From Prevotella sp. (GTDB lineage: Bacteria > Bacteroidota > Bacteroidia > Bacteroidales > Bacteroidaceae), in the NCBI GenBank assembly GCA_017618275.1, contig JAFZUS010000080.1, positions 1 through 40,359 of the forward strand: a DNA stretch of 40,359 bases, given 5' to 3'. The notes beneath the pieces are model-generated. The model saw nothing but the letters and a program-made list of their open reading frames with translations. It was not told the origin of the DNA and did not search any database. The position numbers and the translations under genes were made by a program. Position 1 is the stretch's first letter; each line of letters starts with the position of its first letter. Shown piece by piece: positions 1 through 40,359 of this stretch.

Positions 1-1
1 A

Positions 2-85
2 AAAATCAAGGCCTTCAGAACACAATTCAGAGGAGTTGGAGATATCAAGTTCTTTATGTATAGGCTAGCCACACTTTATTCTTGA
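2..85 (+). pseudogene. C-terminal end of a transposase, probably ISL3-like (cut by window edge)
   Basis: The frame opening at base 2 reads KIKAFRTQFRGVGDIKFF and continues to MYRLATLYS and a TGA stop at 83-85. The pattern 'KIKAFR..FRGV.D..FF..RLA.LY' resembles the extreme C-terminus of ISL3-family DDE transposases common in Bacteroidetes. Only 27 residues lie in the window, so it cannot be told whether the gene is intact upstream. The bases after the stop (86-143) should contain the right end of the element, but I could not fix the terminal inverted repeat with only one end visible. The family call rests on motif memory. Confidence 0.55.
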
Positions 86-143
86 TTAGCTCAAGCTTTA
101 CCAACCGGGTAAATCCGCTGAGCCGAAATCATAAGGCAGAATA

Positions 144-177
144 CAAAAAGAAAACTCATCGGAAATGTCCGATGAGT
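144..177 (-). terminator. Rho-independent terminator of tRNA-Asp
   Basis: A perfect 10-bp stem (154-163 with 168-177, loop AATG) is followed on the minus strand by a T-rich tract (TTTTCTTTTT). It lies six bases past the 3' end of the tRNA-Asp. Confidence 0.8.
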
Positions 178-182
178 CTCTG

Positions 183-256
183 CGGTGCGTACGAGATTCG
201 AACTCGTGACCTCCTGCGTGACAGGCAGGCATTCTAACCTACTGAACTAACGCACC
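183..256 (-). tRNA. tRNA-Asp (anticodon GTC)
   Basis: On the minus strand the acceptor stem GGTGCGT pairs with ACGCACC. The anticodon arm is CCTGC-CTGTCAC-GCAGG, giving anticodon GTC, and the T arm is ACGAG-TTCGAAC-TCGT. The discriminator base is G, as expected for tRNA-Asp. A full CCA is not encoded (the genome reads G then CA), so CCA completion would be done by the nucleotidyltransferase. It has its own promoter (284-314) and terminator (144-177), so it is a monocistronic unit next to the transposase remnant. Confidence 0.96.
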
Positions 257-283
257 AGTGTTGGTCTTTTTCGTTTGCGGGTG

Positions 284-314
284 CAAAGGTAGAAAGAAAA
301 TTTGAACCCACAAA
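284..314 (-). promoter_or_regulatory. Promoter of tRNA-Asp, Bacteroidetes type
   Basis: The minus strand shows TACCTTTG (284-291) with TTTG (311-314) 19 bases upstream. This matches the -7 TAnnTTTG / -33 TTTG pattern of the primary sigma factor of Bacteroidetes. It lies about 30 bases upstream of the tRNA 5' end. Confidence 0.8.
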
Positions 315-353
315 ACTTTTTAAGGTTTTTTTTCAGAAAACAGCAAAAAAAGT

Positions 354-866
354 TCAGAAAAGCCTTTGCATCACGATCGCATCGTGGTAAATCTTGCCAT
401 CAAAGAGCCATTCTTTCAGTCTTGCAGACTCTATATAACCCAACTTCCGGAAAAGTTGCAGACATGCTTCGTTGGTCACGTCGATGGTGGCGAAGAGTTG
501 GTGCAGGTGCAAGATATTGACAGCATAGTCCGTCATCTGCTCCATCGTACTCTGTGCATAACCTGCATGACGGAACGGTTCTTCAATGATCAGTCCCAGT
601 TCTGCCCTGCAGTTGGACGGGTCGAAGTTGACAAGGTCAACAATCCCCACGACAATCCCCTCCTCGTTTTCTATCATCAGCCTGACCTGACGGTCTGTGT
701 AGATATCACCACTGGATGTGGCAATGTAATTGTGAAGGGTGTATCGGCTATAAGGCACATTGCTGCTGCCGACATTCCACAGTTTGACATCATTCTCTAT
801 ACGGTAGAGCAAGTCAAGGTCTTCCGGTTCCAAGGCACGGAGACGCACTTTAGGATTCTGAGTCAT
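354..866 (-). CDS. GNAT N-acetyltransferase, SpeG/RimJ-RimL type
   Basis: A 170-residue single-domain acyltransferase. The N-terminus VRLRALEPEDLDLLYRIEND is the typical opening of RimJ/RimL/SpeG-like GNAT enzymes. The central RAELGLIIEEPFRHAGYAQS corresponds to the acetyl-CoA pyrophosphate loop (usually Q/RxxGxG/A, here R-H-A-G-Y-A), and LFRKLGYIESARLKEWLFDGKIYHD is the usual C-terminal strand-helix. The overall pattern is closest to spermidine N-acetyltransferases, but the substrate (polyamine, ribosomal protein N-terminus or small molecule) cannot be told from sequence. The gene is last in the engB-led operon and its start overlaps the preceding glycosyltransferase by 17 bases, which suggests translational coupling. 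Confidence 0.85.
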   Translation of the reverse strand: MTQNPKVRLRALEPEDLDLLYRIENDVKLWNVGSSNVPYSRYTLHNYIATSSGDIYTDRQVRLMIENEEGIVVGIVDLVNFDPSNCRAELGLIIEEPFRHAGYAQSTMEQMTDYAVNILHLHQLFATIDVTNEACLQLFRKLGYIESARLKEWLFDGKIYHDAIVMQRLF

Positions 867-1731
867 AATAGTCTCTGTTTTTATTCGGATTCAAGAAGGC
901 ACGCAGTCTGTCGCCAAGCATATAGACCAAAGCCATAAAGGCCCGGAAATAGATGGCCATCTGGATAGGCAGCGAGAGCAAGATCGAGAGGTGTCCATAG
1001 TGCTTGCGAAAGAAAATCAGCATAGCCTGATAGAACACATGGACGTAGCGGAACGAGGACTTCTGTGTGGATTCCCCTTTATAGTGAATGATGTCGAGCG
1101 GCAGATACCAGTTCTGCCAACCACCTTTCAGCAGACGGTACGACAGGTCGATGTCCTCGCCATACATAAAGAAATCCTCATCCAACAGCCCGATCTGGTC
1201 AAGAGCCTTGTGTCTGAGCATACAATAGGCACCGCTGATGACCTCTATCCGTCCTGGTTGGTCCCAAGGCAGGTCACTCATATAATACTTCTTTGACATA
1301 CCTATCATTTTCAGGAAGGCAATCCAGGGTGTCGGCACAGCCCGTCGAGACTCCGGGGCAGGCTCTCCCTCACGGGTGAGCATCCGCACACCTACTCCAC
1401 CCGCTTCCGGATGACTGTCCATGAATGCTACGGATTCCCGAAGCGTATTTTCATAGACCACCGTGTCAGGATTCAACAACAGCACATAGTCGGCCTGTGA
1501 CTGACGGATGGCCAGGTTGTTGGCACGGGCAAAACCCATATTCTCCTTGTTGGCGATGAAATGCACGTTCGGAAACCGTGGTTCCAGATACGCCACACTA
1601 TCATCGGAGGAGTGATTGTCGACGACGAATATCTCTCCTTCGATACCCGTCATTGCCTTCTCAACACTCTTCAGACACGCTTCCAAGAGAAGACGGACAT
1701 TATAGTTGACAATAACAACAGACAGTTTCAT
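850..1731 (-). CDS. Glycosyltransferase family 2 (rhamnosyltransferase-like)
   Basis: A 293-residue enzyme expected to move a sugar from a nucleotide donor to a cell-surface glycan precursor. It opens with VVIVNYNVRLLLEACLKSV, the GT-A fold start. VVDNHSSDDSVAYL and NMGFARANNLAI follow, and the metal-binding DxD equivalent is LLLNPDTVV near residue 87. The ED-type catalytic region is DEDFFMYGEDIDLSYRLLKGGW. This combination is that of the WbbL/rhamnosyltransferase branch of GT2. The hydrophobic C-terminus (HLSILLSLPIQMAIYFRAF) suggests membrane association. Its start codon overlaps the stop of the upstream membrane protein in an ATGA. Specificity is not inferable. Confidence 0.9.
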   Translation of the reverse strand: MKLSVVIVNYNVRLLLEACLKSVEKAMTGIEGEIFVVDNHSSDDSVAYLEPRFPNVHFIANKENMGFARANNLAIRQSQADYVLLLNPDTVVYENTLRESVAFMDSHPEAGGVGVRMLTREGEPAPESRRAVPTPWIAFLKMIGMSKKYYMSDLPWDQPGRIEVISGAYCMLRHKALDQIGLLDEDFFMYGEDIDLSYRLLKGGWQNWYLPLDIIHYKGESTQKSSFRYVHVFYQAMLIFFRKHYGHLSILLSLPIQMAIYFRAFMALVYMLGDRLRAFLNPNKNRDYYDSES

Positions 1732-2150
1732 TCTTCAGTTGTTTCTGAGACACAACGGTTATAACTCGGGAACACAAACGGCAGGCACAGCAGAAGGATG
1801 ATGGCCAGATAACCAAAAGTGGCATTCATATACATATAATATAAATAGGTGTTGACGACCATCGGCACCTCGAGTATCAGCAGTCGGAGAATGCCCCACT
1901 GCCTCATAGCCGGTTCCTTACGATTCACCAGATCCTGATGGATCTTCTTGAACTTAAAGAGTCGCAGTCCCAAGAATGCCGCAGCAAGCGAGGCCAGTTC
2001 CATCACTGTCATTGCCACAAATTCCGTCTGCTTGGAGTCGGCCAATGCCCCTGACTCCACAACGCCACACTCATTAAGCAGGACAATAGTCAGGGCGATG
2101 GCTATCATCAACACAAAGAGAAACGTCAGTTGTTTGCTTACTTCCTTCAT
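1728..2150 (-). CDS. Conserved small membrane protein, function unknown
   Basis: 140 residues with four predicted transmembrane segments: LTFLFVLMIAIALTIVLL (about 8-25), a stretch near 45-62 (AMTVMELASLAAAFLGLRLF), ILRLLILEVPMVVNTYLYYMY (about 88-108) and FGYLAIILLLCLPFVFPSY. There are charged cytoplasmic loops between segments 2 and 3 (KFKKIHQDLVNRKE). I do not recognise a characterised family. It sits 15 bases downstream of recR and overlaps the glycosyltransferase start by 4 bases, so it is co-transcribed with them. It could be a small accessory protein of cell-envelope glycan assembly, but that is only context. Confidence 0.75.
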   Translation of the reverse strand: MKEVSKQLTFLFVLMIAIALTIVLLNECGVVESGALADSKQTEFVAMTVMELASLAAAFLGLRLFKFKKIHQDLVNRKEPAMRQWGILRLLILEVPMVVNTYLYYMYMNATFGYLAIILLLCLPFVFPSYNRCVSETTEE

Positions 2151-2165
2151 ATCTTCTATTTTCTT

Positions 2166-2786
2166 TTATTTTCCTTCGAATAATGTTCTGTTCAGGATAG
2201 AGCGCCCAAGGGTGATCTCATCCGTATACTCCAACTCGTTGCCCACAGAGACACCTCGGGCTATGATGGAAATCTTCACATCGCCATAGGGAGCCAGTTT
2301 TCGGTAGATGTAGAAATTGGTGGTGTCGCCCTCCATCGTCGGACTGAGGGCAAGGATGACCTCCTTTACGTTTCCTTCTGCCACACGACTCACCAACGAG
2401 TCAATCTCGATATCACTTGGTCCCATACCGTCCATCGGTGAGATGACACCTCCAAGCACGTGGTAAAGACCCTTATACTGCATCGTATTCTCTATCGCCA
2501 TCACATCCTGGATATTCTCCACCACACAGATGGTCTGGGCATCACGACGCGGGTCGCCACAGATAGGGCAAGTGTCAGTGTCGCTGATGTTATGACAAAT
2601 ATGGCAGTACTTGATCTCCTGTTTCATGCGATGGATGGTCTCAGCAAACTGCTCCACCTCTGTCTCTTCCTGACGAAGCATCCAGAGCACAAGGCGCAAG
2701 GCTGTCTTCCGTCCGATACCAGGAAACTTCGAGAACTCGGAAACGGCCTTTTCCAACAGTTGTGATGAGAATGGTTGTTGTATCAT
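2166..2786 (-). CDS. recR: Recombination protein RecR
   Basis: 206 residues, normal RecR length. RecR, with RecO and RecF, loads RecA onto SSB-coated single-stranded gaps. The helix-hairpin-helix near the N-terminus ([17 protein letters not shown]) is followed by the four-cysteine zinc finger [16 protein letters not shown] (about residues 58-73). A Toprim domain comes next ([17 protein letters not shown]... then [19 protein letters not shown]) and the C-terminal Walker-B-like tail ends [22 protein letters not shown]-type sequence (here [18 protein letters not shown]). It belongs to the engB-led operon; the 33-base gap after uup is a T-rich simple repeat. Confidence 0.97.
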
Positions 2787-2792
2787 TGATAC

Positions 2793-2824
2793 TCTTTTAC
2801 CTTTTTACTTTTTACCTTTTTACC
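2793..2824. repeat. Simple-repeat spacer between uup and recR
   Basis: The spacer consists of near-tandem copies of a TTTTTACC/TTTTTAC unit reaching into the uup stop codon. The same unit fills the atpA-atpH spacer at 30291-30326 and part of the atpE-atpB spacer near 31678-31695. Confidence 0.7.
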
Positions 2825-4610
2825 CTTCGATTTCTGAGAGTTCCAGCCAGCGCATGGTCTTCTCGTCGAGTTCATCCTTCAGTTGTGGCAGACGCTTGCT
2901 CTTTTCCGTGAGTTCGTCGATAGAGAGGTTTCCACTGCAAAGGGCGTCCTCCAACTGGTGCTGTTCGTCCTCGAGAGCAGCAATCTCCTTTTCCAGGCGT
3001 TCAAACTCCGTCTTCTCCTTGTAGGTCATCTTCCTTCTAGACACGCTAGGATTCCGAGAATCCCTGGATTCTTTAGGATTCTTAGGTTCTTTAGGATTAT
3101 CCTTAACATCTCTAGGCTGAAGGTCCTGCCACTCTCTGTACTGCGTATAGTTGCCGGGGAAGTCCTTGATCTCGCCGTTGCCCTTGAACACCAACAGATG
3201 ATCCACCACCTTATCCATGAAATAACGGTCGTGCGAGACCACAATCACACACCCCGGGAAATCCTGCAGGTATTCCTCGAGTATCTGCAAGGTCACGATG
3301 TCGAGATCGTTTGTCGGCTCGTCAAGTACCAGGAAGTTGGGGTTCTTCATCAGCACCGTACAGAGATAGAGTTTCCTCCGTTCACCACCGGAGAGTTTGT
3401 AGACATAGTTATGCTGCTGTTCGGGGGTAAAGAGGAAATACTGCAGGAACTGCGAAGCCGTAAAGTGCTTACCGCCCCCCATATCGATATACTCAGCGAT
3501 ATTGCGCACCACATCAATCACCTTCTGTTGTTCATCGAACTGAAAACCCTCTTGTGAGAAATAGCCGAAGCGCACAGTGTCGCCGATGTCGAAGCGGCCT
3601 CCGTCGGGCTGTACCAGTCCCAGCAGCATCTTCAGGAACGTGGACTTACCCGTACCGTTGCTGCCTACAATACCCATCTTCTCGAATCGGGAGAAGTTAT
3701 AGTAGAAGTCCTTCATGATGACCACATCGTCATACTGCTTCGAGATATACTGACACTCGAAGATCTTACTGCCGATATAGACATTGCTCGACTTCAGACG
3801 TATCTGTCGTTCCTCAATACGTTGCTTGGCGATGCGCTCCAGATCGTAAAAGGCCTCCTCACGATAACGGGCCTTATGTCCCCTGGCCTGAGGCATACGG
3901 TGCATCCACTCCAGTTCTGTACGATAGAGGTTGTTGGCTCGGGCTATCTCTGCCCGTTTGTTATCGATGCGCTCCTGTCGCTTCTCCAGATAGTAACTGT
4001 AGTTGCCCCGATAGGTATAGATGGTCTGGTCGTCTAGTTCCAGGATGACGGAGCACACACGATCTAAGAAAAAGCGGTCGTGGGTCACCATCAGCAGCGT
4101 CTTGTTTCCCCGTCCCAGATAACCCTCCAACCACTCTATCATCTCCAGGTCGAGATGGTTCGTCGGCTCGTCGAGGATCAACAGGTCTGGTTCTGTCAGC
4201 AACACATTGGCCAACGCCACACGTTTCTGTTGTCCACCTGACAGTTGCCCCATGGGTTGGTTGAGGTCGCGTATCTTCAACTGCGTCAGCACCTGTTTGG
4301 CCTTCAGTACCTTCTCGTCCTCACCCTGATGGTTGAAACACGCATCCAGCACACTCTCTTCGGGATCAAAGACAGGTGACTGTTCCAGCATACCCACCTT
4401 CAAGTCCCTGCGGAAAATGATCTCTCCCGAATCATAGCCTTCCTTACCTGAGAGTACGGAGAGCAGGGTCGACTTACCCGTGCCGTTCTTGGCTATCAGA
4501 CCCACCTTCTGTCCTTCGGCAATCGAAAAACAGATGTCCTTGAACAAGACCAGCGCACCAAACGATTTCGTCAGGTTCTGTACGTCCAGGTATGGGGTGT
4601 CTTTAGCCAT
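2820..4610 (-). CDS. uup: ABC-F family ATPase, Uup-like
   Basis: 596 residues with the start at ATG 4610 ([18 protein letters not shown]). The open frame runs upstream to 4751, but those residues lie inside engB and are not ABC-like. Two ABC domains lack membrane segments, as in ABC-F proteins that act on the ribosome. Domain 1 has [23 protein letters not shown] and [13 protein letters not shown]. Domain 2 has [30 protein letters not shown] and [13 protein letters not shown]. The inter-domain linker (about residues 230-290) is charged and helical. After domain 2 come a Lys/Pro/Ser-rich tether ([20 protein letters not shown]) and a coiled coil, the Uup C-terminal domain, which binds nucleic acid in E. 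coli Uup. The start overlaps the engB stop by 8 bases. Confidence 0.9.
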
Positions 4611-5208
4611 TAGCCAGATTCTTGTTGATTTGTTCGATATAGTCGAGCACCTCGTCCCTACCCTGTTTCTTCTCGGATGAAGTGACAAACATCGGGGGCA
4701 GTTCCTCCCATGTCTCAGAGAGCACTTTCTTATAGGCTTCCACACTGGCATTCACCTTATTGGCGGTGAGTTTGTCGGCCTTTGTGAACACAATGGCAAA
4801 GGGAATACTCGACTCCCCCAGCCACTGAATAAACTCCAAGTCTATCTTCTGTGCTTCCAGCCGCACGTCAACGAGTACGAATACATTCACCAGTTGCTCA
4901 CGCTGGAGAATATAACCCTGTATCATCTGCTCCAACCTGGTGATCTCCTTCTTCGAGCGCTTGGCATAGCCGTAGCCGGGCAGGTCGACCAGATACCACT
5001 CATTATTGATGATGAAATGGTTGATCAGCAGCGTCTTACCGGGTGTGGCTGAGGTCTTGGCCAATTTCTTGTTGTTGGTCAACATATTGATGAGACTTGA
5101 CTTACCCACATTCGAACGCCCAATAAAGGCGTACTCCGGCTTTGTATCTTTCGGACACATCGACACCATCGGTGCACTCAACGTGAATTCTGCTTTCTTT
5201 ATTTCCAT
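4603..5208 (-). CDS. engB: Ribosome biogenesis GTPase YsxC/EngB
   Basis: 201 residues. It is a GTPase needed for assembly of the large ribosomal subunit. All G motifs are visible: G1 [11 protein letters not shown]3 DLPGYGYA, G4 FTKADKL and G5 [17 protein letters not shown]. The start is ATG 5208 ([13 protein letters not shown]). A longer frame with a TTG at 5229 is rejected because that TTG is part of the -7 box TATCTTTG (5227-5234). The gene leads the operon engB-uup-recR-membrane protein-GT2-GNAT and is divergent from rho. The leader between promoter and ATG is short, about 13 bases. Confidence 0.96.
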
Positions 5209-5226
5209 CTTTTTTATTTTTGGGTG

Positions 5227-5234
5227 CAAAGATA
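5227..5234 (-). promoter_or_regulatory. -7 box of the engB operon promoter
   Basis: The minus strand reads TATCTTTG followed by CACCC, about 20 bases before the engB ATG. No clean TTTG -33 element is seen at the usual distance. It is back to back with the rho promoter. Confidence 0.65.
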
Positions 5235-5253
5235 GTTATTTTTTTCGAAAAAG

Positions 5254-5285
5254 TTTGGAAGTTCGCAAAATAATGCTTACCTTTG
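5254..5285 (+). promoter_or_regulatory. rho promoter
   Basis: TTTG (5254-5257) is followed after 20 bases by TACCTTTG (5278-5285), the Bacteroidetes promoter pattern. It predicts transcription start near 5291 and a leader of about 80 bases before the rho ATG. Rho is autoregulated in many bacteria, but I see no clear attenuator stem in this leader. Confidence 0.75.
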
Positions 5286-5369
5286 CAGCGTTTTTCGAAA
5301 CAACGTTTCCGTTCGTGAAGCGTTTCTACCTCAAATTTATCATTTCAAGAACATTTTGGTTATCATTTT

Positions 5370-7334
5370 ATGTATACAAAAGAAGAATTAGAAGCAATGG
5401 ATATACCCCAATTGATGGGTATAGCCGACGAATTAGGCGTAAAAGTCAAGCAGAGCGACGACCTTGAGACGGTGGTCTATGCCATCCTTGACAAAGCCGC
5501 AGAAGAGAGCGCTTCACCCAAACGTAAGCGCACCCGCATTCTGAAGAAAGACACCAACCGTGTATATACCGTGAAAGGAAAAGAAGGTGAGAACTTCGAC
5601 GTGCTGAACAACCGTAAGCAGGCAAAGGTAGAAACACCTTCCCTTTTCAGTGATGCGCCGATAGAAGCGCCTGTAGTCGCAGAAGAGGCTCCCGCAGAAG
5701 AGCCTGCTCCTGCTCCAAAGAAGCGCACCCGTAAGACGAAGGCTGAAAAAGAAGCCGAGGCTGCTGCAAAGGCTGCAGAAGAAGCAAAAGCCGCAGAAGA
5801 GGCAAAGGCTGCAGAAGAAGCGAAGGCTGCTGAAGAAGCCGCTGCTGAAGAAGTGCCGGAGGAGACGATACCCGAAGCAGCGATAGATGTCCCCGAGGCT
5901 GAGTTTGCCACAGGTGCGGCAGACGGAAGCGAGGCCGAAGAGCAGAAGAACCTGTTGATGCAGTTGCAGGAGAAGATGGCCCAGCGCTCCCGTGAAGAAA
6001 ACAAGGAGATACCCTCGGAAGAACCAGCCGAGTTGGCCGACGCAGTTTGGGAAGACGATCCGGGCGACGGCACCGACTTCATCACGGTAGTCGATATTCC
6101 CATCGAGGATCAGGCTGCTATTCCCTCACTCGACATCTTCGACCGCCCTGTCATCAACAATTCACAGGAAGCACCCGTCAACAGCAACCGTTCCAACGAA
6201 GAGAGATACGACTTCAACGACTTGATTCCTGGCAATGGCGTCCTCGAGGTATTACAGGACGGCTACGGATTCCTCCGTTCCAGCGACTACAACTACCTCT
6301 CGTCGCCCGACGATATCTATGTGGCTCCCGGCCAGATCAAGCAATACGGTCTGAAGACGGGCGACGTGGTGGATTGCACCGTGCGTCCACCGTACGACAA
6401 TGAGAAGTATTTCGCTCTCTCTACTGTCAAAGCCATCAATGGCCGTAACCCGTCGGAAGTGCGCGACCGTGTAGCCTTCGAGCACCTCACCCCACTCTTC
6501 CCAGAAGAGAAGTATACACTCTGCGGCGACAAGGCAACCACCAATCCCAGTGTGCGCATCGTCGACCTCTTCTCTCCGATTGGTAAAGGTCAGCGTGCCC
6601 TCATCGTGGCACAGCCCAAGACCGGTAAGACCATCCTGATGAAGGATATTGCCAACGCCATCGCCGCCAACCATCCCGAGGCCTACATCATGATGCTGCT
6701 CATCGACGAGCGTCCTGAGGAGGTGACGGATATGGCCCGTACGGTAGATGCTGAGGTTATCGCCTCTACCTTCGACGAGCCCGCCGACCGTCACGTGAAG
6801 ATTGCAGGTATCGTACTGGAGAAGGCCAAGCGTATGGTTGAGTGCGGACATGATGTCGTCATCTTCCTCGACTCCATCACCCGTCTGGCACGTGCCTACA
6901 ACACGGTGGCTCCCGCCTCTGGTAAGGTGCTCACCGGTGGTGTCGATGCCAATGCCCTCCAGAAGCCGAAGCGCTTCTTCGGTGCAGCCCGTAACATCGA
7001 GGGCGGCGGTTCACTGACCATCATAGCAACGGCTCTTGTGGATACGGGTTCCAAGATGGACGAGGTGATCTTCGAGGAGTTCAAGGGTACTGGTAACTCC
7101 GAGATCCAACTCAACCGTTCGCTCTCCAACAAACGTATCTTCCCGGCCATCGACCTGGTGCTGTCTTCTACCCGTCGCGACGATCTGCTGCATGATCAGA
7201 CCACGCTCAACCGCATGTGGATCATCCGTAAGTTCATCGCCGAGATGAACCCCGTAGAGGCCATGAACACCATCCGCGACCGTCTGGTCAACACCCACGA
7301 CAACGAGGAGTTCCTCATGTCGATGAACGGATAA
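5370..7334 (+). CDS. rho: Transcription termination factor Rho with a long disordered N-terminal insertion
   Basis: 654 residues against about 420 in E. coli. Rho is a hexameric RNA translocase that ends transcription. Residues 1-40 form the Rho_N helical domain ([23 protein letters not shown]). Residues about 45-275 are an insertion: a basic patch ([10 protein letters not shown]), then an Ala/Glu/Lys-rich segment with four near-identical EAKAAE repeats, then acidic sequence. The RNA-binding cold-shock domain follows ([21 protein letters not shown], about 285-350). The ATPase domain has Walker A AQPKTGKT (about 414-421), Walker [18 protein letters not shown] (about 496-512), the Q/R loops ([21 protein letters not shown]) and the C-terminal [12 protein letters not shown]. 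Similar insertions are known in Bacteroides Rho. It is monocistronic and ends at the 7371-7401 hairpin. Confidence 0.97.
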
Positions 7335-7370
7335 TAACGATTCCTTTTTTTTTCGTTGAATTCTAAAAAG

Positions 7371-7401
7371 GGACGGCACCCATTGCGGATGTCGTCCCTT
7401 A
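7371..7401. terminator. Bidirectional terminator between rho and the DUF5675 gene
   Basis: A 10-bp stem with one G-T pair (7371-7380 with 7392-7401). It is followed by TTAATTT on the plus strand and by TTTTAGAATT on the minus strand. It separates the core gene rho from the convergent accessory region. Confidence 0.7.
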
Positions 7402-7408
7402 ATTTCGT

Positions 7409-7867
7409 TTAGCGGATGGTGATCCAGACGGCCTCGCCTCGGTCTTTGGCCTCGACGATTTTCTGTTTCAGGCGATGAACCCAGATGCGGGAGTCGAGGA
7501 CTTTGCCGACTTCACGGTTCTTGCCAACGAGGATGCAGCCTTCGGTGTCTTCCGAGCAGTTGCCCGCATGGATGCGGATGCCTTGCCATTTACGGTTGAA
7601 CTCTGGGCCGCCAAGCAGGATGGGGAGCCACTGCTTGAATTTCGGTGAGTACGAAATGACTACTGCATAGCGGCCTTCGGGAATGGCTGAGCGACCTTTT
7701 ACCTTGTAGGCACCGTTGGCATAGTCGCGCCAAGTGGGTTCCAGCGTGTCGCAGAAATACTGGTCTTCAATGCCGGGCAGGTATTCATCTATAACTTGGC
7801 GGCGAATGTAGAGCCTACCTATTGTGTAAGTCTTGCGTTTTGCTATACGTTCTAATATCAGTTCCAT
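7409..7867 (-). CDS. DUF5675 family protein
   Basis: 152 residues, no signal peptide and no membrane segment. The motif run YFCDTLEPTWRDY, KGRSAIPEGRYAVVISYSPKF, LLGGPEFNRKWQGIRIHAGN and EDTEGCILVG is that of the DUF5675 family, which occurs in Bacteroidetes accessory and phage-like loci. The HAGN...EDTEGCILVG part, with invariant His and Cys, recalls an L,D-transpeptidase-like catalytic patch, but that comparison is my inference and no activity is established to my knowledge. It is the last gene of the minus-strand accessory run, 36 bases after the VirE_N/DUF3987 gene, and the gap carries four 8-bp repeats (7884-7915). Confidence 0.8.
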   Translation of the reverse strand: MELILERIAKRKTYTIGRLYIRRQVIDEYLPGIEDQYFCDTLEPTWRDYANGAYKVKGRSAIPEGRYAVVISYSPKFKQWLPILLGGPEFNRKWQGIRIHAGNCSEDTEGCILVGKNREVGKVLDSRIWVHRLKQKIVEAKDRGEAVWITIR

Positions 7868-7883
7868 AATCTTGAATGTGCTT

Positions 7884-7915
7884 AATGTTACATTGTTACA
7901 AAGTTACTTTGTGAC
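7884..7915 (-). repeat. Array of four 8-bp repeats GTNACWWT (cluster 1)
   Basis: Read on the minus strand the units are GTCACAAA, GTAACTTT, GTAACAAT and GTAACATT, directly abutting. The array overlaps the stop codon of the VirE_N/DUF3987 gene, so its last residues VTK are encoded by the repeat. The same units recur at 15839-15870 and 15966-15997. Confidence 0.85.
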
Positions 7916-10336
7916 GTTTTCGGCTGCGGAGCTTACTTGTCGTTTACTCCAGTGGTGGCGGTCGGTCTTGCTTATCCAGCCGTCGCGCATCCATCGTGAG
8001 ATGATCATGCGCATGGCAGTTTCTGAGCAATAGCCGCGCTTCAGGGCTCTGAGGTCATCGATGGTGAAGGTTGGTGCAAGTTGGTCGAACACAGAGTGAT
8101 TGGCTCCATAGCGCTGGCACTCTTCACTGGCATCCACATACTGACTTTGCAGAGCCTCACCAAAGGTTTTGATCTGTTCCATCAAACAGTAGTCGGCCAT
8201 CATCAGAGCAAAGTCCAAACATTGTTTCGACTCTTTATCCTTCTTGCGTCCCTTCGGTAGCAAGCGACCTTCGGTCGAGCGGCCCTCCAGCAGGTGGAAG
8301 ATGACCCCACAACGGAAACCAATCACGGCAGCACGCTTACGATAGGTGTCCTTCACATGGTCGATATCCTTGGCTGCCTCTACTCGTTTCTGCTCTACCC
8401 ATTCCTCGATGGCTTTGCGCAAACGAGGGGTGTCAACGAGGCCGCTAAAGCTACGGAGTCTTGTTACTGCCTCCTGAATCTTGGCTTCATCCTCTGCCGA
8501 ACGACGGCCAAACTTGGGCATCTTTGAGAAGCTTGAGTCAGGCATTTCAGCCACGAGGATTCGGCTTGAAAGACCGTTTTCGATATTGTCCGACTTGAAG
8601 CACTTCCTCATGGCTCCGTTGGTGCCGAGCATCGTCCAGTTATAGGCCACCTTCACGACTCCCGACTCTGCGGCATCAGAATTGTAGTCCTGGCCCCACT
8701 CACCCTTATCGAACGAGAGACGGTAGATGTCGTACTTCGAACTCCACGAACCAGCACCGTTGGTTTTCCGGAGTGTATCAAGTTCTTCTCCGAACGAGTA
8801 GATAGTATGCCCCTGGGCATTCTTGAAACGCTTCAGGAGCGTTGAACATGAAACCGTGACTGGCACCATTCGAATCAGAACCTTTGGGTCTTCGGGAGCC
8901 TTTTCGTTGGCCTTGCGGCCCTTCTTGCGCTCCTTCCATTCCTCTTCACGCTTGCGGGCAAGGGCATCTTCTTCGTCAAACTGACGCTTCCAGACATCAA
9001 CGGCATTCTTGACCACACTCTTGTTCGAAGCCTGCTCACCCCGGATAATCGACATGAGGCCAAGGTGCTGCAAATTGCCGTCACAATACTCAATCTGAAC
9101 TTGGTCAGCGTAAGCTGCAGCTATAGGCAGCACACCACAGAGCACAGGCATGTGCATCGAGACAGGCACACCAGCAAGTGACTCTTTGAGTCCTATAGGC
9201 AAGGCTTTGACGTTGACTTTTACACCGGTCTCAGCAGCCACAGCCTCGGCATCCTCAATCTCATCCGAAGAGATTCCCATTTCGAGCGCACTCACAATCT
9301 GGTCTATCAAACGAGAACCCTTGGTAGGCTCCTTGCAGGCCGAATGAATGATGCTCTTCATTTCCTGAACGGACAGTTTGAAATTAGGCATCACTTCTAA
9401 TAGCCATTCCTCAGAGTTGTCGCAGATGGCACGAAGATTAGCCGCCAACTGATGAAGTCGCTTATTACGCTCACCCTCCGAAGGTTCACCTCCAGTTCTG
9501 CGCCAGTACTCACATATAATAGAGGTATAAGGCACGCCTTTGAATTCTTGCGGAAACTTGGTGGGGCTGTCATCTCGACCTTGTGGAGAGATCTCATGAG
9601 ATTCCTCGACTACGCTCGGAATGACAGAGGGCGCGCTCGGGATAACAATGTCACCATCATCACCTGGATCAAAGAAAGAACCATCCTCTGTGCGTCCATC
9701 AATGCTCAGACCTCTGTCAGTATAGGCCTTTCTCCTCGCAGCCACCTCCTCCTCTGAAAGCTGAGCGTACCAACCATCGGTACGATAGATTTCAAAATCG
9801 GCTGGCGAAATATAGATAAACCTCTCAGGGGTAAAGCACGATGTATCGCAAGCAACGCCAAGAGCCTTACAATACTCACGCTGAGCTTCGGGCACCGTCA
9901 TTCCTATCGGCAGACGAATATCGATGTGCAGTTTGCGACGGATAGAATAATCCTTGTGCAGCATCAAGCCCTGCCACTTTCCACCAACCTCTATATCGAG
10001 CCGTTCAGACATCTCGTTGGCTTTTTCCACCAACTCAGGGTCATCAATATCAATACACGTCTGCCAAGTGAAACTCTCAGCCACGATATGCTCACGATCG
10101 CGATAATCATCACGGAACTGGGTATAGTGAGGACAACGGAACGGCAACCACGATTTCAACTTTCTCTGTTGCTCATCATCGGCAGTCGAATTGATGCGCT
10201 CTGCCATCTGTTTCAGTCTCGGTGAACGAGTAAGTGCATCGTACTCTTGGAGCGGGCATTCTTTTACGAATGCCCTTGTTTGCTCCTTAGTCTGACGTGC
10301 GTTGAGTGCTATCAACTGCTTCAATTCTACTTCCAT
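7904..10336 (-). CDS. VirE_N / DUF3987 primase-helicase-like protein
   Basis: 810 residues. The N-terminal part (about 50-200) matches the BT4734/VirE N-terminal type (KLKSWLPFRCPHYTQFR, TWQTCIDIDDPELVEKA, RLDIEVGGKWQGLMLHKDYSIRRKLHIDIRLP, CDTSCFTPERFIYIS), thought to be a primase-like fold. The C-terminal part (about 290-780) is DUF3987-like, with a Walker-A-like IIRGEQASNKSVVKNAV and SFGEELDTLRKTN. The lysine and serine of the P-loop are kept but the glycine is replaced (ASNKS), so ATP use is uncertain. The linker (about residues 237-257) is encoded by an inserted palindromic repeat. A strong Shine-Dalgarno precedes the ATG. Proteins of this type sit beside HU-like and 'smalll' genes in many Bacteroidales; their role is unknown. 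Confidence 0.8.
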   Translation of the reverse strand: MEVELKQLIALNARQTKEQTRAFVKECPLQEYDALTRSPRLKQMAERINSTADDEQQRKLKSWLPFRCPHYTQFRDDYRDREHIVAESFTWQTCIDIDDPELVEKANEMSERLDIEVGGKWQGLMLHKDYSIRRKLHIDIRLPIGMTVPEAQREYCKALGVACDTSCFTPERFIYISPADFEIYRTDGWYAQLSEEEVAARRKAYTDRGLSIDGRTEDGSFFDPGDDGDIVIPSAPSVIPSVVEESHEISPQGRDDSPTKFPQEFKGVPYTSIICEYWRRTGGEPSEGERNKRLHQLAANLRAICDNSEEWLLEVMPNFKLSVQEMKSIIHSACKEPTKGSRLIDQIVSALEMGISSDEIEDAEAVAAETGVKVNVKALPIGLKESLAGVPVSMHMPVLCGVLPIAAAYADQVQIEYCDGNLQHLGLMSIIRGEQASNKSVVKNAVDVWKRQFDEEDALARKREEEWKERKKGRKANEKAPEDPKVLIRMVPVTVSCSTLLKRFKNAQGHTIYSFGEELDTLRKTNGAGSWSSKYDIYRLSFDKGEWGQDYNSDAAESGVVKVAYNWTMLGTNGAMRKCFKSDNIENGLSSRILVAEMPDSSFSKMPKFGRRSAEDEAKIQEAVTRLRSFSGLVDTPRLRKAIEEWVEQKRVEAAKDIDHVKDTYRKRAAVIGFRCGVIFHLLEGRSTEGRLLPKGRKKDKESKQCLDFALMMADYCLMEQIKTFGEALQSQYVDASEECQRYGANHSVFDQLAPTFTIDDLRALKRGYCSETAMRMIISRWMRDGWISKTDRHHWSKRQVSSAAENVTK
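9567..9627. repeat. Palindromic repeat element inserted in frame in a coding sequence
   Basis: Terminal arms CTGTCAT and ATGACAG enclose an imperfect palindrome centred on ATCTCATGAGAT. The sequence, with CTCGACTACGCTCGGAATGACA on one side split over its two arms, resembles dispersed intergenic repeats seen in Bacteroidetes genomes. Here it supplies about 20 residues (PSVVEESHEISPQGRDD region) between the two domains of the VirE_N/DUF3987 protein without breaking the frame. Confidence 0.75.
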
Positions 10337-10773
10337 ATTGTTTCCTCCTTGCGTGTTTTAAAGTAAGACATAATCTCGTCGGCCTCCTCCTGATAGAGGG
10401 CCTTGGTCAGAGCCAGCCCGTATTTCTTCGGGAACTTGAACGTGACGTACACGAATTCCTCATCCATACGGCGACGGCCATTGTAGGGTCTAATCTGTGG
10501 ACGGGTCATCTGAACCTTGGCGTGAGCCGTTTCATAGAGAGTCTCATACTTCGGGCCATTCTTACCGTCATTGTAGCGCTTCACTCGGGTGCGACCGTCG
10601 GCATCCACTTCGATGCCTGCACGATAACGTACACGTTCACCGTCGGTCACCTCCTTGTCTGATTCCCACGGGCACGGCACTATCAGCATGTTGCCGTTCA
10701 ACTGGAAGTTAACACTTGCGTCCATCTGGACTGCGTTATTCAAAATCTGTTCTGTAAATTTTTCTGGATTCAT
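10327..10773 (-). CDS. Hypothetical protein, accessory region
   Basis: 148 residues, soluble, rich in charged residues. I do not recognise the family. Readable parts are MNPEKFTEQILNNAVQMDAS, PCPWESDKEVTDGERVRYRAG, RPYNGRRRMDEEFVYVTFKFPKK and a helical C-terminus (ALYQEEADEIMSYFKTRKEE). It overlaps the start of the VirE_N/DUF3987 gene by 10 bases and its last codons contain that gene's Shine-Dalgarno, so the two are translationally linked and probably act together. No Shine-Dalgarno is seen in front of its own ATG at 10773. Confidence 0.7.
   Translation of the reverse strand: MNPEKFTEQILNNAVQMDASVNFQLNGNMLIVPCPWESDKEVTDGERVRYRAGIEVDADGRTRVKRYNDGKNGPKYETLYETAHAKVQMTRPQIRPYNGRRRMDEEFVYVTFKFPKKYGLALTKALYQEEADEIMSYFKTRKEETIWK
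10344..10350 (-). promoter_or_regulatory. Strong Shine-Dalgarno of the VirE_N/DUF3987 gene
   Basis: AAGGAGG lies seven bases before the ATG at 10336. Core genes in this window lack such sites, in line with Bacteroidetes translation initiation, so the site fixes the start and hints at foreign origin. Confidence 0.8.
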
Positions 10774-10887
10774 TGTTGTTCTGGGTTTTGGTTGAGCGAA
10801 GCTTCAGAAGGGTGGCCACCTTTCGATTTGTGATTGAAATCTCGCGAGACTCCGTTCACCTCAACTCAGAGTTAAACTTGAAATTTG

Positions 10888-11043
10888 TTAGCGATTAAGA
10901 AACTGTACGTAGAAGGGTTGGTTCGCCGTTCCTCTAACTCCCGTTTTGCGCATCCGACACTTGTTCATCAGAGCCAGTTGCTGGCGAGCATGATTCTTCA
11001 ACTTGTCGTAAATTCGCTTACCTTGCATTAAATCTCGTGCCAT
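10888..11043 (-). CDS. Candidate small basic protein (51 residues)
   Basis: An ATG-started frame below the usual length cut. It reads MARDLMQGKRIYDKLKNHAR, then QQLALMNKCRMRKTGVRGTA and NQPFYVQFLNR. About a quarter of the residues are Lys or Arg, compatible with DNA or RNA binding. It lies 114 bases upstream of the 148-residue gene, in the same direction, and downstream of the iteron-like repeats. Upstream of the ATG there is GAGAAAAAT but no strong ribosome site. No family is recognised, and the alternative is that the stretch is untranslated. Confidence 0.4.
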   Translation of the reverse strand: MARDLMQGKRIYDKLKNHARQQLALMNKCRMRKTGVRGTANQPFYVQFLNR

Positions 11044-11145
11044 ATTTTTCTCGATAACCGCTTCCTTTGAGCGGGGTCTTAATTAGTACTGCGGAAGTGC
11101 TCTTTTCGAGGCAACCTCCATAATCCCCGACCAAGCCCCTGTTTC

Positions 11146-11181
11146 TTCGGGAAAACGTTCGGGTAAACTTTCGGGAAACGC
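11146..11181 (+). repeat. Three 12-bp iteron-like repeats
   Basis: The units TTCGGGAAAACG, TTCGGGTAAACT and TTCGGGAAACGC abut exactly with a 12-bp period. The 12-bp period places the TTCGGG cores on nearly the same face of the helix, as in binding sites of a multimerising protein. Confidence 0.75.
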
Positions 11182-11279
11182 CCAAAAGCCACCTCAGAGT
11201 AAAGACAAAAAGAAACGGAACCCCTTGTATTTCAAAGAGATTCCGTTATATGCGAAAAAATTTCAAAAAAAGTTTCAGA

Positions 11280-11308
11280 TTCCCGAAAGATTTCCCGAGA
11301 CCCGAAAA
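11280..11308 (-). repeat. Inverted set of the TTCGGG repeats
   Basis: On the plus strand CCCGAA (11282-11287), CCCGAG (11294-11299) and CCCGAA (11301-11306) are the reverse complement of the TTCGGG cores at 11146-11181. The first two are 12 bases apart, the third 7. They face the first set across about 100 bases. Confidence 0.65.
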
Positions 11309-11317
11309 ATAAGTCTA

Positions 11318-12163
11318 TTATCGCTTATGCCAATGCATGTCCTGCTGGTCGTATTCGTCGTATTTCGATTGGAAATCCTCGTCATCATCATCACCATTAA
11401 GCCGACGCTGATAGTCGATTTTCAGTAGTTTGACGCACTCCTGAATCACAGGCTGGGCCTTGTCATTGGCTGAGTCGCCTTTGTCAAGTCCCGTCAGCCA
11501 TTCACCCGATTTATCCTTGAAATGGCCCTCAAGGATAGCAGGCAAGGTGTATCCATCAGGCACAATAACCAGCCCTTCAGCCGCCAATTTCTTAAAGAGT
11601 CCAACAAGCGTTCCCTTGCCAAACTTGCCCGTCCAAGTGAGTTCGCAGTCCTCGTCTCTCTGTCCAGAGAACAATGCCTTGAAATCGGCCTCAACGCCTT
11701 CAATCCATCCCTCATCGGTCAGCTTCTGATACAGCAAGGTCAAGTGACCGTCAATGATGCCACTCTTCCGTTTTAGCGTCATTATCTCACGCTGTTTCTG
11801 TGACTTTTTACTTATGGCTTTCTTTTGCTTCTTCGTTTCTTTTACTATCTCAGTTTTCTTTGCATGCTGTTCCAGCCACTCTATCGACAACATGCCGATG
11901 GCCTGAATCTTCAGCTTGGGCAACGTCAATTCACGTATTTCCCAAACCTCCATGACCGCTGGCTCCACCTGATGCTGGTAACTATCCCAGAACTCAAACG
12001 TTTCGCCCTGACCAATCTTCCGCATGGCAGCAGCCCGAAGAGCACCTGCATCAGCCGCCGGATCTTGAAGTTGTTGCAGCTGGGAGAGCCACAACCCATC
12101 CTTCCGCAGAGCCGACAACCACTCCGAGGCCGAGGCATAATCGCCTCGATTGTTGCTCATCAT
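11318..12163 (-). CDS. Hypothetical protein, accessory region
   Basis: 281 residues from ATG 12163 (MMSNNRGDYASASEWLSALR). A longer frame to 12256 runs inside the preceding gene and is rejected; the chosen ATG overlaps that gene's TGA in an ATGA. The N-terminal half is helical. The middle is a Lys-rich stretch (KKTEIVKETKKQKKAISKKS). The C-terminal half (LTLLYQKLTDEGWI, DFKALFSGQRDEDCELTWTG, GTLVGLFKKLAAEGL) has a pattern I associate with RteC/DUF6043-like hypothetical proteins of Bacteroidetes mobile elements, at low certainty. The extreme C-terminus is acidic (NGDDDDEDFQSKYDEYDQQD). It is the last gene of the RelB-PIN-led run before the repeat-rich gap. Confidence 0.7.
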   Translation of the reverse strand: MMSNNRGDYASASEWLSALRKDGLWLSQLQQLQDPAADAGALRAAAMRKIGQGETFEFWDSYQHQVEPAVMEVWEIRELTLPKLKIQAIGMLSIEWLEQHAKKTEIVKETKKQKKAISKKSQKQREIMTLKRKSGIIDGHLTLLYQKLTDEGWIEGVEADFKALFSGQRDEDCELTWTGKFGKGTLVGLFKKLAAEGLVIVPDGYTLPAILEGHFKDKSGEWLTGLDKGDSANDKAQPVIQECVKLLKIDYQRRLNGDDDDEDFQSKYDEYDQQDMHWHKR

Positions 12164-13188
12164 AGGGCATCGTCCTCCTCGCGCCATTTGCCATATCCGC
12201 ACCTCTCGGCATGGGCCATCAGATACATAAAGGCCAGGGAATCGTCGGTAAGCCATCCTGCGGCCAGATACTTGGAGCGCACCTCGCGGACTTTCGCTAC
12301 AAAGCCATTCATTACATTACTCTGAGCGCGTTGCACCGATTCTGGCTGTTCGTCCCACGGGAGGTCATCATCGTAGCCATCCACCACCAGCCGCCCACAG
12401 AGTTCTGAGTCCATGTAGTCATAAAGCTCCTGAGCGGCTTGAAGCACACCTTTATCAAACTGACGGGGCACCACGCCATAAATCTCGTCGTGCAGCATGA
12501 TTAAGTCTGGCTTCAGTTTCAGCCTCATTCCCCGCTGCCAGTGCCTATCTATCTGGAGCATCGCATCGAGTATAGTCTTCACATAACCGCGAGGCGGCAT
12601 ATTTGTATTGTACGGCTGTCGAACCAGTTCATTATACTCCAAAGAAAATAGTTCGGCCAATTCGTCCTGTGCAGGCTGGTAATGCTTATTTGTATATTCA
12701 CCGATGGCAAACTTCTTCATGATGTAAGCCGTGTGCATGGCTATCTGCTCATACTCCGTCGTACCCAGCCACTCCACCAGTTGTTTGTTCGACACCCTGA
12801 AATCAGTCTTCCTGATGCCGAAGGCCTCCTTCAGGTCGAACGTAAAGTGCAGAGCCAAGTCGTGACACAGACCGGCTATTTCTAATATCAGTCGCAGCCG
12901 GAGCATCTCCCTGTCTGTTAGCGTCTGCTGCTCAACGAGCGACAACAGCGGACTGGGATTCTTATCATACTGAACCCTGCCTACGTCAGCCGTCCAAAAC
13001 ATATCAGACAGATACATCGCCAACGGCGCCGAACCATACTTCTCTGTCAGCAGTCGTTCTACCTGCGCAAGCTTGTATGCCCTGCGTTCTTCACCCATCA
13101 ACCGGCTTGCCTTGTCAAGGCCAGCCCCCTTGAAAAGTCTTCTCTCGATATATGCCAGTTCCTGCCTAGCTGTTCTTTTCTGTTCCAT
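12160..13188 (-). CDS. Hypothetical protein, accessory region
   Basis: 342 residues, soluble, mostly helical, no recognised domain. A histidine-aspartate pair occurs in LEIAGLCHDLALHF (about residues 104-117), but the further histidines of an HD phosphohydrolase are not obvious. The start at 13188 follows the PIN toxin stop by two bases and the end overlaps the next gene by four, so it is transcribed and translated with both. That arrangement, toxin-antitoxin then two unknowns, suggests that the pair is maintained by the addiction genes or works with them. No function is assigned. Confidence 0.7.
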   Translation of the reverse strand: MEQKRTARQELAYIERRLFKGAGLDKASRLMGEERRAYKLAQVERLLTEKYGSAPLAMYLSDMFWTADVGRVQYDKNPSPLLSLVEQQTLTDREMLRLRLILEIAGLCHDLALHFTFDLKEAFGIRKTDFRVSNKQLVEWLGTTEYEQIAMHTAYIMKKFAIGEYTNKHYQPAQDELAELFSLEYNELVRQPYNTNMPPRGYVKTILDAMLQIDRHWQRGMRLKLKPDLIMLHDEIYGVVPRQFDKGVLQAAQELYDYMDSELCGRLVVDGYDDDLPWDEQPESVQRAQSNVMNGFVAKVREVRSKYLAAGWLTDDSLAFMYLMAHAERCGYGKWREEDDAL

Positions 13189-13190
13189 AG

Positions 13191-13592
13191 TTATAATGTT
13201 GCCATCTCGATAAACTGCGCTGGAGTAATCACACGAGGCGAGGTGGGATAATGTTTTAAGTTGCCCGTCACAAGAAAAGAATCCTCTTCACTCAAAGAAA
13301 CTTCATAGAACACACGATCATCCTCGTCTGGCATCGGCTCTGCAAAATCAATCCTTGATGCCTCTATACCATTCTCGATAATAAAAGATATAAGTGCATC
13401 GGCCACTTCTGGCAGAATGGGGAACTTCGAACGATGTAACACATCCTCGTATTCCGCGATTATGTCAGCATCATACAGGGGTACGAATCCATTATCCAAT
13501 AGGAGCCGCACGACTTTAGCAGTTGCCGCCTCAGGATTTTTCGTTATCAAAGCCGACACCAGCGCGTTAATATCTATCACAGCGTATATCAT
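13191..13592 (-). CDS. PIN-domain toxin of a type II toxin-antitoxin pair
   Basis: 133 residues, the size of PIN_3/COG1569 toxins, which are predicted Mg2+-dependent ribonucleases. The first acidic residue is in MIYAVIDINALVSALITKN (Asp7). Glu in YDADIIAEYEDVLHRSKF and the C-terminal PDEDDRVFYEVSLSEEDSFLVTGNLKHYP supply the other acidic ligands, with the typical TGNLKHYP strand. The ATG overlaps the antitoxin stop by four bases. Its partner is a RelB/DinJ-type antitoxin, a combination seen in other Bacteroidetes. Confidence 0.88.
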   Translation of the reverse strand: MIYAVIDINALVSALITKNPEAATAKVVRLLLDNGFVPLYDADIIAEYEDVLHRSKFPILPEVADALISFIIENGIEASRIDFAEPMPDEDDRVFYEVSLSEEDSFLVTGNLKHYPTSPRVITPAQFIEMATL

Positions 13593-13897
13593 ATTGCTCG
13601 CTGCTTTTTACGACGTTCTTCCCTTGCGGCGCGAATCTCAGCATTGATTTCGTCAAGTGTCATCTCTGGTTCCTGACTGGCCTCTGCCGCCTTACGTTGC
13701 TGCATAAACAAATCAAGGGCACTTGGTTGCTCTAACCTGCTGCCTCTGATAGTAAATGGAATGCTACGACTTCTGATTACTGCCTTCACGAAAATGTTGA
13801 AAGCCGTGTTAGCACTCATGCCAAACTGCTCACAGAGTTCGTCAAACTGCGACTTCATCTCTGAGTCTATTCTTACTGTTACTGCTGACTGTGCCAT
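13589..13897 (-). CDS. RelB/DinJ-family antitoxin
   Basis: 102 residues from ATG 13897 (MAQSAVTVRIDSEMKSQFDE). The frame extends to 13960, but that part overlaps the predicted promoter start region and lacks similarity. The N-terminus is a ribbon-helix-helix DNA-binding domain: strand VTVRID, helices KSQFDELCEQFG and SANTAFNIFVKAVIRSRSIPF, the DinJ signature. The C-terminus, rich in Glu, Arg and Lys (DEINAEIRAAREERRKKQ), should wrap the toxin. Such antitoxins bind their own operator; matching palindromes lie at 13922-13976. Confidence 0.88.
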   Translation of the reverse strand: MAQSAVTVRIDSEMKSQFDELCEQFGMSANTAFNIFVKAVIRSRSIPFTIRGSRLEQPSALDLFMQQRKAAEASQEPEMTLDEINAEIRAAREERRKKQRAI

Positions 13898-13921
13898 AAT
13901 ATATAACCTTTTATAGAATGA

Positions 13922-13976
13922 TGGCATAATGCCACCATTTCGATGGCAAAAATACAACAATTATCTGATATTGCCA
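13922..13976. promoter_or_regulatory. Candidate operators of the RelB-PIN operon
   Basis: TGGCATAATGCCA (13922-13934) is a perfect inverted repeat. TGGCAA (13944-13949) and TTGCCA (13971-13976) form a second, wider one that spans the promoter. Their position on the -7 and -33 elements fits autorepression by the ribbon-helix-helix antitoxin. Confidence 0.6.
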
Positions 13977-13978
13977 AA
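13947..13978 (-). promoter_or_regulatory. Promoter of the RelB-PIN operon
   Basis: On the minus strand TATTTTTG (13947-13954) lies 20 bases downstream of TTTG (13975-13978). The predicted start near 13940 leaves a leader of about 40 bases before the relB ATG. Confidence 0.7.
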
Positions 13979-14003
13979 TATTTATGATTTTTTTTCATAT
14001 TGA

Positions 14004-14202
14004 TTAATTAAGATTACGGGTCTTTGATTCTTTTGGGTTGAAAAGATCAATCATTAGTCCTTTTGATCGTGCTATTGTTATAACAAAAACTCCGTCCCTT
14101 TTATTATATGACACACAGGTTCCTGCCCCTGGTGCGACAAGAGTTCTCCGAACGGAACGCGTAACCTTATATTTGATGCGACTTCTCTTTTATCATTTTC
14201 AT
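14004..14202 (-). pseudogene. Possible decayed small gene
   Basis: ATG 14202 opens MKMIKEKSHQI and stops, but one frame over an uninterrupted reading of about 60 codons follows (KYKVTRSVRRTLVAPGAGTC, then VSYNKRDGVFVITIARSKGL and MIDLFNPKESKTRNLN). One indel would join the two. The composition looks protein-like, but no family is recognised and chance is possible. The rest of 13979-14274 shows nothing else convincing. Confidence 0.2.
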
Positions 14203-14274
14203 ATAATTACAGGTTATCTATTTTTTACTTTGACATCTCAGGACGTAGAATCCTTCAGGTGCTCCAAGAACGAC

Positions 14275-14970
14275 TTACTTAACTTCCCTTCCAGATCCCA
14301 AAGCTTTGTCAATGACTAAGAAAAATGAAAAAGGGTCGTCTTTTAACTTGTTCTTATGGATGGTTTTGACATAGTTCTTGATGGTGGGATAGTCCTCGAA
14401 CTCATCACAAAGCGTCGCTCTGCGTTTGTCTGTTAGTTTTTTCCCCTCCCTGAAAAGTGCTTTAGCATGCTCCATACCCAATGTCTTATATAAGTAGAAA
14501 TCACCGAACCACAAGTCCCAGGCTTGATAGATAGTGACATTCTTACCTCGATAAAACACATAGCACATACTTGGATAACCATACTCTATAGGAGTCTCAT
14601 TGCCATATGAATAACGGACAGGAACAGAGTGACTGACCAATATCTCATCTGGCTCCGTATCAAACCATATATACATACTGTCGATGTCCTTAGTGGCGTG
14701 TCTTCTGTTTTTACTGAAGAGATTATCCTGGCTATTCAACACAACAGTTTCATCGTAGACGCATACGCTATAGTGACCATTCATAATGTATCCACTGTCG
14801 GTAGTCCCGTCTTTCAGCCACACCTTGGCGTGAAAAAATTTTTTAATGACTTTCTCCTTTTGTGCAGATGTTCCAATAGGCATCACGATAGCGAGAGCGA
14901 AGATTATCAATTTTATCTGTCTGAAATGAGTAATCTTGTAGATACCTTCAAATACCTTTCTTTGTTTCAT
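14275..14970 (-). CDS. Secreted hypothetical protein
   Basis: 231 residues. A signal peptide is suggested by IKLIIFALAIVMPIGTSAQ (about residues 19-37) after a 19-residue basic N-terminus; the Gln after the cleavage site is common in Bacteroidetes. The mature part starts with a strand-rich stretch (FFHAKVWLKDGTTDSGYIMNG) and later has helical sequence (LYKTLGMEHAKALFREGKKL). The family is not recognised. A shorter start is possible, but no later methionine fits a signal peptide better. No TAnnTTTG promoter was seen upstream, and its base composition is AT-richer than the neighbouring core genes. Confidence 0.65.
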   Translation of the reverse strand: MKQRKVFEGIYKITHFRQIKLIIFALAIVMPIGTSAQKEKVIKKFFHAKVWLKDGTTDSGYIMNGHYSVCVYDETVVLNSQDNLFSKNRRHATKDIDSMYIWFDTEPDEILVSHSVPVRYSYGNETPIEYGYPSMCYVFYRGKNVTIYQAWDLWFGDFYLYKTLGMEHAKALFREGKKLTDKRRATLCDEFEDYPTIKNYVKTIHKNKLKDDPFSFFLVIDKALGSGREVK

Positions 14971-15030
14971 CTCTGATTCTAATTATAATCTACAACTATA
15001 CAACGGGGTCTGAACGATGTGTATGGCCGA

Positions 15031-15432
15031 TCATACCGCTATTAATTCCTGACCTATCTCACGAACGGTATCCAGAATCAATGTCACCCTTGCATCGCTG
15101 GCATTCTTCTTACCACTGATATACTGCGCCATCAGACTCTGGGAGATACCCAGACGGCGGGCAATAGCAGATACATTCAACTCTGGATGCGCCATGAACA
15201 CTTTATAGAGTCGTGTTGTTTCAGGCTTGTCAAAGAAGCCCTCAAAACTCAGATCCTCATCGATATCTTCCCAATGTATCCCGTACTCATCTGCCTCATA
15301 GTTGGCTCGCTGTTCTTTGGTAGCATATCTCAAACGAGGATAGTCATTAAACTTTTCGCATGCCTCACGTCCGTCTTCAGTCCTAATCCAAACGGCATCG
15401 TCAGTCAGCCAAATTTTCTCAATCTTCTCCAT
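15031..15432 (-). CDS. DUF2442 domain protein with C-terminal HTH (antitoxin-like)
   Basis: 133 residues. Residues 1-45 (MEKIEKIWLTDDAVWIRTED, GREACEKFNDYPRLRYATKEQR) match DUF2442. The GIHWEDIDEDLSFEGFF stretch is the usual DUF2442 end. The C-terminus (HPELNVSAIARRLGISQSLMAQYISGKKNASDARVTLIL) is an XRE/Cro-type helix-turn-helix. DUF2442 and DUF4160 genes are regularly adjacent and are suspected to form a toxin-antitoxin-like pair; the HTH would make this the autoregulatory partner. It is preceded by a perfect Shine-Dalgarno that overlaps the stop region of the DUF4160 gene. Confidence 0.82.
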   Translation of the reverse strand: MEKIEKIWLTDDAVWIRTEDGREACEKFNDYPRLRYATKEQRANYEADEYGIHWEDIDEDLSFEGFFDKPETTRLYKVFMAHPELNVSAIARRLGISQSLMAQYISGKKNASDARVTLILDTVREIGQELIAV

Positions 15433-15437
15433 AATTA

Positions 15438-15446
15438 CCTCCTTTT
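15438..15446 (-). promoter_or_regulatory. Perfect Shine-Dalgarno of the DUF2442-HTH gene
   Basis: AAAGGAGGT lies five bases before the ATG at 15432 and touches the TAA of the upstream gene, which suggests translational coupling. This is atypical for Bacteroidetes. Confidence 0.8.
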
Positions 15447-15685
15447 TATTTTGCGTTATTAAAAAACGTATTCCAATGTTGGGCTATAATCTCTTCGTTG
15501 TCCTCCAAGATTGCCTCAATCATTTTCAGTTCAGATGGTTTGAATCCGTGATTATAAACCAATGAAATAGGCAGGATGTTATATTTCGCTACCGCTCCAC
15601 CCTTTTTCACATGAATGTGAATAGGCGTATGGTCGTTTCCATAGAACCAAAATCTGAAACCTAATAGTGTAAATACTGTTGGCAT
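15446..15685 (-). CDS. DUF4160 domain protein (toxin-like partner)
   Basis: 79 residues from ATG 15685 (MPTVFTLLGFRFWFYGNDHT). The family hallmarks are present: FRFWFYGNDHTPIHIHVKKGGAVAKY with the PIHIHV core, and the C-terminal helix PSELKMIEAILEDNEEIIAQHWNTFF. A longer frame to 15766 is rejected because it would begin upstream of the promoter at 15711-15742. DUF4160 proteins are commonly encoded with DUF2442 proteins; their biochemical activity is not established to my knowledge. The pair forms its own transcription unit within the accessory region. Confidence 0.85.
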   Translation of the reverse strand: MPTVFTLLGFRFWFYGNDHTPIHIHVKKGGAVAKYNILPISLVYNHGFKPSELKMIEAILEDNEEIIAQHWNTFFNNAK

Positions 15686-15710
15686 ATCACTCAATCGATC
15701 ATTTCTGCTG

Positions 15711-15742
15711 CAAAGATAGGTAATTATTTTATTACCTCCAAA
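15711..15742 (-). promoter_or_regulatory. Promoter of the DUF4160/DUF2442-HTH pair
   Basis: On the minus strand TTTG (15739-15742), 20 bases, then TATCTTTG (15711-15718). Predicted transcription start near 15704, 19 bases before the DUF4160 ATG. Confidence 0.75.
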
Positions 15743-15782
15743 TTTTGGAGCAACTTTTTTATCCATTACCTTTTGTAGGTAA
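15719..15782. promoter_or_regulatory. Three palindromes over the DUF4160 promoter, candidate operators
   Basis: GGTAAT-N6-ATTACC (15719-15736) fills the spacer between the two promoter elements. CTCCAAATTTTGGAG (15736-15750) covers the -33 element. TTACC-N7-GGTAA (15766-15782) lies just upstream. The repeated GGTAA half-site suggests one dimeric regulator, most simply the HTH protein of the same operon. Confidence 0.6.
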
Positions 15783-15838
15783 GCGGTATGATGGACAGTT
15801 TTCTTCTTTTATCTCCACACCTTCTAATTATTATTTTT

Positions 15839-15997
15839 GTCACATTGTCACTTTGTAACAATGTAACAATAAGGATTTTCGATTTATGCCATTTTTACTT
15901 TAGAATAATAATAATTATAATTATTATTATTCTAATAGTTATCGTCTGCACTTCGGCACGGGCTTAATGTTACAAAGTTACATTGTTACAATGTGAC
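15839..15997. repeat. Mirror-symmetric 159-bp repeat structure with a 36-bp perfect palindrome
   Basis: The left arm (15839-15870) has four abutting 8-mers: GTCACATT, GTCACTTT, GTAACAAT, GTAACAAT. The right arm (15966-15997) has four in the opposite orientation, read on the minus strand as GTCACATT, GTAACAAT, GTAACTTT, GTAACATT. Between them an AT-rich perfect palindrome of 36 bp (15900-15935, ends TTAGAATAA and TTATTCTAA) is centred within one base of the midpoint of the two arms. The structure lies between the divergent DUF4160 and HU units. Confidence 0.85.
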
Positions 15998-16048
15998 ATT
16001 CTAAACGTTGTTGCCGTTCCGCTGTCAACGAAAAGTAATACACGAGGC

Positions 16049-16083
16049 TCGAAAATTACGGATTCGAGGGTTCGAAATTACGG
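16049..16083 (+). repeat. Direct repeat TCGAAA(A)TTACGG, two copies
   Basis: TCGAAAATTACGG (16049-16061) and TCGAAATTACGG (16072-16083) lie 23 bases apart in the gene-free stretch before the HU promoter. The following 16102-16162 stretch is bounded by TTAA and holds two small stem-loops (GCGAG/CTCGC and CGAGC/GCTCG). Confidence 0.5.
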
Positions 16084-16217
16084 TTCGTTCAAAGGCTGCG
16101 ATTAAGCGAGTGCAGAGCCATGCTCGCATGAGTTATGCCGAGCGTGAGCAGGCTCGATGTTAAAAACATCAATTTGATGATTTCGTGCTGAAAATCGCCC
16201 CAAATCGAAGGTCAAAA

Positions 16218-16249
16218 TTTGGAAGCGCACGAAAAATGTTGTACCTTTG
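16218..16249 (+). promoter_or_regulatory. Promoter of the HU-smalll unit
   Basis: TTTG (16218-16221), 20 bases, then TACCTTTG (16242-16249). The predicted leader is about 135 bases and contains the stem CCCCTAA/TTAGGGG (16297-16311). Confidence 0.75.
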
Positions 16250-16391
16250 CAGAGTGAAAATGAGGGAATGACAAGGCGCCTGTTCAGACCCCTAATCCCC
16301 TAACTTAGGGGACTTGCACAAGCGGGAGTCGGCCACCCGATGCAGTTGGTCGAAGTTAAGTCTAATACTATCAAAAACACATTTAAACACT

Positions 16392-16982
16392 ATGGCAAAG
16401 ATTTTGTATGAAGTAAAACAGAACAAGAACAGTCACAGCACCGCATTCGGCAAGTGGTTCGCAAAAGTGAAATCGCTGGAAACGCTGAATACGCGCAGGT
16501 TAGCACAGCACATCTCGGAGCACGGAAGTATCTACACCCCCGATGTCGTCTATGGCGTATTGGAGAAGTTCCGCAGTTGTCTGCTGGAGATGTTGCTCAA
16601 CTCGAAGAAGGTGAAGATTGAGGGCCTCGGCACGTTCTACTGCACCCTTGAAAACCAGAAGCACGGTGCCAAGAAGAAGGAGGAATATAGTGTACGCGAG
16701 CACATCAAAGGTCTGCACGTCAGATTCCTGCCCGAGCAGACCACCGAGGAGAACATCTCCAGTCGCGAGTTCCTCAAGAAGGCCGAGTTTATTCTCATCG
16801 ACTCCCTCCTGCCAAAAGATGAAGAGTCGGAGAATGGCAACAGTACCGGCGAGAACGGTGGAGGCACTGAGAACGGTGGTGGTGAGAACGGTGGTGGCAC
16901 CAACCAGGGCGGCGGAACCGGAAACATCAACACCGGAGGCGGTGACGACAACGGTGGAGGCACTGGATTCGACGAAGGCTAA
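16392..16982 (+). CDS. HU-family DNA-binding protein with Gly-rich tail
   Basis: 196 residues from ATG 16392 (MAKILYEVKQNKNSHSTAFG). The frame opens at 16314, but that part precedes any plausible start for this family. Residues 1-125 follow the Bacteroidetes HU-like (HU-HIG) pattern: TAFGKWFAKVKSLETLNTRRLAQHISEHGSIYTPDVVYGVL, then LLNSKKVKIEGLGTFYCTL, the DNA-contact arm region being diverged from true HU. The tail (about residues 140-196) is low-complexity Gly/Asn/Glu (ENGGGTENGGGENGGGTNQG). Proteins of this kind are regularly encoded with 'smalll' peptides, amidases and VirE_N/DUF3987 genes. A nucleoid or element-specific role is likely but not shown. Confidence 0.88.
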   Translation: MAKILYEVKQNKNSHSTAFGKWFAKVKSLETLNTRRLAQHISEHGSIYTPDVVYGVLEKFRSCLLEMLLNSKKVKIEGLGTFYCTLENQKHGAKKKEEYSVREHIKGLHVRFLPEQTTEENISSREFLKKAEFILIDSLLPKDEESENGNSTGENGGGTENGGGENGGGTNQGGGTGNINTGGGDDNGGGTGFDEG

Positions 16983-17019
16983 AAATTAATTAGTAATTAG
17001 TAATGAGTAATTAGTAATT
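16983..17019. repeat. Simple-repeat spacer between the HU and smalll genes
   Basis: It consists of overlapping TTAGTAA and TAATTAG units up to the smalll start codon. No ribosome site is present. Confidence 0.6.
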
Positions 17020-17133
17020 ATGAAGAAGAAGAGTTTCATTGAGATTGCGGTGAAGGTGATAGTAGCCGCGCTCACAGCCTTCCTGACGGCCATCACCACC
17101 ACCAGTTGCATGGGACACGGGCCTATCTACTAA
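17020..17133 (+). CDS. Smalll family peptide (37 residues)
   Basis: MKKKSFIEIAVKVIVAALTA continues to FLTAITTTSCMGHGPIY. The basic start, hydrophobic helix (about 7-24) and TTTSCMGH end match the short peptide family named 'smalll protein' in public annotation, found next to HU-like genes in Bacteroidales. The TSC site resembles a lipobox without fitting it fully, so the peptide may be a membrane-anchored or lipoprotein-like product. It follows the HU gene by 37 bases and is closed by a strong terminator. Function unknown. Confidence 0.85.
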   Translation: MKKKSFIEIAVKVIVAALTAFLTAITTTSCMGHGPIY

Positions 17134-17137
17134 AGAA

Positions 17138-17164
17138 AAACTTCCCCCATCGGGAAGTTTTTTT
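17138..17164 (+). terminator. Rho-independent terminator after smalll
   Basis: Perfect 9-bp stem AAACTTCCC/GGGAAGTTT (17138-17146 with 17152-17160), loop CCATC, then TTTT. It marks the right end of the accessory transcription unit. Confidence 0.88.
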
Positions 17165-17292
17165 GCATTTTACATTTATCCGCACCGGTATTATTGCATA
17201 ATTTGGTATAACAATTCAACTATCTGAATACAAAATACCAGAAACGATGTGTAATGCAAATAGAGGTAATTAGTATCTTTTAACAAGATAGA

Positions 17293-17324
17293 TTTGGCAC
17301 TTTGCATTATTTTGTCTATTTTTG
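17293..17324 (+). promoter_or_regulatory. Promoter of the two secreted-protein genes
   Basis: TTTG (17293-17296), 20 bases, then TATTTTTG (17317-17324). The predicted leader before the ATG at 17379 is about 50 bases. It shows that the open frame starting at 17322 cannot be the true start. Confidence 0.75.
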
Positions 17325-17378
17325 CCAAAATTAATCACACGTACTATGCAGATGGAAATTAATCAAATAATAAAGTAT

Positions 17379-18182
17379 ATGAAGAAAAAATCATTCATCT
17401 TAATTGTTGTGCTCCTTGCGATAGTTTTGGGGGCACAGGCACAGCCAAAGAATATCCATAATGGTCACGAATATGTGGATCTCGGTTTGCCCAGCGGCAC
17501 GCTTTGGGCTACGATGAACATCGGGGCTGACACTCCCTTGGGGAGTGGCGATTTCTTCGCATGGGGAGAGACAGATCCAAAGTCGAATTATTCTCTTAGC
17601 AACTACAAATGGGGAAATGATGCTACAAACTTTACGAAATACAACGACACCGACGGCAAGACTCAACTTGACTTGGAAGACGATGCCGCACATGTGAATT
17701 GGGGTGGCGATTGGCATGTACCCACTTATGATCAGATTATGGAACTTCATGATAATTGTGAATTTGTAGTGAATAATGAGGAAAAGTGGATGAAAATAAC
17801 CGGGCCAAATGGTAATACTTTATATTTCTCGAGGAATCTAGGTTTCTATAATGGTACTGTGTATCGTGAAAGCAGAGAGGGTTTGGCTTCTCCGATATGG
17901 GCATCAACAACTGGTACATATAATGGTGAACTATGGGCATATATCGTAAATACTACAGGATATAGGATCAGTACCACTCAATTTCCCCGCTATATGGGTG
18001 TTTGCATACGCCCTGTAATTGACGGAAGTAACATCTCTGAGATACCTGATGGCTGGAAGGTGAACGGAAAAACACCCATCAACGGAAAACTGGCTGTGGA
18101 GCGAGGCAGGAAAATAACAGTAACTCCCAAGGTGCCCGCAGGTAAGATAATCAAGAGTATCAAACTCATACCAATCGAATAA
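17379..18182 (+). CDS. Secreted protein with FISUMP-like domain
   Basis: 267 residues from ATG 17379. The signal peptide is MKKKSFILIVVLLAIVLGAQAQ. The mature part shows the run HEYVDLGLPSGTLWATMNIG, then GDFFAWGETDPKSNY and WGGDWHVPTYDQIMEL, the pattern of the Fibrobacter succinogenes major paralogous (FISUMP) domain frequent in Prevotella surface proteins; the end RPVID closes the domain. The last 45 residues (KITVTPKVPAGKIIKSIKLIP) form a separate strand-rich segment. No lipobox or C-terminal sorting domain is seen. It is 12 bases from the next gene, a dockerin protein, so the two are probably co-expressed. Confidence 0.82.
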   Translation: MKKKSFILIVVLLAIVLGAQAQPKNIHNGHEYVDLGLPSGTLWATMNIGADTPLGSGDFFAWGETDPKSNYSLSNYKWGNDATNFTKYNDTDGKTQLDLEDDAAHVNWGGDWHVPTYDQIMELHDNCEFVVNNEEKWMKITGPNGNTLYFSRNLGFYNGTVYRESREGLASPIWASTTGTYNGELWAYIVNTTGYRISTTQFPRYMGVCIRPVIDGSNISEIPDGWKVNGKTPINGKLAVERGRKITVTPKVPAGKIIKSIKLIPIE

Positions 18183-18194
18183 AGGCAGGACTGT

Positions 18195-18746
18195 ATGAGA
18201 TATAAAAGAATAATATGGTTGTTAGTGCTGCTGGTACAACTCGCAACTTTGACGATCCAAGCACAAACCTCCATCAGCCTCACCGACAACGACGACGGCA
18301 CATGGGGGCTGGCTCAGATGCCTGCCTACAACGTGAGGATGGAGGTGGAGTACGAGTCTTCGCAGACTATCGCACTCACCGACAACGGCGACGGCACATG
18401 GGGAACGGCTCTGATGCCTGCCTACAACGTGAGGATGGAGGTGGAGTACGAGACTCCGCAAACTATCGACCTCACCGAAGACCTCTACTACGGCACGTGG
18501 GAAACGGCTCAGATGCCTGCCTACAACGTGAGGATGGTGGTGGAATATGAGGATCTGATCCCAAAGCCCGGCGATGTCAATTGCGACGGCAGGGTGAACA
18601 TCGCCGATGTGGTGGCGATCGTGAACTACATTAAGGGAGAGACACCGCCGGTGTTCAACGAGGAAAAAGCAGATGTCAGCGGCAATGGCAGGGTCACAGT
18701 TGACGATCTCATGATTATTGTAAATGTAATCATGCTTAACAAATAG
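18195..18746 (+). CDS. Secreted protein with three 32-residue repeats and a C-terminal dockerin type I domain
   Basis: 183 residues. The signal peptide is MRYKRIIWLLVLLVQLATLT ending IQAQ. Three tandem repeats of about 32 residues follow, with the core LTDN.DGTWG.A.MPAYNVRMEVEYE. The C-terminus is a complete dockerin: GDVNCDGRVNIADVVAIVNYI and DVSGNGRVTVDDLMIIVNVI, each with the Ca2+-loop DxNxDxxxxxxD pattern, in the second loop D-S-N in place of D-N-D. Dockerins bind cohesins in cellulosomes; in Bacteroidales the partner is usually unknown. The repeats resemble degenerate strands that follow InlB-like repeats in Prevotella proteins (inference). Confidence 0.85.
   Translation: MRYKRIIWLLVLLVQLATLTIQAQTSISLTDNDDGTWGLAQMPAYNVRMEVEYESSQTIALTDNGDGTWGTALMPAYNVRMEVEYETPQTIDLTEDLYYGTWETAQMPAYNVRMVVEYEDLIPKPGDVNCDGRVNIADVVAIVNYIKGETPPVFNEEKADVSGNGRVTVDDLMIIVNVIMLNK
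18279..18566 (+). repeat. Three 96-bp tandem repeats within a coding sequence
   Basis: Units begin at 18279, 18375 and 18471 (CTCACCGA) with an exact 96-base period. Units 1 and 2 are nearly identical at DNA level, unit 3 is more diverged. The period keeps the frame (32 codons). Confidence 0.85.
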
Positions 18747-18788
18747 TGTTTTTTCGGCAAAGGCAAAAAAACATCAAGAACTGCGAGA

Positions 18789-20063
18789 TTATTTCTTGTA
18801 TCGCTCGCCCCAGTAGTTGATCATACGCTCCAGGAGTTTCTCTTCTGCCGGAGAGTGCTGGCCGTGCCAGAGACGCTCATTCAGCAGGGCATCGGGCAGA
18901 TACTGCTGGGGGGTGAAATGACCGGGGAAATCGTGGGGATACTTATAACCGTCGTGATAACCCAGTTGCTTCATCAACTCCGTAGGGGCATTGCGGATGG
19001 GCAGCGGCACGGGTTGGTTGCCGGTTCGGCGCACCAGGTCGAGGGCGGCATCAATACCCAGATAGGCGGAGTTGCTCTTCGGCGAGGTGGCGAGATAGAC
19101 GGTGGCCTCTGCCAAGGGGATGCGACCCTCGGGCCAACCAATCTTGTTGACAGCATCAAAGGCGGCATTGGCCAGCAGCAGGGCATTGGGATTAGCCAGG
19201 CCGATATCTTCTGAGGCGGAGATGACCAGTCGGCGGGCAATGAACTTGGGGTCTTCCCCACCCTCTATCATCCTTGCCAACCAGTAGAGGGCGGCATCAG
19301 GATCGCTGCCCCGGATGCTCTTGATAAAGGCGGAGATGATGTCGTAGTGCATCTCACCGTCCTTGTCGTAAGCCAATGGGTTCTGCTGGAGACGGAGGTT
19401 CACCAGTTCGTCGGTGATGACAATCTTTTCGCCATTCTCTGCCTCGACTACAAGTTCCAGAATATTAAGTAGTTTGCGCGCATCGCCTCCACTAAACCTT
19501 AACAGGGCGCCCGTCTCCTTCAGTTCGATGTTTTTCTCCTTGAGGATGGCATCCTGCGTCAGGGCACGATCCAGCAGTTTCAGCAGATCGTCTTTCTCCA
19601 ACGACTTCAGGACATAGAGTTGGCAACGGCTCAGCAAGGGACGGATGACCTCAAACGACGGGTTCTCGGTGGTGGCACCAATCAGCGTAACAATGCCCTT
19701 CTCCACAGCCCCTAACAAGGAATCCTGCTGCGACTTCGAGAAACGGTGAATCTCGTCAATAAATAAAATAGGTGAAGCCTCGTTGAAGAAACGACCCTTC
19801 TGGGCCTTCTCTATCACATCGCGCACATCCTTCACACCGCTCGTCACAGCGGAGAGCGTATAGAAGGGCGTTTCCAGTTTGTGGGCGATGATCTGTGCCA
19901 GCGTGGTTTTGCCGACACCCGGCGGTCCCCAGAGGATAAACGAGGAGATGCGTCCTGCGTCGATCATCTTCCGCAGCACGGCTCCCTCACCTACCAAATG
20001 TTCCTGTCCGATATAGTCGTCAAGGGTGCGGGGACGTAGTCTTTCTGCCAATGGTTGTACCAT
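18789..20063 (-). CDS. rarA: Replication-associated recombination protein RarA (MgsA), AAA+ ATPase
   Basis: 424 residues from ATG 20063 (MVQPLAERLRPRTLDDYIGQ). The family acts at stalled replication forks together with SSB. Motifs: Walker A LWGPPGVGKTTLAQIIA, Walker B ILFIDEIHRFSKSQQD, sensor 1 LIGATTENPSFEV, sensor 2 SGGDARKLLNILE, and the C-terminal tetramerisation part (FIKSIRGSDPDAALYWLARMIEGGEDPKFIARRL). A TTG at 20075 extends the frame but lies inside the -7 box. The leader is only a few bases, so the mRNA is close to leaderless. Confidence 0.95.
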   Translation of the reverse strand: MVQPLAERLRPRTLDDYIGQEHLVGEGAVLRKMIDAGRISSFILWGPPGVGKTTLAQIIAHKLETPFYTLSAVTSGVKDVRDVIEKAQKGRFFNEASPILFIDEIHRFSKSQQDSLLGAVEKGIVTLIGATTENPSFEVIRPLLSRCQLYVLKSLEKDDLLKLLDRALTQDAILKEKNIELKETGALLRFSGGDARKLLNILELVVEAENGEKIVITDELVNLRLQQNPLAYDKDGEMHYDIISAFIKSIRGSDPDAALYWLARMIEGGEDPKFIARRLVISASEDIGLANPNALLLANAAFDAVNKIGWPEGRIPLAEATVYLATSPKSNSAYLGIDAALDLVRRTGNQPVPLPIRNAPTELMKQLGYHDGYKYPHDFPGHFTPQQYLPDALLNERLWHGQHSPAEEKLLERMINYWGERYKK

Positions 20064-20072
20064 AATCCAGTG

Positions 20073-20080
20073 CAAAGATA
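20073..20080 (-). promoter_or_regulatory. -7 box of the rarA promoter
   Basis: TATCTTTG on the minus strand, ten bases before the rarA ATG. No clear TTTG -33 element. Confidence 0.6.
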
Positions 20081-20081
20081 C

Positions 20082-20116
20082 AAATTAGTTAAGAATTAAG
20101 AGTTAAGAATTAAGAA
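20082..20116. repeat. Simple repeat between divergent rarA and the acidic-protein gene
   Basis: Alternating TTAAGAA and TTAAGAG units (AGTTAAGAATTAAGAGTTAA and on). Confidence 0.6.
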
Positions 20117-20174
20117 AAAATGCGGACGGCAAAAATTTTTTCACTTTTCACTTTTCTCTTTTCACTTTTTTTAT

Positions 20175-20182
20175 TATCTTTG
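20175..20182 (+). promoter_or_regulatory. -7 box for the acidic protein-hppA unit
   Basis: TATCTTTG followed by CACACG; the leader to the ATG at 20205 is about 17 bases. The upstream stretch is a CACTTTT direct repeat without a clear TTTG. Confidence 0.65.
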
Positions 20183-20204
20183 CACACGAATATCTAATTT
20201 TTAT

Positions 20205-21032
20205 ATGGCAAGACAAAAACAACAAGCAGAGGACAGCAACGCTCTGTCACTGAAATCACTTACAAAGAGTTCCGTATGGGACGTACAGGAAAACGACATC
20301 TTCCGCATGCTTGAGGCAGGACTGAAAGATGCTGATGTCAAGGAGAATTTCCGCCACTATGTAGACATCATCCGCTGTGCGTTTGAGATCGTGGAGATTC
20401 CGGAAGCCACACCCGTCATCAAGAAAGCCTATACCAAACAGGGCTATAAGGTGGGTGAACTGAAAATGGACGAAGAGAACAAGTTGACGTGGGCCCTGCG
20501 CAAGAAACCCATCATGCGCGTCACAGACCTGACATACGAAAACATCCGTCACATCTCAGCCGCCAAACTCATCGAGGTGTTAGACCGCAACTTCGGCGGC
20601 GGATGGGACTCCCTGTCGCAGTCCATCCAGGATATCATCCTCAGCGGCTTCGACATCTCCACCACCACCCTGCCGAAAGACCGTCTGCACAAGAAAGGCG
20701 GCATGTACGAGAAGAAGGTGGAAGACGGCTATGAGGTGCTCGAGGTGGCCAAGGGTAACTGGGTGGAGGCTATATTCGCCAAACTCAAGCCCCAGCAGGA
20801 GAAACTCCGGATGAAGTTCAACGACGAGGACGAACGCGAAAATGAGGAAGAGGATGAAGACGCCGACGTAGAGGTGAAGGACGACTACAAGAATCACGAC
20901 GAGGACGATTCTATGGTCGAAGACCCCAACGACGACGATATCACGGAGGAGAACTACTCGACGATGATGGACCTCGGCAGCGAGGATCCTGACGACGAGG
21001 CCGCCCAGTTGATTGAATTCGTTGACGAGTAA
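20205..21032 (+). CDS. Conserved hypothetical protein with acidic C-terminus
   Basis: 275 residues. The folded N-terminal part (about 1-200) has no recognised motif: SSVWDVQENDIFRMLEAGLK, RHYVDIIRCAFEIVEIPE and LIEVLDRNFGGGWDSLSQSI. The last 70 residues are strongly acidic and probably disordered (DDYKNHDEDDSMVEDPNDDD). I recall conserved Bacteroidales proteins upstream of hppA, but not their function. It is 41 bases from hppA and likely shares its promoter. Confidence 0.75.
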   Translation: MARQKQQAEDSNALSLKSLTKSSVWDVQENDIFRMLEAGLKDADVKENFRHYVDIIRCAFEIVEIPEATPVIKKAYTKQGYKVGELKMDEENKLTWALRKKPIMRVTDLTYENIRHISAAKLIEVLDRNFGGGWDSLSQSIQDIILSGFDISTTTLPKDRLHKKGGMYEKKVEDGYEVLEVAKGNWVEAIFAKLKPQQEKLRMKFNDEDERENEEEDEDADVEVKDDYKNHDEDDSMVEDPNDDDITEENYSTMMDLGSEDPDDEAAQLIEFVDE

Positions 21033-21073
21033 AAGACAAATCAAATAAATCCAACAAACTTAAAAAAACCATT

Positions 21074-23260
21074 ATGAACATCCCCTCAGTATTCTGGCTC
21101 GTGCCCATCGCATCGATCGTGGCACTGAGCATGGCGTACTATTTCTTCCGCAGCATGATGAAGGCTGACGAAGGTACGCCCCGTATGAAAGAAATTGCGC
21201 TCTACGTGCGCAAAGGTGCCATGGCCTACCTCTGGCAACAGTACAAGGTTGTGCTCATCGTATTCGTCGTGCTCTGCGTGCTCTTTACCTTCATGGCCTT
21301 CGGCCTGAACGTACAGAACCGTTGGGTGCCGTTTGCCTTCCTCACCGGTGGTTTCTTCTCCGGACTGGCAGGCTTCTTCGGCATGAAGACCGCCACCTAT
21401 GCCTCTGCCCGTACTGCAAACGCAGCCCGCGAGAGCCTGGATGCCGGTCTGAAGATTGCCTTCCGCTCTGGTGCCGTGATGGGACTCACCGTCGTCGGTC
21501 TCGGTCTGCTCGACATCGCCGTCTGGTTTGTGGTGCTGAACCGCTTTGACCACGATGGACTCATCTCCATCACCACGACGATGCTGACCTTCGGTATGGG
21601 TGCTTCGACACAGGCTCTGTTCGCCCGTGTCGGTGGAGGTATCTACACGAAGGCTGCCGACGTGGGTGCCGACATCGTGGGTAAGGTGGAAGCCGACATC
21701 CCTGAGGATGACCCGCGCAACCCCGCTACCATTGCCGACAACGTGGGTGACAACGTGGGTGACGTGGCCGGTATGGGTGCCGACCTCTATGAGAGTTACT
21801 GCGGTTCGGTGCTGTCGACAGCCGCCCTGGGTGCTGCTGCCTTCGCCGTTGCTGGTCTCGACATCCAACTCAAAGCCGTCATCGCCCCGATGCTGATTGC
21901 TGCTGTGGGTGTGTTCCTCTCACTTCTTGGAATCTTCCTCGTCCGCACAAAGGAAGGTGCCACGATGAAGGACCTGCTCCGTTCGCTGTCGCTCGGCACG
22001 AATGTCTCGGCTATCCTCATCGCCATTGCCACCTTCGCCATCCTCTACCTCTTAGGTATCGAGAATTGGCTCGGGCTCTCCTTCTCCGTCATCAGCGGTC
22101 TGGCTGCCGGTGTGATTATCGGACAGGCTACGGAATACTACACCTCTCATTCATATAAGCCCACCCAGAAGATCTCTGAGGCTGGACAGACAGGTGCCGC
22201 CACCGTGATCATCAAAGGTATCGGTACAGGTATGATCTCTACCTGCATCCCCGTGATCACCATTGGTGTGGCCATCATGCTGAGTTACCTCTGTGCCAAC
22301 GGCTTCGACCTCTCGATGACGTCGGAATCACTGGCTCACGGTCTCTACGGTATCGGTATCGCTGCCGTAGGTATGCTCTCCACACTGGGTATCACCCTGG
22401 CTACCGATGCCTACGGTCCTATCGCCGACAATGCCGGTGGTAATGCCGAGATGTCACAACTGGGTGAAGAGGTACGTCATCGTACGGATGCCCTCGATGC
22501 CCTTGGCAACACCACTGCTGCCACTGGTAAGGGCTTCGCCATCGGTTCTGCCGCTCTTACCGCCCTCGCCCTGTTGGCTTCCTATATCGAGGAGATCAAG
22601 ATTGCGATGACCCGTGCCGGACAGACGCTGACGAATGTGGCAGGTGACGTGATCGAGGCTTCCAATGCCACCATCCCCGACTTCATGAACTACTACCAGG
22701 TGAACCTGATGAACCCGAAGGTGCTCGTGGGTGCCTTCATCGGTGCAATGGCTGCCTTCTTGTTCTGTGGTATGACGATGGAGGCTGTAGGCCGTGCAGC
22801 AGAGAAGATGGTGCAGGAGGTGCGCCGCCAGTTCAAGGAGATTGCCGGTATCCTCGAAGGAACAGGTACACCCGACTATGGCCGTTGCGTAGAGATCTCC
22901 ACCAAGGCTGCCCAGCATGAGATGATCATCCCGTCGGTGCTTGCCATCATCATCCCCATCCTCGTGGGTATCATCCTCGGTGTGGCTGGTGTACTCGGAC
23001 TGTTGGTAGGTGGTCTGGCCGGTGGCTTCACCCTCGCCGTATTCATGGCGAATGCCGGTGGTGCCTGGGACAATGCGAAGAAGAACATCGAAGAGGGTAA
23101 CTTCGGCGGCAAGGGCTCGTTTGCTCACAAGGCCTGTGTCGTAGGCGACACCGTCGGCGACCCGTTCAAGGACACGTCTGGTCCGTCACTCAACATCCTC
23201 ATCAAACTGATGTCGATGGTTTCGATTGTGATGGCTGGTCTGACCGTTGCCTTCTCATAA
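21074..23260 (+). CDS. hppA: Membrane-bound ion-pumping pyrophosphatase, K+-dependent type
   Basis: 728 residues with about 16 membrane helices. It couples PPi hydrolysis to Na+ and/or H+ export. The PPi/Mg2+ site is seen in YTKAADVGADIVGKVEADIP, DDPRNPATIADNVGDNVGD, the later TDAYGPIADNAGGNAEM, and VVGDTVGDPFKDTSGPSLN. The sequence GNTTAATGKG (about residues 478-487) carries Ala and Gly at the two positions that are Lys and Thr in K+-independent enzymes, so K+ dependence is predicted. Bacteroides enzymes of this branch are reported to pump both Na+ and H+; the Glu that sets ion choice would need an alignment. Closed by the 23281 terminator. Confidence 0.96.
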   Translation: MNIPSVFWLVPIASIVALSMAYYFFRSMMKADEGTPRMKEIALYVRKGAMAYLWQQYKVVLIVFVVLCVLFTFMAFGLNVQNRWVPFAFLTGGFFSGLAGFFGMKTATYASARTANAARESLDAGLKIAFRSGAVMGLTVVGLGLLDIAVWFVVLNRFDHDGLISITTTMLTFGMGASTQALFARVGGGIYTKAADVGADIVGKVEADIPEDDPRNPATIADNVGDNVGDVAGMGADLYESYCGSVLSTAALGAAAFAVAGLDIQLKAVIAPMLIAAVGVFLSLLGIFLVRTKEGATMKDLLRSLSLGTNVSAILIAIATFAILYLLGIENWLGLSFSVISGLAAGVIIGQATEYYTSHSYKPTQKISEAGQTGAATVIIKGIGTGMISTCIPVITIGVAIMLSYLCANGFDLSMTSESLAHGLYGIGIAAVGMLSTLGITLATDAYGPIADNAGGNAEMSQLGEEVRHRTDALDALGNTTAATGKGFAIGSAALTALALLASYIEEIKIAMTRAGQTLTNVAGDVIEASNATIPDFMNYYQVNLMNPKVLVGAFIGAMAAFLFCGMTMEAVGRAAEKMVQEVRRQFKEIAGILEGTGTPDYGRCVEISTKAAQHEMIIPSVLAIIIPILVGIILGVAGVLGLLVGGLAGGFTLAVFMANAGGAWDNAKKNIEEGNFGGKGSFAHKACVVGDTVGDPFKDTSGPSLNILIKLMSMVSIVMAGLTVAFS

Positions 23261-23280
23261 AAGAAATAGACAGCAAACAA

Positions 23281-23313
23281 AAAGCGCTTCCAAATTCTGG
23301 GAGCGCTTTTTTA
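23281..23313. terminator. Terminator between convergent hppA and the esterase gene
   Basis: An 11-bp stem with one G-T pair (23281-23291 with 23299-23309), then a T run on the plus strand. The upstream A-rich side also gives CTTTTTGTTTG on the minus strand, so it can work both ways. Confidence 0.85.
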
Positions 23314-23331
23314 TTGGGGGATAAGTTACTG

Positions 23332-24819
23332 CTATTGTTTGATGGCTTCTGCCACCAGTTCGGCAAGTCGGCGTGCGCCCTTGTCGTTGGGATGGATACC
23401 GTCGTCAAGAACCAACGTGGCATCCGTAAACAACTCATGCAGATCGAGCACTTGCAGACCGTACTGGGCGGCTACCTCTTTCTGGATGGGGATGATCTCG
23501 TTGGCAATCACCTGGTCGCTGATGTCCCACGTCGACTTAAAGGCGGGAATCGGTGTGCAGAGGATGATACGGGGCTTCACGGGCTCTACGGCCTGACCTT
23601 TCTTGGCTTTCTTGCCTTTCTTGGCGGGCTGAGCCAACGACGGACAGAGCGTGGTGATCATCTGCTGTAAGTCCTGCTTGAACTCGTCCTTGTGCTGCCA
23701 GTTGTGGGGCTTTGAGTCGTTGGTACCCAACTTGATGACGACGATATCGGGTTTGAAGGCCTGTGCATCGCGCCAAGCCAGTTCGTTCATATAAGGCACA
23801 TCACCCTTGTTCAGCATCGTACGGGCACTCAGACCGAAGTTCTTCACGGAGTAGCCGTCGCCCAACATCCGCTGCAACTGGGCGGGATAGCCGTTACGGG
23901 GAGCCAGGTCGATGCCGTGTCCGTCGGTGATGCTGTTACCGATACAGGCCACACGGATAGCATCGGTCTTGGGAGCCTTCAACTGATCCAGCCACTTGCC
24001 GAGGGTGGCAAGCATCTCGTCGTGATAGGTAAACCACTGTCCGAAGCCGTAGCCGTGACCACCCGTAGGATAGAGCATCAGCATACAGTCGTTGCCGGCA
24101 TTACGCATGGCTGTATAGTAAGTCAGACCATTGGTCAACGGCGGCACCAGATTGTCGTCACCCGACATGATGATGCAGGCTGGCGGGGTCAGATGACGCT
24201 GCACGGCATTGTTGGTAGAGAAGTCATGCACCAGTTTGGGGTCTTTCTGTCCTTCCTCACCAAGAAAGTTGCGGCACGACCACATGTGTGACACACGCTC
24301 ATCCATCGAGATGACCGGATAGAACAGGATCGTGAAGTTAGGTCGCACGTCAAACTCGGAATGGGTAGAGAGCACAGAGGCTAAGTGTCCACCTGCCGAG
24401 AATCCCATGATACCCACGTCGTTGGGATTGATACCCCAGACGGAAGCGGAGTCGCGCACAATACGGAAACCCTTCTCGGCATCGCCCACAGGAATGGTAC
24501 GGTCACCTTCCGGCATACGGTAGTTCACTACGAAATAGGCAATGCCCTTCTTGTTGAGCCAGTCGGCAGCCATCGTTCCCTCATGGGTGTTCGACAACAC
24601 GGAGTAGCCACCGCCAGGGATACCTACAATTGCCTTACCCGAGGGTGTCGTAGGCAGGAAACAAACCATCTGCGCCTTCCCGTCGTCAGTCAGGTCGAGC
24701 GTGAACTTTCTTGCTGTCTGGTCGGTGAGCCCGGGTTCTGCCATCCGAGGCCTCTGGGCCCATTGTGCCTGTGCTGTCATCCCGATCAGCATCAGAGCGA
24801 AAACTAATAATTTCTTCAT
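23332..24819 (-). CDS. Secreted two-domain esterase: alpha/beta hydrolase plus SGNH hydrolase
   Basis: 495 residues from ATG 24819. The signal peptide is MKKLLVFALMLIGMTAQAQ; the longer frame to 24894 passes through the promoter. The first domain (about 40-280) is a BD-FAE-like hydrolase: oxyanion GIPGGGY, nucleophile GFSAGG (Ser141), acid in MSGDDNLVPP, and TGGHGYG (His255). The second (about 285-495) is an SGNH hydrolase: IGNSITDG (Ser296), LGTNDSKPHN and DDGIHPNDKG. The pair suggests removal of acetyl or feruloyl groups from plant polysaccharides, but no polysaccharide utilisation genes lie nearby. A Lys-rich insertion (PAKKGKKAKKGQAVEP) sits in the SGNH domain. Confidence 0.9.
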   Translation of the reverse strand: MKKLLVFALMLIGMTAQAQWAQRPRMAEPGLTDQTARKFTLDLTDDGKAQMVCFLPTTPSGKAIVGIPGGGYSVLSNTHEGTMAADWLNKKGIAYFVVNYRMPEGDRTIPVGDAEKGFRIVRDSASVWGINPNDVGIMGFSAGGHLASVLSTHSEFDVRPNFTILFYPVISMDERVSHMWSCRNFLGEEGQKDPKLVHDFSTNNAVQRHLTPPACIIMSGDDNLVPPLTNGLTYYTAMRNAGNDCMLMLYPTGGHGYGFGQWFTYHDEMLATLGKWLDQLKAPKTDAIRVACIGNSITDGHGIDLAPRNGYPAQLQRMLGDGYSVKNFGLSARTMLNKGDVPYMNELAWRDAQAFKPDIVVIKLGTNDSKPHNWQHKDEFKQDLQQMITTLCPSLAQPAKKGKKAKKGQAVEPVKPRIILCTPIPAFKSTWDISDQVIANEIIPIQKEVAAQYGLQVLDLHELFTDATLVLDDGIHPNDKGARRLAELVAEAIKQ

Positions 24820-24854
24820 ATTCGTTTTGTTGGTGTTTATGTAAAAATTTGTCG

Positions 24855-24862
24855 CAAAGGTA
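24855..24862 (-). promoter_or_regulatory. -7 box of the esterase gene
   Basis: TACCTTTG on the minus strand, 35 bases before the ATG at 24819. No clear -33 element. Confidence 0.6.
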
Positions 24863-24906
24863 CGAAAAAAGCCACAGATAACACAGATTATCACGGATTT
24901 TTTTAC

Positions 24907-24914
24907 TAATTTTG
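24907..24914 (+). promoter_or_regulatory. -7 box of the GH25 lysozyme gene
   Basis: TAATTTTG ends eight bases before the ATG at 24923. The expected start of transcription is then only two or three bases before the ATG, a nearly leaderless mRNA. Confidence 0.6.
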
Positions 24915-24922
24915 CAGTCTGA

Positions 24923-26287
24923 ATGAAGAAATCGCTACGATATGGGGGCTTGGTGCTGGTTGCTGCAATGACAGCAGGTGGCTGGATGGGGTGGCGCCAT
25001 CATACAGAACAGTACAAGACGGAGGCTGTCGGCGACACGCTGACCGGCAGACATTTCAACATCTCCCCTGCCATGCGGCTCGACTCCCTCAAAAAGCAGA
25101 TAGAAGATGACCGTCAGGACGAACTGAACTACTATCTGGACCGTCACAACGTGGAGGACGAGGGCTACGAGATGGTGGCTGCCTTTGCCGCTGGCCAACG
25201 GCATAGCGAGACCATCGACACTATACCTATATATAATATAGGGCGCTGGAAGAACCATAAGCGACAGGGTACGGCCATCAGTCGTGACTCTCTGGGGCGT
25301 ATCACCATCGGACAGTGGGATGGCGACACGTTGACCAGCGGCATCCGTATCGACTCCACCGGCATCTACCAAGGTGCCTTCAGAGGCGGCAGACTCGGAA
25401 GCATCGTCGATGCAAAGGCTGAGGGACACGGTTCCTACCTCTCTGTCGACGGACACTACTTCGAAGGTCACTGGTCCAACGACCTGCGCGAAGGCTTCGG
25501 TCTACAACTGTTGGAGAACGAGGTGGCTACGGTGCTGAAGACCGGTCAGTGGCAACGGGGCGTATTCAAGGGCGAACGGATGAACTACACGTCGGAGCGC
25601 ATCTACGGCATCGACATCTCCCGTTACCAGCATGGAAAGGGTCGCAAGAAGTACCCTATTCTCTGGAACAAACTGCGCATCAGCCATCTCGGTTCGAAGA
25701 GCAAGAAGCAGGTATCCGGGAAGGTCGACTATCCCGTCTCGTTCGTCTTCATCAAGTCGACGGAGGGCATCAGCGTACGCAACCCCTACTACGTCCACGA
25801 CTATGCCGCTGCCCGAAAGGCCGGCATCCCCATCGGGGCCTACCATTTCTTCTCCACCAAGCGCACGGGTGCTGCACAAGCGAAGTATTTCATCGACAAC
25901 ACCCTGTTCCGCAAGGGTGACCTGCCCCCCGTACTCGATATCGAGCCCTCCGACAGTCAGATAGAAAGCATGGGTGGTTCACAGGCTCTGTGGAGCCACA
26001 TACGCACCTGGCTGCAGGCCGTCGAACGGCGCTGTGGCGTGAAACCCATCCTCTACATCAACCAGCGCTTTGTCAATAAATACCTGCCCGATGCGCCTGA
26101 CATCAAGCGTAACTACAAGGTGTGGATAGCCCGCTACGGCGAGTACAAGCCCGACGTGCGGTTGGTGGTATGGCAGTTGTCGCCCGACGGCCGGGTACAG
26201 GGTATTACGGGTGAGGTAGACATCAACGTGTTCAACGGCTACCAGACACAGTTCAATGAATTCCTCGAAAACGAAACAATCAAGTGA
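24923..26287 (+). CDS. GH25 lysozyme (muramidase) with N-terminal MORN-like repeats
   Basis: 454 residues. An N-terminal anchor or signal (YGGLVLVAAMTAGGWMGW, about 7-24) is followed by a helical spacer. MORN-like repeats (about 105-205) read GIYQGAFRGGRLGS, AEGHGSYLSVDGHYFEGHWS, NDLREGFGLQL and TGQWQRGVFKGERM. The GH25 domain (about 228-445) has YGIDISRYQHG, FVFIKSTEGISVRNPYYVHDY, GAYHFFS, the catalytic PPVLDIEPSD and WQLSPDGRVQGITGEVDINVF. It hydrolyses the MurNAc-GlcNAc bond, here probably for cell-wall remodelling in the periplasm. rlmH follows after 29 bases. Confidence 0.92.
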   Translation: MKKSLRYGGLVLVAAMTAGGWMGWRHHTEQYKTEAVGDTLTGRHFNISPAMRLDSLKKQIEDDRQDELNYYLDRHNVEDEGYEMVAAFAAGQRHSETIDTIPIYNIGRWKNHKRQGTAISRDSLGRITIGQWDGDTLTSGIRIDSTGIYQGAFRGGRLGSIVDAKAEGHGSYLSVDGHYFEGHWSNDLREGFGLQLLENEVATVLKTGQWQRGVFKGERMNYTSERIYGIDISRYQHGKGRKKYPILWNKLRISHLGSKSKKQVSGKVDYPVSFVFIKSTEGISVRNPYYVHDYAAARKAGIPIGAYHFFSTKRTGAAQAKYFIDNTLFRKGDLPPVLDIEPSDSQIESMGGSQALWSHIRTWLQAVERRCGVKPILYINQRFVNKYLPDAPDIKRNYKVWIARYGEYKPDVRLVVWQLSPDGRVQGITGEVDINVFNGYQTQFNEFLENETIK

Positions 26288-26316
26288 AGGTGAGAAGGTA
26301 AGAAAGTGAGATAATT

Positions 26317-26787
26317 ATGAAAACTGTTCTAATAATAGTTGGTAAAACGGTCAACAAGCATTTCCAGGCAGGCATCAGCGACTATGCCGAACGCATCGGC
26401 CACTATATGCCCTTCGACATCGTGACCATCCCGGAACTCCGTCAGACCAAGAGTCTCTCGGAGGAACAGCAGAAGACGGCTGAAGGTGAACTGATCATGA
26501 AACAGATACAACCGTCGGATACCGTGGTGCTGCTCGATGAACACGGCAAGGAACTGCGCAGCGTCGACTTCGCCCGTTGGCTGGCACAGAAACAACAGAC
26601 CGCCCGTCGCTTGGTGTTCGTCATCGGGGGCCCTTATGGTTTTTCGCAGGAGATCTACGCCCGTGCCAACGAACAACTGTCGCTGTCGCAGATGACATTC
26701 TCCCACCAGATGGTACGGCTCATCTTCACCGAACAACTCTACCGTGCCTGCACCATCATCAAGGGCGAACCCTATCACCACGAATAA
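26317..26787 (+). CDS. rlmH: 23S rRNA pseudouridine-1915 N3-methyltransferase RlmH
   Basis: 156 residues, standard length for this SPOUT methyltransferase. The trefoil-knot SAM site is VFVIGGPYGFSQEIYARANE, with SLSQMTFSHQMVRLIFTEQL and the terminal KGEPYHHE, all hallmarks of the family. It probably shares the GH25 promoter, since the 29-base gap holds no box. Confidence 0.97.
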   Translation: MKTVLIIVGKTVNKHFQAGISDYAERIGHYMPFDIVTIPELRQTKSLSEEQQKTAEGELIMKQIQPSDTVVLLDEHGKELRSVDFARWLAQKQQTARRLVFVIGGPYGFSQEIYARANEQLSLSQMTFSHQMVRLIFTEQLYRACTIIKGEPYHHE

Positions 26788-26790
26788 CTT

Positions 26791-26823
26791 AAAAGCCCTC
26801 CGTTTGGGAGGGCTTTTAGTTTA
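26791..26823. terminator. Bidirectional terminator between rlmH and the ypfJ-like gene
   Basis: Stem AAAAGCCCTCC/GGAGGGCTTTT (26791-26801 with 26807-26817), T-rich on both sides. It overlaps the last codon of the minus-strand gene and would end the ATP synthase-ypfJ transcript. Confidence 0.88.
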
Positions 26824-27693
26824 AAGATCGTTATAGTTCTGAACGTTGAAGGTTGACGTACGCATGTCACCTGTCTCGTATCCACGACGCAGCCAGCGCT
26901 TGCGCTGCTCGGAGGTACCATGGGTGAACGACTCGGGCGTTGCCCGACCTTGTGCCTTCTTCTGCAGCCAGTCGTCGCCGATAGCCTTGGCCAGTTCGAG
27001 ACCTTTTTCCAAGTCGCCATACTCCATCGAGTGGTTCATGGCATCCTCATAGTGAGCCCACACACCAGCATAGTAGTCGGCCAGCAATTCCAGACGGACA
27101 CTGATCTGATTGGCAGTCACCTTGTCAGTCTGGTTCATCTGCTGATGGGCCTTGCCAAGAATGCCGAGAGAATACTCAACATGGTGGCCTATCTCATGAG
27201 CGATGACATAGGCATAGGCGAAGGTATTACCTTCGACACCCAACTGCCGCTTCATCTGCGTGAAGAACGACAGGTCGATATACAGTTTCTGGTCACCAGA
27301 GCAATAGAACGGACCAACGGCTGCCGTTGCAGAGCCACAGGCGGAGTTGACCTGATTGGTAAACAGCACCAGCGTGGGCGACTCGTAGGTACGACCCAGT
27401 TCCTTGAACACGGCAGTCCATACATCCTCCGTAGAGGCAAGGATCTGCTTGCACTCAGTGGCAAGTTGCTGTTCTTCCTCAGAGAATTCCTCAGGGTTGA
27501 CACTTTCCGTACGTGCTGACATCTGCTCCTGGGCTGCCTGTAAACCTGCTGAAACAGGGTCGCCGCCACTCATCCAGGCAAACAGGGCTGCCACGATGAT
27601 GGCACCGATGCCACCGATACCGGCTTTCGCACCACCACTCAAACCACGGCGGTCTTCTACATTACTACTTTCTCTTCTTCCTGTAAGTTTCAT
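26821..27693 (-). CDS. YpfJ-family zinc metalloprotease, membrane anchored
   Basis: 290 residues. After a short basic N-terminus comes one membrane segment (AGIGGIGAIIVAALFAWMSG, about 24-43). The zinc motif is AHEIGHHVEYSLG, with the downstream ELLADYYAGVWAHY glutamate as third ligand, the pattern of the putative neutral zinc metallopeptidase family (YpfJ). The C-terminus FTHGTSEQRKRWLRRGYETGD is also typical. Substrates are unknown. It lies 31 bases after atpG and has no promoter box of its own, so it may be transcribed with the ATP synthase operon. Confidence 0.92.
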   Translation of the reverse strand: MKLTGRRESSNVEDRRGLSGGAKAGIGGIGAIIVAALFAWMSGGDPVSAGLQAAQEQMSARTESVNPEEFSEEEQQLATECKQILASTEDVWTAVFKELGRTYESPTLVLFTNQVNSACGSATAAVGPFYCSGDQKLYIDLSFFTQMKRQLGVEGNTFAYAYVIAHEIGHHVEYSLGILGKAHQQMNQTDKVTANQISVRLELLADYYAGVWAHYEDAMNHSMEYGDLEKGLELAKAIGDDWLQKKAQGRATPESFTHGTSEQRKRWLRRGYETGDMRTSTFNVQNYNDL

Positions 27694-27695
27694 AA

Positions 27696-27736
27696 TCTAT
27701 TATGCATTATGCATTATTAATTATTAATTGTTAACT
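27696..27736. repeat. Simple-repeat spacer between atpG and the ypfJ-like gene
   Basis: Duplicated TATGCAT and ATTAATTATTAATT units, running into the atpG stop. Confidence 0.6.
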
Positions 27737-28695
27737 GAGCCTCCTACGATGTCGAGGAGTTCAGATGTGATAGCCTGCTGACGGCTCTTGTTGTACTGCA
27801 GATTCAGTTCGCGAAGCAGTTCGTCAGCATTATCAGTAGCAGTCTGCATGGCCACCATACGGGCGGCATGCTCCGAAGCGTTCGAGTCGAGCAGGGCTGT
27901 ATAGAGCATTAGATGAGCCAGTTTGGGAATGAGTTGCGACAGGACGGTGACCATATCGGGCTCGACGATAAAGTTATCGTTGAGCGGCTTCACGTTGTCC
28001 TGTTTCTGCTCCTGATCACGTTCCCCACGCTTCTTCAGATACTCCTGGCTCTCCTTGGTGGCAATCACACTCGTCAGGTCACGTTCATGATCGGCCTTCA
28101 ATTCCTCCTCGATGTCGATGGGAAGGAATGTCTTTCTAGTAAGCACCTGCGAGCCTGCACTCTTGAAGTGATGATAGATGAGTTCCACCTTATCTATCTC
28201 ACCCTCAGCGAATTTCCGTCCAAGTTCCATCACTATCTCAATGCATTGCTGCACGTTGGGTTTGTCGGCCAATGCCGAGTATTCGCCCTGTACCGCGAGT
28301 CCCATTTTCTTTGCCTTCTCATACACCTTGCGGCCTATGGGATAGATCTCGATGTTGTCGCGCCCGATGGTCTGAGCATACTCATCGACGGCATGCGTCA
28401 TCATCTTGATGGTGTTGGCATTGAAACCGCCACAGAGCGACGAGTTGGAGGTAAAGACCACCAGGGCAGCCCGTTTTACGGGACGCTCCTGGTCGTAGAT
28501 GGTCTGTGCCTCTGCTTCGGCTGCGAGGAACGACTTGAGGATGTGCTCCAGCATCTCCTCGTAAGGCAGCATGTTTTGGATGGCTACCTGTGCGTGGTGG
28601 AGTTTACTGGAAGCCACCATCTTCATCGCCGACGTGATCTTTCGCGTGGATTTGACTGAGGCGATGCGGCCTTTAATTTCTTTCAGGCTTGGCAT
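27724..28695 (-). CDS. atpG: F1Fo ATP synthase gamma subunit
   Basis: 323 residues, about 30 longer than the usual length. It is the rotor stalk of F1. The N-terminal coiled-coil strand is MPSLKEIKGRIASVKSTRKITSAMKMVA and the C-terminal ARMVAMQTATDNADELLRELNLQYNKSRQQAITSELLDIVGG is the other half of the shaft, both highly characteristic. The extra length is a charged insertion in the globular part (TSVIATKESQEYLKKRGERD with QEQKQDNVKPLND). It is the last atp gene, 6 bases after atpA. Confidence 0.96.
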   Translation of the reverse strand: MPSLKEIKGRIASVKSTRKITSAMKMVASSKLHHAQVAIQNMLPYEEMLEHILKSFLAAEAEAQTIYDQERPVKRAALVVFTSNSSLCGGFNANTIKMMTHAVDEYAQTIGRDNIEIYPIGRKVYEKAKKMGLAVQGEYSALADKPNVQQCIEIVMELGRKFAEGEIDKVELIYHHFKSAGSQVLTRKTFLPIDIEEELKADHERDLTSVIATKESQEYLKKRGERDQEQKQDNVKPLNDNFIVEPDMVTVLSQLIPKLAHLMLYTALLDSNASEHAARMVAMQTATDNADELLRELNLQYNKSRQQAITSELLDIVGGSVNN

Positions 28696-28701
28696 AGGCT
28701 A

Positions 28702-30288
28702 TCAGTTTTTGTAAGTCCCTGCGATATCGGCCATCACAGCCTCGATCTTTGCTGTCGTCTCGTCGTCGATCTTTCCGCTGGCCAGTGTCTCAATCACCTC
28801 TGGGTTGGAAGAACGCAACTTGTCAAGGAACTGGTTCTGGCACTCTCGCACCTTCGGAATGGGTACCTCGCGCATCAGTCCGTGCACACCGCAATAGAGG
28901 ATGGCTATCTGCTCACCTACGGGCATCGGGCTGTACTGCGGCTGAATCAGCAACTGGTTGTTCTTACGACCTCTGTCGAGGGTCATCGCCGTCACAGCAT
29001 CCATATCGGAAGAGAACTTCGAGAAGGCCTCGAGTTCACGATACTGTGCCTGGTCGATCTTCAACGTACCAGCCACCTTCTTCATCGACTTGATCTGTGC
29101 CGAACCACCCACACGGGATACGGAGATACCCACGTTGATGGCCGGACGGAAGCCCTGGTTGAAGAGGTCTGACTCCAAGAATATCTGACCGTCGGTAATT
29201 GAAATCACGTTGGTTGGAATATATGCCGACACGTCACCTGCCTGTGTCTCGATGATAGGCAGGGCGGTGAGTGAACCACCACCACGTACATGTCCCTTCA
29301 TACACTCGGGCAGGTCGTTCATCTGCTCAGCCACCTCCTGCTGTTCGTTCATCTTGGCGGCACGCTCCAACAGACGGGAGTGCAGATAGAACACATCACC
29401 GGGATATGCCTCACGACCAGAGGGACGGCGCAGGATCAGCGACACCTCACGGTAGGCCACAGCCTGCTTCGAGAGGTCGTCGTAGACCACAAGGGCAGGC
29501 AGACCCCTATCACGGAAGTACTCACCGATGGCGGCACCAGCGAACGGTGCATAGTACTGCATGGCAGCAGGATCGGCAGCGGTGGCAGCCACCACGATGG
29601 TGTAAGGCATAGCACCGTGCTCCTGAAGTGTTGACACGAGGGCTGCTACGGTACTGGCTTTCTGACCGATGGCGACATAGATACAATAGACAGGCTTGCC
29701 TGCCTCATAGAAACTCTTCTGGTTGATGATGGTATCCACAGCAATGGCGGTCTTACCCGTCTGACGATCACCGATGATAAGTTCTCGCTGTCCGCGTCCG
29801 ATGGGGATCATCGAGTCAATAGCCTTCAGACCTGTCTGCAGCGGTTCCTTCACGGGCTGACGGTAGATCACACCAGGGGCCTTACGATCCAACGGCATCT
29901 CAAAGGCGTCGCTCAGGTCGATATCGCCCTTGCCATCGATAGCCTCACCCAGCGGATTGATGACGCGACCCAGCATGTTGTCGTTGACACGGATAGAGGC
30001 AATACGCTTCGTACGCTTCACCACCATGCCCTCCTTGATGCCTGAGGTAGTACCCAAGAGCACACAACCGACGTTGTCCTCCTCCAGGTTCATCACGATG
30101 GCCATTGTCCCGTTCTCAAACTCCAGCAGTTCGTTGGCCTCAGCGTTGCGCAGTCCGTAGATACGGGCCACACCGTCGCTGACGGTCAGCACGGTACCCA
30201 CCTCATCGAACTTCTCGGCGTTGGAGATACCCTTCAGTTGGTCGAGCAGGACCTGGGATACTTCGCTTGGTTTAATTTTATCTGACAT
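28702..30288 (-). CDS. atpA: F1Fo ATP synthase alpha subunit
   Basis: 528 residues. The non-catalytic nucleotide-binding subunit, with P-loop [13 protein letters not shown], the arginine-finger region ([21 protein letters not shown]) and the ATP synthase alpha/beta signature [10 protein letters not shown]. The Met start at 30288 precedes the canonical [20 protein letters not shown]. Confidence 0.98.
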
Positions 30289-30290
30289 TG

Positions 30291-30326
30291 TTTTTACCTT
30301 TTTACTTTTTTACCTTTTTACTTTTT
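30291..30326. repeat. Simple-repeat spacer between atpH and atpA
   Basis: Repeated TTTTTAC(C) units as at 2793-2824, covering the atpH stop. Confidence 0.65.
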
Positions 30327-30854
30327 CAAGGTGTTGAGGATGGAGTTGAGTTTGGTCTTCACACTGGCATCCATGCGGTAAGTGTCGTATTCGAGGATGA
30401 AGCCACCGATGATGTCGGGGTTCACCTCCGTCTCAAACTCCACAGTTCCATTAGTCTTACTCTCCACCATCTGGCGCATCTTCTGCTCAGTCTGAGCGGA
30501 GACGCGGGCGGCGGTGGTGAGTTTACCACGGATAACGTTCTTCTGCTTGCGGTAAAGCGTAACGTACGAGTTGGCCATGAACTGCACCATATTCTCGCGG
30601 TCCTCTTTCAGCACCAAGGCGATGAAAGCCTTCGTCAGCGAACAAGCATTACTGCCTGAGGCTGTCTCAAGCAATGTCTGCTTCGTCTCCTTTGCGAGCA
30701 TAGGGTTGTCGATGGTCTGACGCAACTGAGGGACATCGACATAACTCTTAGCCAGCGTCATCATGTCCTGATAGACCTGTTCCTCGAGTTTCTGGTCGGT
30801 GGCACTCTTCAGTAGCGCCCTCGCATATCTAACCGATATGACTCCAATATCCAT
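30318..30854 (-). CDS. atpH: F1Fo ATP synthase delta subunit
   Basis: 178 residues. Typical N-terminus (MDIGVISVRYARALLKSATD), central KAFIALVLKEDRENMVQFMANSY and C-terminal sequence DIIGGFILEYDTYRMDASVKTKL, which connects the peripheral stalk to F1. It starts 15 bases after the atpF stop. Confidence 0.95.
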   Translation of the reverse strand: MDIGVISVRYARALLKSATDQKLEEQVYQDMMTLAKSYVDVPQLRQTIDNPMLAKETKQTLLETASGSNACSLTKAFIALVLKEDRENMVQFMANSYVTLYRKQKNVIRGKLTTAARVSAQTEQKMRQMVESKTNGTVEFETEVNPDIIGGFILEYDTYRMDASVKTKLNSILNTLKK

Positions 30855-30869
30855 ACGTGTGAACCTTAT

Positions 30870-31382
30870 TTAATTAGCAGTAGCGTCATCCAGCATGCGG
30901 TCAATCAAATCCATCTGCGACTTATCGTCACGGAGGTTCTGACGAAGCACCTTTTCGGCAATTTCGATACTGAGGGTCGCAACCTGCTGACGGATGTCAG
31001 CGATGGCGGCTTTCTTCTCCTGCTCGATGGCGATCTTCGCTTCATCCAACAGACGGGCACCCTCAGCCCTTGCCTTCTGCTGAGCCTGCTCGACGATAGC
31101 GTCGCGCGACTCGGCGGCCTCCTTCAGTATCTGAGCCTGTTTCTCGCGTGCCTCCTGCAAGATGGATTCACTTTCCTGCTGAATATTGGCCAGACGTTCC
31201 TCAGCCTCGTGAGCCTTGCGCAGACTTTCGTCGATGTATCGGTTACGCTCGTCAACCATGTTGAGGATGGCGGGGAAACCGTACTTGGCAAGCACTCCAA
31301 AGACCACCAGGAACGCCAGCAACATCCAGAACAGGAGTCCCAGATCAGGCGTCAGGATGGATGGTAATTGAGTGAAATCCAT
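30870..31382 (-). CDS. atpF: F1Fo ATP synthase b subunit
   Basis: 170 residues. One N-terminal membrane helix (LGLLFWMLLAFLVVFGVLAK) and a long amphipathic helix rich in Ala, Glu and Lys (about 40-160), the peripheral stalk. Only one b-type gene is present. Confidence 0.96.
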   Translation of the reverse strand: MDFTQLPSILTPDLGLLFWMLLAFLVVFGVLAKYGFPAILNMVDERNRYIDESLRKAHEAEERLANIQQESESILQEAREKQAQILKEAAESRDAIVEQAQQKARAEGARLLDEAKIAIEQEKKAAIADIRQQVATLSIEIAEKVLRQNLRDDKSQMDLIDRMLDDATAN

Positions 31383-31395
31383 TTGCTATTCCGTT

Positions 31396-31644
<249 letters not shown>

Positions 31645-31695
31645 TTAATGTTTTAAATTGTTAATATTTAATTGTTTATTTTACCTTTTTACTTA

Positions 31696-32739
31696 TTATT
31701 CTTCGTGGTGCTCCTGATGTGCCAGTCCGATAAATACGGCTGACAGCATGGTGAACACGTAGGCCTGCACGAATGCCACCAGCAGTTCGAGGGCGTTCAT
31801 GAACAGTAGCATGATGATGCTAAACAGGTTCAAGCCGACACCCATGCCAACACCCATAGTCCATCCCAGGAAGATCACACAACTGAAACTGAGAATCATC
31901 GCATGGCCAGCCATCATGTTGGCAAAGAGACGGATCATCAGGGCGAAGGGCTTGGTGAACACACCGAACAACTCAATCACAGGCATCAGCGGAATGGCTT
32001 TCAGGAAGATGGGCACATTGGGCCAGAAGATATCCTTCCAATACTCCTTGTTGCCAAACAGGTTGATAGCCAGGAACGTGCAGAACGCCAGGAAGAACGT
32101 GATGTTGATGTTACCCGTCACGTTAGAACCACCCGGGAAAACGGGCAACAGTCCCAGCAGATTGGTGACAAGGATAAAGAAGAACACCGTCAGCAGATAC
32201 GGGGCGTAGGGCTTGTAGTGCTTCTCGCCGATAGACGACTTGATAACGTCATCGTTGATCATCACCACCAGCAATTCTACGGCACCAATGAATCCGCCCG
32301 GAGCCTTGCTCGTCTTGTCACGCTTCTTGTACCAACGGGCACAACTCAGGAACACCACCAGCAATACAGCCACCACAATCCATATCTGCAATACGTTGCG
32401 CGTAATGCTCAGGTCCAGTGGGCGCTCGATAGTGCCATCAGCCATTTGCTCGTAGATCTTGCCGTGGGCTTCAGGATTGAAGAAGAAGCCGCTGGGCAGA
32501 GAATGCTCCGTGCAGAAGTGCCACTCGCCAGTCTGCGAACTCCTGATGATAATGGGCAGCGGGAACCCGATGTGCTTACCCTCATAGGTGGCGATATGCC
32601 ACTCATAAGAGTCTGACAGGTGCTCGAGCACGATCTCGGAAATATTCAGAGACTCGTCCTTCGGCTCCTCGCCAGCCAGCATCGGCAGGGGCAGCAGTGC
32701 CATCAGCAGCAAGATGCATATTGACTTTATTTGTTTCAT
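31696..32739 (-). CDS. atpB: F1Fo ATP synthase a subunit
   Basis: 347 residues, longer than the usual 250-290. It begins with a signal-peptide-like segment (SICILLLMALLPLPMLAGEE) and a periplasmic domain of about 90 residues, as in other Bacteroidetes. The membrane part carries the essential arginine in FALMIRLFANMMAGHAMIL and the C-terminal helices LFMNALELLVAFVQAYVFTM. Confidence 0.95.
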   Translation of the reverse strand: MKQIKSICILLLMALLPLPMLAGEEPKDESLNISEIVLEHLSDSYEWHIATYEGKHIGFPLPIIIRSSQTGEWHFCTEHSLPSGFFFNPEAHGKIYEQMADGTIERPLDLSITRNVLQIWIVVAVLLVVFLSCARWYKKRDKTSKAPGGFIGAVELLVVMINDDVIKSSIGEKHYKPYAPYLLTVFFFILVTNLLGLLPVFPGGSNVTGNINITFFLAFCTFLAINLFGNKEYWKDIFWPNVPIFLKAIPLMPVIELFGVFTKPFALMIRLFANMMAGHAMILSFSCVIFLGWTMGVGMGVGLNLFSIIMLLFMNALELLVAFVQAYVFTMLSAVFIGLAHQEHHEE

Positions 32740-32762
32740 CTAATACGTTAATTTTTAACTCG

Positions 32763-33152
32763 TTATAAACGACTTGATACTCTCGAAAAGAAGATAGAGT
32801 GATGAATAAGTGATGCCATATAATAGACCATGAACACGATGATGAACTGCATCATCGAGGTACGGTCTGATATGACGTACATCACTGCCATAACCACCAA
32901 TGCTGCCAGGAAACGGAATCCCGACACACCCGTAATGAATGTCGGCAACATGTCGCAATGCTTGGTGGCTACCCAGCGGAAGACAAGTGCCGAGGCAATG
33001 TCGACCACCAGGATAAAGCATACGCTGATGATGATGGCACTCCACAAATCGAGCGACCACATCTTCATGGCTACAAACCCACAGGCGGTGAGTATGCAGC
33101 ACAAAACAATGCTCTGCACGATGTAGTTACGGCTCTTTTCTTGGATACTCAT
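32763..33152 (-). CDS. Small four-helix membrane protein in the AtpI position
   Basis: 129 residues from ATG 33152 (a GTG one codon earlier is less likely). Four predicted membrane helices: IVLCCILTACGFVAMKMW, IIISVCFILVVDIASALVF, FRFLAALVVMAVMYVISD and FIIVFMVYYMASLIHHSIFF. It occupies the place of atpI between atpC and atpB. AtpI helps assembly of the c ring in other bacteria; sequence similarity is too weak to assert the same role. Confidence 0.8.
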   Translation of the reverse strand: MSIQEKSRNYIVQSIVLCCILTACGFVAMKMWSLDLWSAIIISVCFILVVDIASALVFRWVATKHCDMLPTFITGVSGFRFLAALVVMAVMYVISDRTSMMQFIIVFMVYYMASLIHHSIFFSRVSSRL

Positions 33153-33167
33153 CACACGTTACGTATT

Positions 33168-33419
33168 TTATTCTTCGTTGATCTCTATGCAGAGACTCAC
33201 CACGTTCTTCTGCACCTCTACGAAACCGCCACAAATATCGAGGGGTTTCTTCTCGCCGCCAGGCAGCGTGTAGACCACCCTACCCTTGTCAAGCAAAGAA
33301 ATAATCGGTGCGTGGTTGACGAGGATTTCGAACTGTCCCAGCGTTCCTGGCACCAGCACGCTCTCCACCTCACCTTCGAACTCAATCCTTTCGGGAGAAA
33401 CAATCTTTAGCTTTAACAT
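33168..33419 (-). CDS. atpC: F1Fo ATP synthase epsilon subunit, short form
   Basis: 83 residues from ATG 33419 (MLKLKIVSPERIEFEGEVES); the frame continues to a TTG at 33428 in the repeat spacer. Only the N-terminal beta-sandwich is present (LGQFEILVNHAPIISLL, the canonical GxxGxxxxLxxHAP/M motif). The C-terminal two-helix domain, which inhibits ATP hydrolysis in E. coli, is missing. The short form is usual in Bacteroidetes. Confidence 0.95.
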   Translation of the reverse strand: MLKLKIVSPERIEFEGEVESVLVPGTLGQFEILVNHAPIISLLDKGRVVYTLPGGEKKPLDICGGFVEVQKNVVSLCIEINEE

Positions 33420-33420
33420 A

Positions 33421-33442
33421 ATTGTCAATTATCAATTGTCAA

Positions 33443-33445
<3 letters not shown>
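33421..33445. repeat. Simple-repeat spacer between atpD and atpC
   Basis: Two copies of ATTGTCAATT (33421-33430 and 33435-33444) separated by ATCA, running into the atpD stop codon. Confidence 0.65.
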
Positions 33446-35002
<1,557 letters not shown>

Positions 35003-35033
35003 TTAGAAATCAAGTTAGAAACCTAGTCGATTG

Positions 35034-35041
35034 CAAAGATA
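35034..35041 (-). promoter_or_regulatory. -7 box of the ATP synthase operon promoter
   Basis: TATCTTTG on the minus strand followed by GCAATCG; predicted leader about 60 bases before atpD. A TTTG is present at 35058-35061, but only 16 bases away. Confidence 0.65.
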
Positions 35042-35095
35042 CAGATTATTTTCGTAACAAAAAAATAAAAAACCAATTATTTCTCAAATAAAGCC

Positions 35096-35131
35096 AAAAA
35101 GAGCCAGATTTGGGGGAAATTTGGCTCTTTT
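35096..35131 (-). terminator. Terminator upstream of the ATP synthase promoter
   Basis: A 15-bp stem with one G-T pair (35097-35111 with 35117-35131), loop GGGGG on the plus strand, then TTTTT on the minus strand. It ends transcription coming from the pfkA/TTD14-like genes. Confidence 0.82.
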
Positions 35132-35235
35132 GCATTGTACCTTTACGGTTGTTAAGACGTAGGGAACAGGGGAAAGAAGCGTTGGTTATAGGGGAAAAGT
35201 GCCTTTGCAACAGGGATAAAACCCCTTCCCTTCGA

Positions 35236-35323
35236 ATCAGCAGCGGGCGGGGACGTAATCAGCAGCGCCCGCTGCTGATATCGGCAGCGGGCGGGGATTA
35301 TATCGGCAGCGGCCGCTGCGTAC
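35236..35323. repeat. Four 22-bp GC-rich tandem units with long palindromes
   Basis: Units start at 35236, 35258, 35280 and 35302 with ATCAGCAGCG or ATCGGCAGCG and an exact 22-bp period. Units 1 and 2 share arms ATCAGCAGCGGGCG / CGCCCGCTGCTGAT (14 bp perfect), unit 4 contains the palindrome GCAGCGGCCGCTGC. It stands out by GC content. The remaining 35132-35235 and 35324-35351 hold nothing I can name. Confidence 0.75.
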
Positions 35324-35351
35324 CATGTGCTTGGGATGCCTTTCTTTTATT

Positions 35352-36452
35352 TCATCGCATCAAGGCGATGTTGTAGTTGAGGTAACGGCTGTTGCCCGTT
35401 ACATCCTCCAAGACCTTGACGAAGGGCGGGAAATGGATATCCTCCTGTTCTGAGACGCCTTTGATCTCCATCATCACAAGGTCGTTGATGGGAGCATGGA
35501 AGGTGTCTATCTCGAAGAACTGACCCTTCCAAATGAAACTCTGACGCTTCTTATGGATGGTGGCGCGATAGGGATCGGCCTGCTGGAGCATCTGCTCGTA
35601 GAGGTTGTTGTCGATATGCCGCTCGGTCTCGATGACCTCCGTGTCGGAAATGCGCTTCCTGGAACGGTGGACATTGACGACCTTACCGCCACTGAACTCC
35701 CTGCGACGCAGACGAACTTCGCTGCCGGGCTCCGTCACCAGATAGGTCTGGGTGATCTCGCTCTCGGAGCACTCGGGTATCTCACCGACAATCTCCACGC
35801 GGAAGATACGCTCCTGCTGGACGGGCTGTGGCAGGCCGACGACCTTCGAGATCTCCTTCAGCACACGGTTGAGCTTGTTCTCGAAGTCATCGTGGTTGTT
35901 GATGACGCGCAGATGAGGATGACCCGTCCAGGCCTTGATGACCTTCTTGTCGAGCTCACGGGCGAGGCGCAGTCCTTCCTCATTGGCTTGTTCATAGCGG
36001 GTGGCATTGGTTGCGGTGGTATAGTACTGTTCAGCACCGTCAGCAGCGCTCACGAGGTGCAGCACGGCATCATAGCGTTCCAACAGTTCGTTGGAGTTCG
36101 TGCCACACATGGCGGTGATCTCTTCCCACTCTTCGGGCTTGATATAGGCGGAGATATCCAACGTGCCGCGATCGCAGACGACGAGCACAGGACGGGTGCA
36201 GACCTCCGCCAGACGCATGAAATGGTCTTCGAGGGCCAGTTGCGTCGCGAGGATAGCACGTTCGCCCTGGTAGTAGAGGTCGCGGTTGGGCGTGAGGTAG
36301 TTCCAGCCTGCCGTGCTGAAGATGGTCGGCACCTCAGGCACATTGAACACCTTATAGCCGAAGCCCGAGAAGTACTCGGTGATCTTCACCAGGGCTGTGG
36401 TCTTACCGGCACAGGGACCGCCTGTCAGGACGATTTTCTTGATTTCGGGCAT
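35352..36452 (-). CDS. P-loop ATPase with CYTH-like domain (TTD14-like)
   Basis: 366 residues. The N-terminal half is an AAA_28-type nucleotide-binding domain: Walker A LTGGPCAGKTTALVKI (residues about 9-24) and LVVCDRGTLDISAYI with acidic residue for Mg2+. The C-terminal half (about 205-366) has the CYTH/triphosphate-tunnel pattern: alternating charges IFRVEIVGEIPE, EVRLRRREFSGG, IETERHID and MMEIKGVSEQEDI. The same domain pair occurs in animal TTD14. CYTH enzymes bind triphosphate groups; the substrate here is unknown. It is four bases downstream of pfkA, hence co-transcribed. Confidence 0.82.
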   Translation of the reverse strand: MPEIKKIVLTGGPCAGKTTALVKITEYFSGFGYKVFNVPEVPTIFSTAGWNYLTPNRDLYYQGERAILATQLALEDHFMRLAEVCTRPVLVVCDRGTLDISAYIKPEEWEEITAMCGTNSNELLERYDAVLHLVSAADGAEQYYTTATNATRYEQANEEGLRLARELDKKVIKAWTGHPHLRVINNHDDFENKLNRVLKEISKVVGLPQPVQQERIFRVEIVGEIPECSESEITQTYLVTEPGSEVRLRRREFSGGKVVNVHRSRKRISDTEVIETERHIDNNLYEQMLQQADPYRATIHKKRQSFIWKGQFFEIDTFHAPINDLVMMEIKGVSEQEDIHFPPFVKVLEDVTGNSRYLNYNIALMR

Positions 36453-36456
36453 AGAC

Positions 36457-37434
36457 TTAGATGCTCAGTTCGTCGAGGACATTGATAAGGCGCTTGTCGA
36501 AGCGCTTGTCGGTACGGATGCACTCGGAGAAAGGCACATAGACCACCTCGTTGTTGCGGACACCCACCATCACGTTGCGCTGCCCCTGCAGGATGGCCTC
36601 GATGGCACCCACACCCGTCGTTGAGGCAAGGATACGGTCACGGGCAGAGGGCGTACCACCACGCTGCAGATGACCGAGGATGGAGACGCGCACATCGAAC
36701 TCGGGGAACTCATGCTTCACACGATCGGCATAGTAGAGGGCACCGCATTTGGGACTCTCAGACACGATGACGATACAGGACTTCTTCGACTTACGGATAC
36801 CACGGCCCATGAATGCGGCCAACTGGTCGACATCGGTTGACTCTTCAGGCACGATGGCAGCCTCAGCGCCACAGGCGATGGCACAGTTCTGTGCCAGGAA
36901 TCCGGCATCACGTCCCATCACCTCGACGAAGAAGATACGTTCGTGCGAGTTGGCGGTATCACGGATGCGGTCGACACACTCCATGATGGTATTCATCGTC
37001 GTGTCGTAGCCGATGGTATTGTCAGTGCCGTAGAGGTCGTTGTCGATGGTGCCAGGCAGACCGATACAGGGAAAGTCGAACTCCATACCGAAGTTACGGG
37101 CACCTGTCAGTGAACCGTTACCGCCGATCACCACCAAGGCATCAATCTCTTCCTTCTGACAGGTCTCATAGGCCTTCTTCATACCCTCGGGTGTCATAAA
37201 CTCCTTCGAGCGAGCCGTCTTCAGGATGGTTCCGCCACGGGTGATGATACCTGATACATCCTCCGTCGTGAAGTCTTTCACCTCGTCATTAATCAGGCCC
37301 TCGTATCCGCGATAGATACCCTTGATCTTAAATCCATTATAGATACCAGAACGTGTCACGGCACGAATAGCCGCATTCATGCCAGGAGCATCGCCACCTG
37401 ACGTCAATATGCCAATAGTTTTGATTTTAGCCAT
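36457..37434 (-). CDS. pfkA: ATP-dependent 6-phosphofructokinase
   Basis: 325 residues. It phosphorylates fructose 6-phosphate to the 1,6-bisphosphate. The glycine-rich ATP site is [18 protein letters not shown] and the catalytic loop [12 protein letters not shown] keeps both aspartates. [12 protein letters not shown] and [17 protein letters not shown] bind the sugar phosphate. Gly107 after the motif indicates ATP rather than pyrophosphate as donor. The usual GGDGS motif reads GGNGS: Asp106 is Asn (codon AAC at 37117-37119 on the minus strand), a change at the position that binds Mg2+ in E. coli PfkA. Confidence 0.93.
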
Positions 37435-37453
37435 ACCTTATTTATTATTAGTA

Positions 37454-38848
37454 TCAGTTATAGAGATATATTTCAAGCCATAGGACGGCCAGTCCGATGA
37501 GCCAACCAGCCAAGACCTTCAGCGTCATGTTCCGCAGGTACCAGCCCAGGCGGATATGTTCCATCTGCATCAGAGCCAGACCGCTCACCGATCCCACGGA
37601 GAGCAGACAACCACCGACAGCCGTACAGTAGGCGATAATCTTCCAATAGGCACCGTTCGCAATGAAACTGCCGATATAGTCGCCAGGCAGGGCGCCCTTG
37701 ACCACCGGATAGAGTGAGATGTCGCTGATGGCTATCGTGAACGAGTCGACGATGGCACTGAGGAATCCGGAGACGATGCCGACGATCCACACGTTGTGGA
37801 CAGTCTCGTCTATCCATTGTGCCACATCAGGGAAGATACCCGTTTCTGTGACGACACCCATACCCATCATGATACCCATGACAAAGAGAATCTGTTGGAT
37901 GGAACCATACTGCAAGGCACGGGGGATGAAACGCTTTGACATCTGGTCTGCATTCATGAGTTTGCGGTTGAAGATCTCATTTACCACCCACAGCACACTC
38001 AGCACACAAAGAGCCCCGAGGAACGGTGACAGTTTGGTGATATTGTGGAACGTGGGAATGAACCAGAGACCACCGATACCCACGAAGAGCATCACGATAC
38101 GTTGCCACTGGTTCAGGTTCGTATCATCGCCACGATAAGGCATCGGCGACCACTGGGTGTCGAGTCTTTCCGGCAGGGCGCGGTTGATGAGAAACGTCGG
38201 TATCACCCACGCCAGGACAGCCGGCAGCGCCATATACGATGAGAAATTGGAGGCCGTAATAGCACCGTCGCCCCAGAGCAGAAGTCCCGTAGGATCACCT
38301 ATCACCGTGAAGCATCCGCCACAGTTGGCCGCAATGATAATCGCACAACCGATGAGCATCCTTTGCCGACGGTTCTGTACGATGCTGTGCATAATCACCA
38401 ACATCATCGTGGCAGTGGTCAGGTTGTCGAGATTGGCCGAGATAATGAAAGTGGCAAGGGTGATCGTCCAGAGCAGGCGATTGGAGTTGTGGGTACGGAT
38501 CCATGTCGTCACGAAGTCGAAGCACCCGTTGTTGTTCAGGATCTCGATGATGGACATCGTGGCCAACAGGAACATGACGATACTCGCAGCACGACCGACA
38601 TAGTAGAGAAATACATTTTTATGTATGAACTCTTTCACAGCGTCACTCGTGGGTTCGGCACCACTCAGGAACTCTGCGTAGTCGTCAGGGTGCATATCTG
38701 TCACGAAGTCGGTACCCCAGCAGATATAGACCACCCACCCTACCGTGCCTAAGAACATGGCAATGGCTGCCTTATTGACACCGGTCAGATGACCGGTGGC
38801 AATGAGCAGATAGCCCAGAATCAATAGTATTACTACTATTAGCGTCAT
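37454..38848 (-). CDS. nhaD: NhaD-type Na+/H+ antiporter
   Basis: 464 residues, about 12 membrane helices, ArsB/NhaD superfamily. Characteristic parts are TFIISANLDNLTTATMMLVIMHSIV, IIAANCGGCFTVIGDPTGLLLWG and SAIVDSFTIAISDISLYPV, where the charged Asp residues sit in membrane helices. It would expel Na+ in exchange for H+. Its start overlaps the nqrF stop in an ATGA, so the antiporter is tied to the Na+-NQR operon. Confidence 0.9.
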   Translation of the reverse strand: MTLIVVILLILGYLLIATGHLTGVNKAAIAMFLGTVGWVVYICWGTDFVTDMHPDDYAEFLSGAEPTSDAVKEFIHKNVFLYYVGRAASIVMFLLATMSIIEILNNNGCFDFVTTWIRTHNSNRLLWTITLATFIISANLDNLTTATMMLVIMHSIVQNRRQRMLIGCAIIIAANCGGCFTVIGDPTGLLLWGDGAITASNFSSYMALPAVLAWVIPTFLINRALPERLDTQWSPMPYRGDDTNLNQWQRIVMLFVGIGGLWFIPTFHNITKLSPFLGALCVLSVLWVVNEIFNRKLMNADQMSKRFIPRALQYGSIQQILFVMGIMMGMGVVTETGIFPDVAQWIDETVHNVWIVGIVSGFLSAIVDSFTIAISDISLYPVVKGALPGDYIGSFIANGAYWKIIAYCTAVGGCLLSVGSVSGLALMQMEHIRLGWYLRNMTLKVLAGWLIGLAVLWLEIYLYN

Positions 38849-40113
38849 CCTCCGAAGTTATCGTACATGATGGACTCTGGATCGACGCCGAGCGAGTCGA
38901 GCATCGAGACAACGGCCTTCGACATAGGGCCAGGACCGCACATGTAGTACTCGATATCCTCGGGAGCCTCGTGGTCCTTCAGATAGGTGTTCAGCATGAC
39001 CTGATGGACGAAGCCCGGCGTGTACTTCACGCCAGCAGCATCGGCTGCGGGATCGGAACGGTCGAGGGCCAGATGGAAGTGGAAGTTGGGATACTCCTTC
39101 TCCAAGCCCAGGAAGTCGTCGAGATAGAACACCTCGTTCAGGGCGCGTGCACCATAGAAGTAGTGCATCTCGCGATCCTTGGTGTGCAACGTCTTCGTCA
39201 TGTGCATGATCTGAGCGCGCAGCGGAGCCATACCGGCACCACCACCAACCCAGATCATCTCTTTCTTCGAGTCGAAGTGCGGGTGGAAGTCGCCGAACGG
39301 ACCGCTCATGATCACCTTGTCGCCGGGTTTCAGCGAGAAGATGTAAGACGAAGCGATACCAGGGTTCACCTCCATGAAGCCGCTCTTATCGGGCTTGAAC
39401 GGAGGTGTGGCGATACGTACCGTCAGCATGAACACATCGCCCTCAGCAGGATAGTTGGCCATTGAGTAGGCACGTATGGTGTCTTCAGGGTTCTTACACT
39501 TCAGTGGGAACAGACCGAACTTCTCCCAACTGGGCAGATACTCGTCGCCAATCAACGACTTGTCGAAGTCCTTATCGTAGTCGATGCAATCGAACTTAGG
39601 AATCTTAATCTGAGCGTACGAGCCAGGCAGGAAGTCCATGTGTTCGCCGGCAGGCAGCTGCACCTTAAACTCCTTGATGAAGGTAGCCACATTCTTGTTG
39701 CTGATAACGGTACACTCGTACTCCTTAACGCCAAGGATCGACTCGTCGACATGGATCTTCAGGTCGCCCTTCACTTTGCACTGGCAACCGAGGCGCCAGT
39801 GGTCCTTGATCTGCTTACGGGTGAAGTGTGGCTTCTCGGAGTCGAGGATCTCGCCCCCACCCTCAAGCACCTGAACCTTACACTGTCCGCAAGAGGCCTT
39901 ACCACCACAGGCAGAGGGCAGGAAGATGCCGTTCTGGTTGAGCGTTGCCATCAGGTTGTTGCCCTGAGGCACGTTAAGCACTTTATCGCCATTTACTGTA
40001 ATATTCACGTTACCGCTGGGGCTCAGATACTTCTTTGCCACCAACAGGATAATCACCAGCAGGATGATTACCAGGAGAAATACTCCTATACTATAAGAAA
40101 TAAACTGTATCAT
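38845..40113 (-). CDS. nqrF: Na+-translocating NADH:quinone reductase subunit F
   Basis: 422 residues from ATG 40113 (MIQFISYSIGVFLLVIILLV); the frame extends to a TTG at 40128 inside the repeat element. One N-terminal membrane helix is followed by a 2Fe-2S domain (SACGGKASCGQCK and the fourth Cys in LGCQCKV), an FAD domain (IRAYSMANYPAEGD) and an NADH domain (WVGGGAGMAPLRAQIMH; CGPGPM at the end). It takes electrons from NADH into the sodium pump. A 142-bp inverted-repeat element lies between it and nqrE. Confidence 0.97.
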   Translation of the reverse strand: MIQFISYSIGVFLLVIILLVIILLVAKKYLSPSGNVNITVNGDKVLNVPQGNNLMATLNQNGIFLPSACGGKASCGQCKVQVLEGGGEILDSEKPHFTRKQIKDHWRLGCQCKVKGDLKIHVDESILGVKEYECTVISNKNVATFIKEFKVQLPAGEHMDFLPGSYAQIKIPKFDCIDYDKDFDKSLIGDEYLPSWEKFGLFPLKCKNPEDTIRAYSMANYPAEGDVFMLTVRIATPPFKPDKSGFMEVNPGIASSYIFSLKPGDKVIMSGPFGDFHPHFDSKKEMIWVGGGAGMAPLRAQIMHMTKTLHTKDREMHYFYGARALNEVFYLDDFLGLEKEYPNFHFHLALDRSDPAADAAGVKYTPGFVHQVMLNTYLKDHEAPEDIEYYMCGPGPMSKAVVSMLDSLGVDPESIMYDNFGG

Positions 40114-40118
40114 ATAAA

Positions 40119-40260
40119 GCCCACCCAAGCCCTCCCAAAGGGAGGGATGTTTAGTTACATACTGGGTGCTCCTTTTATTTGTTTGTTACATATTTTATTA
40201 CAACTTTTCCCACCTATTGTCTTTTCAGACATCCCTCCCTTGGGGAGGGCTTGGGTAGGC
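40119..40260. mobile_element. 142-bp MITE/REP-like inverted-repeat element between nqrF and nqrE
   Basis: Arms 40119-40150 and 40229-40260 match as inverted repeats in 30 of 32 positions. Each arm itself contains the hairpin CCCTCCC-AAA-GGGAGGG (or close to it). The inner 78 bases are AT-rich and non-coding. No transposase is present and no clear target duplication was found. Confidence 0.75.
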
Positions 40261-40262
40261 CC

Positions 40263-40359
40263 TTAGATATTCAAACCGCTGAAACACATCATCGCCATAG
40301 CCATCAGACCTACGGTGATAAACACGATACCGAGGCCCTGCAGAGGCTTGGGTACATCA
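40263..40359 (-). CDS. nqrE: Na+-translocating NADH:quinone reductase subunit E, C-terminal end (partial)
   Basis: The last 31 residues read DVPKPLQGLGIVFITVGLMA and MAMMCFSGLNI before TAA at 40265-40263. This matches the NqrE end (VPKxLQGLGI.FI..GLMA..F..FSG). The rest lies outside the window. The stop is two bases from the inverted-repeat element. Confidence 0.88.
   Translation of the reverse strand, partial: DVPKPLQGLGIVFITVGLMAMAMMCFSGLNI

Follow-up and report, generated by a model that had tools for sequence, protein, structure and literature searches.

Results

A mirror-symmetric structure between divergent genes

The window, by which we mean the whole 40,359-nucleotide stretch of Prevotella DNA under analysis, contains an island of genes that adjoins rho. 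At one end lies the gene for an HU-HIG family DNA-binding protein (16392..16982, plus strand); downstream of it, at 17131-17256, there is a weak, sub-threshold match to the Rfam family Phe_leader. The other island genes are divergent from it, on the minus strand, beyond a 159-bp symmetric site (15839..15997). They begin with cargo: a DUF4160 gene (15446..15766), whose product has a weak likeness to the toxin DhiT, under that model's cut-off, and the gene for a DUF2442 protein (15031..15432), a pair that together spans 15031-15766; a 231-aa protein without family match (14275..14970); a RelB-type antitoxin whose open reading frame has a TTG start (13589..13960); and a PIN-domain protein (13191..13592). 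There follow p342 and p312, proteins of 342 and 312 aa with relatives in several islands (12160..13188 and 11318..12256), then p148, a conserved 148-aa partner encoded upstream of the DUF3987 gene and without a family match above cut-off (10327..10773), the 810-aa DUF3987 protein itself (7904..10336) and a DUF5675 protein (7409..7867). For ten island proteins of the window, four of them without family match, Pfam gave no integrase family; no packaging or capsid family was named among them either, and PADLOC returned no match.

Direct reading of the sequence confirms what the initial annotation had described at the site, namely four opposed GTNACWWT units on each side, a perfect 36-bp palindrome sharing their centre to within a base, and a setting between the divergent DUF4160 and HU genes, the latter now assigned to the HU-HIG family. 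The left array (15839..15870, plus strand) reads GTCACATT, GTCACTTT, GTAACAAT and GTAACAAT and continues inwards with AAGG; the right array (15966..15997, minus strand), on the HU side, reads GTCACATT, GTAACAAT, GTAACTTT and GTAACATT and continues inwards with AAGC. The inner region of 95 bp (15871..15965) contains the AT-rich palindrome (15900..15935) midway between both arrays, its centre (15917.5) less than one base from theirs (15918). Short direct repeats are clustered on both sides of an AT-rich core, as expected of an iteron origin. The arrays are also inverted in the manner of terminal inverted repeats, but their units are not identical one by one; pairing of the arms into a stem unit by unit was discarded, because the left and right arrays differ unit for unit in the window. 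No known RNA family matched at the site. A third, single array, absent from the initial annotation, extends into the 3' end of the DUF3987 gene and immediately precedes DUF5675 (7884..7915, minus strand); it comprises three exact units (7884-7907) and a fourth with one mismatch reaching 7915, and it stands in direct orientation to the AAGC half of the symmetric site, about 8 kb away.

Chance or simple repetition as the source of this structure is ruled out by two shuffle tests. Two-unit matches with at most one mismatch numbered 19 in the window against 0.10 expected from 100 dinucleotide shuffles, although the arrays overlap themselves on both strands and 19 matches do not amount to 19 separate arrays. 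The palindrome surpassed 200 of 200 dinucleotide shuffles of the inner region, the longest shuffled one being 14 bp. In the window's own genome (92% complete), all ten three-unit matches with at most one mismatch fell inside the window; a reversed control gave one.

The structure is conserved across Prevotella

The symmetric structure is genuine, and it is conserved across Prevotella in a syntenic island. The repeat core of the window reads GTAAC; elsewhere it is GTGAC, GTCCC, GCCAC, ATGAC or the 7-base ATGACAG, which we call T2. Of 150 same-genus genomes, 20, the window's own among them, contain exact three-unit arrays; a T2 17-mer is present in 24 of 150, with none in the reversed control. 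In named genomes, three units followed by AAG were found in at least 118 stretches, and the 80 listed are all titled Prevotella, Prevotellaceae, Bacteroidaceae or Bacteroidales. Relatives of p148 were present in 73 of 398 same-genus genomes; in a draw of 150 genomes, strict GTNAC arrays occurred in 20, p148 in 29 and both in 10. A plasmid search gave no match, phage records yielded two remote metagenome fragments in neither of which an array was recognised, and IMG/VR held three contigs with a relative.

From the window and the loci L039-L140 we extracted 60 paired sites and carried 58 forward, some of them overlapping or from the same genome. AAGC at one end and AAGG at the other was found in 50 of these 58 (the other eight received no assignment); the two halves of the symmetric site are not equivalent. 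The palindrome was perfect and at least 28 bp long in 32 of 55 sites and reached that length with at most two mispairs in 44, leaving 11 sites without one even at this tolerance. It surpassed all of 200 shuffles at 36 of the 55 sites in perfect form, and at 41 with up to two mispairs. Its letters vary between sites, so that, wherever it is perfect, the two arms have changed in concert. The initial annotation had held that the symmetry would be accidental if homologous loci lacked it; arrays and palindrome both recur in relatives, and the check did not count against the structure.

A recurrent island with variable cargo

Loci around p148 and DUF3987 genes, many of them cut by contig ends and only partly visible, disclose a recurrent order: a divergent HU gene, the symmetric site, variable cargo, p148, DUF3987, the single array and DUF5675. 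Twelve elements have an HU neighbour, which in 11 of them is found on the AAGC side. In 1006 of 1185 pairs of islands, DNA homology runs out no more than 25 nt from the DUF5675 stop codon, and because it stops there we regard DUF5675 as part of the island unit. Islands sit at differing chromosomal places. Where the window island adjoins rho, the DNA match in 18 same-genus relatives ends -19 to +3 bases from the rho stop, and the stretch of about 1.5 kb beyond rho yielded no DUF5675 relative in those 18.

In Pfam results for 102 of 137 listed cargo proteins, DNA methylases were the most frequent among the first 25 families listed (4, 3 and 3 members), and the XamI, Bpu10I, Eco29kI and BsuBI/PstI restriction enzymes appeared once each. 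Among the first 25 families listed by PADLOC, mad2 came first (5 members), followed by type II (4) and type III (3) methyltransferases. Two islands of one genome (G282, L251 and L288) are 96% alike in DUF5675 DNA and 89% in HU DNA, but their initiator types are GTCCC and T2. The window's own genome has three further DUF3987 genes (L229-L231; G000:C170, C171 and C183), at whose 3' ends no matching 8-bp array was found.

Repeat units match within islands and covary with one helix

Of 86 loci with a DUF3987-like gene, 26 were readable at both places by an automatic rule, and in 25 of these the core of the symmetric site was that of the 3' array; for six T2 loci, agreement meant the presence of the T2 motif at both places. 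Over 20,000 permutations of the labels, which ignore kinship, agreement averaged 4.9 and never exceeded 14. A looser rule applied to 14 more loci made nine readable at both places, eight of which agree, for a total of 33 of 35; this counts as agreeing L213, in which the right half matches and the left half does not. In the two discordant islands, L054 and L211, the helix residue described below fits the adjacent 3' array. L254 has no 3' array. We also considered an incompatibility idea and set it aside: co-resident type-I islands differed in their units where this was seen, yet G081 bears several T2 sets.

Which protein reads the units? In a fit of 37 proteins over 637 columns, residue 777 of the DUF3987 protein ranked first for base 3 of the unit, with a normalised mutual information of 0.92: A goes with Met (7 of 7), C with Asn (16 of 16), G with Lys (12 of 13, the exception being Gln) and T with Val (1 of 1). 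Residue 780 ranked first for base 2 and second for base 4, for which residue 790 came first. Among proteins outside the fit, base and residue agreed in 11 of 12, four with a training motif being left out. The best control columns reached 0.28 in the rest of DUF3987, 0.28 in p148 and 0.23 in DUF5675; HU, with a mere 11 rows, gave 0.41 at best, against 0.78 for residue 777 on those rows. A quick tree built without the winged-helix domain gave good support to only 8 of 34 inner branches; on it, base 3 and residue 777 undergo 12 changes each. Independent pairs on supported branches agree in 3 of 3, 3 of 3 and 5 of 6 cases (the sixth does not differ), none of these sets reaching p 0.05 alone. Because residue 777 tracks base 3 and no control column comes close, the arrays are, judging from sequence, very probably binding sites of the DUF3987 protein. 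Together with the matching of units, this ties the site to the primase-helicase gene more strongly than the initial annotation had proposed, and it is the covariation that speaks for a repeat-specific DNA-binding domain in the initiator.

The covarying residues fall in a predicted C-terminal winged helix (codons 748-800; 7937..8095, minus strand), where 777 and 780 track repeat bases. AlphaFold places helices at 749-752, 759-766 and 772-784 and strands at 756-758, 788-790 and 795-798, a predicted order of elements that is that of a winged helix, with residues 773, 777 and 780 in the helix 772-784; covariation and model together suggest this helix as the recognition helix (7985..8023, minus strand). 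Further upstream, the protein has AEP-like primase motif residues, D96xD98 and H137, kept in 34/34 (D96), 33/34 (D98) and 34/34 (H137) proteins, and a DUF3987 helicase domain whose Walker lysine, K439, is kept in 34 of 34. In a fold comparison it matched 3h20 and 6jon with a low Z and a very high rmsd, and profile searches of solved structures with DUF3987 and p148 gave nothing under E 0.4. The fold comparison listed no P4 origin-binding domain, an absence that is uninformative.

Copies of the site outside islands

The initial annotation had asked whether the repeats always lie near HU and DUF3987 genes. They do not: stand-alone copies exist. We collected 37 dtd loci, comprising the 30 best matches of a 150-genome search and chosen genomes, several of which were picked for their arrays or islands. 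By eye, the uvrC-dtd gap holds a symmetric structure in 11 of 36 readable loci, and none was seen in the other 25. Its units are GTAAC with nested T2 in G020, G099 and G121 (the latter two cut by contig ends), T2 in G081 and G088, GTGAC in G032, the GTTGCAG type in G051 and in the window's own genome (G000), TTCACAG in G090, GGTCATTT in G007 and GTTGCA in G218. The bare site in the own genome (L330, about 1131-1270; G000:C210) has a 24-bp palindrome. At two uvrC-dtd loci (L045, 9999-10242; L114, 2386-2627), T2 arrays lie inside GTAAC arrays around one common palindrome. A role as the chromosomal oriC was rejected: the structure was not seen at most of these loci, and of ten genomes searched, the seven in which one contig bears both dtd and dnaA place the two genes about 0.5 Mb or more from each other.

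At one further chromosomal place (L061, L097 and L128) the sites lie in opposite orientation and their units are GTAAC versus GTGAC. MN60 has three near-identical sites (L078, L124 and L125) with a common HU-side flank, of which only 75 bp is available at L125, and with a differing other side; the site and about 186 bp of this flank have been copied without the HU gene, none being seen beside the L124 copy. G044 and similar genomes have several sites and no match to PF13148, a weak model here. Such bare copies may represent relics, serve in regulation or act as mobile origins.

Discussion

How might the symmetric site act? We consider it probable, if by no means certain, that the DUF3987 protein is the island's own initiator and docks at the 159-bp structure, which would thereby be a two-way, iteron-type replication origin. 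The layout of an initiator and its origin is suggested by one protein that unites primase motifs and a helicase domain with a sequence-reading winged helix, and by opposed repeat clusters around a melting-prone palindrome. We envisage that the C-terminal winged helix binds the GTNACWWT units and that the facing groups of four units load the protein onto the palindrome from either side, so that the palindrome would melt or form an extruded hairpin. Its opening might then fall to the helicase domain and priming to the putative primase domain, with synthesis running in both directions from the symmetric site; the array at the 3' end of DUF3987 could provide a second binding site for the same protein. 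The island from HU to DUF5675 would in this way carry restriction-modification and toxin-antitoxin cargo between origin and initiator. Binding, melting and replication we infer, and likewise any excision or transfer of the island.

Alternatively, the site may be an operator at which the DUF3987 protein represses or loops the promoters of the divergent HU gene and of the cargo, and replication would not start there. The position between divergent genes would suit such a role, as would two distant matching arrays, which lend themselves to DNA looping, and the HU-side flank common to islands holds what we take to be promoter-like sequence. We nevertheless think it unlikely, since it accounts neither for a palindrome of such length, nor for the primase motifs and helicase domain, nor for copies that have no island genes nearby. 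Among the functions that the initial annotation had offered, a replication site is the one we favour; an operator for the HU-like protein is not supported, since the tracking residue lies in DUF3987, although the comparison with HU was a small one.

Those same dispersed copies invite the thought of a MITE-like mobile insertion, moved by the DUF3987 protein or by another enzyme, with the arrays as its terminal inverted repeats. It would account for copies at many loci, for different unit families in the uvrC-dtd gap of different species, for the three near-identical MN60 copies in different places and for the nesting of one site inside another. Yet no target duplication was recognised by eye in the site flanks listed, copies in one genome are often unlike, the common flank of two MN60 copies runs about 186 bp past the array, and no transposase was found among the proteins scanned, all of which makes this reading decidedly improbable. 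Site-specific recombination, in which direct arrays at the cargo ends would let a circle be excised or cargo be exchanged, might draw on the direct orientation of the AAGC half and the 3' array and on the varying cargo, but homology between islands ends at the DUF5675 stop codon and not at the array, and Pfam gave no recombinase family among the ten window proteins; we give it very little weight. That the HU-HIG protein binds the structure as a partition or nucleoid site is scarcely credible, in spite of the regular place of HU on the AAGC side, because repeat specificity tracks DUF3987 and not HU, as far as 11 HU rows can tell.

If the two-way origin is the correct reading, Prevotella harbours a common, unnamed island with its own replication system and with restriction-modification and toxin-antitoxin cargo. 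It would also offer a natural experiment in the change of an initiator's target, in which the binding helix and two distant repeat sites co-vary repeatedly while the rest of the protein stays static, and would make it possible to test directly by what code a winged helix recognises its target and how origin specificity evolves. Orthogonal pairs of initiator and origin would be potential replicons for genetic tools in laboratory strains of Prevotella. More speculatively, and we rather doubt it, there might be a new class of integrase-free, mobile Prevotella islands that move and diversify through their own origin, with the primase-helicase copying from the palindrome-centred iteron site, bare sites spreading alone and genomes gathering orthogonal site families, each with its own initiator by a one-residue, one-base code.

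Comparison with known systems

Our literature searches, which covered open-licence PMC papers, listed no description of a symmetric array-palindrome structure. Origins of SaPIs and other PICIs have iterons around an AT-rich stretch and are served by primase-helicase replication proteins. The island resembles them in having short repeats to either side of a core rich in A and T and in its primase-helicase protein, but no phage-satellite genes were recognised in it, and its palindrome is perfect and long. Phage P4 has iterons also at a second, distant site, crr, with which the lone array at the 3' end of DUF3987 can be compared; unlike in P4, no integrase or helper functions were found here, and the clusters are inverted around a perfect palindrome.

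A dispersed non-coding Prevotella repeat of similar length is PINSR, the 188-bp repeat of the Prevotella intermedia group, which the accessible part of its description gives as lacking terminal inverted repeats (PMC4755523); the symmetric site, in contrast, has terminal inverted arrays. DUF3987 has been predicted, in the part of the source available, to be a mobile-element helicase (PMC5862659). The authors of work on pRN1, in the accessible part of their paper, state that the winged helix of the P4 alpha protein binds the origin repeats (PMC4234260), so that P4 offers the likeness of a single protein with primase, helicase and repeat-binding winged helix; its primase is of the TOPRIM type, whereas the motifs of the DUF3987 protein are AEP-like. 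By the same partial account, the pRN1 protein itself joins an AEP primase, an SF3 helicase and a winged helix and needs a stem-loop of about 100 nt, conserved in structure and not in sequence (PMC4234260). The island shares AEP-like primase motifs, a helicase domain, a predicted winged helix and a hairpin-forming element kept more in structure than in sequence. It differs in having iterons, of which pRN1 has none in that account, and in its placement: the pRN1 stem-loop begins 54 bp 3' of the rep gene (PMC4234260), whereas the island's palindrome lies kilobases upstream of the DUF3987 gene and only an array is found at its 3' end. By analogy, the site would combine a pRN1-like layout of stem-loop and protein with a P4-like binding of repeats by a winged helix.
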